A stretch of 64,000 bases of DNA, from positions 1 through 64,000 of the forward strand of contig JAFQZZ010000016.1 of assembly GCA_017405645.1 (NCBI GenBank), in the 5' to 3' direction. The stretch is from Bacillota bacterium. Its GTDB lineage: Bacteria > Bacillota > Clostridia > Peptostreptococcales > Anaerovoracaceae. The translations under genes and the position numbers were made by a program. Positions 1 through 64,000 of this stretch are shown piece after piece; position 1 is the first letter of the stretch; every line of letters starts with the position of its first letter. The notes beneath the pieces were generated by a model that was given only the letters and a program-made list of their open reading frames with translations, was not told where the DNA came from and made no database searches.

Positions 1-416
1 CGGGCGTTGAAATGTTCCGTAAGCTGTTAGACCAGGCGGAAGCCGGGGACAACATCGGCGCACTTTTAAGAGGCGTACAGAGAACCGAGATCGAAAGAGG
101 TCAGGTACTGGCGGCTCCGGGGACGATCCACCCGCACACCAAGTTCAGCTCCGAAGTATACGTGCTGAAGAAGGAAGAAGGCGGCAGACATACCCCGTTC
201 TTCAACGGCTACAGACCGCAGTTCTATTTCCGGACAACGGACGTAACCGGTACCGTAAAGCTGCCTGAAGGCGTTGAGATGTGCATGCCGGGGGACAATA
301 TCCGGATGGATATCGAACTGATCACCCCGATCGCGATCGAAGCAGGCCTGAGATTCGCTATCAGAGAAGGCGGCAGAACCGTAGGTTCCGGCGTTGTAAC
401 AGCGATCGAAGAATAA
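1..416 (+). CDS. tuf: Elongation factor Tu, C-terminal part (5' end outside window)
   Basis: EF-Tu is the GTPase that delivers aminoacyl-tRNA to the ribosome. The reading frame is already open at base 3 (GVEMFRK...), so the GTP-binding domain lies before the window. What is visible is the end of domain 2 and domain 3, with the conserved [24 protein letters not shown] and [11 protein letters not shown] stretches and a terminal [10 protein letters not shown], typical of a full-length C-terminus. A strong intrinsic terminator follows the stop by 30 bases, so tuf ends its own transcript before the S10 operon. Confidence 0.97.
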
Positions 417-446
417 TATTGAGCTATAAGCTATCAGCTGAAAGCG

Positions 447-475
447 AAGGAGCGGCAATGCCGCTCCTTTTAATT
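447..475 (+). terminator. Intrinsic terminator after tuf
   Basis: A perfect 10-bp stem (AAGGAGCGGC / GCCGCTCCTT) with loop AAT is followed by a T-rich run (TTAATTTT). It separates tuf from the S10 operon promoter. Confidence 0.9.
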
Positions 476-632
476 TTGCCCAAAACCTGGGGGTTGGGGC
501 GGCCCGGACTACGAGATTTTGGTGAAAAGGCGGTCCCGGCGCGGGGACAGAACCGGCGGCGGAACACAGAGATTTCGATGCATCCATCAAAGAGTTTGAT
601 GGATAAAACCGGCCGGAGCCGGACAAAAAAGC

Positions 633-664
633 CTGAAAAACGTTGAAATTTCAACGTTTTTCGG
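633..664. repeat. Long palindrome in the tuf-rpsJ spacer
   Basis: The core 636-661 is a perfect inverted repeat of 13 bases per arm (AAAAACGTTGAAA / TTTCAACGTTTTT) with no loop. It extends to 633-664 with one G-T pair. There is no gene from 417 to 1028; this spacer holds the tuf terminator, this palindrome, a promoter and a leader RNA. The palindrome may be an operator or a cruciform-forming site. Its function is unknown. Confidence 0.6.
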
Positions 665-791
665 ACATCGGTCCGGACGGATCCCGTAATTTAGGAAACA
701 CCCGGCTGCGTGTAAAGGGTCGGAGCCCCGGAACCGTTGATAAATGGCGAAATTTATTTGCAAAAAACCCAAAAAACCGAACAAAAAACAC

Positions 792-820
792 TTGAACTTC
801 CAACGGATAGAATGTATAAT
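792..820 (+). promoter_or_regulatory. Sigma-A promoter of the S10 operon
   Basis: TTGAAC and TATAAT are separated by exactly 17 bases. The predicted start near 827 gives a leader of about 200 nt before rpsJ. Confidence 0.8.
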
Positions 821-826
821 GATTAA

Positions 827-1028
827 GCTTGCTTATATTGCGTTGAAGCAGGAAGTTACTGAGCTATCAGAGAATTTCTGCGGAGAATTGTCTCTTCTTG
901 AAAGAGGCGAAGGGGTTCTCCATGTTTTTTGGTTGTGCCAAAAATCAGGAAACACCCGGAAACGTGGACAAAGAACCACCCTCGTACGAGCATAGCGAAA
1001 ACGTACGAAAAAGAGTAAGGAGGAAAAA
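827..1028 (+). promoter_or_regulatory. Structured 5' leader of the S10 operon (possible L4 autoregulation)
   Basis: The leader contains a hairpin at 882-921, closed by GGAGAA / TTCTCC, with an inner CTCTT-CTTG-AAGAG hairpin at 892-906 and a run of six T right after it (925-930). Leaders of S10 operons in gammaproteobacteria and some Firmicutes are known targets of ribosomal protein L4. Assigning this leader to that class is inference from position and structure. The spacer encodes no convincing protein. Confidence 0.5.
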
Positions 1029-1337
1029 ATGGCAACTCAGAAAATCAGAATCAGACTGAAAGCGTATGATCACAAAGCACTGGATCAGTCCGCAGCAAGA
1101 ATCGTTGAAGCAGCGAAGAAGACAGGGGCAGAGGTCTCCGGCCCGATCCCGCTCCCGACCGAAAAGCAGGTCGTGACGATCTTAAGAGCGGTGCACAAGT
1201 ACAAGGACTCCAGAGAACAGTTCGAACAGAGAACTCATAAGAGACTGATCGACATCCTGAGCCCGGATCAGAAAACAGTCGATGCATTGATGAAACTGGA
1301 TTTACCTGCAGGCGTGAACGTAGAGATCAAGCTGTAG
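1029..1337 (+). CDS. rpsJ: 30S ribosomal protein S10
   Basis: A 102-residue complete S10, with the conserved N-terminal [16 protein letters not shown] and [10 protein letters not shown] stretches. It sits in the 30S head and also forms the NusB-binding antitermination partner NusE. The RBS AAGGAGG is 6 bases before the ATG. It is the first gene of the operon and is separated from rplC by 100 bases of structured RNA. Confidence 0.98.
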
Positions 1338-1350
1338 GACACCAAACAGA

Positions 1351-1409
1351 ATACTAAGCACATTGAGATAGAAGATCCTCTCAGACTTAGTATGATCGCG
1401 AAAGCGATC
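1351..1409 (+). promoter_or_regulatory. Two consecutive intercistronic hairpins between rpsJ and rplC
   Basis: Hairpin 1 pairs ATACTAAG (1351-1358) with CTTAGTAT (1386-1393), with an inner TGAGA / TCTCA pair. Hairpin 2 is GATCGC-GAAA-GCGATC (1394-1409), with a GNRA tetraloop, and it abuts hairpin 1. Neither is followed by a T run, so RNA processing, stability or translational control is more likely than termination. Confidence 0.6.
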
Positions 1410-1437
1410 CGCTGTAAGAAACACACAGGAGGTACAC

Positions 1438-2070
1438 ATGAACACATTTTTAGGAAAGAAGCTCGGAATGACTCAGATCTTTTCCGAAGAGGGTGCGGCG
1501 ATCCCCGTAACCGTCATTGAGGCGGGCCCGATGGTCGTTACCCAGATCAAAACCGAAGAGACCGACGGCTACAACGCCGTGCAGATCGGTTTTGGCGACA
1601 TCAAAGAACACAAACTGACCCAGCCGCTGAAAGGCCACTTCGCCAAAGCGCAGACAGCGCCGAAGAGATACCTGACCGAAGTCAGGGTCGACGATCCTTC
1701 CGCTTTCGAACTGGGACAGGAATTCACCGTAGCAGAACTGGAAGAAGGCGCCAAGCTGGATGTGACCGGCGTTTCCAAAGGTAAGGGAACCCAGGGCAAC
1801 ATCAAGAGACACGGCCACCACAGAGGACCGGAAACCCACGGTTCCAAGCACAAGAGACTGCCGGGCGGCCTGGCAGCAGGTACCTACCCCTCCAGAGTAT
1901 TCAAGGGAAACAAGGCTCCGGGCAGAATGGGAAGAGAAACCACTACCGTTCAGAACCTGGAACTGGTAAAAGTCCTGGCTGACAGAAACGTCGTACTGGT
2001 CAAAGGCGCGGTCCCCGGACCGAAGGGCGGCCTGTTAAAAGTCCGGTATGCGGTAAAAGGTCAGGAATAG
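1438..2070 (+). CDS. rplC: 50S ribosomal protein L3
   Basis: 210 residues. Binds 23S rRNA near its 3' end and starts 50S assembly. The N-terminus (MNTFLGKKLGMTQIF) and the loop SKGKGTQGNIKRHG followed by GRMG are diagnostic. The RBS ACAGGAGG lies 7 bases upstream. It starts the continuous block rplC-rplD-rplW-rplB. Confidence 0.98.
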   Translation: MNTFLGKKLGMTQIFSEEGAAIPVTVIEAGPMVVTQIKTEETDGYNAVQIGFGDIKEHKLTQPLKGHFAKAQTAPKRYLTEVRVDDPSAFELGQEFTVAELEEGAKLDVTGVSKGKGTQGNIKRHGHHRGPETHGSKHKRLPGGLAAGTYPSRVFKGNKAPGRMGRETTTVQNLELVKVLADRNVVLVKGAVPGPKGGLLKVRYAVKGQE

Positions 2071-2096
2071 GCTGAGCCGGAAAGGAGGAAATAAAC

Positions 2097-2720
2097 ATGG
2101 CAACAGTTAAAATGCTCAACATGGCCGGCGAGGCTGTAGGAGAAATCGAATTAAAAGACGATATCTTCGGAATCGAAATAAACGAAAACGCTGTATACAC
2201 AGTCGTAAGAAACTATCTGGCAAACCAGAGACAGGGCACACAGTCCGCCAAGACAAGAAGCGAAGTCAAGGGCGGCGGCAAGAAGCCTTACAGACAGAAG
2301 GGCACCGGTCGCGCAAGACAGGGTTCCCGCAGAGCTCCGAATCATGTAGGCGGCGGCATCGTCTTCGCACCGAAGCCGAGAAGCTACAGATATCCCATCA
2401 ACAAGAAGGTCAGAAGACTGGCGACCAAGTCCGTCCTCACCTCCAAGGTACAGGAAAACGAACTGATCGTGATCGATGACATCAAGTTCGAAGCTCCCAA
2501 GACGAAAGAAATGGTTAAGATGCTGGCAGCAGTCGGCGCGGAAAAGAAAGCGCTGATCGTTTTACCGGAAGTTGACACGAACGTGATCAAATCCGCTTCC
2601 AACATCCCGGGCGTGGACACCACCATCGTCACAGCACTTAACGTATATGATATGCTGAATCACACTAGCCTGATCCTGACACAGGAATCAGCCAACAAGA
2701 TCCAGGAGGTGTACGTATAA
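2097..2720 (+). CDS. rplD: 50S ribosomal protein L4
   Basis: 207 residues. It lines the peptide exit tunnel through its extended loop (GGGKKPYRQKGTGRARQGS, about residues 60-80). In several bacteria L4 represses its own S10 operon. The leader before rpsJ and the rpsJ-rplC hairpins are possible targets here, by inference. It ends directly against rplW. Confidence 0.98.
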   Translation: MATVKMLNMAGEAVGEIELKDDIFGIEINENAVYTVVRNYLANQRQGTQSAKTRSEVKGGGKKPYRQKGTGRARQGSRRAPNHVGGGIVFAPKPRSYRYPINKKVRRLATKSVLTSKVQENELIVIDDIKFEAPKTKEMVKMLAAVGAEKKALIVLPEVDTNVIKSASNIPGVDTTIVTALNVYDMLNHTSLILTQESANKIQEVYV

Positions 2721-3023
2721 ATGGCATCCACAACAAAAACACCTTATGACGTAGTCATCCGTCCGATCATCTCGGAAAAGAGCATGGATGATGCGCAGGA
2801 AAGAAAGTATACATTCAAAGTTTCCAAAGACGCCAACAAGACTCAGGTCAAGCAGGCCATCGAAGAGATCTTCGACGTGGAAGTGGAAAAAGTCAATATC
2901 ATGAACTGCGTTGGCAAGCAGAAGAGAATGGGCCGGAACACCGGCATGACTTCCAGCTACAAGAAAGCCATCGTAAAACTGACCGAAGACAGCAAGGAAA
3001 TCGAGTTCTTCCAGGGACTCTAA
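2721..3023 (+). CDS. rplW: 50S ribosomal protein L23
   Basis: 100 residues. Sits at the tunnel exit and docks trigger factor and SRP. The ATG follows the rplD stop with no gap, and its RBS (CAGGAGGTG) is inside the end of rplD, so the two are probably translationally coupled. The sequence [14 protein letters not shown] is typical of the family. Confidence 0.97.
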
Positions 3024-3040
3024 GAGAAGGAGGATAACAA

Positions 3041-3874
3041 ATGGGTATCAAACATTATAAGCCGAATACTCCGGGCCAGAGAGGGATGACGGTTTCGACT
3101 TTCGAAGAAATCACGACCTCCACACCCCACAAGCCTCTGACAGTCACACTGAAGAAACATTCCGGAAGAAACTCCAGAGGTAAGATCACCGTTCGTCACA
3201 GAGGCGGCGGATACAGACCGAAGTACAGAATCATCGACTTCAAGAGAAACAAGGACGGCGTACCGGGCAAGGTAGCCACTATCGAATATGATCCCAACAG
3301 AAGCGCGAACATCGCCCTGATCGTTTACGCGGACGGCGACAAGAGATACATCCTGGCGCCCAACAAGCTGAAGGTCGGCGACACCGTTATGGCGGGCGAG
3401 ACCGCTGACATCAAGGTCGGCAACGCGCTCCCGCTGAAGAACATCCCGGTAGGTACCGTGATCCACAACATCGAACTGAAGGCCGGCAAAGGCGGCCAGA
3501 TGGTACGGTCCGCAGGGAACAGCGCGCAGCTGATGGCTAAGGAAGGCGATTTCGCCACCGTAAGACTGCCCTCCGGCGAAGTGAGAAAAGTCCGGATCGA
3601 GTGCAGAGCCACCATCGGCGAAGTCGGCAACCTGGATCACGAAAACATCAGCATCGGCAAGGCCGGCAGAAAACGCCACATGGGCATCCGGCCGACGGTC
3701 AGAGGTTCCGTTATGAACCCGAACGACCACCCGCACGGCGGCGGTGAAGGAAGAGCCCCCATCGGCCGGGCAAATCCTGTGACCCCCTGGGGCAAGCCGG
3801 CACTGGGTTACAAGACCAGAAAGAAGAACAAGCATTCCGATAAATATATCGTAAAGAGAAGAAACGACAAATAG
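3041..3874 (+). CDS. rplB: 50S ribosomal protein L2
   Basis: 277 residues. A primary rRNA-binding protein needed for subunit association and peptidyl transfer. The conserved [15 protein letters not shown] segment near the C-terminus and the [10 protein letters not shown] segment near the N-terminus are present. RBS AGAAGGAGG. Confidence 0.98.
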
Positions 3875-3893
3875 TAAATGGAGGAATTAAGGC

Positions 3894-4175
3894 ATGGGTA
3901 GATCACTCAAAAAAGGCCCTTTTGTACACGCTAAGCTGTTAAAGCAGATCGAAGAAATGAATGCGGCAAACGAAAAGAAAGTCATCAAGACATGGTCCAG
4001 ACCTTCCACGATTTTCCCGCAGATGGTGGGACACACCATCGCCGTGCACGATGGCAGAAAGCACGTTCCGGTGTACATCACAGAAGATATGGTAGGCCAC
4101 CGGCTGGGCGAATTCGCACCGACCAGAACCTACAGAGGACATGCAGATAAAGAAAAAGGATCAAAAGTGAAATAA
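3894..4175 (+). CDS. rpsS: 30S ribosomal protein S19
   Basis: 93 residues. Located in the 30S head next to S13. The sequence begins [11 protein letters not shown] and contains [20 protein letters not shown], both family hallmarks. RBS TGGAGG. Confidence 0.97.
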
Positions 4176-4190
4176 ATAGGAGGTACTCGC

Positions 4191-4526
4191 ATGGAAGCGA
4201 AGGCTGTAGCAAAATATGTTCGGATCTCCCCGAGCAAATTAAAGCCGATCACAGACCTGGTCAGAGGAAAGAGCTTAAGCGAAGCTCAGGCAATCCTGAA
4301 GTTTACACCGGGAAGCAGCGCGGCAGCGATTCTGAAAGTCGTCAGATCCGCAGCGGCGAATGCAGAAAACAACCACAACATGGATTTAAATAAACTGTAT
4401 GTAGCAGAGATTTACGCCAACCAGGGCCCGACCATGAAGAGATGGAGAGCCGGCGCAAAGGGCGGCGCTGCGATGATCTTAAAGAGAAGCAGCCACATCG
4501 GTGTTACATTGAAGGAAAGAGCGTAA
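4191..4526 (+). CDS. rplV: 50S ribosomal protein L22
   Basis: 111 residues. Its beta-hairpin lines the exit tunnel beside L4. It begins MEAKAVAKYVRISPSKLK, and the C-terminal hairpin region (GPTMKRWRAGAKGGA) is intact. RBS TAGGAGG. Confidence 0.97.
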   Translation: MEAKAVAKYVRISPSKLKPITDLVRGKSLSEAQAILKFTPGSSAAAILKVVRSAAANAENNHNMDLNKLYVAEIYANQGPTMKRWRAGAKGGAAMILKRSSHIGVTLKERA

Positions 4527-4539
4527 GGAGGTTCGCTGA

Positions 4540-5427
4540 ATGGGTCAGAAAGTTAATCCGCACGGACTTAGAGTCGGCGTTATTAAAGACTGGGATTCCA
4601 AATGGTATGCAAACAAAAAGGATTTTGCAGATTACTTAGTGGAAGACGAAAAAATCAGACAATTCTTAAAGAAGAAATTATACTTAGCAGGCGTTGCCAA
4701 GGTCCTGATCGAACGGTCCGCGGCCAACAACGTGAAGGTTTCCATCTACACGGCTAAACCGGGCATGGTCATCGGCAAGAGCGGCGCAGGCATCGAAGAA
4801 ATCAAGGCTGACATCCAGAAGCTGACCGGCAAGGAAGCCGTCATCAACATCAACGAAGTCAGAAGAAGCGAACTGGACGCGCAGCTGGTAGCGGAAAGCA
4901 TCGCTCAGGCCCTGGAAAGAAGAGTATCCTTCCGGAGAGCCATGAAGCAGGCCATCAGCAGAGCCATGAAGGCCGGCGCCAAGGGGATCAAAGTCGTTGT
5001 ATCCGGCAGAGTCGGCGGCGCTGAAATCGCCAGAAGCGAAAAGTACAGCGAAGGCAACGTTCCACTCCACACCTTAAGAGCGGACATCGGCTACGGTTTC
5101 TGGGAAGCCAACACCACTTACGGCAAGCTGGGCGTCAAGGTTTGGATCAACCACGGTGAGATCCTGACCAAGGGCATCGAACAGCAGGAAGAAAAGCCGG
5201 AAAGAGGCGAACGCAGAAGAGGCGACCGGAGAAGAAGAGACAGAGACGGCGGTCGTGACAACAGAAGAGAAAGAAGAGAAAGAAGAGATTTCAACCAGGA
5301 CAGCAAGCCGGTTGTGAATCCGAGAGTAAAGAGAGCCCCGAAGAAGGTGGCTGCTCCTGTAGAAGAAGCTCCGGCTGAAGCCGCAGAAGCGCCTGCAGAA
5401 CCTGCAGAAGCGCCTGCAGCGGAATAG
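4540..5427 (+). CDS. rpsC: 30S ribosomal protein S3 with a long C-terminal extension
   Basis: S3 shapes the mRNA entry tunnel of the 30S. Residues 1 to about 215 are standard S3: [11 protein letters not shown] at the start, a KH domain with GMVIGKSG, and WINHGEI near the usual end. The protein then continues for about 75 more residues. The extension is first strongly basic ([19 protein letters not shown]) and then acidic and rich in Ala, Pro and Glu, ending in repeated EAPAE-like units encoded by near-repeats of GAAGCGCCTGCA. Usual S3 length is about 210-235, so this tail is unusual. It may bind RNA, but that is not known. Confidence 0.97.
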
Positions 5428-5457
5428 GAAACAGACCGGAAAGGAGGAAATGACACA

Positions 5458-5889
5458 ATGTTAATGCCAAAAAGAGTGAAACGCCGCAGAGTCCACAGAG
5501 GAAGAATGAAGGGCGTTGCAACAAGAGGTAATACGATCACATACGGAGATTTCGGTCTGGTGGCCACAGAGCCGGGCTGGATCACATCCAACCAAATCGA
5601 AGCAGCCAGAATCGCGATGACAAGATCCATCAAAAGAGGCGGTAACGTCTACATCAAGATTTTCCCGCACAAGCCTGTCACCAAGAAACCCGCGGAAGTA
5701 CGTATGGGCGCCGGTAAAGGTGCGCCGGAATACTGGGTAGCCGTAGTTAAACCGGGCAGAGTCATGTTCGAACTGGGCGGGGTTTCCGAAGAGAAGGCCA
5801 GAGAAGCGATGAGATTAGCATCCCATAAACTCCCTGTCAAGTGTAAATTTGCTGTGAAAGAACAGGCAGAAGAGGGCGGTGAAGTATAA
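5458..5889 (+). CDS. rplP: 50S ribosomal protein L16
   Basis: 143 residues. Lies near the A site of the 50S. The start [15 protein letters not shown] matches the family; RBS AAGGAGG is 8 bases before the ATG. Its stop overlaps the rpmC start (TAATG). Confidence 0.97.
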
Positions 5890-6089
5890 TGAAAATCGAA
5901 AAATTCAGAGAAATGACCGAGCAGGAACTGAACAACGAAGTGATGAAACTGAAGCAGGAATTATTCAACCTCCGGTTCCAGCACGTAACAGGCCAGCTCG
6001 ATAATCCGATCAAAATGAAGGACGTCAAGAAAGATATCGCAAGAGCGAAGACGGCGATCCGTGAGAAGCAGCTTCAGCAGGAAGCGTAG
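5889..6089 (+). CDS. rpmC: 50S ribosomal protein L29
   Basis: 66 residues of two helices (KIEKFREMTEQELNNEV...). Binds near the tunnel exit. It overlaps rplP by one base, implying translational coupling. Confidence 0.96.
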   Translation: MKIEKFREMTEQELNNEVMKLKQELFNLRFQHVTGQLDNPIKMKDVKKDIARAKTAIREKQLQQEA

Positions 6090-6107
6090 CCGGAAGGAGG
6101 ATGAACA

Positions 6108-6362
6108 ATGGACAGAAACAGAAGAAAGACCAGAGTTGGCATCGTGACCAGCAATAAGATGGACAAGACCATCGTCGTAACTGTCGAAGAATTCGTCAGA
6201 CATTCTCTGTACGGCAAGGCCGTTAAGGTAACCAAGAAGTTCAAGGCTCACGACGAACAGAACGAATGCAACATCGGCGATAAAGTAAGAATTATGGAAA
6301 CAAGACCTCTTTCCAAGGACAAGAGATGGAGACTTGTGAACGTAATCGAAAGAGTGAAATAG
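6108..6362 (+). CDS. rpsQ: 30S ribosomal protein S17
   Basis: 84 residues with the OB-fold pattern [19 protein letters not shown] and the [12 protein letters not shown] motif. A primary binder of 16S rRNA. RBS GGAAGGAGG. Confidence 0.97.
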
Positions 6363-6387
6363 GAACTGTTGGAAGGAGGCACTGAAT

Positions 6388-6756
6388 ATGATTCAGACAG
6401 AAAGCAGACTGCGTGTTGCTGATAATTCAGGAGCGAAAGAATTATTATGTATCCGCATTCTCGGCGGAACCAGCCGGAAATATGCGAACATTGGTGATAT
6501 CATCGTATGTGCTGTAAAAGATGCGACTCCGGGCGGCATGGTCAAGAAGGGCGAAGTCGTCAAGGCAGTGGTAGTCAGAAGCAAGCACGGCGTGAGAAGA
6601 AACGACGGAAGCTACGTGAAATTCGACCAGAATGCAGCAGTAGTGATCAAGGATGACAAGACTCCCGTTGGCACACGTATTTTCGGGCCGGTAGCGAGAG
6701 AACTGAGAGAAAAGAGCTTCATGAGAATCGTTTCCTTAGCTCCGGAAGTATTATAG
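6388..6756 (+). CDS. rplN: 50S ribosomal protein L14
   Basis: 122 residues. A core 50S protein at the subunit interface. It begins [18 protein letters not shown] and ends [12 protein letters not shown], the usual ends of L14. RBS GAAGGAGG. Confidence 0.97.
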
Positions 6757-6769
6757 GAGGTCAATAGGA

Positions 6770-7078
6770 ATGCATATCAAGAAAGACGATACAGTCATCG
6801 TACTGACTGGCAAAGATAAAGGCAAAAAGGGCAGAGTGCTGAAGGTTATGCCGAAGAAGAACATGGCCATCGTGGAAGGCGTCAACATCCAGACCAAGCA
6901 CAGAAAGCCAAACAACACCATGAGACAGGGCGCCATCGAACACAGGGAAGGCCCCGTCAACATCTCGAACCTGATGTATTTTGATAAGAAAGAAAACGCA
7001 CCGACAAGGATCGGATACCGGATCGAAAACGGCAAGAAGGTCAGAGTATCCAAGAAGTCCGGCAAGGTCGTAGACTAA
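6770..7078 (+). CDS. rplX: 50S ribosomal protein L24
   Basis: 102 residues with an N-terminal KOW motif ([20 protein letters not shown]). It is one of the two assembly initiators of the 50S. RBS TAGGAGG. Confidence 0.97.
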
Positions 7079-7099
7079 TACCGAAAGGAGGAGGACATC

Positions 7100-7642
7100 T
7101 TGGCAGCAAGATTACAGGAAACATACAAAAAAGACGTTTTTCCGGCATTAATGGAAAAATTCAAATACAGCAACGTAATGGAAGTTCCGAAGCTGGAGAA
7201 GATCACCATCAACATCGGTCTGGGCGAAGCGAAGGACAATCCGAAGCTGCTGGAAACCGCGGCAGAGGAACTGGCGCTGATCTCCGGTCAGAGACCGGTC
7301 ATCACCAAGGCCAGAAAATCCATCGCGAACTTCAAAGTGCGTGAAGGCATGGCCATCGGCACGAAGGTCACCTTAAGAGGAGACAGAATGTATGAATTTG
7401 CGGATAAATTCTTCAGCATCGCTCTCCCGAGAGTAAGGGACTTCAAGGGCGTCAGCAGAAACTCCTTCGACGGCAGAGGCAACTACGCCATGGGCATCAA
7501 GGAACAGCTGATTTTCCCGGAGATCGAATATGACAAGATCGACAAGATCAAGGGAATGGATATCGTATTTACCACAACGGCAAAGACAGACGAAGAAGCA
7601 ATGGCCCTGCTGGAGCTCCTCGGCATGCCGTTCGAAAGATAG
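7100..7642 (+). CDS. rplE: 50S ribosomal protein L5
   Basis: 180 residues. Binds 5S rRNA and contacts the P-site tRNA. The start is a TTG placed 5 bases after a strong AAAGGAGGAGG. The family N-terminus follows it directly ([19 protein letters not shown]), so the non-ATG start is well supported. The C-terminus has the typical [16 protein letters not shown]. Confidence 0.96.
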
Positions 7643-7654
7643 GAGGACCACGAA

Positions 7655-7840
7655 ATGGCAAAAACATCACTGAAAGTGAAACAGCAGAGACCACCGAAGT
7701 ACTCCACAAGAGCGTATTCAAGATGTAGAATCTGCGGAAGACCCCATTCCGTTTTAAGAAAATATGGAATTTGCCGTATCTGCTTCAGAGAACTGGCTTA
7801 CAAGGGCCAGATTCCCGGCGTGCGGAAGGCAAGCTGGTAA
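7655..7840 (+). CDS. rpsN: 30S ribosomal protein S14, zinc-binding type
   Basis: 61 residues (type Z). Four cysteines form the zinc site (CRICGRP and CRICF). It begins [12 protein letters not shown]. The short zinc form is typical of Firmicutes. RBS AGGAGG. Confidence 0.97.
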
Positions 7841-7858
7841 GAAAGGAGGAACCGAAAA

Positions 7859-8257
7859 ATGTCAATGACAGATCCCATTGCTGATATGCTGACAAGAATC
7901 AGAAATGCCAACATGGTTGGACACGAAAGCGTAGACGTTCCTGCATCCAAAATGAAAAAATCCATTGCTGAGATCCTTTTGAACGAAGGATACATCAAGG
8001 GATATGATCTCATAGAAGACAACAAACAGGGCATCATCCGTATTCAGATGAAGTACGGACAGAACAAGGAAAGAGTTATCACCGGAATCAAGAAGATTTC
8101 CAAACCGGGCCTGAGAGTGTATGCCAAGACCGAAGATATCCCGAGAGTTCTCGGCGGCCTGGGCATCGCGATCGTTTCCACTTCCGCCGGCGTGATCACC
8201 GACAAGGAAGCGAGAAAGAAGAACATCGGCGGCGAAGTCATCTGCTATGTATGGTAG
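7859..8257 (+). CDS. rpsH: 30S ribosomal protein S8
   Basis: 132 residues. Binds the 16S central domain; in E. coli it is the repressor of the spc operon. It begins [17 protein letters not shown] and ends GGEVICYVW, both characteristic. RBS AAAGGAGG. Confidence 0.97.
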
Positions 8258-8274
8258 GAATGGAGGTATAAACA

Positions 8275-8814
8275 ATGTCTAGAATCGGAAAAACACCCAT
8301 CACTGTTCCTGCCGGCGTTGAAGTCAAGATCGGCGACGATAACCAGGTGACGGTGAAAGGTCCCAAAGGCGAGCTGACCGAACAGCTGAGCCCGAAAATC
8401 AAAATCGAAAACAACGACGGCGTGCTGAACTTCACCAGAGGTTCCGACGTCAAGGAAGAAAGAGCACTGCACGGCCTGTCCAGAGCCCTGGTCAACAACA
8501 TGATCACCGGCGTAACGACCGGATTCCAGAAGAAACTGAACCTGGTGGGCGTCGGCTACAGAGCGGAAAAGAAAGGTGATACCCTGGTATTAACCTTAGG
8601 ATATTCCCATCCTATTGAAGTCAAGGATACTGCTGATGTCAAGACAGAAGTGCCCAACCCCAACGAGATCATCGTTTCCGGCATCAACAAGGTGCTGGTG
8701 GGCGACTTTGCTGCGGATATCAGAGCCTGGAGAGAACCGGAACCTTACAAAGGCAAGGGCATCCGTTATGCGGATGAAAGAGTTCTCAGAAAAGAAGGAA
8801 AGACCGGTAAGTAA
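8275..8814 (+). CDS. rplF: 50S ribosomal protein L6
   Basis: 179 residues with two L6 repeats. It begins MSRIGKTPITVPAGVEV and has the C-terminal EPYKGKGIRY motif. Located near the sarcin-ricin loop. Confidence 0.97.
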   Translation: MSRIGKTPITVPAGVEVKIGDDNQVTVKGPKGELTEQLSPKIKIENNDGVLNFTRGSDVKEERALHGLSRALVNNMITGVTTGFQKKLNLVGVGYRAEKKGDTLVLTLGYSHPIEVKDTADVKTEVPNPNEIIVSGINKVLVGDFAADIRAWREPEPYKGKGIRYADERVLRKEGKTGK

Positions 8815-8833
8815 TAGGAAAGGAGTGAATTGA

Positions 8834-9202
8834 ATGGCTGGTAAAGCGAGCAGAAATGCGAGACGTCTGAAAAGACATCAGAGAGTAAGAAATAAGGTGT
8901 TCGGAACTCCTGAAAAACCGAGAATGTGCGTATTCAGAAGCGCCAAAAACATCAGTGTTCAGATCATCGATGATACAAAAGGACACACCCTGGTGGCGGC
9001 TTCTTCCACCGACAAGGACCTGAAGGAACAGATCCCTTACGGAGGAAACAAGGAAGCGGCGAAGGTCGTCGGCGAAGCCGTGGCGAAGAAAGCCCTGGCA
9101 GCCGGGATCGAAACCGTCAGCTTCGACAGAGGCGGCTTCCTGTATCATGGAAGAGTGAAGGAATTAGCGGACGGTGCCAGAGAAGCTGGCCTGAAATTCT
9201 AA
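8834..9202 (+). CDS. rplR: 50S ribosomal protein L18
   Basis: 122 residues. Binds 5S rRNA together with L5. The conserved C-terminal [24 protein letters not shown] is present. RBS GGAAAGGAG. Confidence 0.97.
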
Positions 9203-9218
9203 GGAAAGGAGAACACAG

Positions 9219-9725
9219 ATGCGAGGCGATATGATCGATACATCCAAAATGGAATTTACAGAACAGATCGTTAATATCAGACGTGTAGCCAAGGTCGTAA
9301 AGGGCGGCCGGAATTTCCGGTTCTCCGTTACGATCGCAGTCGGAAACGGCGAAGGCTTCGTGGGAGTCGGCCAGGGCAAAGCCCAGGAAATCCCGGATGC
9401 TGTTAAAAAAGCGATCGAAGATGCAAAGAAGAATTTAGTACAGGTTCCGATGATCGGGACCACCATTCCTCACCGGATCACAGGGATCTTCGGAGCCGGA
9501 CAGGTTCTCCTGATGCCTGCTGCCCCCGGTACCGGCGTTATCGCCGGCGGCGCGGTGCGTACCGTCCTGGAACTGGCGGGAATCAGCGATGTCCGCGCGA
9601 AGTCCATCGGCTCCAACAATGCCGGGAACATGGCCTATGCGACCATGGAAGGACTGAAGAGCTTAAAGACCGTTGAAGAAGTTGCCAGACTCAGAGGAAA
9701 AACCAAAGAGGAAATCTTAAGATAG
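9219..9725 (+). CDS. rpsE: 30S ribosomal protein S5
   Basis: 168 residues with a double-stranded-RNA-binding-like N domain ([14 protein letters not shown]) and the [13 protein letters not shown] and [11 protein letters not shown] motifs. Important for decoding accuracy. RBS GGAAAGGAG. Confidence 0.97.
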
Positions 9726-9737
9726 GAGGGGATCGCC

Positions 9738-9920
9738 GTGGCAAAAGAACTGAAGATCAAATTAGTAAAGAGCACGATCGGCTCCAAACCTCTTCACAGA
9801 AAGAACGTTAAAGCGCTCGGGCTGACAAAGCTCGGACAGGTCGTGACCAAGCCGGACAACCCCCAGATCAGAGGGATGATCCAGAAGGTCCGCCACCTGG
9901 TGGAAGTAGAAGAAGTTTAG
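9738..9920 (+). CDS. rpmD: 50S ribosomal protein L30
   Basis: 60 residues, started by GTG. RBS TAGGAGGGG precedes it, and the family N-terminus ([14 protein letters not shown]) follows at once. The [10 protein letters not shown] end is typical. Confidence 0.96.
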
Positions 9921-9937
9921 TCGGAGGTGTTTACAAT

Positions 9938-10378
9938 ATGAAATTACATGAATTAAGAGCACCGAAAGGCGCAACGAAAGCCCCGAAGAGAAAGGGCAGA
10001 GGTACCGCTACCGGTCAGGGCAAGACCGCCGGCAGAGGTATGAACGGCCAGAACTCCAGAAGCGGCGGCGGTGTAAGACCGGGATTCGAAGGCGGCCAGA
10101 TGCCCCTGACCAGAATCATGCCGAAGAGAGGCTTCAACAACCCCAACAAGAAAGAATGGGCGATCCTGAACGTGGAAGCGCTGAATCTCTTCGACAACGG
10201 CACCGTGGTCACTCCGGAAATGCTGATCGAAAAAGGAATCATCAAGAAAGTCGCCGACGGCGTGAAAGTGCTGGGCGACGGCAAGCTGGAAAAGAACTTA
10301 ACGGTTCAGGCTAATAAATTCACAGCCAGCGCTGTGGAGAAAATCGAAGCGGCCGGTGGCAAAGCAGAGGTGATCTAA
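9938..10378 (+). CDS. rplO: 50S ribosomal protein L15
   Basis: 146 residues with the glycine/arginine-rich N-terminal region ([17 protein letters not shown]) and [19 protein letters not shown] late-assembling 50S protein. Its stop overlaps the secY start (TAATG), so the two are likely coupled. Confidence 0.97.
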
Positions 10379-11661
10379 TGAGTATCTTCTCAACACTGGC
10401 AAGCGCCTGGAAAATTCCCGATGTCCGGAAAAAGATCATCTTCACCATGCTGATGATGGTCATCTTCCGGCTGGGCTGTGCGATCCCGATCCCCGGCGTG
10501 GACCGGGAAGTGATCCAGCAGTTGTTTGAAAACTCCGACGGAGGCCTGTTCGGCATGTTCGACCTCTTCTCCGGCGGCGCATTCAGCAACTTCACGATCT
10601 TCGCACTGAGCATCACGCCTTACATCACAGCGTCCATCATCCTGCAGCTGCTGACCATTGCGATCCCGTCGCTGGAAGCGCTGGCCAGAGAGGGCGTTGA
10701 AGGCAGAAAGAAAATCGTACGGTATACAAGATACCTGACCGTCGCCCTGGCACTGATCCAGGCCATCGGTCTGACAGTCGGTCTGTTCAACAGCGCCGTG
10801 GTGGACAGGGGAGCCTTCTCCTTCATCACCGTCATCCTGGTCCTGACGGCGGGCACCGCCTTCCTGATGTGGCTGGGCGAGCAGATCAATGAATTCGGCG
10901 TAGGTAACGGCATTTCCATGCTGATCTTCGCGGGGATCGTCGCCAGACTGCCCTCCGCGCTGCAGAACATGGCCTTCAACATGAGAGAAGGAACACTGAG
11001 CCTGTTTACCTTCATCCTCTTTGCCGTCTTCGCTCTGTTTGTTGTACTGGGGATCATCATGATCCAGCAGGGAGCCAGAAAGATTCCGGTGCAGTACGCC
11101 AAGAGAGTCGTCGGCAGGAAAATGTATGGCGGTCAGAGCACCCACATTCCAATCAAAGTCAACCAGGCTGGCGTAATCCCGGTTATCTTTGCAATGGCAC
11201 TGCTGGCGTTCCCGATGACCATCACATACTTCGCGCCGAACACCGCGTTTTCCGCGTTCGTGGGCAAATACCTGTCCACCTCCGGCAATCCCGGTGTCTG
11301 GATCTACTCCAGTATTTACTTTATACTGATCATGTTCTTCACCTATTTCTACACCGCCATCACCTTCAACCCGGCGGATGTAGCCTATAACATGAAGAAC
11401 AACGGCGGGTTCATCCCCGGCATCCGCCCGGGCGTTCCCACCACACAGTATCTGACGAACGTCATGATGAGAGTTACTTTTGTCGGTGCCGTATTCCTGG
11501 GCGTGGTGGCAGTTCTGCCTACCATCGTATCCCACTTCCTGGGAATGAACCTCCACTTCGGCGGGACCTCCCTGCTGATCGCGGTAGGTGTAGCACTTGA
11601 CCTGATGAAACAGATAGAGAACCAGCTGGTAATGAGAAATTATTCCGGCTTCCTGAACTAA
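10378..11661 (+). CDS. secY: Protein translocase channel subunit SecY
   Basis: 427 residues forming the membrane pore of the Sec translocon. Ten transmembrane helices can be traced. The plug/TM2 region (FDLFSGGAFSNFTIFALSI), the TM2-TM3 junction (PYITASIILQLL) and the cytoplasmic loop before TM9 (GFIPGIRPGVPT) fit the family. It follows rplO by overlap, so it is co-expressed with ribosomes. Confidence 0.98.
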   Translation: MSIFSTLASAWKIPDVRKKIIFTMLMMVIFRLGCAIPIPGVDREVIQQLFENSDGGLFGMFDLFSGGAFSNFTIFALSITPYITASIILQLLTIAIPSLEALAREGVEGRKKIVRYTRYLTVALALIQAIGLTVGLFNSAVVDRGAFSFITVILVLTAGTAFLMWLGEQINEFGVGNGISMLIFAGIVARLPSALQNMAFNMREGTLSLFTFILFAVFALFVVLGIIMIQQGARKIPVQYAKRVVGRKMYGGQSTHIPIKVNQAGVIPVIFAMALLAFPMTITYFAPNTAFSAFVGKYLSTSGNPGVWIYSSIYFILIMFFTYFYTAITFNPADVAYNMKNNGGFIPGIRPGVPTTQYLTNVMMRVTFVGAVFLGVVAVLPTIVSHFLGMNLHFGGTSLLIAVGVALDLMKQIENQLVMRNYSGFLN

Positions 11662-11673
11662 AAGGAGATCAAA

Positions 11674-12303
11674 ATGAAAGTTGTATTATTAGGGCCTCCG
11701 GGTGCGGGTAAAGGCACCCAGGCGACCGGCATCGAAGAAAGATATAACATCGTCCACATTTCCACCGGCGACATCTTCCGGAAGAACGTCAAGGAAGGCA
11801 CTCCGCTGGGCAAGCAGGCTCAGGCCTACATGGACAAGGGCGAATTAGTACCGGATGAACTGGTAATCGCGCTGGTGAAGGATCGTCTGAGCCAGGATGA
11901 CTGTGCGAACGGTTACCTGCTGGACGGTTTCCCGAGAACCGTTTTCCAGGCGGAAGCCATGGAAAAACTGGGAATGGACGTAGACAAAGTCGTGGACATC
12001 CAGGTCGGCAGAGACGTGCTGATCGGACGCGCCACCGGCAGAAGAGTCTGCAAGAAGTGCGGCGAGACCTATCACATTTCCTTCCGGCCCACGAAGGTGG
12101 AAGGCGTCTGCGACAAGTGCGGCGGCGTAGTTGCCCACAGAGCGGATGACCAGGAAGAAACCGTGGCCAGAAGAATCGACGTATATCTCACAGAGACTGC
12201 TCCTCTGGTTGACTTCTATGAAAAGAAGGGCAACATCGTCCACGTCAACGGCGAACAGGATGCCGCTGTGGTCCAGGAAGAAATCTTTGCTGCCCTGGGT
12301 TAA
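11674..12303 (+). CDS. adk: Adenylate kinase, zinc-containing
   Basis: 209 residues. Interconverts AMP + ATP and 2 ADP. The P-loop GPPGAGKGT is at residues 7-15, and the DGFPRT motif is present. The lid has four cysteines (C126, C129, C146, C149) in CKKC and CDKC pairs, the zinc-binding form common in Gram-positives. RBS AAAGGAG. Confidence 0.97.
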   Translation: MKVVLLGPPGAGKGTQATGIEERYNIVHISTGDIFRKNVKEGTPLGKQAQAYMDKGELVPDELVIALVKDRLSQDDCANGYLLDGFPRTVFQAEAMEKLGMDVDKVVDIQVGRDVLIGRATGRRVCKKCGETYHISFRPTKVEGVCDKCGGVVAHRADDQEETVARRIDVYLTETAPLVDFYEKKGNIVHVNGEQDAAVVQEEIFAALG

Positions 12304-12321
12304 CAGATAGGAGATTCAGAC

Positions 12322-13074
12322 ATGATCGTGATCAAGAATGAGCACGAGCTGGAAATCATGAGAGAAGCAGCTAAGGTGACGGCCTACATTTTAGACGAGA
12401 TGTTACCGGAAGTGATCAAACCCGGAATGACGACCGCCGCTATTGACCGCATAGTGGAAGCTGAAATCAGAAAGAATCACCAGGTGCCCGCCTTTAAGGG
12501 CTATGGTGGATTTCCGGCGAGTATATGCGCATCCGTCAACGAAACCATCGTTCATGGGATCCCCTCCCACCTCAAACTGCAGGAGGGCGATATCATCAGC
12601 GTGGATACGGGAACCATATACAAGGGATATTACAGCGATGCTGCCAGGACCTATCCGGTCGGACAGATCTCAGAGGAAGCAGAAAAGCTGATCAGAGTAA
12701 CAAGAGAAAGTTTTTTCAAGGGGATCGAGAATGCAAGAGCGGGGAATCGCATCGGCGACATTTCCCACGCCGTCCAGGTCTACGCGGAATCCCACGGCTA
12801 CAGCGTCGTGAAGGAATTCGTGGGACACGGGATCGGCACGAACATGCATGAAGACCCGCCGGTACCCAACTACGGGAAAGCCGGTCGGGGCCCGCGGCTC
12901 CAGCCGGGGATGACGATCGCTGTGGAACCCATGGTGAACATGGGGACCGACAAGTGCGTTGTTCTGGAGGATGAGTGGACCACGGTGACCGTGGACGGAC
13001 AGATGTCGGCTCATTACGAGAACACCATCATCATCACCGACGGGGAACCGGAGATCCTCACCATGCTGAAATAA
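12322..13074 (+). CDS. map: Methionine aminopeptidase, type I
   Basis: 250 residues. Removes the initiator methionine from nascent proteins. Metal ligands are recognisable in SVDTG, YSDAART, VGHGIGTNMHEDP, AVEPMVN and the late YENTI segment. There is no N-terminal zinc-finger extension. The order adk-map-KOW-infA is usual for Clostridia. RBS TAGGAG. Confidence 0.97.
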   Translation: MIVIKNEHELEIMREAAKVTAYILDEMLPEVIKPGMTTAAIDRIVEAEIRKNHQVPAFKGYGGFPASICASVNETIVHGIPSHLKLQEGDIISVDTGTIYKGYYSDAARTYPVGQISEEAEKLIRVTRESFFKGIENARAGNRIGDISHAVQVYAESHGYSVVKEFVGHGIGTNMHEDPPVPNYGKAGRGPRLQPGMTIAVEPMVNMGTDKCVVLEDEWTTVTVDGQMSAHYENTIIITDGEPEILTMLK

Positions 13075-13094
13075 GGCAGACAGGTGTAAGATCC

Positions 13095-13367
13095 ATGAAT
13101 TGCAGGAATTCTTTACAGGTCGGACAGGTCGTCCGGGCCCTGGCGGGCCGGGACAGGGGCCGCTTATTCATAGTGACGGAAGTCCTGGATGACGGCTATG
13201 TCCGGATCGCAGACGGAGCGAAGCGTAAAATAGAGGCGCCAAAGCGAAAGAAGAGTAAGCATTTGCAGAAATATGATCTGATCATCGAATCGATCAGTGA
13301 AGCGTTAATTCAAGGCAAAGGACCGGAGAATTCTCTGATACGCAGAGAGCTGGCCGGTTTAAGGTAA
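13095..13367 (+). CDS. KOW-domain RNA-binding protein (L14e/COG2163-like)
   Basis: 90 residues beginning [16 protein letters not shown]. An N-terminal KOW-type beta barrel ([21 protein letters not shown]) is followed by a very basic [18 protein letters not shown] segment and a helical tail. The ATG at 13095 is chosen because the frame upstream of it overlaps map. The local RBS (CAGGTG) is weak, so coupling to map is possible. Homologues of this size sit between map and infA in many Clostridia. The exact role is not established; ribosome association is inferred from the fold and place. Confidence 0.8.
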
Positions 13368-13380
13368 GGAGGTGCGTGAT

Positions 13381-13599
13381 ATGGCGAAAAAAGATGTCAT
13401 TGAAGTATTTGGCACCGTGCTCGAAGCTCAGCCCAATGCGATGTTTAAAGTAAAGTTAGAGAATGGCTACGAAGTCCTGGCCCATATTTCTGGCAAGATC
13501 CGAATGAATTATATCCGTATTCTTCCCGGGGACAGAGTCAAAGTCGAATTGTCACCCTATGATCTGACAAGAGGCCGTATTACCTGGAGAGACAAGTAG
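13381..13599 (+). CDS. infA: Translation initiation factor IF-1
   Basis: 72 residues of S1-like OB fold ([22 protein letters not shown]...). Occupies the A site during initiation. A GTG nine bases upstream is in frame, but the ATG at 13381 lies 7-8 bases after the strong TAAGGAGG and gives the standard N-terminus. Confidence 0.97.
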
Positions 13600-13610
13600 G
13601 AGGAAGGAAA

Positions 13611-13724
13611 ATGAAAGTAAGAGCATCCGTAAAGCCGATCTGCGAAAAATGCAAGGTCATTAAGAGAAACGGCAAAGTGATGGTTATCTGCTCCAACCCG
13701 AAGCACAAACAGAAGCAGGGATGA
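13611..13724 (+). CDS. rpmJ: 50S ribosomal protein L36
   Basis: 37 residues, [19 protein letters not shown] at the start and ending in KQKQG. The zinc ligands C-x2-C, C and H (CEKC, CSNPKH) are all present. RBS AGGAGGAAGG precedes the ATG. It is the last gene before the alpha-operon promoter. Confidence 0.97.
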
Positions 13725-13764
13725 GGGTTTTAACCAAAAAAATCGCAAAAACAACAAATAATAC

Positions 13765-13793
13765 TGGAAATAGTGCAGAGTTTGTACTATAAT
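13765..13793 (+). promoter_or_regulatory. Promoter of the alpha operon (rpsM-rplQ)
   Basis: A perfect TATAAT at 13788-13793 has a fair -35 element TGGAAA (4/6 matches) at 17-base spacing. It allows separate transcription of rpsM-rpsK-rpsD-rpoA-rplQ. Confidence 0.65.
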
Positions 13794-13814
13794 ATATTAG
13801 TTATCTGTTTAAAC

Positions 13815-13888
13815 AATATCATCTGAACGGGAGCGGCTGCGTCCCCGCTGTCGGGAGACACCGAAGGGGCGACCTGTATGGTGATATT
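13815..13888 (+). promoter_or_regulatory. Structured leader RNA before rpsM
   Basis: A closing stem pairs AATATCATC (13815-13823) with GGTGATATT (13880-13888). Inside it are AGCGG / CCGCT (13832-13836 / 13845-13849) or, alternatively, GTCCCC with GGGGCGAC, plus a small TGTC-GGGA-GACA hairpin (13849-13860). The alternatives share bases and could exclude each other. It ends about 50 bases before the rpsM start. An r-protein autoregulatory element (S4 or S13 as ligand) is inferred from position. Confidence 0.55.
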
Positions 13889-13939
13889 AAAATAATACAC
13901 AGCATTATTTTAATTATTACACAGGGAGGTGTAAGCTGA

Positions 13940-14311
13940 ATGGCACGTATTGCCGGCGTCGATTTACCGAGAGACAAAAGAGTCGAAATTGGTTTGACTT
14001 ACATTTATGGCATTGGCAGAAAATCCGCCACCGCCATTTTAGAAAAGGCAGGGATCAACCCGGACACCAGAGTCAGAGATCTGACGGAAGATGAAGTCGG
14101 TGTGATCAGAAAGATTCTGGAAAACGATTATCAGGTGGAAGGTGATCTCAGAAGAGAAGTTTCCCTTAACATCAAACGACTGATGGAAATCGGATGTTAC
14201 AGAGGCATCCGTCACAGAAGAGGTCTCCCGGTTCGGGGTCAGGGAACAAAGACAAACGCAAGAACCCGGAAGGGTCCGAAGAAGACCGTAGGCAGAAAGA
14301 AGAAGAAGTAA
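13940..14311 (+). CDS. rpsM: 30S ribosomal protein S13
   Basis: 123 residues. Located in the 30S head, contacting the P-site tRNA and the 50S. It begins [26 protein letters not shown] and ends in a lysine-rich tail. RBS GGGAGGTG. First gene of the alpha operon, after a structured leader. Confidence 0.98.
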
Positions 14312-14327
14312 AGGAGGGTGAGAGAGA

Positions 14328-14726
14328 ATGGCAAAACAGCAGAAAAAAGTTGTTCGTAAGAAGAGAAGAGATCGTAAGAATGTCGTGAAGGGCCAGGCTC
14401 ATATCCAGGCTACCTTCAATAACACCATCGTAACTCTCACTGACCTTGACGGAAACGCTCTTTCCTGGTCCAGTGCTGGTTCCCTTGGTTTCAGAGGCTC
14501 CAGAAAGTCCACACCGTTCGCTGCTCAGAGCGCAGCGGAAGAAGCGGCGAAGGGCGCGATGGAACACGGTCTGAAGACTGTGGAAGTATACGTAAAAGGT
14601 CCGGGATCCGGAAGAGAAGCGGCCATCAGAGCGCTGCAGACCGCCGGCCTGGAAATCACGATGATCAAAGATATTACTCCGATTCCTCACAACGGTTGCA
14701 GACCGCCAAAGAGAAGAAGAGTCTGA
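14328..14726 (+). CDS. rpsK: 30S ribosomal protein S11
   Basis: 132 residues. Part of the 30S platform. [18 protein letters not shown] and the C-terminal [18 protein letters not shown] are diagnostic. RBS AAAGGAGGG. Confidence 0.98.
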
Positions 14727-14745
14727 TGAAAGGAGGAACTGAATC

Positions 14746-15333
14746 ATGGCAGTAAACAGAGACCCGATCCTGAAGAGATGCAGATCCCTGGAGATCGATC
14801 CCTCTCATCTGGGCATTTATAAAACATCCAAGAGAACTCCTAACAGACGGCGGGGTAAGATGAGTCAGTACGGTCTGCAGCTGAGAGAAAAACAGCGCGC
14901 GAAGTTCATCTACGGCGTTCTGGAAAAGCAGTTCAGAAATACATTTGACAAGGCAGCGAGAAAGCCGGGCATCACCGGTGAAAACCTGCTGATCATGCTG
15001 GAATCCAGACTGGACAACGTTGTATACAGAATGGGTTTTGCGGTAACCAGAAGAGAAGCCAGACAGATGGTCGTACACGGCCACTACACAGTCAACGGCA
15101 AGAAAGTGAATATTCCTTCCTATATGGTAAAACCGGGAGATGTGATCAAGGTCAAGGAAAAGAGCCAGAGCTCTCCGAGATTCAAGGAAATCAAGGAGAT
15201 CCAGATCCTCGTTCCTGCGTGGCTGTCCACGGACCACGAGAAGCTGGAAGGGAAAGTGCTGGCGCTTCCGACAAGAGATCAGATCGACACACCGATCGAA
15301 GAGCATCTCATCGTCGAACTGTACTCGAAGTAA
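14746..15333 (+). CDS. rpsD: 30S ribosomal protein S4
   Basis: 195 residues. Initiates 30S assembly; in several bacteria it represses its own operon. The N-terminal part lacks the four-cysteine zinc site (cysteine-free form, [10 protein letters not shown]). The S4 RNA-binding domain ([23 protein letters not shown]) is complete. Its position between rpsK and rpoA is the clostridial arrangement; in Bacillus rpsD is elsewhere. Confidence 0.98.
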
Positions 15334-15382
15334 GATAAGACCCTCAGAGTGTATCGTTATTGAATAAAAAAGGAGGGTTAGA

Positions 15383-16330
15383 ATGATCGAGATTGAAAAG
15401 CCGACCATCAAATGTGAATATTCCGAAACGGAATCAAACTACGGAAGATTCGTAGTGGAACCTCTGGAAAGGGGCTACGGCATCACCCTGGGCAACAGCC
15501 TGCGGCGGATCCTGCTGTCCTCCCTTCCCGGCGCGGCCGTGACCTCCATCCGGGTGGACACGATCATGCATGAGTTTTCCACGGTACCGGGTGTGAAGGA
15601 AGACGTTCCCGAGATCATCCTGAATCTGAAGAGACTGGCCATACGGATCAACGGCGACAGCCCGAAGAAGGCGCTGATCAACGTGACAGGTCCGAAAGAA
15701 GTCACCGCCGCAGACATCATCGTGGACAGCGAAGTGGAGATCTTCAATCCGGAACTCCACATCGCCACCGTCGATGAGAATGCCACCCTGTCCATGGAGA
15801 TCAACCTGGCAAGAGGCAGAGGCTATGCGCTGGCGGAGATGAACAAGAACGACTCCATGCCCATCGGCGTGATTCCCGTAGACTCCATTTTCACCCCGGT
15901 GAAAAAGGTGAACTACATCGTGGAGAACACCCGTGTGGGACAGGTGACGGACTATGATAAGCTGACCCTGGAGATCTGGACGGATGGCAGCATCCAGCCG
16001 GACGAAGGTGTATCCATCGGAGCTAAGATCATGCAGGAACACCTGAATCTCTTCATCGGTCTGACAGACAGCATGGATATGGTCGAGATCATGGTGGAAA
16101 AAGAAGAGGACAAGAAGGAAAAGGTTCTGGAGATGACCATCGAGGAACTGGAACTGTCCGTCCGCTCCTTTAACTGCCTGAAACGGGCCGGGATCAATAC
16201 GGTTGAAGAATTGACCCACAAATCGGAAGAAGATATGATGAAGGTTAGAAACCTTGGTAAAAAATCACTGGATGAAGTCAAGCAGAAGCTGGACGAATTA
16301 GGGCTGAGCCTGAGACCCAGTGACGACTAA
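15383..16330 (+). CDS. rpoA: DNA-directed RNA polymerase alpha subunit
   Basis: 315 residues. Its N-terminal domain dimerises and assembles the polymerase ([27 protein letters not shown]). A linker rich in Glu and Lys (about 235-245) leads to the C-terminal domain ([23 protein letters not shown]), which binds UP elements and activators. RBS AAGGAGGG. Confidence 0.98.
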
Positions 16331-16350
16331 GCAGCGAAGGAGGGATTCAT

Positions 16351-16692
16351 ATGCCTGGTAATAAAAAATTAGGTAGACCCACAGCGCACAGAAACATGAT
16401 GCTGCGGAATCTGGTCACCAGCTTCCTCCGGGAAGGAAAGATCACCACTACCGAAATGAGAGCGAAAGAAACAAGAAGAATCGCTGAAAAAATGATCACA
16501 CTGGCAAAAAGAGGCGACCTGCACGCGAGAAGACAGGTACTCTCTTATGTCTTAGATGAAGACGTTGTAAGAAAACTGTTTGACGAGATCGCACCGGCCT
16601 ATCAGGACAGACACGGCGGCTATACCAGACTGCTGAAACTGGGCCCCAGAAAAGGCGATGCGGCCGAAATGGTCATTATCGAATTAGTGTAA
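16351..16692 (+). CDS. rplQ: 50S ribosomal protein L17
   Basis: 113 residues, begins [21 protein letters not shown]. Located near the tunnel exit. Last gene of the ribosomal cluster; a terminator follows 6 bases after the stop. Confidence 0.97.
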
Positions 16693-16695
16693 AAC

Positions 16696-16725
16696 AAAAG
16701 GGCGGTCCCAGGACCGCCCTTGTTT
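16696..16725 (+). terminator. Intrinsic terminator after rplQ
   Basis: AGGGCGGTC / GACCGCCCT stem with loop CCAG, flanked by AACAAA and TTGTTT. Only about 20 bases separate it from ecfA1, so some read-through into the ECF genes is likely and may set their level. Confidence 0.8.
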
Positions 16726-16744
16726 CACTTCCGAAGAGGCAGGA

Positions 16745-17617
16745 ATGAACAGTATCATCGAACTGAAAAACGTAACATTTGAATACAAAAACGGCGATGA
16801 GGACCGGGTCGTCAGGGCCTTGGACCGGGTGGACCTGGCCATCGAAGAGGGCAGTTTCACCGGAATCATCGGGGTGAACGGATCCGGAAAATCGACGCTG
16901 GCCAAGAATATGAACGGGCTGATGCTGCCCACCGAAGGGGAAGTATTCGTCAAGGGAATGAACACCCGGGACCCGGAAACCATCTGGCAGATCCGCCAGA
17001 GCGTGGGCATGGTGTTCCAGAACCCCGACAATCAGATGGTCTCCGCCATCGTGGAGGACGACGTGGCCTTCGGACCGGAAAACCTGGGGGTGGATCCGGA
17101 GGAGATCCGCCGGCGGGTGGACCAGTCCCTGACGGACGTCGGGATGTACGACTACCGCAAGAAAGCGCCCCACATGCTTTCCGGCGGGCAGAAACAGCGG
17201 ATCGCCATTGCCGGCGTGGTGGCCATGCTGCCGGATGTGATCGTCTTTGACGAACCGACGGCCATGCTGGACCCCAAGGGACGGCGGGAGGTCCTGGAGA
17301 TCATCCGGAAACTTAACGAGGAATCCGGGAAGACCGTGGTGCTGATCACCCACTTCATGGACGAAGTGGCCCGGGCGGACCGGGTCATCGTCATGGACGA
17401 CGGGAAAGTGGCCCTGGATGGGAAACCCCGGGAGATCTTCCTGGAGGTGGAAAAGCTCAAGGAACTGGGCCTGGACGTGCCCTTTGCCACGGAGCTGGCG
17501 GACCGTCTGAGGAAAGAAGGGGTCGACATCCCCGAAGACGTCATTTTCATGGAAGAACTGGCGAGTGAAATCGAAAAGAGAGTAAAAAACCAATGTCAAT
17601 CAGAGTCGAACATTTAA
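16745..17617 (+). CDS. ecfA1: ECF transporter energy-coupling ATPase EcfA1
   Basis: 290 residues. One of two ABC ATPases that, with EcfT, power uptake of vitamins or metals by interchangeable S components. Walker A GVNGSGKS is at 43-50, then Q-loop (FQNPDNQM), signature LSGGQKQR, Walker B VIVFDEPTAMLDP and the switch His (LITHFMD). The position right after rplQ is the standard Firmicutes arrangement. It overlaps ecfA2 by 25 bases. Confidence 0.95.
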   Translation: MNSIIELKNVTFEYKNGDEDRVVRALDRVDLAIEEGSFTGIIGVNGSGKSTLAKNMNGLMLPTEGEVFVKGMNTRDPETIWQIRQSVGMVFQNPDNQMVSAIVEDDVAFGPENLGVDPEEIRRRVDQSLTDVGMYDYRKKAPHMLSGGQKQRIAIAGVVAMLPDVIVFDEPTAMLDPKGRREVLEIIRKLNEESGKTVVLITHFMDEVARADRVIVMDDGKVALDGKPREIFLEVEKLKELGLDVPFATELADRLRKEGVDIPEDVIFMEELASEIEKRVKNQCQSESNI

Positions 17618-18444
17618 CCCACATCTACAACAAGGGCCTGACCTACGAGACGAAGGCCCTGGACGACGTGAGTTTTGAAATAGAAGAAGGCGCCTTTGCC
17701 GGCATCATCGGCCACACCGGATCCGGCAAATCCACCCTGATCCAGCACTTCAACGGCATCCTGAAGCCGGAAAGCGGCCGAATCTGGGTTGGCGGCACCG
17801 AAATAACGGAAAAAGGAATCAAGATGACGGAGATCCGCAAGCGGGTGGGACTGGTCTTCCAGTACCCGGAATACCAGCTTTTCGAGGAGACCGTCGCCAA
17901 GGATATCGCCTTCGGCCCCATGAAGATGGGACTGTCGGAGGAGGAGATCGACAAGCGGGTCCGGGACGCCATGGAACTGGTGATGCTGGACTACGATGTG
18001 TATGCGGAGCGGTCCCCCTTCGAACTGTCCGGCGGACAGAAGCGCCGGGTGGCCATTGCAGGTGTGCTGGCCATGAAACCGTCGGTGCTGATCCTGGACG
18101 AGCCCACGGCGGGACTGGATCCCAAGGCCCATCATGAGATCCTGGATATGCTGGAAAAACTCCACGAACTGGACGGATGCACGGTGATCCTGGTGTCCCA
18201 CAACATGGAGGACATGGCGGAGATCGCCGACACCATCATCGTCATGGACCACGGAAAAGTGGTGCTGCAGGGCACTCCCCGGGAAGTCTACGGGCAGCGG
18301 GAGCTGCTGACGGACATCGGCCTGGAGGCGCCGGCAGCCATGCAATTTACAAAGATCCTGGAGGAGAAAGGGATCTCCCTGCAGGAATCGGTTATGACAA
18401 TGGATGAGACGGCGGAGGCCATCCTCCGTCTCCTGAGGAAATAA
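17593..18444 (+). CDS. ecfA2: ECF transporter energy-coupling ATPase EcfA2
   Basis: 283 residues, paralogous to EcfA1. Walker A GHTGSGKST at 40-48, Q-loop FQYPEYQLF, signature LSGGQKRR, Walker B VLILDEPTAGLDP, switch LVSHNMED. The ATG lies inside the end of ecfA1, so the two are translationally coupled and probably made 1:1. The two ATPases form a heterodimer in known ECF complexes. Confidence 0.95.
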   Translation: MSIRVEHLTHIYNKGLTYETKALDDVSFEIEEGAFAGIIGHTGSGKSTLIQHFNGILKPESGRIWVGGTEITEKGIKMTEIRKRVGLVFQYPEYQLFEETVAKDIAFGPMKMGLSEEEIDKRVRDAMELVMLDYDVYAERSPFELSGGQKRRVAIAGVLAMKPSVLILDEPTAGLDPKAHHEILDMLEKLHELDGCTVILVSHNMEDMAEIADTIIVMDHGKVVLQGTPREVYGQRELLTDIGLEAPAAMQFTKILEEKGISLQESVMTMDETAEAILRLLRK

Positions 18445-18448
18445 CAAC

Positions 18449-19255
18449 ATGCTGAAAGATATCACTTTAGGACAATATTATCCGGGGGATTCCGTGATCC
18501 ACCGGATGGATCCCAGGTTCAAGATCATCGCGACGCTCCTGTACATCGTGGCGCTGTTCATCATGGTGAACTTCACCAGCTACATCTTCACGGTCACCTT
18601 CCTGGTCGTGGTGGTGGCCCTGTCGAAGGTGCCGCTGAAGTTCATCCTGCGGGGGATGAAGCCCATCTTCATCATCCTGATCCTGACCTTCCTGCTGAAC
18701 CTGTTCCTGACCAGAGGCGGGGACAACCTCTTCAGCATCGGGTTTCTGAGCATCACCACCCAGGGCCTGCGGTCGGCGGTCTTCCTGGCGACGAGGCTGA
18801 TCCTGCTGATCACCGCTTCGTCGATCCTGACCTACACCACCAAGCCCATCATGCTTACCGACGGGATCGAGTCGCTGCTGAAGCCCTTCAAGGTCATCGG
18901 CGTGCCGGCTCATGAGCTGGCGATGATGATGTCCATCGCCCTGCGGTTCATCCCGACCCTGATGGAGGAGACGGACCGGATCATGAAAGCCCAGATGGCC
19001 AGAGGCGCGGACTTCGAGACCGGGAACCTGATCACCCGGGCCAGGGGCCTGGTGCCCATCCTGATCCCCCTGTTCATCGGCTCGCTGAGGCGGGCGGACG
19101 AACTGGCCATGGCCATGGAGGCGAGGTGCTACCAGGGCGGCGAGGGCCGGACCCGGCTCCACAGCCTGAAATACTCCTACCTGGACCTCATCGGCGCCAT
19201 CGCCATTGCGGCTCTGCTGGCGGTGCTGATCGTCCAGCGGTTCTGGTTTGCGTAA
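18449..19255 (+). CDS. ecfT: ECF transporter transmembrane coupling protein EcfT
   Basis: 268 residues. The scaffold membrane subunit joining the ATPases to the S component. Four to five transmembrane helices near the N-terminus and one at the C-terminus. The two coupling-helix signatures with Ala-Arg-Gly are visible as AQMARGADF and MAMEARCYQGG (second one ARC instead of ARG). No S component is found nearby, as in group II ECF systems. Confidence 0.95.
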   Translation: MLKDITLGQYYPGDSVIHRMDPRFKIIATLLYIVALFIMVNFTSYIFTVTFLVVVVALSKVPLKFILRGMKPIFIILILTFLLNLFLTRGGDNLFSIGFLSITTQGLRSAVFLATRLILLITASSILTYTTKPIMLTDGIESLLKPFKVIGVPAHELAMMMSIALRFIPTLMEETDRIMKAQMARGADFETGNLITRARGLVPILIPLFIGSLRRADELAMAMEARCYQGGEGRTRLHSLKYSYLDLIGAIAIAALLAVLIVQRFWFA

Positions 19256-19282
19256 TACTAAATGAAAAGAATAAAACAAATG

Positions 19283-19318
19283 CCCCGTACGGTCCGGGAG
19301 GACCGGCGGGGTCTTTTT
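19283..19318 (+). terminator. Intrinsic terminator after ecfT
   Basis: CCCCG / CGGGG outer and CGGTCC-GGGA-GGACCG inner stem, followed by TCTTTTT. Confidence 0.9.
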
Positions 19319-19330
19319 ATACTCATTCAT

Positions 19331-19382
19331 CCGCCGCCTTTAAATAGGGCTTTTTTACTTAGTAACAGAGTAAAAAAGCCCA
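19331..19382. repeat. Hairpin repeat, copy 1
   Basis: A 52-base unit starting CCGCCGCCTTTAAATA. It contains a perfect 13-bp hairpin (GGGCTTTTTTACT, loop TAGTAACAG, AGTAAAAAAGCCC) at 19347-19381. A second, 51-base copy lies at 19756-19806 with one substitution and one missing A. The whole interval 19256-20248 has no credible gene. Confidence 0.85.
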
Positions 19383-19541
19383 TACACCGTGAGGCAGGGG
19401 TGGAGGCGAAGATGCTATGCCGTTCCGTGTACCAGGTTTCTTAATAAAGCCTCGAATTTGATGAAGTTTAAGGAATAGTTGGCGGGAAATCAGGTGGCGA
19501 GCCTCCTTGAAATTCCAATTATCAGCTGATTATAAAGTGAG

Positions 19542-19696
19542 ATGTACTAGTTTTGGCCTAAATGGTCCGGAATTAGTACATTATCTGCTATCGAATGTAC
19601 TAGATTATAAGAAAATGAGCGCCATCTGATACATTTAGGAATAAATGGAAGCCTCAAGTGTACTAGATTTCATAGAAAACTATTAAAATTGGTACA
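19542..19696. repeat. Three tandem hairpins sharing an ATGTACTAGAT stem
   Basis: Hairpin a1 pairs ATGTACTA (19542-19549) with TAGTACAT (19574-19581). Hairpin a2 pairs ATGTACTAGAT (19595-19605) with ATCTGATACAT (19624-19634). Hairpin a3 pairs GTGTACTAGATTT (19658-19670) with AAAATTGGTACAT (19685-19696) imperfectly. The loops differ completely. The stem motif therefore recurs in alternating orientation with unrelated spacers. Confidence 0.75.
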
Positions 19697-19755
19697 TACC
19701 ATATGCTATTAATATAGAATAACAGACCTATTTTCAGATTTTTTTGTCGGATCGA

Positions 19756-19806
19756 CCGCCGCCTTTAAATAGGGCTTTTCTACTTAGTAACAGAGTAAAA
19801 AGCCCA
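19756..19806. repeat. Hairpin repeat, copy 2
   Basis: Second copy of the 52-base unit at 19331. The T-to-C change in the left arm and the missing A in the right arm leave a slightly mismatched stem (GGGCTTTTCTACT / AGTAAAAAGCCC). The loop TAGTAACAG is identical. Confidence 0.85.
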
Positions 19807-19880
19807 AGACTCGGCGGGGGAAAAAGCCGTCCATGCACCGGGCGGCGGAAAGAGCCGGGGCAATCACATTCGGTTTTCAA

Positions 19881-20062
19881 GCTTTTTACTCTATAACAAA
19901 ACAAAATTGAAAAAGCGGCGTTTCTTCAGGCTTTGGGTTCTCTTGTTTCCAAGTTTATTGCGGTGTAATCGGATAAAAGACTTGAAAAATGTACATATAC
20001 CCTTCAAGCACAAGCTTGCCATTTCAAGTGTTTTTGTTTCCAATGGGACGAAACACTTGAAA
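19881..20062. repeat. Further hairpins of the same style
   Basis: GCTTTTT (19881-19887) pairs with AAAAAGC (19910-19916) around ACTCTATAACA. CAAGTTTAT near 19950 pairs imperfectly with ATAAAAGACTTG (19973-19984). CTTGAA (19981) pairs with TTCAAG (20003). TTTCAAGTGTTT (20022-20033) pairs perfectly with AAACACTTGAAA (20051-20062). Short open frames across this stretch on both strands are composed of these repeats and are not believed to be genes. Confidence 0.65.
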
Positions 20063-20137
20063 AAGGTATTTCGGGTTGTCCGGGAGAAGGACATTTGAAG
20101 AACGAATTGTGACAAAAAACATTAAATCGTCACAGAC

Positions 20138-20166
20138 TTGACACAATGCTTTGAGATAGTTATAAT
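20138..20166 (+). promoter_or_regulatory. Consensus sigma-A promoter
   Basis: TTGACA-17 bases-TATAAT, a perfect match to consensus and the strongest promoter seen in the window. The predicted start near 20173 is only seven bases before a terminator hairpin. Confidence 0.85.
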
Positions 20167-20179
20167 AAGAGAGACAATC

Positions 20180-20210
20180 GGCGGATAATCAGTTTTATCC
20201 GCCTTTTTTT
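20180..20210 (+). terminator. Terminator directly downstream of the promoter, before the response regulator
   Basis: Perfect 9-bp stem GGCGGATAA / TTATCCGCC, loop TCAGTT, then seven T. It lies between the promoter and the response regulator RBS (20235), so it should stop most transcripts after about 40 nt unless relieved. Confidence 0.85.
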
Positions 20211-20248
20211 GAAATCCCGGAGAGTCCCGGGTCGAAAGGAGTATGAAG

Positions 20249-20932
20249 ATGCAGAACGTACTGATCGCGGAAGACGAAACCAAACTGAGAGAGATCGTTG
20301 TAAAATATCTGAAAAAGGAAGGCTATAACGTATTTGAAGCAGAGGACGGGGAGAAAGCCCTGGAGGTGTTCAAGGAGAACCCCCTGGACCTAGTGATCTT
20401 GGACGTGATGATGCCCAACGTGGACGGATGGTCCTGCTGCCGGGAGATCCGGAAGACCTCCGACGTGCCCATCATCATGCTGACGGCGAGAAGCGAGGAA
20501 AACGACCGGGTCTTCGGGTTTGAACTGGGGGCGGACGACTACGTCACCAAGCCCTTCAGCAACCGGGAACTGATGATGCGGGTGCGGTCCCTGATCCGCC
20601 GGAGCTCCAAGACCACGGAGACCGTGCTGGAAGCCGGCCGGATCAAGATCAACGTGAGAGCCCACCGGGTCATCCTGGACGGAAAGGAAGTGGACCTGTC
20701 CCCGAAGGAATACGACCTGCTGATGTTCTTCTGGGAGAACTGCGACATCGCTTTGTCCCGGGAAAAGATCATCGACAAGATCTGGGGATACGACTATTAC
20801 GGCGATATGCGGACCATCGACACCCACATCAAGCGGCTGAGAAGCAAGATCAAGGATTCCGGCTGCGAGATCCAGACGGTGCGGGGCGTGGGTTACCGCT
20901 TCTATATCAACGAGGATGCAAAGGCAGAATAA
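20249..20932 (+). CDS. OmpR-family response regulator
   Basis: 227 residues from the ATG at 20249. An in-frame ATG at 20243 is only one base from the AAAGGAG and is less likely. Receiver domain at 1-120: acidic pair E8/D9, phosphorylation site D52 (LVILDVMMP), T in MLTARS and K in TKPFS. A winged-helix DNA-binding domain follows (DLSPKEYDLLMFF ... MRTIDTHIKRLRSKI ... TVRGVGYRF). It pairs with the histidine kinase 3 bases downstream. The target genes are unknown. Expression probably depends on the promoter/terminator arrangement just upstream. Confidence 0.93.
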   Translation: MQNVLIAEDETKLREIVVKYLKKEGYNVFEAEDGEKALEVFKENPLDLVILDVMMPNVDGWSCCREIRKTSDVPIIMLTARSEENDRVFGFELGADDYVTKPFSNRELMMRVRSLIRRSSKTTETVLEAGRIKINVRAHRVILDGKEVDLSPKEYDLLMFFWENCDIALSREKIIDKIWGYDYYGDMRTIDTHIKRLRSKIKDSGCEIQTVRGVGYRFYINEDAKAE

Positions 20933-20935
20933 GTC

Positions 20936-22408
20936 ATGAAGAAATCGATATTTACCAAGACTTTCGTGACGATCCTGATCGCCGTCATGCTGATCCTGAT
21001 CGCCTCCTACCTGATCCTGAGCCTCTTCGCCGGCCGTGTCTACTACGCCAGCAAGCTGACCCAGGCCAAGGAAGCGGCGGACAAGGTGGGTGTGATCATG
21101 ACGGAGTCCAGCGAAAGCTACGAGGAGTTTATCTACCGGGTGGACGAGCTGGTCATCGAGACCGGCGGCCGGATCATCATTCTGGACAGCGATAACTCCC
21201 TGCTGTACGGCGGCCGGGCGAATATGGACATAGAGAACACCAACGAATTCGTGCCGATAGACTCCCTGAACCTGATGCCCGGAGCCACGAAGATCTACGA
21301 ATACAAGGATGAGAACGGGGAACTGACCCAGTACACCTATGCGGAGCGATTGGAGAACAACGTGCTGGTGCTGGTGGGCATCCAGGTCAAGGCCATCTCC
21401 GACGCGGTGAAGATCATGAAAATGCTGATGATGTTTATCATGATCGCCTCGGCCCTGATCGCCGTGGACGCGGCCTATCTGCTGTCCCGGAACATTTCCG
21501 TGCCCTTACGGCGGCTGAATTACGTCGCCAAAGAGATCGGGCGCCTGAACTTCGACGTCCGTTACGAAGGGGACCGGGAGGATGAGATTGGGACCCTGGG
21601 GAATACCCTCAACGACCTGTCGGAAAAACTGCAGAAGAACATCGACGGGCTGAGGAACGAACTGGAAAAGGAAAAGAACCTGGAAGTGCTGCGGCGGCAG
21701 TTCACCGCCCAGGTCTCCCATGAAATGCAGACCCCGATCGCCGTGATCAACAGCTACCTGGAGGCCATCGAGGACGGCGTGGTAGAGGACGAGGAAGAGC
21801 AGCAGCGCTATTTCGAGGTCATCGGCGACGAGATCGACAAGATGAGCAAGATGGTCAAGGGGATGCTGGACATCTCCCAGATCGAATCCGGCACCTTCAC
21901 CATCAACCGGGAGGAATTCGACATTTACGGGCTGCTGGAGCCGGCCTGCGAGAAATTCAGCCAGCTGGCCCAGACCCAGGGGATCTTCCTGGAGTGCAGC
22001 GAGATCCCGGAAAACAGTTTCTATATCTACGGGGACGAGTTCCGGCTGGAGCAGGTGCTGACCAACTTCATCTCCAACGCCTTCAAGCATGCCGATGGAG
22101 ACCAGCGGGTCATCCTGAGCTTTGAAGAGATCAGCGAGGACGAGATGATGGAACCGCCCACATCCCGGTACGACCGGGGCATCCGGATCTCCGTATGGAA
22201 TGAAGGAAAGGGCATCAGCGAGGAAGACCTGCCCTACATCTGGGAGAAATTCTACAAGGCCCAGACCCTGACGGGGCAGAAGGGCACCGGACTGGGGCTG
22301 TCCATTTCCCGCAGCATCCTGCAGATGCACAAGTATGCCTTCGGGGCGAAGAACATCGACGGCGGCGTGGTGTTCTGGTTTGAGGCTCCCGGACGGTTTG
22401 AACGATAA
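20936..22408 (+). CDS. Membrane sensor histidine kinase
   Basis: 490 residues. TM1 at about 10-32, extracellular sensing domain of about 125 residues, TM2 at about 163-183, HAMP at about 184-238, dimerisation domain with H262 in SHEMQTP (a variant of the usual HELRTP), and ATPase domain with N box (NFISNAFKHA), G1 (VWNEGKGI) and G2 (GTGLGLSISR). It phosphorylates the regulator encoded immediately upstream. The extracellular domain has no recognised ligand-binding signature. Confidence 0.92.
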   Translation: MKKSIFTKTFVTILIAVMLILIASYLILSLFAGRVYYASKLTQAKEAADKVGVIMTESSESYEEFIYRVDELVIETGGRIIILDSDNSLLYGGRANMDIENTNEFVPIDSLNLMPGATKIYEYKDENGELTQYTYAERLENNVLVLVGIQVKAISDAVKIMKMLMMFIMIASALIAVDAAYLLSRNISVPLRRLNYVAKEIGRLNFDVRYEGDREDEIGTLGNTLNDLSEKLQKNIDGLRNELEKEKNLEVLRRQFTAQVSHEMQTPIAVINSYLEAIEDGVVEDEEEQQRYFEVIGDEIDKMSKMVKGMLDISQIESGTFTINREEFDIYGLLEPACEKFSQLAQTQGIFLECSEIPENSFYIYGDEFRLEQVLTNFISNAFKHADGDQRVILSFEEISEDEMMEPPTSRYDRGIRISVWNEGKGISEEDLPYIWEKFYKAQTLTGQKGTGLGLSISRSILQMHKYAFGAKNIDGGVVFWFEAPGRFER

Positions 22409-22413
22409 GAACA

Positions 22414-23058
22414 ATGCGATACAGAAGAGTCAAAGGAGCCACGGAGAAGATCGAGCGGCTGCAGGCGTATTTCGTCACCGGACCGGAAGAATACCGGGGC
22501 CGGTGGTCGGAAGTCTTCGGCAACGATCATCCCCTGTTCCTGGAAATGGGCTGCGGCAAGGGAAAGTTCTTAACGGAACTGGCCCGGCGGCACCCGGAAT
22601 ACAACTACATCGGAGTGGAAGGCCAGGAGCGGGTCTTTCTCCGGGCGGCGCAGCGGGCCCATGAAGCGGAGCTTTCCAACATCCGCTTCATCGGGCAGTT
22701 CCTGCAGCGGCCTTCGGAGTGCTTCGGACCGGGGGAGATTGAAGGACTGTACCTGAATTTCAGCGATCCCTGGCCCAAGGCCCGGCACGCCAAGCGGCGG
22801 CTGACCCACCACCGGTACCTGGAGGAATACGGAAAGATCCTGAAACCGGGAGGGACCGTCGCCTTCAAGACCGACGGCGACGGCATGTTCGAATTCTCGT
22901 TGGAGGAATTCCGGGACTTCGGCGCAACGATCCTGGAGATCTCCTGGGATCTCCACGCTTCGCCTCTGAAAGCGAAGGAAATCACCACGGAATACGAAGA
23001 TAAATTCAGGGAATGGGGCGAACCCATCAAATACATGAAGGCGGTGTTGAACAAATGA
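22414..23058 (+). CDS. trmB: tRNA (guanine-N7-)-methyltransferase
   Basis: 214 residues. Makes m7G46 in tRNA using SAM. The SAM motif FLEMGCGKGKFL, the catalytic-region NFSDPWPKARHAKRRL and the late TEYEDKF segment are standard. The stop overlaps the start of the next small gene (ATGA). Confidence 0.95.
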   Translation: MRYRRVKGATEKIERLQAYFVTGPEEYRGRWSEVFGNDHPLFLEMGCGKGKFLTELARRHPEYNYIGVEGQERVFLRAAQRAHEAELSNIRFIGQFLQRPSECFGPGEIEGLYLNFSDPWPKARHAKRRLTHHRYLEEYGKILKPGGTVAFKTDGDGMFEFSLEEFRDFGATILEISWDLHASPLKAKEITTEYEDKFREWGEPIKYMKAVLNK

Positions 23059-23288
23059 AGAAATCAGCCATCATCATCGGCGCGGTGGTCATCCTCGCCC
23101 TGCTGGTATTCGGCATCATGGAAAAGACATTGTCCTCGACCGTAGGAAACCTGGGCGTCATCATCATGTACGCCATCCTGGCGGTCGTCCTGGCGGTGCT
23201 CTACAAGCGCGCCTCCCGGGAGGCCAAGGAGGAAGAGGAAAAACTGCGGAAAGAGCATCCGGAGCTTTTTGAAGAGGAAGAGGAATAG
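23055..23288 (+). CDS. Small membrane protein with acidic coiled tail
   Basis: 77 residues from the ATG overlapping the trmB stop (ATGA), which implies translational coupling. Two hydrophobic helices (about 5-20 and 33-50) are followed by an Arg/Lys-rich boundary and a Glu-rich tail (KEEEEKLRKEHPELFEEEEE). No family recognised. The position between trmB and typA and the inside-positive pattern suggest a two-helix inner-membrane protein with a cytoplasmic tail. Confidence 0.75.
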   Translation: MKKSAIIIGAVVILALLVFGIMEKTLSSTVGNLGVIIMYAILAVVLAVLYKRASREAKEEEEKLRKEHPELFEEEEE

Positions 23289-23303
23289 AAAGAAGGAAGA
23301 AGC

Positions 23304-25139
23304 ATGCGGGATGAATCCCTTAGAAACATCGCCATCATCGCTCACGTCGATCATGGCAAGACCACCCTGGTGGACCAGCTGCTGAAGCAGTCCGGGGTCT
23401 ACCGGGAAAACCAGGAAGTGACGGAACGGGTCATGGACAGCAATGACCTGGAGCGGGAGAGAGGCATCACCATCCTGGCCAAGAACACCTCGGTACGGTA
23501 CAAGAACGTCAAGATCAACATCGTGGACACTCCGGGCCACGCCGATTTCGGCGGGGAAGTGGAGCGGATCCTGAAGATGGTGGATGGCGTTCTTCTTCTG
23601 GTGGACGCCTTTGAGGGGCCCATGCCCCAGACCCGGTTCGTGCTGCAGCGGGCCCTGGAACTGAACCACAAGGTGATCCTGGTGGTGAACAAGGTGGACC
23701 GGCCGGAACAGCGGGCGGAAGAGGTCACGGACGAGACTCTGGAGCTGCTGCTGGACCTGAACGCCACGGACGAGCAGCTGGATTCCCCCATCATCTACTG
23801 CTCCGCCAAGAAGGGCTGGGCGGCGTATGATCCGGAGGATTTCCTGCAGGAGGACCTGTCCGGCATGGACATGCGGCCCCTGTTCGACACGATTCTGAAC
23901 TACATCGATCCGCCGGAGGCGGACCGGGAGAGCCCGGTGCAGATCCTGGTTTCTTCCATCGATTACAACGATTACGTGGGCCGGATGGCCGTGGGAAAGA
24001 TCCAGCGGGGGGTGCTGAGGCAGGGCCAGGAAGTGACGGTCTGCGACTATCACCACCCGGAGACGATGTACAAGGGGAAGGTCTCTAACCTTTATCAGTT
24101 CGAAGACCTGGGAAAGGAAGCGGTGGACAGCGCGTCCGCCGGCAACATCGTCTGCTTCTCCGGCATCGACCGGATCACCATCGGGGAAACGGTCTGCGCG
24201 CCGGAGGCGCCGGAGCCCCTGCCCTTCGTTAAGATTTCCCCGCCCACCATTGAAATGGTATTCTGCGTCAACGACAGCCCCTTCGCCGGACGGGAAGGCA
24301 CTTACGTCACCTCCCGGAACCTGCGGGACCGGCTGGAGCGGGAACTGCTGAAGGATGTTTCGCTGAAGGTGAGGGAACTGAACACGGATTCCTTCGCGGT
24401 GGCGGGACGGGGCGAGATGCACCTGTCCATCCTCATCGAGACCATGCGTCGGGAAGGCTATGAATTCGCGGTGGGGACCCCCAGGGTCCTGTACCGGGAG
24501 ATCGACGGCAAGAAGTGCGAACCCATCGAGCGGGTGGTCATCGACGTGCCCCAGGAAAGCGTGGGCGCGGTCATGGAAAAGATGGGTCCCCGGAAAGGGG
24601 AACTGAGGTCCATGACCCCCATCGGCAGCCGGACGCGGCTGGAACTGCTGGTGCCGGCCCGGGGCCTTCTGGGATACAAGAACGAATTCCTGACGGATAC
24701 TCGAGGAGAGGGCATCATGACCTCCGTCTTCGAGGACTACCAGCCCTACAAGGGCAGCATCCCCGCCCGGACCGGCGGCTCCCTGATCGCCTTCGAGACC
24801 GGGGAAGCGGTGGGCTACGGCCTGTGGAACGCCCAGGACCGGGGGACGATGTTCATCGAGCCCCAGACGTCGGTGTACGCCGGGATGATCGTGGGAGTCT
24901 CCCCCAAGAGCGAGGACATCGTGGTGAACGTCTGCAAGAAGAAGCACGTGACCAACACCCGGGCAGCGGGGAGCGACGAAGCGCTGCGGCTGACGCCGGC
25001 GAAAAAGATGAGTCTGGAGCAGTGCCTGGAATTCCTGAAGGACGATGAACTGCTGGAAGTGACCCCGAAGAGCACACGGCTGAGGAAGCGGATCCTGGAC
25101 CACGAGCAGCGGATGAAGCAGCGGGCCCGGCAGAAGTAA
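23304..25139 (+). CDS. typA: Ribosome-associated GTPase TypA/BipA
   Basis: 611 residues. A translational GTPase of the EF-G family involved in ribosome assembly and stress adaptation. G1 [10 protein letters not shown], the switch-region [12 protein letters not shown]3 DTPGHADFG and G4 NKVDRPEQR are seen at the N-terminus. The BipA-specific C-terminal region is complete (SVYAGMIVG ... [19 protein letters not shown]). RBS AGAAGGAAG. Confidence 0.96.
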
Positions 25140-25199
25140 AAACGTTTATGCGCATTTACAAAACAGAAATATTTCTGTAATATTTTCTTAATATTCATA

Positions 25200-25260
25200 A
25201 ACCGGCGTGTTTTCCCGAAAAACTGTAGCATTTTGAGGGATTTCACGCCGGTTTTGCTTT
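25200..25260 (+). terminator. Terminator after typA
   Basis: A 10-bp stem AACCGGCGTG / CACGCCGGTT encloses a 34-base loop with an inner TCCC / GGGA pair, then TTTTGCTTT. A 16-base perfect palindrome (ACAGAAATATTTCTGT, 25163-25178) precedes it. Confidence 0.75.
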
Positions 25261-25311
25261 CATACCGTTTCTTATCATTCGGCAAATCATCATACGAACG
25301 CATACGGTCAA

Positions 25312-25340
25312 TTGAAACAAAAAATATATGGAAATATAAT
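25312..25340 (+). promoter_or_regulatory. Promoter of the amidohydrolase-TRAP cluster
   Basis: TTGAAA-17-TATAAT. The leader of about 75 nt holds a perfect GCAGCCG-GAGA-CGGCTGC hairpin (25376-25393, GNRA loop) shortly before the RBS. Confidence 0.8.
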
Positions 25341-25419
25341 AAAATATAAGGAAAAGTTTCGACACATATCGGCCGGCAGCCGGAGACGGCTGCAATTATT
25401 TCTGAAGGAGAAACAGATC

Positions 25420-27000
25420 ATGAAAACAGCCTATGTGAACGGTGTCATCTACACCATGAGAGAAGAAGGCGAAACCATCCGCGCGTTTGTCGTGGAAGAC
25501 GGCGAATTCATCTGCTGCGGCAGCGACGAGGAAGCAAAGGCCATCGCGGACGAAGTGGTGGACCTGGGCGGAAAGACCGTGCTGCCGGGCTTTATCGATA
25601 CCCACCAGCACCTGTATTCCTACGCGAAGGACCTGACCAAGCTGAACCTGAAGGGAACGAAATCCCTGGAGGAACTCCAGGCCCGGATCGCCGAAAAGGC
25701 GGCGACCCTCCAGCCGGGGGAATGGATCCAGGGCACCGGTTTTGACCATGAGGATTTCCCGGTGAAGGAACTGCCCACCCGGTGGGACCTGGACAAGGCG
25801 GCGCCGGAGAATCCGGTGCTGATCACCCGGTACGACCTGCACATCAACTGCTCCAACAACCTGGCGCTGAAACTGGCGGGCATCGACAAAGATTACGTGC
25901 CGGAAGTGGACAATACCGTGTTATACGATGAGAACGGCGAACCCAATGGTGTGATCATGGACCAGGTGGCGGCGGACATGTCCGCCCTGATCCCGGATCC
26001 CATGGCCACAAGGGAACAGAAGCTGGATGCGCTGGAAATGGCCTGCCACGACCTGAACAAGGCCGGGCTGACCGGGGTCCATCCCATCCAGGCCAAGCAC
26101 GTGGACCTGTTCGAGGACCTGGGGCTGTACCAGGATCTGAACGACCAGGGACGGCTGACGGCCCGGATCTATTTCGGATACGACGCCCTGCCGGGACTGG
26201 GCATGCGCTACGGACTGGGGGACTCCATGGTGAAGTACGGATTCTACAAACTCTTCACCGACGGGAGCCTGGGGGCCCGGACCGCTCTGCTGAACGAACC
26301 CTATACCGATGATCCCACCAAGATCGGGATCACGAACCATACACAGGAAGAACTGGATGCGCTGGTGAAGGAAGCCTGGGACCTGGGCCTGCAGATCGGC
26401 GTCCACCAGATCGGCGACCGGGCCATCGAAATGGTGGTGGAATCTTTGGAAAAAGCCTATGCCGCCAATCCGAGGACCGATGCCCGGTTCCGGATGATCC
26501 ATATGTCCCTGGTGAACGAGGACATCATCCGGCGGATGAAGAAACTGCCGGTGATCCTGGACATCCAGCCTATGTTCGTTTCCACCAACGTCCGCTGGTC
26601 CGAGACCCGGGTGGGTCCGGAACGGGCGAAATACAATTACGCATGGAAGAGCTTTATCGATGAGGGCTTCATCCTTACCGCAGGTTCGGACTCCCCGATC
26701 GAGACCTTTGATCCCATGAAAGGTTCTTACGCCATCGTGACCCGCCAGGGAATGGACGGTTACCCGGAGGGCGGATGGTATCCGGAGCAGCGTGTCTCCC
26801 CCTATGAAGCCCTCTGTATGTATACGAAAAACGCCGCCTACGCGTCCTATGAAGAGGATGTGAAGGGGACCATCGAAGAAGGAAAGTATGCGGACTTCGT
26901 GATCCTGGACCGGAACGTCTTCGAGATCCCCCATTCGGAGATCAAGGACGTCACTGTCGAGAAGACCTACCTGGGCGGCAGGCTCGTATATGAGAAATAG
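25420..27000 (+). CDS. YtcJ-type amidohydrolase, copy 1
   Basis: 526 residues from the ATG at 25420, 9 bases after GAAGGAG. Amidohydro_3 / YtcJ family: metal-dependent hydrolases of amides or related bonds. The HxH metal motif is H62-Q-H64 in GFIDTHQH. Later motifs FTDGSLGART, HQIGDRAIE and AGSDSPIE match the family's metal and substrate loops. No signal peptide, so cytoplasmic. A close paralogue follows after 14 bases. The TRAP transporter downstream may bring in its substrate; the substrate itself is not predictable. Confidence 0.88.
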   Translation: MKTAYVNGVIYTMREEGETIRAFVVEDGEFICCGSDEEAKAIADEVVDLGGKTVLPGFIDTHQHLYSYAKDLTKLNLKGTKSLEELQARIAEKAATLQPGEWIQGTGFDHEDFPVKELPTRWDLDKAAPENPVLITRYDLHINCSNNLALKLAGIDKDYVPEVDNTVLYDENGEPNGVIMDQVAADMSALIPDPMATREQKLDALEMACHDLNKAGLTGVHPIQAKHVDLFEDLGLYQDLNDQGRLTARIYFGYDALPGLGMRYGLGDSMVKYGFYKLFTDGSLGARTALLNEPYTDDPTKIGITNHTQEELDALVKEAWDLGLQIGVHQIGDRAIEMVVESLEKAYAANPRTDARFRMIHMSLVNEDIIRRMKKLPVILDIQPMFVSTNVRWSETRVGPERAKYNYAWKSFIDEGFILTAGSDSPIETFDPMKGSYAIVTRQGMDGYPEGGWYPEQRVSPYEALCMYTKNAAYASYEEDVKGTIEEGKYADFVILDRNVFEIPHSEIKDVTVEKTYLGGRLVYEK

Positions 27001-27014
27001 AAGGAAGTGAGAGT

Positions 27015-28613
27015 GTGATCAAACCGTTGATCAAAGCGTTCGTAAACGGACAGTTTTATACGATGCGCGAAGAAGGAGAGTGTTTCGAGGCCCTGGTGAC
27101 CCGGAACGACAAGATCTGGAAACTCACCACGGCGGCGGAAGCCGTCGGGATCGCCCGGGAAAACGGCGGAGAAGTCGTGGACCTGAAGGGAGGCACGGTG
27201 CTGCCGGGCTTCATCGACGCCCACCAGCATGTCCAGGCTTATGCCGGGAATCTGGCGAAGGTCAATCTCCGGGAAGTCAATTCCGTGGAGGAACTGAAGG
27301 AAAAGATCCGGGAGCGGGCGGCCGTCACCCCGAAGGGCGAACTGATCCAGGGCGCGGCCTTTGACCAGGAACGGTTCCCGGTACCGGAAATCCCCACAAA
27401 GGAAGACCTGGACGAAGCGGCGCCGGACCATCCGGTACTCATCACCCGGTACTGCCTGCACGTCAATGTGGCCAACAGCAAGGCGCTGGCGATGACGGGC
27501 ATCGGCAGCAAAAGCGATGGCGTTATCGAATCCGTGGAATACCGGGAAGACGGGCAGCCTTCCGGCAGGATGGGGGAACTGGCCGCAACAAAAGTCGTGA
27601 ACGCTGCCAAGAGCGGCGACGAATACAACAAGATCAAGGAAATGGTGGCCGATGCGCTTCAGGAGGAAGTCCGCTACGGCATCACCGGCATCCACCCGAT
27701 CCAGGGCAAGTCGGTGAACCTGCTGGAAGCCACCCGGGTCTACCAGGACCTGCGGGACGAAGGACGGCTGCCGGTAAGGATCTATATGGGTTACGATGAA
27801 TTCCCGCCCATGGGAGTGAGGACCGGCCTCGGCGACGAGATGGTGAAATTCGGCTTCTACAAGATCTACACCGACGGAAGCCTGGGCGCCCGTTCGGCCC
27901 GGTTCAGCCGGCCCTACCATGATGATCCTTCCCAGCGGGGCGTGATGATCCACACCCAGGAAAGCCTGAACAAACTGATTTCAACCGCTTATGAGAGGGA
28001 CATCCAGATCGGCATCCACGCCATCGGCGACGAGGCGGTGGACATGGCCGTGACGGCCCTGGAAGAGAGTTACTATAAAAATCCGAAAGAAGACATCCGG
28101 TTCCGGCTGATCCACGCATCCCTGGTGCGGGAGGATCTGATCGAACGGATGAAGAAACTGCCGATGATGTGCGACGTCCAGCCGACTTACGTTTCGACGA
28201 ATATCAGCTGGTCGGACTCCAGAGTCGGCGAGCGGGCAGAATACCTGTTCGCATGGAAACGGTTAGTCGATGCGGGATTGGTCCTGACGGGAAGCTCCGA
28301 CGCTCCCGTGGAACCGATCAATCCGCTGCTGGGCATCTACGCCGCCGTGACCCGGAAGGGTTATGACGAGAAGCCCGAAGGCGGATGGCATCCTGAGAAT
28401 AAACTTACTCGTTTTGAGGCAGTGTCTCTGTACACGAAAAACGGCGCGTACGCTTCCTTTGAAGAGAATATCAAAGGAACTCTGGAAGAAGGGAAGCTGG
28501 CCGATTTTGCCGTTCTGGACCGGGACGTTTTCCGGGTGCCGGAAAACGACATCCAGAAAATCAAGGTTGTGAAGACCTATCTGGGCGCAGCAGAGACCTT
28601 CTCACTGGAGTAA
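27015..28613 (+). CDS. YtcJ-type amidohydrolase, copy 2
   Basis: 532 residues, GTG start after AAGGAAGTGAG. Same architecture as the previous gene: H70-Q-H72 (GFIDAHQH), YTDGSLGARS, HAIGDEAVD, GSSDAPVEP. The long shared stretches show a tandem duplication followed by divergence, so substrate ranges probably differ. The metal motifs remain intact in both copies, arguing that both are active. Confidence 0.88.
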   Translation: MIKPLIKAFVNGQFYTMREEGECFEALVTRNDKIWKLTTAAEAVGIARENGGEVVDLKGGTVLPGFIDAHQHVQAYAGNLAKVNLREVNSVEELKEKIRERAAVTPKGELIQGAAFDQERFPVPEIPTKEDLDEAAPDHPVLITRYCLHVNVANSKALAMTGIGSKSDGVIESVEYREDGQPSGRMGELAATKVVNAAKSGDEYNKIKEMVADALQEEVRYGITGIHPIQGKSVNLLEATRVYQDLRDEGRLPVRIYMGYDEFPPMGVRTGLGDEMVKFGFYKIYTDGSLGARSARFSRPYHDDPSQRGVMIHTQESLNKLISTAYERDIQIGIHAIGDEAVDMAVTALEESYYKNPKEDIRFRLIHASLVREDLIERMKKLPMMCDVQPTYVSTNISWSDSRVGERAEYLFAWKRLVDAGLVLTGSSDAPVEPINPLLGIYAAVTRKGYDEKPEGGWHPENKLTRFEAVSLYTKNGAYASFEENIKGTLEEGKLADFAVLDRDVFRVPENDIQKIKVVKTYLGAAETFSLE

Positions 28614-28663
28614 GGGACTGACAACACTATTTGCTTTTTTAAAACAGAAGGAGGAAAAACAAC

Positions 28664-29701
28664 ATGAAGAAAAGATTTGCATGGATTATGGTCGCTGTAA
28701 TGGTATTCTCCATTTTCGCAGTAGGCTGCGGCGCCAGAGGCGACAGCGGATCCGATGAAGGCAGTGCAGACGGCCAGACTTACACCATCCGTATGGCGTA
28801 TGACGTAGCGGAAAGCCACGCATCCCACATTGCGGCTGAAGAAGTCTTCGTACCGATGATCGAAGAAGGCTCCAATGGTGCCATCACTGTAGAACTCTAT
28901 CCGAACTCCCAGCTGGGCGCAGTTCCGGAATGTATTGAAACAATGCGTACCGGCGGCGTGGAAATGGCCTGGGGCTCCGACGCTGACATCGCGGGCTTCG
29001 TAGAAGAATGGAACCTGGTAGGCCTGCCCTATCTGTGGACATCCCTGGATGCGGCTCATGAAGCACTGGACGGCGACTTCGGTCAGCAGCTGAGCGCACT
29101 GGCTGAAGAAAAGATCGGCGTTAAGATCCTGGCGATCCCGGATGTTGGTTTCAGAAATATCACCAACTCCAAGAAGCCCATCGAAAGCGTTGCTGACCTG
29201 AAGGGCATGAAGATCCGTACCATGACCAACACACTGCATCTGGAATACTTTGAAGCTCTGGGTGCGATCCCGACTCCGATGAACTTCTCCGAAGTATTCA
29301 CCGCTCTGCAGCAGGGTACAGTAGACGGCCAGGAAAACCCGACCGCTATGATCTACAACAACAAGCTGTATGAAGCTCAGAAGTACATGACCATCAGTGA
29401 GCACGTTTACACTGCGGCTCCGATCATGATCTCCATGAAGTTCTGGGATTCCCTGCCGGAAGAGTATCAGACCCTGATCCAGGAAGCAGCTGAAAAGACC
29501 AGAGACCGTCAGAGAGAAATCATCACCCAGCAGAACACCGACTATGCAAAAGACATTGCAGATGCCGGCGTAGCAGTGAATGAACTGTCCGATGAGGCCA
29601 AGCAGGAATTCCAGAAGATCGCGGAAGATACCGTTTACAAGACTGCAGCGGCAGCCTATGGTCAGGACCTGATCGACATGGCGGCAGCCCACAACAAATA
29701 A
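28664..29701 (+). CDS. dctP: TRAP transporter solute-binding lipoprotein (DctP family), system 1
   Basis: 345 residues. A lipobox (FAVGC, C22) anchors it to the outer face of the membrane. It captures an organic acid and passes it to DctQ/DctM. The DctP-typical KGMKIRT segment carries the arginine that usually binds the ligand carboxylate, and TVDGQENP is the family signature. RBS AAGGAGG. The genes dctPQM follow the two amidohydrolases in the same direction. Confidence 0.92.
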   Translation: MKKRFAWIMVAVMVFSIFAVGCGARGDSGSDEGSADGQTYTIRMAYDVAESHASHIAAEEVFVPMIEEGSNGAITVELYPNSQLGAVPECIETMRTGGVEMAWGSDADIAGFVEEWNLVGLPYLWTSLDAAHEALDGDFGQQLSALAEEKIGVKILAIPDVGFRNITNSKKPIESVADLKGMKIRTMTNTLHLEYFEALGAIPTPMNFSEVFTALQQGTVDGQENPTAMIYNNKLYEAQKYMTISEHVYTAAPIMISMKFWDSLPEEYQTLIQEAAEKTRDRQREIITQQNTDYAKDIADAGVAVNELSDEAKQEFQKIAEDTVYKTAAAAYGQDLIDMAAAHNK

Positions 29702-29765
29702 AAAGTTAGAGGGCCGGCTTTACGATTATAGAGAGTGTTCATATATAGTATTATCTTTTGAACTC

Positions 29766-29800
29766 CGGTCTGCGGGGGAAGGTGTTTCCTCCGCAGACCG
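29766..29800 (+). promoter_or_regulatory. Stable hairpin between dctP and dctQ (system 1)
   Basis: A 15-bp stem (CGGTCTGCGG with GGGAA on top, pairing with TTTCCT-CCGCAGACCG) and loop GGTGT. There is no T run after it. Such hairpins behind binding-protein genes usually protect the upstream mRNA, giving more binding protein than permease. Confidence 0.75.
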
Positions 29801-29823
29801 ACCGACCCTTAGGAGAATATGAA

Positions 29824-30318
29824 ATGAAAGTGTTACGAGTTTTAAATGATAAGCTGGAAGAAGTCTTTCTGGTGGTGCTGATGGCGGTGGCCACGGCGAT
29901 CGTATTCGCCCAGGTCGTCACCCGGTTCGTCCTGAAGACCCCGCTCCCCTGGAGTGAAGAAATCGCCCGGTTCATGTTCATCTGGCTGATCTGGGTCGGC
30001 GCGGCTTTCGCCACCAAGGAGAGGGCTCATATCCGGATCGACTTTTTGGTGAACCGCCTGCCGAAAGCGGGCCAGAGGGTCTGCCTGGTGCTTTCCACTA
30101 TCGTCTGGCTCCTGTTTGCTGTGTTTATGGTTTACGTATCGTTGATCCTGACCCGAAGCGTTATGACCGGCGGCCAGGTCGGTACCGGCAGCGGGATTCC
30201 CGTGTGGATTCCCTATGCGGCCATTCCCGTGGGCATGGCCCTGATGATTTTCCGGATGATCCAGAACATTATCATTGATTTCAAAGCGTTGAAGAAGGGA
30301 GGCGAGCCCGATGCTTAG
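29824..30318 (+). CDS. dctQ: TRAP transporter small permease (DctQ family), system 1
   Basis: 164 residues from the ATG 8 bases after AGGAG. Four transmembrane helices. Contains the family-typical FAQVVTRFV and PWSEEIARF-MFIWLIWVGAAFATKERAHI region. Structural partner of the large permease; overlaps it by 8 bases. Confidence 0.9.
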   Translation: MKVLRVLNDKLEEVFLVVLMAVATAIVFAQVVTRFVLKTPLPWSEEIARFMFIWLIWVGAAFATKERAHIRIDFLVNRLPKAGQRVCLVLSTIVWLLFAVFMVYVSLILTRSVMTGGQVGTGSGIPVWIPYAAIPVGMALMIFRMIQNIIIDFKALKKGGEPDA

Positions 30319-31588
30319 TACTGTACTGATGCTGTTCGGCTGTCTGGCGGTATTGATGCTGATCGGTACCCCGATCGGTATCGCTCTGGGCGCGTCCACA
30401 GCGCTGGTCATGTATTTTACGACTACCATCGACATGACCACCATCCCTTCCGCCTGCTTCGGGGGGCTGAACTCCTTCCCGCTGATGGCGATTCCCTTCT
30501 TCATCCTGGCCGGTAATCTGATGAAATCCGGCGGCATTTCCAGAAGACTGCTGGATACGGCGGACGCATTGGTAGGCCACATCAAAGGCAGCATCGGTAT
30601 GGTAACCGTTGTGGCGTCCATGTTCTTTGCGGCGCTGTCCGGTTCCGCACCGGCTACCGTTACGTCCATCGGGTCCATCACGATCCCGGAAATGAAGGAG
30701 AACGGCTACGATGATGCTTATGCAACGGCTCTGACCGCGGCTTCCGGCACCATCGGCGTCATCATCCCGCCCAGCATCCCGTTCGTCATTTACGGCGTTG
30801 TATCCGGGGCTTCCATCGGCGACATGTTCATCGCCGGTATCATCCCCGGCATCCTGATCGGCGCGGTTCTGATGCTGGTGAACTACGTGGTAGCGAGAAA
30901 ATACGGCTACGGCACACTGAAGAAATTCAGCATGAAGCGGCTGTTTTCCCGTCTGAAGGAATCCATCTGGGCCCTGCTGGTCCCGGTGATCATCCTGGGC
31001 GGCATCTACGGCGGGATCTTCACCCCGACGGAATCCGCTGTCGTGGCCATCGTCTACTCCCTCATTATCGGCGTATTCGTGTACAAGGAACTGGATCTGA
31101 AGGGCATTTACAATACCCTGCGGGAGACCGTCCTGATCAACGGCCAGACCACCTTCCTGGTAGGTCTGTCCCTGGCATTTGCCAGATACCTGACCATGGC
31201 GCAGGTGCCGGCCAAAGTGGCGGGTTCCATCCTGAACCTCTCCAGCCCGATCCTGATCCTGCTGATGATCAACCTGCTGCTGCTGGTGATCGGATGCTTT
31301 ATCGATAACATTTCGTCCACGGTAATCCTGACACCGATCCTGCTGCCCATCGTCGTAGGCCTGGGCATGAGTCCCATCCAGTTCGGTATCGTGATGACCG
31401 TGAACCTTGCCGTCGGCTTCATTACACCGCCGTACGGCGCGAACCTGTTCTATGCATCTGCTGTAGGTAAGGTACCCATCGAACGGATCGCGGCAAAGAT
31501 CATGCCGATGATCGCTGTGATGATCGTGGTGCTGCTGGCACTGACCTTCATCCCGCAGATTTCCCTGGGACTGCTGTCCTTGAGATAA
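30311..31588 (+). CDS. dctM: TRAP transporter large permease (DctM family), system 1
   Basis: 425 residues, about 11-12 transmembrane helices. The sodium-coupled transport subunit. FPLMAIPFFILAGNLM, SGSAPATVTSIGSI and ASGTIGVIIPPSIPFVIYG are hallmarks of the DctM channel and sodium sites. The start lies in dctQ. Confidence 0.93.
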   Translation: MLSTVLMLFGCLAVLMLIGTPIGIALGASTALVMYFTTTIDMTTIPSACFGGLNSFPLMAIPFFILAGNLMKSGGISRRLLDTADALVGHIKGSIGMVTVVASMFFAALSGSAPATVTSIGSITIPEMKENGYDDAYATALTAASGTIGVIIPPSIPFVIYGVVSGASIGDMFIAGIIPGILIGAVLMLVNYVVARKYGYGTLKKFSMKRLFSRLKESIWALLVPVIILGGIYGGIFTPTESAVVAIVYSLIIGVFVYKELDLKGIYNTLRETVLINGQTTFLVGLSLAFARYLTMAQVPAKVAGSILNLSSPILILLMINLLLLVIGCFIDNISSTVILTPILLPIVVGLGMSPIQFGIVMTVNLAVGFITPPYGANLFYASAVGKVPIERIAAKIMPMIAVMIVVLLALTFIPQISLGLLSLR

Positions 31589-31652
31589 CAATGCAATTAT
31601 CTTGGGCGAAGCGGCATCGCCCTGAACGCATAAAGGTTTTCACACATTGCAG

Positions 31653-31676
31653 AAAGACGTCTTCGGACGTCTTTTT
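31653..31676 (+). terminator. Terminator after the first TRAP operon
   Basis: Perfect 9-bp AAAGACGTC / GACGTCTTT stem with a TTCG tetraloop and a T5 run. Confidence 0.92.
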
Positions 31677-31687
31677 GCATTTGGGTA

Positions 31688-31716
31688 TTTTCAAACGGGA
31701 AATAGTGTGGTATAAT
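31688..31716 (+). promoter_or_regulatory. Promoter of the tRNA-Val gene
   Basis: Extended -10 TGGTATAAT (TATAAT at 31711-31716) with a weak -35 TTTTCA at 17 bases. Confidence 0.7.
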
Positions 31717-31737
31717 GAGTCCTGTCAACAAGAGTGT

Positions 31738-31813
31738 GATTCGTTAGCTCAGCTGGGAGAGCGTCTGGGTGACAACCAGAAGGTCGTTGGTTCAAGTCCA
31801 ATACGAATCACCA
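31738..31813 (+). tRNA. tRNA-Val (anticodon GAC)
   Basis: 76 nt. Acceptor GATTCGT / ACGAATC, D stem GCTC / GAGC, anticodon stem TCTGG / CCAGA with loop GTGACAA (anticodon GAC at 31771-31773), T stem GTTGG / CCAAT with loop TTCAAGT, discriminator A and genomically encoded CCA. The base before U33 is G rather than the usual pyrimidine. Own promoter and terminator, so a single-gene unit. Confidence 0.93.
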
Positions 31814-31814
31814 G

Positions 31815-31847
31815 AACAAGACCGCTGCGGCTGCAGCGGTTTTTGTT
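31815..31847 (+). terminator. Terminator after tRNA-Val
   Basis: ACCGCTGC / GCAGCGGT stem, loop GGCT, followed by TTTTGTTGT. The remainder up to 32131 is AT-rich and carries only the next promoter and a small CCGAAT-ATT-ATTCGG hairpin (31865-31879). Confidence 0.85.
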
Positions 31848-32054
31848 GTATCTGCGCAGTTTTTCCGAATATTATTCGGCAAAAGGCGGGTCAATCTTCG
31901 ATTCACGAAAACTATTTTTTTTACATATTGTTGATTCTTTCATTTTCGGGCATTTTTATGGATATCGGGGATATTATAAGGAATTTCAGGGTATTTTTAA
32001 GCTCAATCCTCTGTTTTTCGGATGAAATGCGTTTTTTTAAATCCGTATGAAAAA

Positions 32055-32083
32055 TTGCTCCTGTCCAATGGATATTTTATAAT
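32055..32083 (+). promoter_or_regulatory. Promoter of the second TRAP operon
   Basis: TTGCTC-17-TATAAT, about 40 bases before the dctP RBS. Confidence 0.75.
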
Positions 32084-32131
32084 GAAAGCAACACTTTTGT
32101 GAGAATAACGTGTCAAAAGGAGGACAAAGAA

Positions 32132-33178
32132 ATGAAATCATTCAAGAAATTATTGGTTCTTGCACTGGTTCTGTCGATGATCGTAATGATCTTCGCAGCC
32201 TGCGGCGGCGGCAGCAGCGACAGCGGCGAAGAAGCCAGCGCAGACCAGACCTACACATTCAAAGTACAGTGCGCTTATCCGCCGGGTGACCAGGCGTATG
32301 ACCTGCACATGCCGATGATCTGCGAAGCGATCACCGAAGCAACAGACGGGCAGATCCAGTTCGAGTATTATGCTCCGGGCGCCATCTGCGAAACCGGACA
32401 GATGCCGGCATCCCTCTCCAAGGGCATCCTGGACTGCGCGTTATCCGCTCCGAACGATACCGCAGCCATCGTACCGGCAGCCTATGCGGAACAGGGCATC
32501 CCCTTCTGGTGGGCAACCCTGGACGATCTGAAGAGCTGCTTATATGACGGCGGCATGATCGACTACCTGAGAGAAGAATACGCAAAAGCTGACATTTACT
32601 ACGGTGCATGGAACGGTGAAGGCCAGTACTGCCTGATGACAGACTTCCCGATCACCTCCGCTGAAGATCTGAAGGGCAAGAAAGTCCGTGCATCCACCAC
32701 TTATGCAATGCTGATGCAGGAACTGGGCGCTTCTCCGGTACAGATGTCCGGCGGCGACATCTACATGGGCATGAAGCTGGGGACCATCGACGGCTACATC
32801 TACTCCGTGGCTGAACTGGAAACTTCTTCCCTGAAAGAAGTCACCAAGTACGTCATGCAGCCGGCCGGCTGCGCGGGCGCTCCCTGTAACTTCCTGTTCA
32901 GCATGAAGGCATGGAACTCCCTGACACCGGAACTCCAGGAAAAGGTCAATCAGGCGCTGGAAGATTCCTTCGTGGCTACGATGGAAGCAGCTGCTGAACT
33001 GGACGAAGATTCCCTGGCCAAGGCTCAGGAATACGGCGTTGAATTTGCAGTAATCGAAGGCGATGCGCTTCAGCCGTTCTATGATGCAGGCGACAAGGTG
33101 CTGGCTTCCCTGGAAGAACAGTATCCGGAAGCACAGGGTGGCTTTGACATCCTGAAAGCATGGAAGGCTAAGCAGTAA
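32132..33178 (+). CDS. dctP: TRAP transporter solute-binding lipoprotein (DctP family), system 2
   Basis: 348 residues from the ATG 7 bases after AAAAGGAGG. Lipobox IFAAC (C24), then a Gly/Ser/acidic linker. KGKKVRA supplies the usual ligand-binding arginine; GTIDGYIYSVAELE replaces the more common GTVDGQENP, and CAYPPGDQAYDLH near the N-terminus is also unlike system 1. The two TRAP systems therefore probably take up different acids. Confidence 0.9.
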   Translation: MKSFKKLLVLALVLSMIVMIFAACGGGSSDSGEEASADQTYTFKVQCAYPPGDQAYDLHMPMICEAITEATDGQIQFEYYAPGAICETGQMPASLSKGILDCALSAPNDTAAIVPAAYAEQGIPFWWATLDDLKSCLYDGGMIDYLREEYAKADIYYGAWNGEGQYCLMTDFPITSAEDLKGKKVRASTTYAMLMQELGASPVQMSGGDIYMGMKLGTIDGYIYSVAELETSSLKEVTKYVMQPAGCAGAPCNFLFSMKAWNSLTPELQEKVNQALEDSFVATMEAAAELDEDSLAKAQEYGVEFAVIEGDALQPFYDAGDKVLASLEEQYPEAQGGFDILKAWKAKQ

Positions 33179-33218
33179 GGACTTCGATACTGAAAAGTGA
33201 TTCATAGGCATTGATTTT

Positions 33219-33246
33219 GGGAGGAAGAGCGGGTTCTCTTCCTCCC
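33219..33246 (+). promoter_or_regulatory. Stable hairpin between dctP and dctQ (system 2)
   Basis: GGGAGGAAGAG / CTCTTCCTCCC, 11 bp, loop CGGGTT, without a clear T run. Same place and likely same purpose as the hairpin in TRAP system 1, though the sequence is unrelated. Confidence 0.75.
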
Positions 33247-33274
33247 GATTTTCAGTGGGAGGAGTGGCATTCAA

Positions 33275-33847
33275 TTGAAATTTCTCGACGTTTTAAGAAA
33301 GATTCGGAAAGTCATCGACACCGTCGATGATTTTGTCGGCAGTATCGCGAAATACGTGCTGCTGGCTATTTTGTTTTGCATGACCTTCGAGGTCATCGCG
33401 CGGTACGGATTCAACAGCCCCACCATCTGGGCGCTGGATATGTCCAAGCAGTTCCTGTGCGCGCTGGGAGCTCTTTCCGGCGGGTATGTCATGCTGTACA
33501 ACCAGCATGTCCGCGTGGATGTGTTCTACGGATCCTGGTCCGACCGGACCAAGGGCATCGTGGACATTATCACCTGCGGCCTGTACCTGATCTTCATGGT
33601 GCTGCTGGTGTATCAGACCTTTATCGCAGCCATCGATTCCTGGGCATTCCATGAACGGGCAGCTACGGTATTCGCACCGCCTCTTTATTATATCAAGACC
33701 ATCATCCCCATCGGCGCCTGCCTGATCCTGCTGCAGGCCATCGCCAAGCTGTTCCATGACATCATTGCCGTGGTGACAGGGGAATCGGAAGACCTGAGGA
33801 CCCTGGATACAGGCGTTCCGGAACTGGAAAGGAGTGAGGAATCATGA
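33275..33847 (+). CDS. dctQ: TRAP transporter small permease (DctQ family), system 2
   Basis: 190 residues; TTG start 10 bases after GGGAGGAG, chosen because no better ATG exists and KFLDVLRKIRKVIDTVDDFVG reads as a normal DctQ N-terminus. Four transmembrane helices. Overlaps the following dctM by 4 bases. Confidence 0.87.
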   Translation: MKFLDVLRKIRKVIDTVDDFVGSIAKYVLLAILFCMTFEVIARYGFNSPTIWALDMSKQFLCALGALSGGYVMLYNQHVRVDVFYGSWSDRTKGIVDIITCGLYLIFMVLLVYQTFIAAIDSWAFHERAATVFAPPLYYIKTIIPIGACLILLQAIAKLFHDIIAVVTGESEDLRTLDTGVPELERSEES

Positions 33848-35160
33848 CTTATCCGCTCTGGTGCTTCGGGCTGCTGTTCGGCGTCATGATCGCCTGCCTG
33901 TTCCTGGGGATCCCGGTAGCGCTGGCCCTGGGCGGCATCGCCACGGTCGCCATCATGATCATCTGGGGATTTGACGGCACCTATGTGCTGGCCAATTCGG
34001 CCTTCAGCACGTTCTCAACCGACACTTACCTGGCCATTGCCATGTTCCTGCTGATGGGCAACATACTGCAGCGATCAGGGATCGCAGACGACCTCTACGA
34101 AATGCTCTATAAATGGATGGGAGGCATCCGTGGGGGTCTGGCAATGGGCACAGTCGTGATCTGTGCGATCTTCGGCGCCATGTGCGGCGGCAGCGGACCT
34201 GCCACCATCACCATGGGGCTGATCGCTCTCCCTTCCATGCTGAAGCGCGGCTACAGCAAATACCTGGCCATGGGCTGCATCGCGGTTGGCGGCGTGCTGG
34301 GCATCATCATCCCGCCCAGCATCCCCATGATCATCCTGGCCACCTACGGGAATCTCTCCGTCGGGAAACTCTTCTTCGGCGGCGTGCTCCCCGGGATCAT
34401 GTGCGCCATCATTTACATGATCTACATCTTCATCATCTGCAACATCAAGAAAGACCTGGGTCCGGTGGTCCCGAAAGAAGAGCGGGCCGGATGGGGCGAA
34501 AAGATGCGCTCCCTGACCGCCATGATCGGGCCGGTGATCCTGATTCTGCTGGTGCTGGGCTCCATCTACACCGGCGCGGCAACGCCAACCGAGGCGGCGG
34601 CCGTCGGCGCCCTGGGATCCTTCATCATCGCCCTGCTGAAGAGAAAGCTGGGGGGCGGCGTCTTCGGGGACATCCTGAAGCGGTCCTTCATCATCACCGG
34701 CATGGTGCTGTGGATTCTGGTAGGAGCCAACCTGTTCAACATCGTCTACAACTACATGGGCGCTTACAACATGCTCATCAACGTGACCTCCGGCCTGCCC
34801 GGCGGGAAGTGGACGGTGCTGATCCTGATGCTGCTGCTGAACTTCATCCTGGGCTGCCTGATGGACGACTTCGCCATCATTACCCTGACGGCGCCGTTGT
34901 ATCTGCCCATTATCAACAGCCTGGGCTTCGATCCACTGTGGTTCGGACTGGTCTTCCTGCTGAATCTGCAGATGGCCTATCTGACCCCGCCTTTCGGCTT
35001 CAACCTGTTCTACCTGAAGAGCGTGGTGCCGAAGGAGATCAAACTGACGGACATTTACAAATCAGTCCTTCCTTTTATCGCTTTGCAGATCATCGCATTG
35101 CTCATCTGCATTTTCGTGCCGGAGATCATTACCTGGCTGCCGAATAAGATGATCGCTTAA
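33844..35160 (+). CDS. dctM: TRAP transporter large permease (DctM family), system 2
   Basis: 438 residues with about 12 transmembrane helices. SGPATITMGLIALPSML and GGVLGIIIPPSIPMIILA are the DctM hallmarks. GC-rich and free of in-frame stops in a second frame as well, but only this frame encodes a recognisable protein. Confidence 0.93.
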   Translation: MTYPLWCFGLLFGVMIACLFLGIPVALALGGIATVAIMIIWGFDGTYVLANSAFSTFSTDTYLAIAMFLLMGNILQRSGIADDLYEMLYKWMGGIRGGLAMGTVVICAIFGAMCGGSGPATITMGLIALPSMLKRGYSKYLAMGCIAVGGVLGIIIPPSIPMIILATYGNLSVGKLFFGGVLPGIMCAIIYMIYIFIICNIKKDLGPVVPKEERAGWGEKMRSLTAMIGPVILILLVLGSIYTGAATPTEAAAVGALGSFIIALLKRKLGGGVFGDILKRSFIITGMVLWILVGANLFNIVYNYMGAYNMLINVTSGLPGGKWTVLILMLLLNFILGCLMDDFAIITLTAPLYLPIINSLGFDPLWFGLVFLLNLQMAYLTPPFGFNLFYLKSVVPKEIKLTDIYKSVLPFIALQIIALLICIFVPEIITWLPNKMIA

Positions 35161-35246
35161 ACGGATCTGTAAACAAATCAGGGGCGCCCCAAAAAGCACA
35201 GAATAGCTCGGAGGGACGCCCTGTTGTATTGAAGGAGAGGGCAGTT

Positions 35247-36167
35247 ATGAAAGACAGTTTTTTTAAGGGCGCCTTTATGGCGACCTTTGGGGGCATCTGC
35301 TGGGCGCTGTCCGCCACCTTCGGCCAGTATTTATTCCAGGTGGGCGGATTTGACGCGATCTGGCTGACCACGGTACGGCTGCTGTCGGCCGGGATCATCA
35401 TGCTCGGGATCTCCCTCATCAAAAATGGCAAAAGCACCTTCGACATCTGGAAAGACAAAAGGGATGTTTTCGAGATCCTGATCTACGGCTTTCTCGGAAT
35501 GGCCGGGGTACAGCTCACGTATTTCGGCTGCATCCAGCTTTCCAATGCCGCTACGGGGACGATCCTGCAGTATAACGGATCGGTCTTTATCATTTTGTAC
35601 CTGGCGCTGCGGAATCTGAAATGGCCCAGCAAATATGAGATCCTTGCGGTGCTTCTGGCAATAGGCGGGTTGTTCATCCTTTCCACTCACGGGAACATTC
35701 ATACGCTGGTATTCTCGAAAGGGGCGCTGATCATAGGATTGATCTCCGCCGGATTGTGGGCGTTTTACTCCCTGGAGCCCCGGCGGATGCTGAATAAATT
35801 CGACACCCTCCGGGTCAACGGCTGGGGAATGCTGCTGGGCGGCATTCTGATGATATTCATCCGTCAGCCCTGGGACCTGGGAGGCGGGGTGCTGGATCTG
35901 AAATGCATCCTTGCCACCGCCGGCGTCGTGTTATTGGGGACCATCCTGTCCTTCTTCTGTTACCTGGAAGGGGTCCGGATCATCGGTTCGGATCTGGCGG
36001 CGCTGTACGCAGCCGTGGAACCCCTGGCGACGGCCGTGATCGGCATCGTCTGGTTCCATATTGCATTCGGCTTCATTGACTGGATCGGTGCGGCCATGAT
36101 CGTTTCGACGGTGTTTATCATTTCGCTGGCGCCTAGATGGCAGAAAAACGAGACCCGTCTGACCTGA
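35247..36167 (+). CDS. EamA/DMT-family transporter 1
   Basis: 306 residues from the ATG 10 bases after GAAGGAG; an in-frame TTG upstream overlaps the RBS. Ten transmembrane helices in two EamA repeats (first GGICWALSATFGQYLF, second GVVLLGTILSFFCYLEGVRIIGSDLAALYAAVEPLATA). DMT exporters usually move amino acids or related metabolites; the substrate is not predictable. Confidence 0.88.
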   Translation: MKDSFFKGAFMATFGGICWALSATFGQYLFQVGGFDAIWLTTVRLLSAGIIMLGISLIKNGKSTFDIWKDKRDVFEILIYGFLGMAGVQLTYFGCIQLSNAATGTILQYNGSVFIILYLALRNLKWPSKYEILAVLLAIGGLFILSTHGNIHTLVFSKGALIIGLISAGLWAFYSLEPRRMLNKFDTLRVNGWGMLLGGILMIFIRQPWDLGGGVLDLKCILATAGVVLLGTILSFFCYLEGVRIIGSDLAALYAAVEPLATAVIGIVWFHIAFGFIDWIGAAMIVSTVFIISLAPRWQKNETRLT

Positions 36168-36179
36168 TCCAAAAACAGA

Positions 36180-36214
36180 GACCGCCCTCCGCGGGAGGGC
36201 GGTCTTTTCGCTTT
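36180..36214. terminator. Bidirectional terminator between converging genes
   Basis: Perfect 11-bp GACCGCCCTCC / GGAGGGCGGTC stem, loop GCG, with A5 upstream and TTTTCGCTTTT downstream. It can serve both the EamA gene and the minus-strand response regulator. Confidence 0.85.
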
Positions 36215-36222
36215 TACAGGTG

Positions 36223-36801
36223 TTACCGGAAGATTTCGTAGGCCTTCCGGAATCTTTCGGCTTTTTCCGTATTGCCCAGCGCTTCGTGGCATTTGGACAG
36301 ATACAGATAGATCCTGGCGTTCGCGGGATCCTGGGCCAGCAGGATGGACAGGCTTTTCAGGGTGTCGTGGTAGTTTTTGTTCCGGTAATCCTCTTCGATT
36401 CGGTTCCAGTCCGCGGCGGACCCGTCCTCGTCGTCTTCCGCGGCGAAGATGTTGAACTGCTTCATGGTGTTCAGGATCCGTTCGGCGGTGAAAGGTTTCT
36501 GGATGTAGGTGATGGCTCCCAGCTGGATGCAGTCTACGGCGTTCTTGATGGTGGCGTAGGCGGTCATGATGATGGTGGGAGTGTTGTTGCCTTCCGCCCG
36601 GATGGTCCTGAGGATCTCCGTGCCGCTGATCTCCGGCAACTTGATGTCCATGAAGATCAGGCTGTAATCTTCCTTCCGGATCATGTCCAGACCTTCCCGG
36701 CCGTCGGAAGCGGTCTCCGCTTCAAAGCCCTCCAGCTGCAGTACTTTTTTCAGCAGGATGCGGATGTTTTTTGTGTCGTCAATAATCAGTACTTTTTTCA
36801 T
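36223..36801 (-). CDS. Response regulator without DNA-binding domain (receiver plus TPR-like tail)
   Basis: 192 residues from the ATG at 36801; an in-frame GTG three codons upstream is possible. The receiver domain (about 1-120) has D8/D9, phospho-acceptor D52 (LIFMDIKLP), T in MTAYAT and K in QKPFT. The remaining 70 residues are helical and resemble a TPR unit (EEDYRNKNYHDTLKSLSILLAQDPANARIYLYLSKCHEALGNTEKAERF). No HTH or enzyme output domain is present, so it likely acts by protein-protein contact. The kinase gene lies just upstream on the same strand. Confidence 0.85.
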   Translation of the reverse strand: MKKVLIIDDTKNIRILLKKVLQLEGFEAETASDGREGLDMIRKEDYSLIFMDIKLPEISGTEILRTIRAEGNNTPTIIMTAYATIKNAVDCIQLGAITYIQKPFTAERILNTMKQFNIFAAEDDEDGSAADWNRIEEDYRNKNYHDTLKSLSILLAQDPANARIYLYLSKCHEALGNTEKAERFRKAYEIFR

Positions 36802-36825
36802 GGTTTTCACACTTTCTCATAGGGT

Positions 36826-38181
36826 TTACACACTATATTCGTGAATCACCGGAAGGGTAAAGCAGAAGACGGAACCCTTCGGGTGATTGCTTTCGTACCA
36901 GATGGAGCCTCCGTGGGCTTCCACGATCTCCCGGCAGATTGCCAGGCCCAGGCCGGTGCCGCCCAGTTCCGTATCGTCCTCGTCCACCCGGAAATACTTT
37001 TCGAAAATCTTTTCCCTGTATTCCGCCGGAATCCCCGGGCCCATATCGGAGACCTTGATAATGATTTGGCTGTTTTCATAGTTGTCGGCGGAAACATGAA
37101 CGGTGTCCCCGGATTCGGAGTACTTGAACGCATTGGAAAACAGGTTGTTCATGACCCAGGTGAGCCGGTCCTTGTCCGCCCGGACGGGAGGCAGGCTGTT
37201 GGGAGCGCCGAAGGTGAACTGGATATGTTTTTTGTCGGCGATCCGTTCGAACTGGGAGATGGCCTGTTCCAGGATGGGCAGGGGATCGCAGATCTCGAAC
37301 AGATAGACCGCCTGGGATGATTCGCTTTTCGTCATCTGCAGCATGTTGCGGATCAGGGTAGTCAGGGTGAAGCTGTCTTCCATGATGGTAGACACCAGCT
37401 CCTGCTGGTCGTCATTGAGTTCCCCGACAGCCGGGTTCTGCAGCAGTTCCGCCCCCATGACGATGGAGGTCAGGGGAGTCTTCAGTTCGTGAGAAACGGA
37501 TGCGAAGAAGTGATTCCGGGATTCCTCGAACTGCTGCTTTTCTTCCATGATGTTCTGCATGGGCTGCAGCCGGCGGCTGATGAAATGCCGGGCGGCGATG
37601 AGGAACACAATGCCCAGGAAAATGAAGAGACCCGCCAGCATCATCATGGTATTGTTGTAGGAGTCCGCGATTTCCCGGATCTGTTCTTTCTGCCGGTCTT
37701 CGACGTAGTGGCGGTAGGTGTTCAGCGCGGTATAGGCGCTGTTCAGGTCCGGGACCAGCGTCAGCCGGCAGAAGAAATAGGCAGAGTCCATGTCTTCGGA
37801 CTCCACATAGGACTGGAACTGATTGAAGCTGTCGGCGAATTTATAGTAACTGGTGGAGACCAGGTACAGGTAATCCTTGGCGGTCTGGTCCGGGGCCTTG
37901 CTGTATTCGTCCTGGTAATAGCGGACAAAGGACGAGAAATTGGTCTGGAAGCTGGCCTCCGGCAGCGATTTGAGCTGCGTGAAGTAATCCGGGATCAGTT
38001 CCGCCTGATAAAACATGAAATGCTGCATCTGGTCGATGTTGTCGATGGATTCGCTGTAGCGGGCCAGTTCCGTGTTCTTTTGTTCGGTGATACCGGCATG
38101 GGAAAACACGACCGTCATGATAAACAGGGCGATGATGATCACGATAATGACTGGATATGCGATGTTCCTGAGGGAGGTCAT
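36826..38181 (-). CDS. Membrane sensor histidine kinase
   Basis: 451 residues. TM1 at about 8-28, an extracellular helical domain of about 150 residues, TM2 at about 179-197, then a short linker instead of a clear HAMP, H231 in SHELKTP, and an ATPase domain (NNLFSNAFKYS, DMGPGIP, GTGLGLAICREIVEAHGG). The all-helical sensor resembles four-helix-bundle sensors, by inference. It likely phosphorylates the output-less regulator 24 bases downstream. Confidence 0.9.
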   Translation of the reverse strand: MTSLRNIAYPVIIVIIIALFIMTVVFSHAGITEQKNTELARYSESIDNIDQMQHFMFYQAELIPDYFTQLKSLPEASFQTNFSSFVRYYQDEYSKAPDQTAKDYLYLVSTSYYKFADSFNQFQSYVESEDMDSAYFFCRLTLVPDLNSAYTALNTYRHYVEDRQKEQIREIADSYNNTMMMLAGLFIFLGIVFLIAARHFISRRLQPMQNIMEEKQQFEESRNHFFASVSHELKTPLTSIVMGAELLQNPAVGELNDDQQELVSTIMEDSFTLTTLIRNMLQMTKSESSQAVYLFEICDPLPILEQAISQFERIADKKHIQFTFGAPNSLPPVRADKDRLTWVMNNLFSNAFKYSESGDTVHVSADNYENSQIIIKVSDMGPGIPAEYREKIFEKYFRVDEDDTELGGTGLGLAICREIVEAHGGSIWYESNHPKGSVFCFTLPVIHEYSV

Positions 38182-38519
38182 GGGCGTTCTCCTTTCCGGA
38201 TTCCTTTTTGTACTAAAAGTATATAAAAAACCCCTGAAAGAATCAAGAAAAAATGAAGCAGCCGGAATTATTCATTAAAATGGGGGAAAGTTCATAAAAA
38301 TTTCACCATATATGCCCAAATACACAGAAATTTGAATAATCGATAGAAAACAGGCGGACCTGTCGAAAGAATTAAAGTCTAGAGATTAAACTATGGTAGG
38401 TTTTTCGGAAAATCTTCGGGAAACATTGTTTAAAATCCTGTGCACATCATAAAAGTTTTTGTAGACGATTTTTAAGAAGTGTGATAAAATTAAGTCAAAC
38501 ACGAAAGGAGGACGATTAT
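38182..38519. other. AT-rich divergent intergenic region
   Basis: No gene. It separates the minus-strand kinase from the plus-strand redox operon. An extended -10 (TGATAAAAT, 38482-38490) just before the redox operon is the best promoter element; a matching -35 at ideal spacing is not clear. Two TTCAT-AAAAT-like direct repeats occur around 38270-38305. Confidence 0.5.
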
Positions 38520-38837
38520 ATGTGTATGAGAGTTACTGACCACATTATTCTTGGTCACGATGACACTTCAAAGATGATTGAGATTACAGTGGATGGTAAG
38601 AAAATCCCTGCAAAAGAAGGCGAACCAATTCTGGCCGCTTTATTAGCGCAGGACATCATGGTAAATCGTTATACGGTAAAGAGAAATGAGCCCAGAGGGT
38701 TATTCTGCGGTATCGGACAGTGCACAGACTGCGCAATGATCGTAGATGGCAGAGCAAATGTCAGAACATGCATCACTCCTGCTGTTGAAGGTATGGTCGT
38801 AGAAACCCAGCACGGTTATGGAATCCAGGAGGTGTAA
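38520..38837 (+). CDS. Plant-type [2Fe-2S] protein, HcnA-like
   Basis: 105 residues from the ATG after AAAGGAGG. The Fer2_4 fold has cysteines C63, C68, C71 and C84 (FCGIGQCTDC ... RTC). This family is the small electron-transfer subunit of hydrogen cyanide synthase and of octopine, nopaline and hydroxyproline dehydrogenases. First of four redox genes in one operon. Its arginine codons are almost all AGA or CGT, as in ribosomal genes, pointing to high expression. Confidence 0.88.
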   Translation: MCMRVTDHIILGHDDTSKMIEITVDGKKIPAKEGEPILAALLAQDIMVNRYTVKRNEPRGLFCGIGQCTDCAMIVDGRANVRTCITPAVEGMVVETQHGYGIQEV

Positions 38838-38840
38838 GCA

Positions 38841-39956
38841 ATGTTAACTAGAGAATTATTAGTCATTGGTGCAGGTCCTGCCGGTCTGGCTGCGGCGATC
38901 GAAGCAGCGAAAAATGGCGTAAAAGACATTCTGGTTTGCGACCTCAACATGAAAGCCGGCGGGCAGCTGTTCAAGCAGATCCACAAATTCTTCGGATCCA
39001 AAGAACATAACGCAGGTGTCCGTGGTATCGACCAGGGCGTTCAGATGCTGAAAGAAGCGGAAGAACTGGGCATCGAAATCTGGCTGAATTCTGCTGTTGT
39101 TGGTTTCTTCGGCGACAAGATCGCTTGTATCGAACAGGGACAGCCGGACGGCACAAAGAAGATCGTTTACATGCAGCCTAAGACCATCGTTATCGCGACA
39201 GGCGCGCAGGAAAACGTAGTAAGATTCAAGGGCTGGACAACACCGGGCGTTATGGGCGCTGGTGCTGCTCAGACAATGATCAACGTAAACAGAGTACAGC
39301 CGGGCAAGAACATCGTTATGCTTGGTACCGGTAATGTAGGCCTCATCGTATCCTATCAGCTGATGCAGGCTGGCTGTAATGTAGTTTGTATCGTAGAAGC
39401 TGCTCCCGGAATCGGCGGTTACGGCGTACACGCTTCCAAGGTTTCCAGAGCTGGCGTTCCGATCTACTGCAGCCACACAATCAAGGAAGTTAAGGGCGAC
39501 GGTCCTGACGGAAGAGTTTCCGAAGTTACCATTATCGGCTTAGACGAAAAATGGCAGCCCATCGAAGGCACAGAAAAGACCTTCGAAGCAGATACAGTAA
39601 CATTAGCTGCTGGTCTGAAACCGGTTTCCGACCTGGTTAAACTGCAGGATATCGAAATCGTATTCAATAACGCTTTCGGTTGGGTTCCGGTACACAACGA
39701 CAAGATGCAGACAACCGCTAAGGGCATCTACGTTGCAGGCGACACCACCGGTTCCGAAGAAGCGAACACAGCTATGGAAGAAGGCAAACTGGCCGGCGTT
39801 TCCGTTGCGGAAGAATTAGGCTACATCACCATGGACGAAGCGAAGGATCAGAGAGACCAGATCTGGGATAGACTCAGAGGTCTGAGAACCGGTCCGTTCG
39901 GTGAAAAGAGAGCCATCGCCAAGGTCGTACAGATGGGTAAGTTCCCAGTTGACTAA
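38841..39956 (+). CDS. NAD(P)/FAD-dependent oxidoreductase, HcnB-like
   Basis: 371 residues. FAD-binding GAGPAGLAAA at 10-19, second dinucleotide fold GTGNVG at 162-167, and a C-terminal FAD motif GIYVAGDTTGSEEANTAMEEGKLAG. Matches the flavoprotein alpha subunit of HcnABC / OoxA-type amino-acid dehydrogenases, but is shorter (those often exceed 450 residues because the BFD domain is fused). Here the [2Fe-2S] BFD part is the separate gene two positions on. RBS GGAGGTG; 3-base gap from the HcnA-like gene. Confidence 0.88.
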   Translation: MLTRELLVIGAGPAGLAAAIEAAKNGVKDILVCDLNMKAGGQLFKQIHKFFGSKEHNAGVRGIDQGVQMLKEAEELGIEIWLNSAVVGFFGDKIACIEQGQPDGTKKIVYMQPKTIVIATGAQENVVRFKGWTTPGVMGAGAAQTMINVNRVQPGKNIVMLGTGNVGLIVSYQLMQAGCNVVCIVEAAPGIGGYGVHASKVSRAGVPIYCSHTIKEVKGDGPDGRVSEVTIIGLDEKWQPIEGTEKTFEADTVTLAAGLKPVSDLVKLQDIEIVFNNAFGWVPVHNDKMQTTAKGIYVAGDTTGSEEANTAMEEGKLAGVSVAEELGYITMDEAKDQRDQIWDRLRGLRTGPFGEKRAIAKVVQMGKFPVD

Positions 39957-39979
39957 ACCAGGAAAGGAGAATATGAACC

Positions 39980-40474
39980 ATGTCAATTAAAGAAGTTGGA
40001 TATATTAGCCACCAGGAATTGATCGATGCGGAACAGGATATCAGCGCAGAAAGATATGCCAAAGGCCCTGTAGCTGTAATCGAATGCGTTCAGGAGATTC
40101 CGTGTAATCCTTGCGAAGACGCATGTAAATTCGGTGCGATTTATGTTGGAAGTCCTATCACAAATCTTCCGAAGATCCAGGAAGATAACTGCACAGGCTG
40201 CGGTGCTTGCTTAGCAAGATGCCCGGGTCTGGCTATTTTCCTCGTAGACAAAACCTATTCTGAAACAGAAGCGACTGTTGCATTCCCGTATGAATACGTT
40301 CCGACTCCGGAAGTTGGAGAAGAATGGGAAGCTGTTGACAGACAGGGTGCTGTAAAGTGCAAGGGCAAGATCGTTAAGGTCATGAACCCTAAAGCTTTTG
40401 ACCGGACCCCGATCGTTACAGTAGCGATTCCGAAGGAATTTGCTGACGAAGTCAGAAGTGTAAAGAGAAAATAG
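39980..40474 (+). CDS. Double [4Fe-4S] ferredoxin-like subunit
   Basis: 164 residues. Two cluster motifs: C36-x5-C42-x2-C45-x3-C49 and C71-x2-C74-x2-C77-x3-C81 (CTGCGACLARC). The C-terminal half has no cysteine except C126 and contains beta-rich segments. Placed between the flavoprotein and the BFD protein, it probably passes electrons from the flavin to a carrier. The order with neighbours suggests one complex. Confidence 0.85.
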   Translation: MSIKEVGYISHQELIDAEQDISAERYAKGPVAVIECVQEIPCNPCEDACKFGAIYVGSPITNLPKIQEDNCTGCGACLARCPGLAIFLVDKTYSETEATVAFPYEYVPTPEVGEEWEAVDRQGAVKCKGKIVKVMNPKAFDRTPIVTVAIPKEFADEVRSVKRK

Positions 40475-40496
40475 AAACTGTGAAGGAGGCAAAAAC

Positions 40497-40775
40497 ATGG
40501 CAAGATTAGATGATGAAATGCTGGTTTGCCGTTGCGAAGAAGTAACAGTTGGCGAAATCAGAGAAGCAATCGCTCAGGGCGCATTCGACGTCGTAGGCGT
40601 TAAGAGAAGAACAAGAGCCGGCATGGGTCTCTGCCAGGGCAGAACCTGCGAAAAGCTGGTTCAGCAGATCATCTCTCAGGAACTGCACGTAGGTCCGACC
40701 GAAACTGGTGTTACCAGCACCAGACAGCCGGTAAGACCGATCACATACGGTGCATTAGCTGAAGCTGAATGGTAA
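40497..40775 (+). CDS. BFD-like [2Fe-2S]-binding protein
   Basis: 92 residues. C11, C13, C46 and C51 (VCRCEEVT ... GLCQGRTC) form the BFD-type [2Fe-2S] site that is normally fused to the end of HcnB-like flavoproteins. A short Thr/Pro-rich tail follows. RBS GAAGGAGG. Completes the four-gene module. Confidence 0.88.
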   Translation: MARLDDEMLVCRCEEVTVGEIREAIAQGAFDVVGVKRRTRAGMGLCQGRTCEKLVQQIISQELHVGPTETGVTSTRQPVRPITYGALAEAEW

Positions 40776-41041
40776 ACCGTTGATCGACCAAATCAACAAT
40801 AAGGCTGCCGTTTCTGACAAAGAAGCGGCAGCCTGTCACAACTTTACAGGTTGTTATATTTCCCGGATGGGGCCTTCGGGAACCGGAAGGGTCATATAAA
40901 TGGACACTGATTAACAGATTTTTGACGCATTCTTGAATTATCAACAACATGATACTGTTCAATCAAATCCGTTAGTGACATTTGTCACATTCAATGAACA
41001 CATGCTCCGAAACGAGAGGGCATGTAATACGGAGGTATAAT
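40776..41041 (+). promoter_or_regulatory. Regulatory spacer before the racemase-family gene
   Basis: Contains a hairpin AGGCTGCCG / CGGCAGCCT (40802-40834) without a T run, a weaker ACAAC / GTTGT hairpin followed by TATATTT (40838-40861), the palindrome GTGACATTTGTCAC (40975-40988) and an ACATGC / GCATGT hairpin (41000-41025) just before the RBS. The redox operon transcript probably ends or is processed here. Confidence 0.55.
40975..40988. promoter_or_regulatory. CRP/FNR-type palindrome upstream of the racemase-family gene
   Basis: GTGACATTTGTCAC fits GTGA-N6-TCAC exactly. Such sites bind CRP/FNR-family regulators in many bacteria. No regulator of that family is in the window, so the binding protein is unknown. 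Confidence 0.5.
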
Positions 41042-41827
41042 ATGGCTTATATCAAAAACAGACATTTTGGTTATGCAACACCGGAAAATATGGAATGGGT
41101 TATGATGTGTGACCATCAGCAGATGTCCGGTTATTCCGTAGGTATCGTATACATCGAAGATGTATTCTATCCGATGGTTCCGGGTAATGTTGTAAATGCT
41201 TACACCTATGACTTCCCGGTAAGAATGAGAGGGGTTCCGGGCCTGGATATCGACACATTATTCAGAAGAGACCCCATCATCGGCGACAAGATCATTGAAC
41301 TGGCTGAGTACATGATTGAAAAAGAAGGTATCAGAGCTCTGTGCTCCGCATGCGGCTTCTTCGGAAACTTCCATGCACAGGTTGCTGCAGCTCTCGACAT
41401 TCCGGTAGCTCTGTCTTCCTTAGTACAGATCCGCTGGATCAGAGCCGTCATCAAACCGGGACAGAAGATCGGTATCTTAACCGCCGACAAATCTTCCTTC
41501 ACCGATGTACTGCTTGAAAATGTTGGCGTTACCGACAAGAGCGACCTCATCGTTGGTGACTTAAGACATGGCGAACACTTCTCTGCTATTCTCGAATACA
41601 GAGGCGAGTTCAACAACAAGTGTGTAAAAGAAGAAGTAGTTGCTGCTGCTCTGGAACTGCAGAAGCAGGAACCGAACCTGGGCGCTATCCTTCTGGAATG
41701 CTCCGACATGCCGCCGTATGCATATGCTGTACAGCATGCAACACAGCTGCCGGTTTGGGACTTCATTACACTGATCAAGTGGCTGCATAATGGTACCACT
41801 CAGAAACCGTATTCTGGCTGGATCTAA
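41042..41827 (+). CDS. Aspartate/glutamate racemase-superfamily protein
   Basis: 261 residues from the ATG after GGAGGTATAAT. The two-cysteine plan of PLP-independent racemases and Asp/Glu/hydantoin racemase relatives is present: C104 in SACGFFGNF and C220 in LLECSDMPPYAY. Conserved GQKIGILTAD starts the second half. The first 40 residues are distinctive (HFGYATPENMEWVMMCDH). It follows the redox operon and shares its codon bias, so it likely works on the same amino acid, but substrate and even racemase activity are inference. Confidence 0.8.
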   Translation: MAYIKNRHFGYATPENMEWVMMCDHQQMSGYSVGIVYIEDVFYPMVPGNVVNAYTYDFPVRMRGVPGLDIDTLFRRDPIIGDKIIELAEYMIEKEGIRALCSACGFFGNFHAQVAAALDIPVALSSLVQIRWIRAVIKPGQKIGILTADKSSFTDVLLENVGVTDKSDLIVGDLRHGEHFSAILEYRGEFNNKCVKEEVVAAALELQKQEPNLGAILLECSDMPPYAYAVQHATQLPVWDFITLIKWLHNGTTQKPYSGWI

Positions 41828-41911
41828 ACCATACTACAAACTGCGGCTTACCGTTCGCAGTATAATCGACTGACTATCATTACGGTATCAAAAATCTGTT
41901 AGGTTCATTCT

Positions 41912-41946
41912 CGGCGTCCGGGTTTCCGGGCGCCGGGATAGTTTTT
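41912..41946 (+). terminator. Terminator after the racemase-family gene
   Basis: CGGCGTCCGG / CCGGGCGCCG stem (one G-T pair), loop GTTT, with GTTTTT beginning five bases after the stem. Confidence 0.55.
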
Positions 41947-41961
41947 GGACAGAAGGGATGG

Positions 41962-42849
41962 ATGGAAATGGACGGCAATATTCAAAAGTACCTGGCCTTT
42001 CTCAAGACCGTGGAGAACGGGAGCTTCACCAAGGCGGCGGAGATCCTTAACTATTCCCAGTCTTCCATCAGCAAAATGATCGCAGACCTGGAAAAGGAGT
42101 GCGGGATGAGCCTGATGGAACGGGGGAAGAGCGGGATTCGGCTGACGCCGGACGGCCGGGAACTCCTGCCCTACATCCAGCTTCTGTGCGAGGATTTCCG
42201 GATGCTGGAGCAGCATGTGGAGGAGATCGCCGGCATGCAGAGCGGGATGATCCGGATCGGGACCCTGCCCAGCATCGCCATCCACTGGCTCCCCAACATC
42301 ATCCATCGGTTCCGGGAGGATCATCCCGGCATCGAATACGAGCTGATGATCGGGAATTACCGGGAAATCGAGCAGTGGATCGGGGAAGGGCGGGTGGACT
42401 GCGGATTCGTGCAGCTGCCCACACGGCCGGAATTTGACACCATCTTTCTGGAAAGGGATGAGTACAAGGTGATCCTGCCGGCGGGACATCCCCTGGCGGA
42501 GAAGGAAACCATCGATATCCGGGATCTGGAGGGAGCCCCCTTCATGATGCTGGCGGCCAAGGACAACACAGAAGTCCCGGAGATCCTTTCCCGGGCCGGA
42601 GTACAGCCGGATATCCTGCTGACAACCTGGGAGAATCACGCCATCATGGGAATGGTGGAGAGGGGCTTCGGCCTGGCCATTGAGCCGGAGCTCATGTGCC
42701 GCCGGGTGCCTTTCCGCTTCGAGATGCGGAGTCTGACGGAACCCTGCTACCGGGACATCGGGCTGGGCTTCCGGAGCCTGAAGACGGCCTCGTCAGCGGT
42801 GAAAAGATTCGTGCAGTACCTGAAATACCGGGACGATTCGGTGGTATAG
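41962..42849 (+). CDS. LysR-family transcriptional regulator
   Basis: 295 residues. N-terminal winged HTH (KYLAFLKTVENGSFTKAAEILNYSQSSISKMIADLEKE), then a substrate-binding co-inducer domain (MIRIGTLPSIAIHWLPNIIHRF...). It stands between the redox/racemase genes and the NSS transporter gene and may control either. Unlike them it uses CGG-type arginine codons, as expected for a weakly expressed regulator. An ATG two codons downstream is an equally possible start. Confidence 0.9.
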   Translation: MEMDGNIQKYLAFLKTVENGSFTKAAEILNYSQSSISKMIADLEKECGMSLMERGKSGIRLTPDGRELLPYIQLLCEDFRMLEQHVEEIAGMQSGMIRIGTLPSIAIHWLPNIIHRFREDHPGIEYELMIGNYREIEQWIGEGRVDCGFVQLPTRPEFDTIFLERDEYKVILPAGHPLAEKETIDIRDLEGAPFMMLAAKDNTEVPEILSRAGVQPDILLTTWENHAIMGMVERGFGLAIEPELMCRRVPFRFEMRSLTEPCYRDIGLGFRSLKTASSAVKRFVQYLKYRDDSVV

Positions 42850-42857
42850 AAAACAAG

Positions 42858-42890
42858 AAGGCGGCATCCTTTTCAGGATGCCGCCTTTTA
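42858..42890. terminator. Terminator between lysR and the NSS gene
   Basis: Perfect 13-bp AAGGCGGCATCCT / AGGATGCCGCCTT stem, loop TTTC. It can act in both directions between converging genes. Confidence 0.8.
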
Positions 42891-43006
42891 CAATCCGGCG
42901 AGAGCCCGGAAAACCGGCTGGTTTTCCGGGAAATTTTTGTCATGTTTGCGAGGGCAGGGCCCTCATTTTTAGTTTGTAAAGATTGTGTTCATTCATCAAG
43001 CGTTGC

Positions 43007-44374
43007 TTAGAAGTAGCTCTTGATACCCAGGATTACTACCAGAGCAGTAACTACCGGCAGAACGATCAGATACCAGAATCTCAGGCCGCTCGGGATCTTG
43101 AAGTACTTCGCGCCAACTCCGGAGTGTTCAATGAACTTATCCCACCACTTGGTCGCAACAAAGATGGACATGATGATTACACCAATCGGCAGCGTGATCA
43201 GCATCGCTACGAAGTCTGCGAATGTGAAGCAGTCCATGCCAAGCGGTGTAACGTTTGCCAGCTGTGTGAATGCGTGGATGGTGAATGCGCCCAGGATGAC
43301 GCAGATGACGGTTACAATCGCAACAGCCTTGCTTCTGGTCCAACCGAAGCCATCTGCCATTGTGGAAGCCGCACCTTCAAACAGACCCAGTACAGAAGAC
43401 CAACCAGCAGCAAACAGAAGAACGAAGAACAGTGTCCCCCACAGTCTGCCGCCTGCCATTTCTGTGAATACATAAGGCAGGGTCTTGAATACCAGACCGG
43501 AACCACCCGCTACGTCCATGTTGTAGGTGAACAGTGCCGGGAAGATCGCGACACCAGCCAAGATCGCTACAACGATGTTGGACAGGATGATTACGGAGCC
43601 GGAGAACGGGATATCGGAGTTCTCTCTGTCGAGGTAAGATCCGAAGGAGTACAGGGTCGCCATACCTACGCCGGCCAGGAAGAAGCACTGGTTCAATCCG
43701 GCCATAGCAACTTTGAAGAAGCCGCCGGCTTCTGCCATACTTGCTGCATTCGGCTGGAAGACGAATTTCAGGCCTTCGCCAGCGCCCGGCAGCATCAGGC
43801 CTCTGATGGCCAGGATGCACAGGAAGATGAACAGGCCCGGGATCAGGATCTTGTTCGCTCTTTCCAGACCCTTCTGTACGCCGCCCAGGATAACGATGAT
43901 GGTCAGCGCATACAGGATCAGAACGGTGATCCACTTATAAGGCATGTTCAGCTGCAGATTCCAGTAGTAGTCGCCCAGTTCATCAATTCCCATCTTGCTC
44001 AGACCTCCGGAGAGGTATTTGAAGATGTAGAACATTACATCGGATACGATGGTGATGTAGTAGGAAATCAGGATAAGTACCGTAGCAAGACCCATCCAGG
44101 AAATCAGACTCCAAATGCCGCCGGCATTTAAGTCTCTGTAGCAGGCGATTACGGATTTACCGGTATATCTACCCAGTGTTAATTCAGCCCAGCAAAGCGG
44201 GATAGCAATAATTACTGCAAAGATGATACACATCAGCAGGAAGATGCCGCCACCGTTCATACCCATCATGTACGGGAATTTCCAGATAGCGCCGACACCT
44301 ACTGCGTAACCAATGGAACTTACGATAAACCCGAAGGCTGATCCCCATTGTTGTTTTTCAGTATTTTCAGACAT
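43007..44374 (-). CDS. Sodium:neurotransmitter-symporter-family (NSS) amino-acid transporter
   Basis: 455 residues from the ATG at 44374, 6-7 bases after AGGGGGAA; a longer frame upstream lies in the leader. TM1 has the unwound sodium/substrate region (SSIGYAVGVGAIWKFPYMMGMNGGG) found in LeuT/TnaT relatives. About 11-12 helices follow. Bacterial NSS proteins import single amino acids with sodium. Arginine codons are AGA or CGT, as in the redox module, so a high-level importer for the substrate of that module is a reasonable inference. Confidence 0.92.
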   Translation of the reverse strand: MSENTEKQQWGSAFGFIVSSIGYAVGVGAIWKFPYMMGMNGGGIFLLMCIIFAVIIAIPLCWAELTLGRYTGKSVIACYRDLNAGGIWSLISWMGLATVLILISYYITIVSDVMFYIFKYLSGGLSKMGIDELGDYYWNLQLNMPYKWITVLILYALTIIVILGGVQKGLERANKILIPGLFIFLCILAIRGLMLPGAGEGLKFVFQPNAASMAEAGGFFKVAMAGLNQCFFLAGVGMATLYSFGSYLDRENSDIPFSGSVIILSNIVVAILAGVAIFPALFTYNMDVAGGSGLVFKTLPYVFTEMAGGRLWGTLFFVLLFAAGWSSVLGLFEGAASTMADGFGWTRSKAVAIVTVICVILGAFTIHAFTQLANVTPLGMDCFTFADFVAMLITLPIGVIIMSIFVATKWWDKFIEHSGVGAKYFKIPSGLRFWYLIVLPVVTALVVILGIKSYF

Positions 44375-44580
44375 TGTATTTCCCCCTAAAAATATGTAAA
44401 GAAAAGATAATTGCATGTTGTCCCGCCGGAATTGTAAGCTAATAAATCATTTCTGCTCGAAGCAGCGAATCGAAGCTTACCATAGTTACTCGGGGCATGC
44501 CCGGGGAAAATGGTCGAGCCTCACCTTCCTTTCTGTACTCATAATAGTACAATTTAGATTTGTATACACAATTATTGTAC
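44375..44580 (-). promoter_or_regulatory. Structured leader and promoter region of the NSS gene
   Basis: Read on the minus strand: an AT-rich promoter area flanked by an inverted repeat GTACAAT (44547-44553) / ATTGTAC (44574-44580), with TATTAT as a possible -10. A folded leader follows: CTCG / CGAG (44489-44492 / 44515-44518) enclosing GGGCATGCCC, then GTAAGCT / AGCTTAC (44434-44440 / 44474-44480) enclosing CTGCT-CGA-AGCAG (44453-44465). It does not match the glycine, T-box or THF patterns I know. The rest up to 44758 is AT-rich. Confidence 0.5.
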
Positions 44581-44694
44581 ACGATAAAGGACAAAATTAC
44601 CACAGTAAATATTAAAAAAATAGATATTTTTCATCAAAAAATTCAATGAATCCAATCACGGCATTGATGTGGGAATAAATGTGAAAACGAAAAC

Positions 44695-44723
44695 TAACCT
44701 TTTTCCCGGTGTTGTGATATAAT
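44695..44723 (+). promoter_or_regulatory. Promoter of the YkvI-like gene
   Basis: Extended -10 TGATATAAT with TATAAT at 44718-44723; the -35 is poor, as is common with extended -10 sites. Confidence 0.6.
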
Positions 44724-44758
44724 GAAAACATCCATTACACAGAAACGGGAGAAGTAAG

Positions 44759-45859
44759 ATGAACCGGGGCATCAGCATCAAAAACCTGATTCGGATCGCA
44801 GCAGCCTACTGTGCAGCGTACATGGGAGCGGCTTTTATCAGCGGCCAGGAAACGCTGCAGTTTTATACTGCCTTCGGGTGGTGGGGACTTTTTGGTATGA
44901 TCGCGGGCGTTGCGGTGCTGGTCTATGAAGGGCTGTGCCTGCATCCCGTCATCTGGTCGAACAATCTGACGGACCCTTACCAGGCGCTGGATATCATTTG
45001 CGGTCCGTGGGTAGGAAAAATCATTACGGCAGTGACCCTGGTGCTGCTGGCGGTCAATCTGATTTCCATGTCGGCGGGCTCCGGGGCTGTGGCGGCGGAA
45101 AACTACGGGCTTCCGAATCTGGCGGGCCGCTGCATCGTTCTGGGCGGCGCCGTGCTGGTGGTCCTGCTGGGACTGGACCGGATCGTGGAGGTCCTGGGAT
45201 TCATAGGCCCGGTGACCATCGGCCTTCTGCTGATCGTGGCAGTTGCATCGTTGGCAGGGGCGCAGCATTCTCCGGCGGAGGGCATGGCCCTGACAGCCAC
45301 TGAAGTGGCCTTCAAGGGCGCCGGGACCTGGTACATGTCCGCCATCAAGTATACGGGCTCAGCCATATTGCTGACTCTGCCCCTGTATATGATCGGCGGC
45401 GTCCGGGCCCAAAACCGGAAGGAAGCGGAAATGACCTCTTTTACCGCCCTGATTCCCCTGTTGGGAGTATGGATCCTGGTGTTTTTCGCCCAGGCGGGGA
45501 GCATTTCGTCCGTGGGCGCCACCGAAGTGCCCAACGTCATGCTGGCCCGGCTGCATACCCCGTTTTTGGCGCCGGTGTTCGGAGGCTGCATCATGCTGGG
45601 GACATTCTGCGGGATGACCATGGTATTATGGAGCCTGGTGAGGAAAGCAGCGGAGGAAGGGACCCCGAAATACCGGATCCTGACGGTGGGGATCGGCGCG
45701 GCAGCGCTGGTGATCTCCGGGCTTCTGCCTTTCTCCAGGATCCTGAACCTGATGTTTTCCGTGGCTTTCTGGCTCGGATTCATCCTGCTGGGGATGATGA
45801 TCGCCGGACGGATCCGGCAGCGCAGGAACGGGAAAGACTGTTTAGATGACAGAAACTGA
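44759..45859 (+). CDS. YkvI-family membrane protein (APC-superfamily-like transporter)
   Basis: 366 residues with about ten transmembrane helices. The N-terminal IAAAYCAAYMGAAFISGQETLQFY, with the helix break GAAFISGQE, is characteristic of the YkvI/COG3949 group. Substrates of this family are not established. It is monocistronic with RBS GGAGAAG, and diverges from the NSS gene. Confidence 0.8.
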   Translation: MNRGISIKNLIRIAAAYCAAYMGAAFISGQETLQFYTAFGWWGLFGMIAGVAVLVYEGLCLHPVIWSNNLTDPYQALDIICGPWVGKIITAVTLVLLAVNLISMSAGSGAVAAENYGLPNLAGRCIVLGGAVLVVLLGLDRIVEVLGFIGPVTIGLLLIVAVASLAGAQHSPAEGMALTATEVAFKGAGTWYMSAIKYTGSAILLTLPLYMIGGVRAQNRKEAEMTSFTALIPLLGVWILVFFAQAGSISSVGATEVPNVMLARLHTPFLAPVFGGCIMLGTFCGMTMVLWSLVRKAAEEGTPKYRILTVGIGAAALVISGLLPFSRILNLMFSVAFWLGFILLGMMIAGRIRQRRNGKDCLDDRN

Positions 45860-45955
45860 TGGCTGACAGTACAAATATGCGTTTTACTTCATAGATAAAG
45901 AGTGGTACAGTATCCATGTACCAAGAGAGAAAACATCTGAAAGGTGATGAGACAT

Positions 45956-46894
45956 ATGAAGAAAAACGCATTATTATCAATGGGTCCCGCCGCCATTCTG
46001 CTGGCGGCTGTTTTATGGGGTAACGTCGGACTGTTTACCCGTTCCCTGTATTCCGCCGGATTCACACCCGTGCAGGCTTCTCTCTGGAGAGCCATCATCG
46101 CGGCTGCCATTCTGGTTCCGGTCTTATTCATCACCCGTCCGGCATCCATGAAGCTGAAAAGCTGGAAACACATCGGTTATTTCCTGGTTTCCGGGACTTT
46201 CGGACTGGGAATGGCCTATATCACTTATTTTATGACCATTGAAGCGTCCACCCTGGCGATGGCGGCGGTGATGCTGTATTCTTCCCCCATCGTGGTCACC
46301 ATCATGGCCTTTTTCCTGCTGAAAGAAAAAATCACATTCCGGAAAAAGATCTCCCTGATCCTGGCTTTCACCGGATGCCTGGTGATGGCGGGGGTTTTCA
46401 CCGGCGGTGCCGGCGCCCTGTCCCTGAAAGGACTGGGGATCGGCTTTCTGTCCGGCGTGACCTATGCAACCTACCACTTGACCAGCAAGATGGCGCTGAA
46501 GCATTATGAACCGATGACGGTGGCGGGTTATACCTTCCTGTTTTCCGTTTTCGGGATGATTCCCTTTGCAGACTTCGGCCGGACGCTGCCCCTGCTGGCG
46601 GCACACCCGACTGCGATCCCGGCGGTGCTCGGAGTGGGGGTCCTTTGCACGCTGATCCCCTATACCATCTACACTCTGGCGATCCGGAACGTGGAGATCG
46701 GAAAGGCCACCATCATCTCCTTTGCGGAGCCGCTGACGGCCGTGGTGATGGGGCTTGTGGTGTTCCGGGAACCGTTGACGATGAATTCGACGCTGGCTAT
46801 CGCCATGATGCTGGCTTCGGTCGTTATTGTCAATGCGGACATGAGAAAGCTGCGTCTGCCGGCTTTTTCCCATGTAGCCCTGGCGCGTTATTAG
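45956..46894 (+). CDS. EamA/DMT-family transporter 2
   Basis: 312 residues from ATG 45956; a GTG four codons upstream is possible. Two EamA repeats, ten helices (AAVLWGNVGLFTRSLYSAGFTPVQASLWRAIIAA ... IPYTIYTLAIRNVEIGKATIISFAEPLTAVVMG). An inverted repeat TGGTAC-N9-GTACCA (45903-45923) lies upstream and may be an operator. Similar in layout to the next EamA gene, suggesting an old duplication. Confidence 0.87.
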   Translation: MKKNALLSMGPAAILLAAVLWGNVGLFTRSLYSAGFTPVQASLWRAIIAAAILVPVLFITRPASMKLKSWKHIGYFLVSGTFGLGMAYITYFMTIEASTLAMAAVMLYSSPIVVTIMAFFLLKEKITFRKKISLILAFTGCLVMAGVFTGGAGALSLKGLGIGFLSGVTYATYHLTSKMALKHYEPMTVAGYTFLFSVFGMIPFADFGRTLPLLAAHPTAIPAVLGVGVLCTLIPYTIYTLAIRNVEIGKATIISFAEPLTAVVMGLVVFREPLTMNSTLAIAMMLASVVIVNADMRKLRLPAFSHVALARY

Positions 46895-46916
46895 GAATGC
46901 CGCTTTATACATCAGG

Positions 46917-46942
46917 CGCACCGGTTTTCCGGTGCGTTTTTT
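46917..46942 (+). terminator. Terminator between the two EamA genes
   Basis: CGCACCGG-TTTT-CCGGTGCG and a T6 run. Confidence 0.9.
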
Positions 46943-47012
46943 CGTTACTGTACTTTTCACGCGGAATATGGTAAAGTGGTTTCATAAGTGAGAGACAGGA
47001 AGGAGAAGACCA

Positions 47013-47909
47013 ATGGATAGCGGAGGAAAAGCGCTGGCCGGCACGCTGATGGCCTTGGGGGCCGGCGTCTGCTGGGGGACCTCCGGGATGTTCATCCGTG
47101 TGCTGAACGCCTGGGGCGTCACTTCCTTTCAGGCGGCCATGTTTCGCGGCGGCATGGGATTTCTCATCATGCTGCTGATCATGCTGATCAGCCGGAAGGA
47201 GAGCCTGAAGGTCGGGAAATTCCGGGACCTGGCGCTGCTGTTTTTCGTCGGCGTGGCCGGACTTTCCACGGCGAACCTGGCTTACTGCCTGTCGGTGAAG
47301 GTCAATCCCCTGGCGGTGGCAGTGGTGCTGATGTATGCGGCGCCGATCTTCTCCACCATCGGGGCGGCCATATTCTTTAAAGAACGGATCACCCTGCGGA
47401 AAGTGATCGCCCTGGCCTGCGCTTTTTCTGGCTGTGTGGTGATGTCCGGGCTGCTGGGAGGGTCTTCCTTCCGGATCACGGCGATCGGACTGATTGCGGG
47501 CATCCTGTCGGCCCTGGGCTACGCCATCTATATCGTCGGAAGCCGGGCGGCGGTGCAGCGGAACTCCACCGCGGTGACCACCCTGTACATGACCATGTTT
47601 TACGCATTGGGGACCATCCCCTTCGCCCTGTCGGACGGGCCGCTGCCGGGGAAACTGGCGGGCGTGCTGCCGATTTTCTTCCTGGTGCTTTTCGGCCTGG
47701 TCTGCACGGCGGTGCCTTACACCCTGTACGCCAAGGCCCTTCAGCGGATCGAAGTCGGCAAGGCTTCCGTTCTGGCTTTTTCCGAACCGGCCACGGCCAC
47801 GATCATCGGGATCCTCATCTACCGGGAAGCTTTTACTGTCAGTACGGGGCTGGCCCTGGGGCTGATCTTAATATCCATCATCATCATGAATAAAGGAGGA
47901 GAATCATGA
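47013..47909 (+). CDS. EamA/DMT-family transporter 3
   Basis: 298 residues, ten helices in two EamA repeats (GAGVCWGTSGMFIRVLNAWGVTSFQAAMFRGG ... PYTLYAKALQRIEVGKASVLAFSEPATATIIG). RBS AGGAAGGAG. A likely extended -10 TGGTAAAGT lies at 46969-46977. The end overlaps the HD-domain gene by 4 bases, so the two are coupled. Confidence 0.87.
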   Translation: MDSGGKALAGTLMALGAGVCWGTSGMFIRVLNAWGVTSFQAAMFRGGMGFLIMLLIMLISRKESLKVGKFRDLALLFFVGVAGLSTANLAYCLSVKVNPLAVAVVLMYAAPIFSTIGAAIFFKERITLRKVIALACAFSGCVVMSGLLGGSSFRITAIGLIAGILSALGYAIYIVGSRAAVQRNSTAVTTLYMTMFYALGTIPFALSDGPLPGKLAGVLPIFFLVLFGLVCTAVPYTLYAKALQRIEVGKASVLAFSEPATATIIGILIYREAFTVSTGLALGLILISIIIMNKGGES

Positions 47910-48481
47910 GTACGACTATGACCCGGCAGGAAGCATACGACCTGCTGCACAAATACATGAAAGGCGAAAACTACCTCACCCATTCCTATGCGGTGGAGGC
48001 CATCATGCGGGGCATCGCCAAGGTCAAGGCCCCGGAGGACGTGGAATACTGGGGGATCTGCGGCTTGCTCCACGATTTGGACGAAGAGATCTGCCCCTGG
48101 CGGGAGGATTTTTCTACCCATGGGCCCACCTCCGTACAGATTTTAAAGGACGAGGGGTACGACGACCCCGTTATGTTCAATGCCATCTGTGCCCACAACC
48201 CCGAATCCGGCGTCACGGCAAAAACCGAACTGGAGAAGGCGCTTTTGGCGGCGGACCCCATGAGCGGCTTTGTCAAGGCGGTGGCCCAGATCTATCCGGA
48301 CCGGAAAATCGCCAGCGTCAAGCCCAAATCCGTCCGGAAGCGTTTCCGGGAGGAGCGGTTCGCTGCGGGGGCCAACCGGGTGTACATGAAGGCCATCGAG
48401 GAGATCGGGATCTCCTACGATGATTTCATCCTCATCGCGTTGGAAGAGATGGGCGCCATCGCCGATCAGATTGGATTGTAA
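47906..48481 (+). CDS. HD-domain phosphohydrolase-like protein
   Basis: 191 residues. H26 (THSYAVE) and H55-D56 (LLHDLDEE) give the HD metal signature; a further histidine is in CAHNPESG. Related HDIG proteins hydrolyse nucleotides or phosphoesters; the substrate here is unknown. Overlaps the EamA stop (ATGA). Confidence 0.82.
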   Translation: MSTTMTRQEAYDLLHKYMKGENYLTHSYAVEAIMRGIAKVKAPEDVEYWGICGLLHDLDEEICPWREDFSTHGPTSVQILKDEGYDDPVMFNAICAHNPESGVTAKTELEKALLAADPMSGFVKAVAQIYPDRKIASVKPKSVRKRFREERFAAGANRVYMKAIEEIGISYDDFILIALEEMGAIADQIGL

Positions 48482-48510
48482 AAAAGACCCGGGTCTCAGA
48501 GAAGAAGACT

Positions 48511-48555
48511 TGCCTCCCCCCTCGGGGGAGGTGGCGCCGAAGGCGGCGGAGGGGG
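48511..48555. repeat. GC-rich palindromic (REP-like) element
   Basis: CCTCCCCC-CTC-GGGGGAGG is followed by GCCG-AAGG-CGGC and then GGAGGGGG. The segment consists of nested palindromes and looks like a dispersed intergenic repeat; only one copy is in the window. Confidence 0.55.
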
Positions 48556-48580
48556 CATTGCGCAGGGCAGTGCCTTTTTT
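48554..48580 (+). terminator. Terminator after the HD gene
   Basis: GGCATTGC / GCAGTGCC (one G-T pair), loop GCAGG, then six T. The next promoter's -10 starts one base after the T run. Confidence 0.8.
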
Positions 48581-48587
48581 GTATAAT
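48558..48587 (+). promoter_or_regulatory. Promoter of the U32 genes
   Basis: TTGCGC-18-TATAAT, overlapping the terminator of the preceding gene. Confidence 0.55.
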
Positions 48588-48615
48588 AGGGGAAACGGGA
48601 ACCAAAGGAGCAATT

Positions 48616-50190
48616 ATGGACAGGAAGAAACCGGAACTCCTGGCGCCGGCCGGGGGCATGGAACATTTTGAAGCGGCGGCGGAAAACGGCGCCGATGCGA
48701 TCTATTTCGGCGGAAAGGGCTTCAATGCCCGGGAGTATGCCGACAATTTCGAGCCGTCGGAGATGACCCGGGCGATCCGCTATGCCCACCGGAAGGGCGT
48801 CAAAGCCTACATGACCCTGAATACCCTGGTAAAGCAGGAGGAACTGGAGTCCGCCCTGAAGCAGGGAGCGGAAGGGGCGGAAGCCGGGGTGGACGCCTTC
48901 ATCATCCAGGACCTGGGGCTGGCGGCCCTTCTGAGAAAGGAACTGCCGGAGATCCCCCTGCACCTGAGTACCCAGGGAACGGTCTACGACCGGGCCGGAG
49001 TGAAAATGGCCCGGGAACTGGGGTTCAAGCGGGCGGTACTGGCCCGGGAACTGTCCCTGGAACAGATCCGGGACTGCGCGGCGGAGCCGGGGATCGAGAC
49101 GGAAATTTTCGTCCATGGAGCCCTGTGCATGTGCCTGTCGGGGCAGTGCGCCATGAGCCAGCTGATCGGCGGTCGAAGCGGCAACCGGGGCCAGTGCGCC
49201 CAGCCCTGCCGGCGGTGGTATGAACTGGAGACCGAAGGAGGGGAACCCCTCGGGGAAGCCGGCTACCTGCTGAGCCCCCGGGATCTTTCCTACCTGCCGG
49301 ACCTGAATGCGCTGGTCCGGGCCGGAGTGGATTCCCTGAAGATCGAAGGACGGCTCAAGACGCCGGAATACGCAGCCCTGACGGTAAAGACCTTCCGGAA
49401 ATACCTGGACCGGATCGCCGGCGGAGGAGAAAAGGCGCCGGAAGCCCGGGACATGGAACGGCTGGAGCAGGTTTTCAGCCGGGGGAAGTTCACCCGGGGC
49501 TATCTGTACGGCAAACCCAGCGGTGCATTGCTGTCGGGAGACAGCCCCAAACACAGGGGCCTTTTCCTGGGGGAAGTCCGGAAGGTGCGGCCCTCGGCCA
49601 TGGGGAAGGAAAAATCTCTGCTGGAACTGGAACTGGCCCGGGACCTGAGAGTGGGAGACGGGATCGAGATCACAGCCCCCGGTTTTCCCGGCGGCGTGGT
49701 GAGTTATATAAAAGGAAGAAAACAGCCGGTGCGGGCGGCGAAGGCCCGGGAGAGGGTCTGGATCGGGGATATCCCGGGAACGATCCGGCCGGGGGACCCG
49801 GTGTATAAAGTGACAGACCGGCAGCTGCTGGAGGAAATCCGGCGGACCTATGAGGGCCGTATGAAACAGGCGGAGGAGCCTGGAAAGGCTGAAGTAAAAG
49901 GCGTCTTCATCGCCGCGGAGGGAAAACCGGTGCAGTTTGCCGTGTCGGACGGCCGGGGACACCGGGCTGCGGCCCGGGGTACCGTGATCCTGGAACGGGC
50001 GGAGAAAGCCCCCACGGACGAAGCGGCGGTCCTGACCCAGCTGAAAAAGACCGGGAATACCCCCTTTGTCCTGGCGGAGTGCCGGATGGAAATGGAGGCG
50101 GGGCTGATGATCCCCATGTCCGAAGTCAAAAAGGTCCGGCGGGAAGCCCTGGAAAAACTGCAGGCACTGCAGGAGAAGAACGATGACTGA
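48616..50190 (+). CDS. U32-family peptidase (RNA-hydroxylase-type relative)
   Basis: 524 residues. The N-terminal barrel starts KPELLAPAGGMEHFEAAAENGADAIYFG. The family signature with its conserved cysteines is HGALCMCLSGQCAMSQ ... GNRGQCAQPCR (about residues 172-197). Members are annotated as collagenase-like peptidases, but several are RNA hydroxylases (RlhA, TrhP), so peptidase activity is uncertain. It overlaps the next U32-related gene by 8 bases. Confidence 0.88.
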   Translation: MDRKKPELLAPAGGMEHFEAAAENGADAIYFGGKGFNAREYADNFEPSEMTRAIRYAHRKGVKAYMTLNTLVKQEELESALKQGAEGAEAGVDAFIIQDLGLAALLRKELPEIPLHLSTQGTVYDRAGVKMARELGFKRAVLARELSLEQIRDCAAEPGIETEIFVHGALCMCLSGQCAMSQLIGGRSGNRGQCAQPCRRWYELETEGGEPLGEAGYLLSPRDLSYLPDLNALVRAGVDSLKIEGRLKTPEYAALTVKTFRKYLDRIAGGGEKAPEARDMERLEQVFSRGKFTRGYLYGKPSGALLSGDSPKHRGLFLGEVRKVRPSAMGKEKSLLELELARDLRVGDGIEITAPGFPGGVVSYIKGRKQPVRAAKARERVWIGDIPGTIRPGDPVYKVTDRQLLEEIRRTYEGRMKQAEEPGKAEVKGVFIAAEGKPVQFAVSDGRGHRAAARGTVILERAEKAPTDEAAVLTQLKKTGNTPFVLAECRMEMEAGLMIPMSEVKKVRREALEKLQALQEKNDD

Positions 50191-51019
50191 GAAAAAGAAT
50201 TTCTACATATATAAATGGGAGAGACGGTTCCGGAAAGAAGCGGAAGGCGCCTTCCGGGTCACCGTCAGCATCCGGGACCTGGCGGATGCCGGGTGCCGGG
50301 AAGACCTGAAGGCCCTGCGGGACGGCGGGACCCGGGTTTACTGCGCCCTGCCGGTGCTGTGGAGACCCGAACAGGGTCCTGATTTTGACGACGTCCTGAC
50401 GGACATTGACGGCTGGTACGCCGGCAACCTGGGCCAGATCGAAACCCTCATCGGGACCGGAAAACCCGTCATGGGCGACGCCGGCCTCAACGTCTTCAAC
50501 GAAGAAACCGCCTGCGTTTTGAATAACTTAGGCCTTAGCGGAGCAACCTTATCCTATGAGCTTGAAGAAGGCCGCTTTTGGGAGACAAACCTTTCCCGGG
50601 AGGCGATGGGTGACCGCCGGTCCACGGCGAGCGCGACCGGAAGGGAAGCGGGAGCCGATGTACCGCTGCGCGGAACCCCGAGCGAGAGCGTCCGACCGGG
50701 AAAGAGTTTGACTCCTTCGGCGGCCTTTAACGGGTCCTTCGAATACGAGGTCCTCCGCTATGGCCGCGTCCCGGCCATGGTCAGCGAATACTGCCCCCTG
50801 GCCGGCGCCGAAAGCCTCCGGGGCACCGGCTGCGGACTCTGCCGGGAACAAAACCCCGTATGGCTCAAAGACTTCAAGGGCGAACGCTACCCCGTCCTCC
50901 TGAACCCGGACGCCTGCACCTCCCTGATCCTGAGCCGCCGGCCCCTCGACCGCCCCTGGGCGGAACAACTGGCCGCCGACCGCCCGGACATCATTCAAAG
51001 AATATGCCTCTTCGATTAA
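50183..51019 (+). CDS. U32-related protein with an in-frame palindromic insertion
   Basis: 278 residues. It resembles the second U32 barrel half: GDAGLNVFNEETACVLNNLGLSGATLSYEL and, later, YGRVPAMVSEYCPLAG followed by GTGCGLC with clustered cysteines. Between these conserved blocks residues 137-174 are foreign in style: Arg/Ser/Gly-rich, low hydrophobicity, encoded by a 114-base GC-rich segment bounded by CTTTCCCGG and CCGGGAAAG. The reading frame stays open across it. The gene overlaps the full U32 gene and probably works with it. Confidence 0.75.
   Translation: MTEKKNFYIYKWERRFRKEAEGAFRVTVSIRDLADAGCREDLKALRDGGTRVYCALPVLWRPEQGPDFDDVLTDIDGWYAGNLGQIETLIGTGKPVMGDAGLNVFNEETACVLNNLGLSGATLSYELEEGRFWETNLSREAMGDRRSTASATGREAGADVPLRGTPSESVRPGKSLTPSAAFNGSFEYEVLRYGRVPAMVSEYCPLAGAESLRGTGCGLCREQNPVWLKDFKGERYPVLLNPDACTSLILSRRPLDRPWAEQLAADRPDIIQRICLFD
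50586..50710. repeat. Palindromic element inserted in frame in the U32-related gene
   Basis: Terminal inverted repeats: CAAAC + CTTTCCCGG at 50586-50599 against CCGGGAAAG + AGTTTG at 50696-50710. The core 50591-50704 is 114 bases, exactly 38 codons. An inner CCGGTC / GACCGG hairpin lies at 50617-50640. Confidence 0.6.
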
Positions 51020-51026
51020 TTAGGAA

Positions 51027-51275
51027 GGCAAGTGTTTTCTGCTTCCGAGGCCTTAAAAGCTTGCCACCAGTGCCTTTTGAGAGTATGGGAAGCAAGCATT
51101 TTACTCGGTTACAAAGTAAAATGCTTGCCTTAAAAGCGGAAAAACAAGAAATCGCTTAAGATTTCCGCCTGCAAGGCAAGCTTTTTTACCTCAAACAAAG
51201 GAAAACGCTTGCCGGCAAAGGTCTTATAGAAACAGGAAGCAAGCATTGCATTCAATTTCAAGGCAAAATGCTTGC
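51027..51275. repeat. Array of hairpins with a GGCAAGC-NTTTT stem
   Basis: The stem motif occurs eight times in alternating orientation, forming four hairpins: 51027-51065, 51092-51128 (perfect 14 bp, loop CGGTTACAA), 51175-51213 and 51239-51275. Between the second and third lies a hairpin with a different stem (GCGGAAA / TTTCCGC, 51136-51168). The interval 51020-51364 has no credible gene. The loops are unrelated to one another. Same style as the repeats at 19331-20062. Confidence 0.8.
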
Positions 51276-51280
51276 GTTGG

Positions 51281-51294
51281 AGAACATTTGTTTG
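51281..51294. promoter_or_regulatory. LexA-like SOS box before uvrB
   Basis: AGAACATTTGTTTG matches 12 of 14 positions of the Gram-positive LexA/DinR consensus (CGAACRNRYGTTYG) and overlaps the -35 of the uvrB promoter, the expected place for a repressor. Confidence 0.65.
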
Positions 51295-51320
51295 CATATT
51301 CGGTGCATTCATGGTATAAT
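51292..51320 (+). promoter_or_regulatory. Promoter of uvrB
   Basis: TTGCAT-17-TATAAT with the extended TGG before the -10 (TGGTATAAT). Confidence 0.8.
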
Positions 51321-51364
51321 ACCAAGTGGTACAATTTGCGGAAAAAGAGAGAAGGAAGAGAGAA

Positions 51365-53332
51365 ATGCCACAGTTCAAAGTCGTTTCCGACTACAAACCC
51401 ATGGGCGACCAGCCCCAGGCCATCGACCAGCTGGCGGCCGGCATCCTGGCGGGGAAGAAACACCAGACCCTTCTGGGGGTCACCGGCTCCGGCAAGACCT
51501 TCACCATCGCCAATGTGATCGAGAAGGTCCAGAAGCCCACCCTGGTCATCTCCCATAACAAGACCCTGGCCGCCCAGCTCTACGGCGAATTCAAAGAGTT
51601 CTTCCCGAACAACGCCGTGGAATACTTCGTTTCCTATTACGATTACTATCAGCCGGAGGCCTACGTGCCCCAGACGGACACCTATATCGAAAAGGACTCC
51701 GACATCAACGACGAGATCGACAAACTGCGGCACTCCGCCACCTCCGCGCTGGTGGAGCGGCGGGATGTGATCATCGTGGCCAGCGTGTCCTGCATCTACG
51801 GACTGGGTTCCCCCATCGACTACGAGAACCAGGTGCTGTCCCTGCGGCCCGGCATGGAGAAGAGCCGCAGCGAGATCATCCGAAAACTGGTGGACATTCA
51901 GTACGTCCGCAACGACATGAGCATCGCCCGGGGCACCTTCCGGGTGCGGGGCGACATCATCGACATCTTCCCGGCGGGGTCGGAAAAGACCATCCGGGTG
52001 GAACTCTTCGGGGATGAAGTGGAATCGATCCGGGAAGTGAATTACCTGACCGGGGAGATCCTGGGCTACCGGAACCACGTGGCCATCTACCCGGCCTCCC
52101 ACTATGTCACCAGCGAGGAGAACATCCTGAGGGCGGTGGACTCTATCGAAGAGGAACTGGAGGAGCGGATCCGGTTCTTTACCGACCGGGGGAAACTCCT
52201 GGAGGCCCAGCGGATCGAACAGCGGACCCGCTACGACATCGAAATGCTGCGGGCCACCGGGTCCTGCAAGGGCATCGAAAACTATTCCCGGCATCTGACG
52301 GGCCTGGCCCCGGGCCAGCGGCCCTACACCCTGATCGACTATTTCCCGGAGGACTGGCTCCTGGTGGTGGACGAATCCCACGTGATGATGCCCCAGCTGA
52401 GGGCCATGTATGCGGGGGACCGCTCCCGGAAGGAAGCCCTGGTGGAATATGGGTTCCGGCTGCCTTCGGCGCTGGACAACCGGCCCATGAAGTTTCAGGA
52501 GTTCGAACAGCAGGTGAAACAGGCGGTCTACGTCAGCGCCACGCCCGCTCCTTATGAAAAGGAAAAGAGCGGCGGCGTCTTCGTGGAGCAGCTCATCCGG
52601 CCCACGGGGCTGGTGGACCCGCCCATCGACATCCGGCCCACAGAGGGCCAGATCGATGACCTGATCGGCGAGATCCACCGGGTCACGGAGCGGGGCGAGC
52701 GGATCCTGGTGACCACCTTAACGAAGAAAATGGCGGAGCGCCTGACGGATTACCTGTCCGGCGCTGGCATCAAAGTCAAATATATGCACTCCGATACGGA
52801 GACCCTGGAGCGGACGGAAATCATCCGGGACCTCAGGCTCGGGGAATTCGACGTACTGGTGGGGATCAACCTCCTGCGGGAAGGGCTGGACCTGCCGGAA
52901 GTCTCCCTGATCGCGATCCTGGACGCAGACAAGGAGGGCTTCCTGAGGACGGAGACCTCCCTGGTCCAGACCGTGGGACGGGCAGCCCGAAACGTGAACG
53001 GACGGGTCATCATGTATGCGGATACCGTCACCGGCTCCATGCGGCGGGCCATCGACGAGACCAATCGCCGGCGGAAAGTCCAGGAGGACTACAACCGGGC
53101 CCACGGCATCACCCCGCAGACGGTCCAAAAGGGCGTCCGGGACAAGATCGAGGCCACCATGGCGGCGGAGGAGATGGAACCCTTCTATACCGGCAAATCA
53201 TCGGAAATGACCGCCAGGGAGAGAAAGCAGCTCATCGAGAAGCTGGAAGCGGAAATGAGGGACTGCGCGAAGAACCTGCAGTTTGAACGGGCGGCGGAAC
53301 TTCGCGATCAGATATTGGAATTAAAGAGATAG
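51365..53332 (+). CDS. uvrB: Excinuclease ABC subunit B
   Basis: 655 residues from the ATG at 51365 ([17 protein letters not shown]); an in-frame GTG further up has no good RBS. UvrB is the damage-verifying helicase of nucleotide excision repair. Walker A GVTGSGKT at 38-45, the DNA-clamping hairpin ([21 protein letters not shown]), DESH box and the C-terminal UVR motif for UvrC contact ([20 protein letters not shown]). First gene of a repair/NAD cluster. Confidence 0.97.
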
Positions 53333-53345
53333 AAAAGGTACTGAC

Positions 53346-56192
53346 ATGAAGAACGACAAGATCATCATCCGGGGCGCCCGGGGACACAACCTGAAAAACA
53401 TCGACGTGGACATCCCCCGGGACCAGCTGGTGGTACTCACCGGCTTGTCCGGCTCCGGTAAATCCACCCTGGCCTTCGACACCATCTACGCGGAGGGCCA
53501 GCGGAAATACGTGGAGAGCCTGTCGGCTTACGCCCGGCAGTTTTTGGGGCAGATGGACAAGCCCGACGTGGACCTGATCGAGGGCCTGTCGCCGGCCATC
53601 TCCATCGACCAGAAGACTACGGGGCGGAACCCCCGGTCCACGGTGGGGACCGTTACGGAGATCCACGACCACCTGAGGCTCCTCTATGCCCGGGCGGGGA
53701 TCCCCCATTGCCCGGTCTGCGGCCGGGAGATCTCCGGCCAGTCCGTGGACCAGATCGTGGACCGGATCCTGTCGCTGCCGGAAGGCACGAAGCTGATGGT
53801 CCTGGCGCCGGTGATCCACGGCAAAAAAGGCGAGCACGCGAAAATCATCGACCGGATCCGCCGGGACGGCTTCACCCGGGTAAGGGTGGACGGTGAGCTG
53901 TACAACATCAATGAAGAAGAAATCACCCTGGAAAAGACGAAGAAGCACACCATCGAGATCGTGGTGGACCGGATCGTGATTCGGCCCGGTCAGGAGACCC
54001 GGCTGACGGATTCGGTGGAACTGGCTCTGGCCAATTCCGACGGGATCGTCGTCGCCAGCATCATCGGCGGGGAGGACCTGCTTTTCAGCACGAACTTCGC
54101 CTGCCCGGAACACGGGGAAGGGATCTCGGAGATGGAACCCCGTTCCTTCTCCTTCAATTCGCCTTTCGGGGCCTGTCCGGAATGCAACGGCCTGGGATTC
54201 ATCCTGAGCGTGGACCCGGAGCTGGTGGTGGAGGACCCGGACAAGAGCCTGGCGGAAGGCGCCCTGGGAAGCGTCTTTTCCTCCATGGACGAGAACGGCT
54301 ATTACTACCAGATCGTCTCCGCCCTGGCGAAATCTTACGGGGAGGACCTGGATACTCCTTACCGGGAGCTGTCGGAGGACTTTAAGCAGGCCCTGCTGTA
54401 CGGATCCCGGACGCCCCTGACCTACACCTTCGACAGCCGGTTCAGCGGCGCCGGACGGACCCATTACAACCGGACCTTCGAGGGCGTGATCCCCAACCTG
54501 GAGAGGCGCTACAAGAGTACAAATTCCGACTATATCAAGATCAAGATCGAACAATACATGAGCATGGTGCCCTGCAGGTCCTGCGGCGGAAAGCGGCTGA
54601 AGCCGGAAGTGCTGGCGGTAACAGTGGGGGGCATCAACATCGATGACTTCTCCCGGTTCTCGGTGACGCAGGCCATCGAGTTCATCGACAGCATCAAACT
54701 GACGGACCAGGAGATGGAGATCTCCCGCCAGATCCTGAAGGAGATCCGGGCCCGGCTGACCTTCATGAAAAATGTGGGGCTGGAATACCTGACCCTGTCC
54801 CGGGCTTCCGGGACCCTCTCCGGCGGAGAGGCCCAGCGGATCCGGCTGGCCACCCAGATCGGCTCCGGGCTGATGGGGGTCCTGTACATCCTGGACGAGC
54901 CCAGCATCGGCCTGCACCAGAGCGACAACGACAAGCTCATCGGCACCCTGCGGAAGCTGACGGATACCGGCAACACCCTGATCGTGGTGGAACACGACGA
55001 GGATACCATCCGGGCGGCGGACCACATCATCGACATCGGCCCCGGCGCCGGCATCAGCGGCGGCGAGATCGTGGCCCAGGGCGGCATAGAAGACATTACT
55101 TCCTGCGAGGCGTCCCTCACCGGGAAATACCTGAAGGGGGAGAAAATCATCCCCGTACCGGATTCCAGAAGGCCCGGCAGCGGCCACTGGCTGACGATCC
55201 GGGGCGCCCGGGAGAACAACCTGAAAAATGTGGACGCGGCGATCCCTCTGGGGACCTTCACCTGCGTTACCGGCGTTTCCGGGTCGGGGAAGAGCAGCCT
55301 CATCAATGAGGTCCTGTACAAATCCCTGGCGAACAGGCTGAACCGGGCCAAGACCCGGCCGGGGAAGCATGACCGGATCGAAGGGATCGAGCACGTGGAC
55401 AAAGTCATCTGCATCGACCAGTCCCCCATCGGACGGACCCCCCGGTCCAATCCCGCCACCTACACCGGGATGTTCACCCACATCCGGGACCTTTTTGCTG
55501 GACTGCCGGAAGCCAAAGCCCGGGGATACAAGAAGGGCCGCTTCAGCTTCAACGTGAAGGGCGGCCGCTGCGAATCCTGTCAGGGAGACGGGATCATCCG
55601 GATCGAGATGCACTTCCTCTCCGACGTATATGTGCCCTGCGAAGTCTGCAAGGGCAAGCGTTACAACCGGGAAACGCTGGAAGTGAAATATAAAGGAAAG
55701 AATATTTACGATGTGCTGGACATGACGGTGGAGGAAGCGATGGATTTCTTCAAGAACATCCCCCCCATCATGCGGCAGCTCAATACCCTCTACGATGTGG
55801 GGCTGGGGTATATCAAACTGGGACAGCCCTCCACCCAGCTTTCCGGCGGGGAAGCCCAGCGGATCAAGCTGGCCACGGAACTGTCCAAGCGGAGCACCGG
55901 AAAAACCGTATATATCCTGGACGAACCCACCACCGGCCTGCACTTTGAAGACGTAAATAAATTGATCAAAGTACTTGACAGGCTGACGGAGGTGGGTAAT
56001 ACTGTAATAGTGATTGAACATAATCTGGATGTGGTCAAAGTCAGCGACTACATCATCGACCTGGGACCGGGAGGCGGCGACCGGGGCGGTACCGTGGTAG
56101 CAGCGGGGACGCCGGAAGACATCGCCGAAACGGAAAACTCCCTGACCGGGCAGTATTTGAAGAACGTATTACGGAAAGGACGGAACAGATAG
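53346..56192 (+). CDS. uvrA: Excinuclease ABC subunit A
   Basis: 948 residues. Dimeric DNA-damage sensor with two ABC ATPase modules: first Walker [10 protein letters not shown] near 32, second GVSGSGKSS near 640, and two LSGGEAQRI signatures. Zinc sites are seen as [20 protein letters not shown] and the C-terminal CESCQG ... CEVCKG. Follows uvrB by 13 bases, a usual uvrBA order. Confidence 0.98.
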
Positions 56193-56194
56193 AA

Positions 56195-56893
56195 ATGGAG
56201 AAAGCGAAGACCACCTTCCAGGGCATCTACGGAATGATGTGGGACAAACCGGCATTGAGAGGCACCCAGCTGGACAGAGACAAGACGGCCCTCGTCATCA
56301 TCGACATGGTCAACGGATTTGTCCGGGAAGGCCAGATGCAGAATGAACTGGCGGAGGACATCATCGAACCCATCGTGGAGCTGATGCAGTATTTCAAGAA
56401 CCATGCCATGCCAATCGTGGCGTTCGGCGACTGCCATGAAGAGGATTCCCCGGAATTCGACAAGTATCCGGTGCACTGCCTCAAGGGCAGTTCGGAAGCA
56501 GAGATCGTGGATGAGATCCAGCGGGAAGGAGGCTACGACTACATCCCCAAATCCTCCACCAACGGTTTCCTGGAAGAGGAATTCATGAAGTGGATGGAAG
56601 CGCATCCGGACATCACGGACTTCGTGGTCGCCGGCGTGTGTACGGACATCTGCGTGATGCAGTTCTGCCTGACCGCCAAGGCCTGGTTCAACAAGAAGGG
56701 CGTCAAATCCCGGATCATCCTGCCGCTGAACGTGGTGGAGACCTACGACAAGGGCGGCCACCAGATCACCCTGACCAATACCATGGCCGTTTACTTCATG
56801 GAAGAAAGCGGCGCGGAAGTATACTACGAGATCAACCTGAGGGGATACAATCCCATCCGGATCATCGACGAGTCGACAGGAGGTAAGGAATAA
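56195..56893 (+). CDS. pncA: Nicotinamidase-like cysteine hydrolase (isochorismatase superfamily)
   Basis: 232 residues. Triad D37 (IIDMVNGF), K119 (IPKSSTNGF) and C153 (GVCTDICV). Metal ligands D79-x-H81 and H94 (FGDCHEE ... YPVHC) are those of nicotinamidases. The start is 2 bases after uvrA, and pncB follows after 1 base. Adjacent nicotinate phosphoribosyltransferase makes nicotinamide deamidation to nicotinate the most likely reaction, but other amides cannot be excluded. Confidence 0.82.
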   Translation: MEKAKTTFQGIYGMMWDKPALRGTQLDRDKTALVIIDMVNGFVREGQMQNELAEDIIEPIVELMQYFKNHAMPIVAFGDCHEEDSPEFDKYPVHCLKGSSEAEIVDEIQREGGYDYIPKSSTNGFLEEEFMKWMEAHPDITDFVVAGVCTDICVMQFCLTAKAWFNKKGVKSRIILPLNVVETYDKGGHQITLTNTMAVYFMEESGAEVYYEINLRGYNPIRIIDESTGGKE

Positions 56894-56894
56894 C

Positions 56895-58331
56895 ATGGAA
56901 CGGAGCCATAACATGACCATGCTCGTGGATTTCTACGAGCTGACGATGGGAAGCGGCTATTTTGAAAGCGGCAAGAAAGACACCATCGCGTATTTCGACG
57001 TGTTTTACCGGAAGAATCCCGACAATGCGGGCTTTGCCATCGCCATGGGCCTGCAGAGCATCGTGGAATACATCCAGGCCCTGGAATTCTCGGAATCCGA
57101 CCTGGATTACCTTCGGAAGAAGGGCGGGTTTTCGGAAGAATTCCTGGATTACCTGAGACATTTCAAGTTTACCGGCGACATCTGGGCCATCCCGGAAGGG
57201 ACCCCGGTCTTCCCGGGAGAACCTCTCCTGACCGTGCGGGCGCCTCTGATCGAAGCGCAGCTGGTGGAGACCTATCTCCTGCTGATGATCAACCACCAGA
57301 GCCTGATCGCCACCAAGGCCAGCCGGATCGCCCGGGCTGCCAAGGGCCGTGCCGTCATGGAATTCGGCTCCCGGAGAGCCCACGGGGAATCCGCGGCGAT
57401 CCTGGGCGCCAGGGCCGCCTACATCGGCGGAGCGGCGGCCAGCGCCTGCGTGAAGGCGGACATCGACTACGGCGTGCCGGCTACCGGCACCATGGCCCAC
57501 AGCTGGATTCAGGTCTTCGACGACGAGCTGGAAGCCTTCCGGGCCTATGCGAAGCTGCACCGGGACAACTGCTCCCTGCTGGTGGACACCTACGACGTGC
57601 TGAAGAGCGGCGTGCCCAACGCCATGAAGGTCTTCGAGGAATTCAAGCCGGCGAAAATGTCCATCCGGATCGACAGCGGCGACATCACCTACCTGTCCCG
57701 CCGGGCCAGGGCCATGCTGGACCAGGGCGGTTTCCACGACTGCAAAATCATCGCTTCCAACTCGCTGGATGAATACCTGATCGAGGACATGCTGATGCAG
57801 AACGCGGCTATCGATTCCTTCGGCGTGGGCGAAAAGATGATCACTTCCAAATCCTCCCCGGTCTTCGGCGGCGTGTACAAGCTGGTGGCAGTGGAGGAAA
57901 AGGGGAAGATCCGTCCCCGGATCAAGATTTCCGAGAATATCGAAAAGATCACCAACCCCGGCTTCAAGAAAGCCATCCGGTTCTACGACAAGAGCACGGA
58001 CAAGGCGGTGGCGGACGTGGTGATGCTCTGGAACGAGACCTTCGATGAAAGCCAACCCTACGAGATCTTCAACCCGGAATTCGTCTGGAAGAGAAAGAAG
58101 ATCACGGATTATTACACCCGGGAACTGGCGGTTCCGGTCTTTAAAGACGGAGAGCTGGTCTATGACCTGCCTTCCACGGAAGAGATCCGCGAGTACTGCC
58201 GGGAACAGCTGGAGACCCTGTGGCAGGAAGTCCAGCGGTTTGAAAACCCACACACCTATTACGTGGACCTGTCGGATAAGCTCTGGACGCTGAAGCAGGA
58301 GCTGATTGAGGGTCACAAGGATTTTGAGTAA
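56895..58331 (+). CDS. pncB: Nicotinate phosphoribosyltransferase
   Basis: 478 residues. Makes nicotinate mononucleotide from nicotinate and PRPP in NAD salvage. Family features: NMTMLVDFYELTMG at the start, EFGSRRAHG, and a phosphate-binding SIRIDSGDITYLS segment. Directly downstream of the nicotinamidase-like gene and 2 bases before uvrC, so part of the repair operon. Confidence 0.95.
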   Translation: MERSHNMTMLVDFYELTMGSGYFESGKKDTIAYFDVFYRKNPDNAGFAIAMGLQSIVEYIQALEFSESDLDYLRKKGGFSEEFLDYLRHFKFTGDIWAIPEGTPVFPGEPLLTVRAPLIEAQLVETYLLLMINHQSLIATKASRIARAAKGRAVMEFGSRRAHGESAAILGARAAYIGGAAASACVKADIDYGVPATGTMAHSWIQVFDDELEAFRAYAKLHRDNCSLLVDTYDVLKSGVPNAMKVFEEFKPAKMSIRIDSGDITYLSRRARAMLDQGGFHDCKIIASNSLDEYLIEDMLMQNAAIDSFGVGEKMITSKSSPVFGGVYKLVAVEEKGKIRPRIKISENIEKITNPGFKKAIRFYDKSTDKAVADVVMLWNETFDESQPYEIFNPEFVWKRKKITDYYTRELAVPVFKDGELVYDLPSTEEIREYCREQLETLWQEVQRFENPHTYYVDLSDKLWTLKQELIEGHKDFE

Positions 58332-58333
58332 TC

Positions 58334-60184
58334 ATGTTTGACATACAGGAAAACCTGCGTATACTCCCGGACCAACCGGGAGTATACCTGTATAAGGATC
58401 GATTCGGCGAAGTGATCTACGTGGGCAAGGCGGTCTCCCTGAAAAACCGGGTGCGCCAGTATTTCCAGTCCCCGGAGAGCCTGACGCCGAAGGTAAGGGC
58501 GCTGGTGAAGGACATCGATGAATTCGAGTACATCATCACCGGTTCCGAAATGGAAGCCCTGATCCTGGAAAACAATCTCATCAAGAAATACATGCCCCGC
58601 TACAACGTGCTGCTGCGGGACGACAAGACCTACCCCTACATCAAGGTCACCCTGGACGAGGACTTTCCCCGGGTCATCAAGACCCGCCGGGTGGTCCGGG
58701 ACGGGGGCAAGTACTTCGGGCCCTACACGGACGTGGGGTCGGTGAACCTGATCATCGACTTCATCAACAGGGTCTACCCGCTGAAGAAGTGCGCCGCCCG
58801 CAGTTTTCCCGAAGGGGCCGGCTATTGCCTGAACTACCACATCGGCTTCTGCCGGGGGGTCTGCGACGGAAAGACTTCCCTCGGGGATTACGGGGAGATG
58901 GTCCGGGAGGTCCTGGACTTTCTCCAGGGGAACAGCCGGGAGATGGAAAAGCGGCTGCAGCAGAAGATGGAGGAAGCTTCGGAGAAGCTGGACTTTGAAA
59001 AGGCGGCGGAGTACCGGGACGACATCAACGCCATCCGGATGCTGAGGGAAAAGCAGAAGATCGTCACCAGCGCCGCCAACGAGATCGACGTGATCGTGTC
59101 GGCGGAGGTGGACGAGGGCACCAACATCATGCTCTTCTACGTCCGGGACGGCAAGATGACCGGCCGGGAGAGCTACCGGATCGGCCCCACGGTGGAAAGC
59201 AGCCGGGAGGAGCGGATCGCAGCCTTCATGAAGCAGTATTACTGCGAGAAGTCCCTGATTCCCCGGGAGATCCTGGTGGAATCCATCGGGGAGGAATTCC
59301 CGGCCATTGAGGACTGGCTGTCGGACATCAAGGGCAGCCGGGTGAAGATCTTCGTGCCGCAGAGAGGGGATAAGAAGGCCCTGCTGGAGATGGGCCGGAT
59401 GAACGTGACCCAGACCGTGGAGACCTTTGAGAAAAGGGTGAAGAACCGTCAGGACAAGACGGAGCGGCTGGAAGCCGGGCTCCGGGAGCTCCTGGGTCTG
59501 GACCGGGAGATCCGCCGGATCGAGGCCTATGATATTTCCAACACTTCCGGCGTAAATTCCGTCGGCGGTATGGTGGTCTTCGAAAACGGTGTCAAGCGGC
59601 CCAAGGACTACCGGAAGTTCAAAATCAAAACCATCGAGGGCCCCAACGATTACGGCAGTCTGCAGGAAGTGATCTACCGGCGGTTCAAAAACTATCAGGA
59701 AGCGAAGAAGACCGGAAAGAACAACGGTTTCGAGAAACTGCCGGACCTGCTGCTGATCGACGGCGGCGACAAACAGGCGGCGGCGGTGGATGCCGTGGTA
59801 AGGGCCATGGGGATCGATGTGCCCGTGGCGGGGATGGTGAAGGATGACAAACACCGGACCCGGGACCTGGTGATCGACGGACGGCTCACGGGCCTGAAGG
59901 ACAAAGACGAATTGTTTAAGTTCATCTATTTCATCCAGGAGGAGGTCCACCGTTTCTCCATCGACTATCACAGGAACCTGAGGAGCAAGGCCATGACGAA
60001 GTCCGTGCTGGACCAAATCCCCGGCATCGGGGAGAAGCGCCGGAACATGCTTCTGGACCACTTCGGCAGCGTGGAGAACATCAAAAAAGCCGGCTTGGAA
60101 GAGCTGGCGGAAGCCCCCGGCATGAACGCCCGGACGGCAAAGGCCGTGAAGGAGTTCTTTGAAGAAAAGAAAACGGAAGAATAA
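58334..60184 (+). CDS. uvrC: Excinuclease ABC subunit C
   Basis: 616 residues. Makes both incisions in nucleotide excision repair. N-terminal GIY-YIG nuclease (GVYLYKDRFGEVIYVGKA), central UVR motif (EEASEKLDFEKAAEYRDDI), RNase-H-like domain (IEAYDISNTSGVNSVGGMVVF ... DLLLIDGGDKQ) and C-terminal helix-hairpin-helix repeats. Last gene of the cluster before a terminator. Confidence 0.97.
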   Translation: MFDIQENLRILPDQPGVYLYKDRFGEVIYVGKAVSLKNRVRQYFQSPESLTPKVRALVKDIDEFEYIITGSEMEALILENNLIKKYMPRYNVLLRDDKTYPYIKVTLDEDFPRVIKTRRVVRDGGKYFGPYTDVGSVNLIIDFINRVYPLKKCAARSFPEGAGYCLNYHIGFCRGVCDGKTSLGDYGEMVREVLDFLQGNSREMEKRLQQKMEEASEKLDFEKAAEYRDDINAIRMLREKQKIVTSAANEIDVIVSAEVDEGTNIMLFYVRDGKMTGRESYRIGPTVESSREERIAAFMKQYYCEKSLIPREILVESIGEEFPAIEDWLSDIKGSRVKIFVPQRGDKKALLEMGRMNVTQTVETFEKRVKNRQDKTERLEAGLRELLGLDREIRRIEAYDISNTSGVNSVGGMVVFENGVKRPKDYRKFKIKTIEGPNDYGSLQEVIYRRFKNYQEAKKTGKNNGFEKLPDLLLIDGGDKQAAAVDAVVRAMGIDVPVAGMVKDDKHRTRDLVIDGRLTGLKDKDELFKFIYFIQEEVHRFSIDYHRNLRSKAMTKSVLDQIPGIGEKRRNMLLDHFGSVENIKKAGLEELAEAPGMNARTAKAVKEFFEEKKTEE

Positions 60185-60186
60185 AA

Positions 60187-60224
60187 AAACACTCCGGTTC
60201 GTCCAGCGAAACGGAGTGTTTCTT
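60187..60224. terminator. Terminator between uvrC and the ACT gene
   Basis: AAACACTCCG / CGGAGTGTTT stem with an inner TTCG / CGAA pair, A-run on the left and TTTCTTAT on the right; suits both converging genes. Confidence 0.8.
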
Positions 60225-60254
60225 ATAAGCAAAATGATTTCAGTGCCCGGCTTC

Positions 60255-60689
60255 TCAGTTTTTGGCATACAGTTCTTCGGCATCCACGATGCGAATCCCG
60301 TTCTTTTCGAACAGTTCGGAAGCCTCATCCATTTTGTCTACTTTCATAATGATCAGCGGTTTGACGTCTGATTTCATAACGAAGGAGTAGATGTATTCGA
60401 TGTTGATGTCATTTTCGTCACAAATCTTGAAAATTTCATAAAGAGCGCCCGGCTTGTCGGCGATTTCCGCCGCCAGGATCTCGCTGATCTTTGCTGCATA
60501 ACCGGCTTCCCGTACAGCACCCAGAGCTGCTTCCGGATCGTCCACGACCAATCTTAAAATCCCGAACTCGTTCGTATCGAAAACAGAGATCGCACGGATA
60601 TCGATACCCATATTCTTGATGGCCAGGGCCAGGGATGCGATGTGACCTTTCTTATTTTCGATAAATACCGACAGTTGTTTTGCACGCAT
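60255..60689 (-). CDS. Tandem ACT-domain protein
   Basis: 144 residues from the ATG at 60689, 8 bases after AAGGAG. Two ACT domains: KQLSVFIENKKGHIASLALAIKNMGIDIRAISV (about 3-60) and KISEILAAEIADKPGALYEIFKICDENDINIEYIYSF (about 69-140). ACT pairs bind amino acids; stand-alone forms of this type are common in Clostridia without known targets. Confidence 0.88.
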   Translation of the reverse strand: MRAKQLSVFIENKKGHIASLALAIKNMGIDIRAISVFDTNEFGILRLVVDDPEAALGAVREAGYAAKISEILAAEIADKPGALYEIFKICDENDINIEYIYSFVMKSDVKPLIIMKVDKMDEASELFEKNGIRIVDAEELYAKN

Positions 60690-60798
60690 ATATAACACTC
60701 CTTCCTCTCAGAGAGATTTTTCTCTCACAATTATCCTATATTACATTTTAACATATCACATTTTGCCTTATTTATCAACTGCCTGCCGTATTATTTTG

Positions 60799-60829
60799 TT
60801 GAAAAAATTTTTCCATTCTGTGTTATAAT
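60799..60829 (+). promoter_or_regulatory. Promoter of the DJ-1 gene
   Basis: Extended -10 TGTTATAAT (TATAAT at 60824-60829) with TTGAAA 19 bases upstream. Confidence 0.65.
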
Positions 60830-60878
60830 GGAGAAAAGCGATCGTCCGGAGGAACCGGGAGGAAACGGAGGAAGGGAT

Positions 60879-61430
60879 ATGGACAAAAAAGTATACGTGC
60901 ATCTGGCGGAGGGTTTTGAAGAGATCGAAGCGATGGCCACCATCGACATCCTCATCCGGGGCGAACTGGACGTGGAAATCGTGTCGGTGACCGGCGAGAG
61001 AATCGTAAAGAGCGTCCGGGGCATCGGCGTGCAGTGCGACAAACTCTTTGAAGAAGTGGATTACAGCGAAGGCGGCATGATCGTCCTGCCCGGCGGAATC
61101 CCGGGGGTCGACAACCTGGGGGCCCACGAAGGGCTGGTGAAACAGCTGAAGGCCTACATGGCGGACGATGAAAAGTGGGTGGCGGCCATCTGTGCGGCGC
61201 CCATCATCCTGCACGACAACGGGCTGATCGAGGGAAAGACCCTGACCTGCTTCCCGGGCTGCGGGGACGGCTTCACGGAAGCCAACGTGGTGGAAGACAA
61301 AGTGGCGGTAGACGGGAAACTGATCACCTCCCAGGGACCGGGCACAGCCATCGAGTTCGGGCTGAAGATCCTGGAACTGCTGCAGGGCAAAGAGATGTCG
61401 GATTACGTAAGAGGGAGATTATTGGCATAG
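60879..61430 (+). CDS. DJ-1/PfpI-family protein
   Basis: 183 residues from the ATG after GGAGGAAGGG. Nucleophile elbow AAICAAPIIL with the conserved cysteine near residue 107, and an early glutamate in EGFEEIEA. The length and HLAEGFEEIEAMATIDIL fit the DJ-1/YajL/ThiJ branch, associated with repair of oxidised or glycated molecules; the exact activity is uncertain. Confidence 0.9.
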   Translation: MDKKVYVHLAEGFEEIEAMATIDILIRGELDVEIVSVTGERIVKSVRGIGVQCDKLFEEVDYSEGGMIVLPGGIPGVDNLGAHEGLVKQLKAYMADDEKWVAAICAAPIILHDNGLIEGKTLTCFPGCGDGFTEANVVEDKVAVDGKLITSQGPGTAIEFGLKILELLQGKEMSDYVRGRLLA

Positions 61431-61443
61431 AAAGGAGAACGAA

Positions 61444-61758
61444 ATGAGTGAAAATAAAGGAAGAGACGCGAACGCGCGTCCGGAAGATAACGATGATGAC
61501 AACTTCCTGACCCTGGAATTCGAGGACGGCAAGGAAATCGAATGTGAGATCATGGGCGTCTTCGGCATGGAAGGAAAGGAATACATCGCCCTGCTGCCCA
61601 ACGACGGCTCGGAAGACATCTATCTCTACGGATACCGGGAGATCAATGAGGATGAGTTCGAGATGCTGGACATCGAAGACGATGCGGAATTCGAAAAGGT
61701 CGCGGCGGAATTCGACCGGATCGTTTCGGAAGACGTGGTGGACCTGGAAGAAGAATAG
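61444..61758 (+). CDS. DUF1292 protein
   Basis: 104 residues, very acidic. Core LEFEDGKEIECEIMGVFGMEGKEYIALLP ... IYLYGYREINEDEFEMLDIEDDAEFEKVAAEF matches the DUF1292 (YrzB-like) family of small Firmicutes proteins without known function. RBS AAAGGAG. Confidence 0.85.
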   Translation: MSENKGRDANARPEDNDDDNFLTLEFEDGKEIECEIMGVFGMEGKEYIALLPNDGSEDIYLYGYREINEDEFEMLDIEDDAEFEKVAAEFDRIVSEDVVDLEEE

Positions 61759-61766
61759 AGAAACAC

Positions 61767-61806
61767 GCACCGGCGGAAACGGGCGACCCGACGCCGGTGC
61801 ATTTTT
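61767..61806 (+). terminator. Terminator after the DUF1292 gene
   Basis: GCACCGGCG / CGCCGGTGC stem, inner CGGG-CGA-CCCG, followed by ATTTTTAAA; the next gene starts 24 bases later, so partial read-through is likely. Confidence 0.75.
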
Positions 61807-61830
61807 AAAGGGACCGGAAAGGATAGAGCA

Positions 61831-63528
61831 ATGAGTGAGAAAGAAAAAAAGATGGTGAAACTGGAGATCCTGAAAAACGGAGAAAAGATCGATGAAGTCG
61901 AAGCGGCGGTGGGCACTCCCTTCATGGAGCTGGCCAAACCCTACGACAAGGACCCGAAGTGCCGGATCCTGATCTGCCTGACGGGGTACCGGATCCGTGA
62001 GCTGTTCCGGACGGTGGAGGAGGATCACACCTCCGTGGACTTCCTGACGGCGGAAAACTTCAACGGCTACCGGGCCATGGAGCGGGCCCTGGTCTTCATT
62101 CTGGTCCGGGCGGTCTGCGACCTTTACGGGCTGGAATCCGTGGTGCGGGTCCAGTATTCGCTGGACAAGGGCGTCCTGTGCAACATCCAGCCCTACATAG
62201 GATGGCTGGACGAAAAGGCGGTGGACCAGATCCGGGAACGGATGAAGGAGATCATCGCGGCAGACGAAAAATTCGAGAAATACAAGATGGAGACCGAGGG
62301 CGTCAAGGCCCTGCTGCTCTCCAGCAAATACACCAAGAGCAAGATCAAGCTGCTGGACTACCGCAACAAGCCGGTCTCCAGCATCTACAAGCTGGGGGAC
62401 CTGTGGGACTACTTCTACGGAGCCCTGCCGCCCTCTACCGGGTGCGTGCCGGTGTTCGACGTAAAAATGGTGGACGGTTCCGTGATCCTGCGGCTGCCCA
62501 CGGCGGAGGACCCCCGCAAACTCCCGGAATTCCAGCATAATCATCTCCTGAACGAGACCTTCAAGGAGACGGACCGGTGGATGGATATGATCCAGATCCC
62601 CTACGTGGCTTATCTGAACCGGGCCATCGAAAAGGGAACCTACCGGCGGGTGATCCAGGTATCGGAGGCCATGCATGAAAAGAAGATCGCCCTGATCGCC
62701 GACAACATCGTTTCCACCCGGAAGCGGGTGGTGCTGATCGCCGGGCCCAGTTCCTCCGGCAAGACCTCCTTTGCCCAGCGGCTGGGGGTCCAGCTGAACG
62801 TCCATGGCAGGAAGGTCACGGCCCTGTCCACCGACGACTATTTCGTGGATCGGGAATTTGTGGAGAAGGACGAAAAAGGCAATTACAAGTTCGAGGACCT
62901 GGAAGCGGTGGACGTGAAGCTGTTCAACGAACAGGTGAATGCCCTGCTGGCCGGGAAGGAAGTGGACATCCCCGTCTACAACTTCCTGACAGGCAAGAAG
63001 GAGTTCGGGAAGCGGATCACGACCCTGGATGAAAACGAGACCCTGATCATCGAGGGCATCCACGGACTGAATGAAAAACTGACGAAGAACATCCAGGGGA
63101 AGGACAAATTCAAGATCTACATCAGCCCCCTGACGGCCCTGGGGGTCGACGCCCATAACCGGATCTACACCTCGGACGCCCGGATCTTCCGGCGGCTGGT
63201 CCGGGATGCCCGGACCCGGGGCAAGACGGCGAAAGAATCCCTGAAGACCTGGAGTGTGGTGCGGGCCGGCGAGGAAAAGAATATCTTCCCCTTCCAGGAG
63301 GAGGCGGACATGATGTTCAATTCCGCCCTGCCTTATGAACTGGCGGTGCTGAAAAAGTATGCAGAGCCCCTGCTGAGGGAAGTGAAGGAGGAGGATCCGG
63401 AATACATCGACGCCCAGCGGCTGCTGAAGATGCTGTCGTATTTCCTGGAACTGCCGGACGAAAGCGCCATTCTCAATAACTCCCTGCTGAAGGAATTCAT
63501 CGGCGGGACCTGCCTGTTTGAAGACTGA
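61831..63528 (+). CDS. Nucleoside (uridine-kinase-like) kinase with ThrRS-like N-terminal domains
   Basis: 565 residues. The first part (LEILKNGEKIDEVEAAVGTPFMELA) looks like a TGS domain, followed by a region similar to the second N-terminal domain of threonyl-tRNA synthetase. The C-terminal half is a P-loop kinase with Walker A GPSSSGKT at about 305-312 (LIAGPSSSGKTSFAQRLG), STDDYFVDRE and a lid with RRLVRDARTRG. This fusion is common in Clostridia; the phosphate acceptor is assumed to be uridine or a similar nucleoside. Confidence 0.85.
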   Translation: MSEKEKKMVKLEILKNGEKIDEVEAAVGTPFMELAKPYDKDPKCRILICLTGYRIRELFRTVEEDHTSVDFLTAENFNGYRAMERALVFILVRAVCDLYGLESVVRVQYSLDKGVLCNIQPYIGWLDEKAVDQIRERMKEIIAADEKFEKYKMETEGVKALLLSSKYTKSKIKLLDYRNKPVSSIYKLGDLWDYFYGALPPSTGCVPVFDVKMVDGSVILRLPTAEDPRKLPEFQHNHLLNETFKETDRWMDMIQIPYVAYLNRAIEKGTYRRVIQVSEAMHEKKIALIADNIVSTRKRVVLIAGPSSSGKTSFAQRLGVQLNVHGRKVTALSTDDYFVDREFVEKDEKGNYKFEDLEAVDVKLFNEQVNALLAGKEVDIPVYNFLTGKKEFGKRITTLDENETLIIEGIHGLNEKLTKNIQGKDKFKIYISPLTALGVDAHNRIYTSDARIFRRLVRDARTRGKTAKESLKTWSVVRAGEEKNIFPFQEEADMMFNSALPYELAVLKKYAEPLLREVKEEDPEYIDAQRLLKMLSYFLELPDESAILNNSLLKEFIGGTCLFED

Positions 63529-63542
63529 TCACGGAGACACCC

Positions 63543-64000
63543 ATGGATTATCTGAAAAACCTGAATGACAGACAGCGGGAGGCGGTCCTGTGCACGGAAG
63601 GCCCCCTGCTGGTCATCGCCGGCGCCGGAAGCGGCAAGACCACCACTATGACCCGGAGGATCGCGTACCTGATCGGGGAAAAAGGGGTGGATCCCTATAA
63701 TATCCTGGCGGTGACTTTTACCAACAAGGCGGCGGAGGAGATGCGGTCCCGCATTGAGGCCCAGGTGGACGACACCCGGGGCATGTGGGTCATGACCTTC
63801 CACGCGGCCTGCCTCCGGATCCTGAGGCGGTTCATCGACCGGCTGGGATACCGGAAGGATTTCACCATTTATGATACCACCGACCAGAAGACGGTCATCA
63901 AAGAGTGTCTGGCGGAGGCGGAACTGGATGAAAAGGCGTTCCCTCCGGCGGGTGTGCTGTCCGCCGTCAGCAAGTGGAAAAACAGCGGCGCCTCCCCGGA
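63543..64000 (+). CDS. pcrA: UvrD/PcrA-type DNA helicase, N-terminal part (cut by window end)
   Basis: 152 codons are visible from ATG 63543 (MDYLKNLNDRQREAVLCTEG). Walker A GAGSGKT (about 27-33), motif Ia AVTFTNKAAEEM and the TFHAACLRILRR motif identify a superfamily-1A helicase. The rest lies beyond the window. PcrA acts in repair and removes recombination intermediates; it also works with UvrABC, whose genes lie just upstream. Confidence 0.93.
   Translation, partial: MDYLKNLNDRQREAVLCTEGPLLVIAGAGSGKTTTMTRRIAYLIGEKGVDPYNILAVTFTNKAAEEMRSRIEAQVDDTRGMWVMTFHAACLRILRRFIDRLGYRKDFTIYDTTDQKTVIKECLAEAELDEKAFPPAGVLSAVSKWKNSGASP

Follow-up and report, generated by a model that had tools for sequence, protein, structure and literature searches.

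Genes of the redox, racemase and symporter locus

The window, by which we mean the whole 64,000-nucleotide stretch analysed here from a MAG that is 85.8% complete, carries a four-gene redox core followed by a racemase-superfamily gene, a regulator and a transporter. All seven genes that the earlier note had read from this DNA (four redox genes, a racemase, an NSS transporter and lysR) were recovered at or very near the same coordinates. Together with the flanking kinase gene they are arranged as follows:

36826..38181, minus strand: sensor kinase (HMM matches), divergent and flanking the redox core; a synteny marker
38520..38837, plus strand: Fer2, small [2Fe-2S] subunit, HcnA/OdhC-like (PF13510, E 9e-30)
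38841..39956, plus strand: FAD electron-transfer subunit, HcnB/OdhA/PdhA-like (Pyr_redox_2; best NCBIfam match TIGR01372 soxA)
39980..40474, plus strand: Fer4, double [4Fe-4S] ferredoxin-like subunit, PdhF-like (Fer4 matches)
40497..40775, plus strand: BFD-like [2Fe-2S] subunit, PdhX-like, SO_alpha_A3 (PF04324 and PF17806)
40776..41038, no strand: BFD-racemase gap of 263 bp, the site of DAO (and NSS) in relatives
41039..41827, plus strand: Rac, racemase-superfamily enzyme of the PRK07475 group (NF005679 above cutoff)
41962..42849, plus strand: LysR-type regulator (PF03466 and PF00126)
43007..44371, minus strand: NSS-family sodium symporter (PF00209; NF037979)

The small subunits of multi-subunit dehydrogenases are defined by the motif C-X4-C-X2-C-X11-12-C (PMC4575208), and Fer2 has a C-X4-C-X2-C-X12-C form of it in 38520-38837 (CGIGQCTDCAMIVDGRANVRTC), as is typical of the small [2Fe-2S] subunit of DAO-type dehydrogenase complexes. 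The FAD protein, encoded by a single copy in the assembly, displays the ADP-binding GxGxxG signature of FAD subunits in two motifs (G10-G12-G15 and G162-G164-G167), both conserved among 82 sequences, with the second Rossmann motif being of the NAD type. Fer4, whose gene position is kept in nearly all relatives, has eight cluster cysteines (4+4), and the BFD protein shows a C-X-C-X32-C-X4-C motif; the locus thus contains both the 4Fe-4S and the BFD subunits of the αβγδ subtype of dehydrogenase discussed below. The transporter is recovered by the NSS profiles PF00209 (E 1e-46) and NF037979 (112 bits against a cutoff of 50).

Rac scores 266.4 bits with NF005679/PRK07475 (cutoff 231) and 23.2 bits with Pfam PF01177, below the cutoff of 31. 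All 39 sequences compared retain its cysteines C105 and C221. A PDB sequence search returned no match for Rac, but the best structural matches of its AlphaFold model (pLDDT 90) are allantoin, hydantoin and Asp racemases (Z 14-17.6), led by the allantoin racemase 5LFD (Z 17.6, rmsd 3.2 over 204). The model hence clearly predicts a racemase fold with a catalytic-cysteine pair, in a fold class that, by the same structural matches, also includes decarboxylases and isomerases. At E <= 1e-55 Rac occurs in only 3 of the 391 genomes of the class, too rarely for a phylogenetic-profile test, and a literature search for a described cluster containing such a racemase gave nothing decisive.

Codon counts bear out the ribosomal-like use of AGA and CGT for arginine that had been proposed for every gene of the locus but lysR: these two codons account for 6/6 arginines in Fer2, 11/11 in the FAD protein, 5/6 in Fer4, 9/9 in BFD, 9/10 in Rac and 8/8 in NSS. 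Their share is mostly 0.75-1.0 in ribosomal genes and 0.0-0.3 in most other genes of the window. LysR lies outside the codon-adapted set, with 1/22 (and 17 CGG).

The DAO gene in related loci and elsewhere in the genome

The 80 related loci usually read Fer2-FAD-Fer4-BFD-DAO, with Rac often nearby and NSS sometimes; where more than 4 kb is available on both sides, the DAO gene is present in 51 of 53 loci. In the nearest relatives the run extends to Fer2-FAD-Fer4-BFD-DAO-NSS-Rac, beside the same two-component genes as in the window. L149 and L150 carry the kinase and response-regulator genes at this place too, a synteny that marks the window locus as the same locus as theirs. Window Fer2 shares 88-91% identity with the gene that opens the five-gene module of L009, L010 and L150, and window NSS is 67-71% identical to the NSS encoded between DAO and Rac in L009, L010 and L149. 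The DNA alignment of the window to L009, L010 and L150 breaks in the BFD-Rac gap, the very place that DAO and NSS occupy in the nearest relatives. LysR is not at this place in them, and in the congener G002 it sits on a separate contig without NSS.

The absence of a DAO-type catalytic gene from the locus, as previously noted, is confirmed: no DAO-fold catalytic β subunit is encoded in the cluster, nor does the 263-bp gap hold one, where a search for a DAO remnant gave chance-level matches only. Within the gap lie the racemase ribosome-binding site and, as judged by eye, a GC-rich inverted repeat at about 40802-40834; an Rfam scan of the locus gave no score near the gathering threshold. The genome does, however, encode DAO-fold catalytic subunits: the search for an unlinked gene that had been suggested uncovered four, all outside the window locus (DAO_C6, DAO_C26, DAO_C16 and DAO_C23, named by contig), one of which is orthologous to the operonic DAOs. 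This is DAO_C6, which together with two congeneric orthologues nests inside the operonic DAOs of the nearest relatives (support 100/99), whereas DAO_C26 branches outside that group in the same phylogeny. Among the four, the codon signature of the core is found in DAO_C6 alone: all 15 of its 15 arginines are AGA/CGT, against 12-14% in its neighbors, 19% in DAO_C26 and 53-69% in DAO_C16 and DAO_C23.

The separate location of DAO_C6 is common to all three species of the genus (G000, the genome studied here, G001 and G002), so it does not stem from a chimeric contig. Its neighborhood (hydrolase, DAO, MerR, DnaJ, ClpB) is the same in one independently assembled congener, and in the other the orthologue follows the same symporter and hydrolase genes. 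DAO_C6 has its own near-consensus promoter and a 5' leader, both conserved across the three species; the leader is 88-89% conserved, the coding sequence 79-89% and the DNA upstream of the promoter 52-55%. An Rfam scan of the leader gave no score near the gathering threshold, and a comparison of the regions upstream of the core, Rac, NSS and DAO_C6 for a shared regulatory motif yielded nothing beyond ribosome-binding sites and short words. The redox core was not found in the assemblies of the DAO_C6-bearing congeners G001 and G002, an absence that is uninformative rather than contrary as these are only 73-75% complete.

A probable dehydrogenase with a relocated catalytic gene, and its alternatives

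Taken together, the anatomy of the locus, its synteny, the DAO phylogeny and the shared codon adaptation lead us to favor, with a probability of roughly 0.75, a split αβγδ-type dehydrogenase (PdhA-F-X-B / OpnDH / D-HypDH) whose catalytic DAO gene has been relocated out of the operon in this genus. Here, the four redox genes would form the electron-transfer core, comprising PdhA split into Fer2 and FAD proteins followed by the PdhF-like Fer4 and the PdhX-like BFD. The DAO-fold catalytic subunit, probably the fifth gene of the operon originally, would have moved to contig C6 under a strong promoter of its own and the conserved leader, and its product would dock on the core encoded in the window. 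The NSS symporter would take up the substrate and Rac may interconvert its enantiomers, one of which DAO would oxidize, passing electrons via FAD and the Fe-S clusters to NAD+ and/or ferredoxin. Of the two catalysts offered in the earlier note, the unlinked subunit thus gains a codon-matched orthologue on another contig, DAO_C6, while the flavoprotein itself fares poorly given the DAO in 51/53 loci of relatives. As for the idea of one pathway, co-occurrence of the genes supports one containing the racemase, with the core, DAO and racemase found together in 20/26 loci of the close clade (FAD identity >=58%) versus 2/54 others; lysR and the particular NSS show no consistent linkage.

The relocation is compatible with a route for hydroxyproline (or another imino acid) or opines, wherein Rac would stand in for the proline-racemase family as a non-orthologous 2-epimerase. 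In this direction point the companions of Rac homologues (40-49% identical), namely trans-3-hydroxyproline dehydratase plus AcnX (G058), AcnX plus MttB and Octopine_DH (G434) and Octopine_DH (G241), as well as the DHDPS-family and aldehyde dehydrogenase genes present at some core+Rac loci. We nevertheless regard such a route as rather unlikely: the orthology of these homologues to window Rac is uncertain, the DHDPS-family proteins are scored as DapA and the aldehyde dehydrogenases as the acetylating type rather than as hydroxyproline enzymes, no hydroxyproline-specific gene lies near the core in the window, and many other core+Rac loci instead adjoin a class-III aminotransferase and a 2-hydroxyacid dehydrogenase. 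More generally, the neighbors of core+Rac differ by locus, additionally including RidA and an iron alcohol dehydrogenase, and so imply no single substrate. A literature search for a link to carboxymethyllysine or fructoselysine gave nothing decisive.

Two other locations for the catalytic partner have to be weighed. First, the core might work with DAO_C26 and its racemase, leaving DAO_C6 to act alone or with another core. DAO_C26 is preceded by IorA-IorB-Pta genes and directly followed by a second racemase paralogue, Rac_C26, mirroring the operonic DAO+Rac pairing, and the genome has at least one further copy of the core, truncated where contigs end (Fer2 at C15:1, and BFD tails ahead of DAO_C16 and DAO_C23), which DAO_C6 could in principle use. 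Yet the position of DAO_C26 outside the operonic group, its low-expression codon use, unlike that of the core, and the absence of Rac_C26 beside it in G002 make this improbable. A DAO partner encoded elsewhere beside a different racemase had been named as an outcome that would speak against the pathway; DAO_C26/Rac_C26 literally is such a pair, but the pathway is not refuted by it, since DAO_C6 matches more closely and, in the nearest relatives, a single run still unites the core with DAO, NSS and Rac. Second, the real chromosome might hold a DAO between BFD and Rac that was lost in assembly, the MAG being incomplete and other copies of the module being broken at contig ends; this is very improbable, as the BFD-Rac junction is ordinary intergenic sequence internal to a contig that is 64 kb or longer and the alternative neighborhood of DAO_C6 recurs in the congeners. 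Finally, a core lacking a dedicated catalytic subunit, with the flavoprotein or a Rac-FAD pair as catalyst, would suit both the window locus and the relative L046 (Fer2-FAD-Fer4 with no DAO within 10 kb on either side), but is scarcely credible against the DAO beside the core in nearly all relatives, the codon-matched orthologue elsewhere in the genome and a predicted sarcosine-oxidase-alpha/thioredoxin-reductase-type electron-transfer fold instead of a substrate-oxidizing DAO fold.

Relation to known dehydrogenases

Assembled complexes of the multi-subunit DAO-type family are dehydrogenases with an FMN between α and β. The γ subunit of αβγδ-type L-proline dehydrogenase (PDH) is probably ferredoxin-like and the δ subunit BFD-like. 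In Thermococcus profundus the gene order is pdhA-pdhF-pdhX-pdhB (α, γ, δ, β; PMC4364671), such that this dye-linked enzyme has the same modules in the same order as Fer2-FAD-Fer4-BFD(-DAO), and the ferredoxin that the earlier note took for an addition is not new. The system described here differs in that PdhA is split into two genes and the catalytic gene lies outside the operon. The model of the operonic DAO orthologue from L009 superimposes on 1Y56_B, the β subunit of P. horikoshii PDH1, with Z 47.0 and rmsd 2.0 over 368 residues, and matches glycine oxidase (4YSH) equally (Z 47); unlike 1Y56_B at the aligned place, it has a glycine-oxidase-type Arg-Pro motif. In hydrogen cyanide synthase, HcnABC, which forms HCN from glycine, the HcnA, HcnB and DAO-type HcnC subunits resemble Fer2, FAD and DAO. 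However, no HcnC-type DAO is linked to the hcnAB-like genes of the window, nothing points to HCN formation, and the extra Fer4 and BFD genes are a better fit to the αβγδ subtype.

D-hydroxyproline dehydrogenase (α4β4γ4), which acts after an epimerase step (PMC4575208), follows the same subunit logic, but its pathway uses a proline-racemase family epimerase, as opposed to the Asp/Glu/hydantoin-racemase superfamily enzyme found here, and a DHDPS-family deaminase whose gene is absent from the window locus. The flavin-containing opine dehydrogenases OdhABC, OoxAB and NoxAB likewise share the Fer2 and FAD subunits and a DAO-fold catalytic subunit. Their genes all lie in one cluster, whereas the present genome has its catalytic genes scattered and also encodes a ferredoxin and a free BFD protein. 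In the B. japonicum OpnDH (OdhB1-C-A-B2) two catalytic subunits are experimentally known to share one partner set by ‘subunit-exchange’ (PMC4575208), and by analogy DAO_C26, which has the second Rac as its neighbor, may be able to join the core proposed for DAO_C6. We tentatively raise the possibility, itself doubtful, of a plug-in dehydrogenase, in which one core serves several unlinked and differently regulated DAOs (DAO_C6 and DAO_C26), with DAO_C6 under an undescribed, genus-specific structured leader RNA. The system as a whole is a neat, if modest, variation on a familiar amino-/imino-acid dehydrogenase theme; it illustrates that neighborhood-based annotation may overlook the catalytic half of a metabolic complex, and that a lost partner gene can be traced through its codon adaptation. 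Were the core indeed common to several dispersed DAOs, ‘subunit-exchange’ would extend from one gene cluster to the whole genome, and small-genome gut anaerobes could thereby gain substrates cheaply.

The window locus and its relatives

The seven genes of the window locus lie where the earlier note had placed them, and profile matches agree with its family names:

38520-40775, plus strand, four redox genes (the core):
Fer2_4 protein
Pyr_redox_2 FAD protein
double 4Fe-4S protein
Fer2_BFD/SO_alpha_A3 protein
41039-41827, PRK07475 racemase-superfamily protein (Rac)
LysR
43007-44371, minus strand, NSS symporter

Cluster motifs of the redox genes are intact. The ribosomal-type codon use that had also been proposed is real and striking: by codon count, AGA/CGT make up 48 of the 50 arginines in the core, Rac and NSS as opposed to 1 of 22 in LysR, and the window's ribosomal genes resemble the former, unlike LysR.

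In the 80 loci that the FAD protein retrieved, the commonest order is Fer2-FAD-Fer4-BFD-DAO; Rac often comes next, with NSS or another transporter nearby. DAO is present in 51 of the 53 loci with >4 kb on both sides. Of all 80 loci, Rac (at least 44% identity) is present in 20 of the 26 whose FAD protein is at least 58% identical, versus 2 of the 54 others. The nearest relatives (L009, L010/L149 of genome G017 and L150 of G030) show Fer2-FAD-Fer4-BFD-DAO-NSS-Rac, and L149 and L150 also have the divergent kinase/regulator pair of the window; the DNA alignment with them is unbroken through BFD and picks up again near Rac, with NSS inverted in the window. By the shared gene order, this pair and the alignment, the window holds the same locus, lacking DAO and with a rearranged NSS. 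No DAO remnant was found in the 263-bp BFD-Rac gap.

Adjoining NSS, a 366-aa membrane protein (44759-45859) has no Pfam match at E<=0.001 and weak kinship (23-28%) to transporters beside Rac or the core in loci L155, L011, L041 and L151. Upstream, at 32099-35160, are TRAP transporter genes, which have similar counterparts near the same core in L149.

DAO genes elsewhere in the genome

The catalytic subunit whose local absence the earlier note recorded is present in the same genome: a DAO search of the assembly holding the window as its contig C30 (1.43 Mb, 85.8% complete) found four full-length genes outside the window, on contigs C16, C23, C6 and C26. DAO_C16 and DAO_C23 are 76% identical, DAO_C6 and DAO_C26 61%. 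The latter two keep a glycine-oxidase-type Arg-Pro motif; its absence from DAO_C16 and DAO_C23 suggests that these probably act on other substrates.

Directly after DAO_C26 comes another racemase gene, 55% identical to Rac; DAO_C26 is therefore literally the DAO beside a different racemase that the earlier note had named as refuting its pathway, but this is not the final verdict. Upstream of it are indolepyruvate-ferredoxin-oxidoreductase-type genes and a phosphotransacylase, and IorAB-Pta here would fit a step that oxidises the 2-oxo acid product to an acyl phosphate, like the oxidative branches of Stickland metabolism (compare PMC13285125). The single-strand run IorA-IorB-Pta-DAO_C26-Rac_C26-Orn/Lys/Arg decarboxylase (L092:4191-12891, contig C26) is kept in the congener G001, whereas the racemase is missing in the congener G002.

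A phylogeny of 81 DAO proteins nests DAO_C6, together with its orthologues from the two congeners, within the operonic DAOs of L009/L010/L149/L150 (100/99); the C26 group is sister (100/100). All 15 arginines of DAO_C6 are AGA/CGT, against a share of 12-14% in its flanking genes, 19% in DAO_C26 and 53-69% in DAO_C16/DAO_C23. Its surroundings (symporter, hydrolase, DAO_C6, MerR, DnaJ, ClpB) are common to G001 and, in their left part, to G002, so that this location does not stem from mis-assembly in a single MAG. Behind a near-consensus promoter (TTGAAA-17-TATAAT) and upstream of the gene runs a leader:

L091:7661-7802 (G000, contig C6), conserved DAO_C6 leader of ~140 nt; also in L178 and L180

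Between species the leader is 88-89% identical, the coding sequence 79-89% and the DNA upstream of the promoter 52-55%, the leader being conserved above the latter and, versus G002, above the coding sequence. Two hairpins are predicted in it; it has no Rfam match and, among 41 genomes searched, turned up solely in this genus, once in each genome.

A second Fer2 is truncated by the start of contig C15 (L157:1-285), and an identical BFD C-terminus occurs at the contig ends preceding DAO_C16 and DAO_C23 (L089:1-101; end of L090). These ends are most simply read as traces of one or two more Fer2-FAD-Fer4-BFD-DAO modules, probably lost as near-identical copies collapsed in assembly.

Proposed route, precedents and substrate clues

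For the operonic DAO of L009, the AlphaFold model (pLDDT 92) is equally close to P. horikoshii L-proline dehydrogenase β and to glycine oxidase (Z 47). The model of Rac (pLDDT 90), a protein with two invariant cysteines, resembles allantoin, hydantoin and aspartate racemases (Z 14-17.6). The FAD subunit retains a second Rossmann motif with an acidic residue at its end, a feature that in such folds suggests NAD(H). Most likely, NSS would provide sodium-driven uptake and Rac racemisation, after which DAO_C6, docked on the core, would oxidise one enantiomer; NAD+ and/or ferredoxin would then receive the electrons. Of this, folds and gene order are demonstrated; we infer the docking, substrate, direction and electron acceptor.

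The arrangement is that of the αβγδ L-proline dehydrogenase (pdhA-pdhF-pdhX-pdhB), although PdhA is unsplit there (PMC4364671), and in the B. japonicum opine dehydrogenase common partner subunits are proven to serve two catalytic subunits (PMC4575208). Unlike these precedents, the catalytic genes here are scattered over the chromosome, and one of them has its own conserved leader, yet retains the core's expression signature. Overall, this is a variation on a known type of dehydrogenase complex and not a new type.

The substrate clues conflict, and we propose no particular substrate. At other core and Rac loci there are genes for class-III aminotransferase, 2-hydroxyacid dehydrogenase and RidA, or else for DHDPS-family proteins and acetylating aldehyde dehydrogenase. 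Rac homologues (40-49%) also occur with hydroxyproline dehydratases (AcnX, T3LHypD) and octopine/nopaline-dehydrogenase-family genes:

L221:1217-9343 (G434), locus with Rac homologue
L153:1585-5227 (G058), locus with Rac homologue
L222:8322-10237 (G241), locus with Rac homologue

In these three genomes the homologues are found alongside aconitase X, trans-3-hydroxyproline dehydratase, MttB/corrinoid proteins or octopine-dehydrogenase-family genes.
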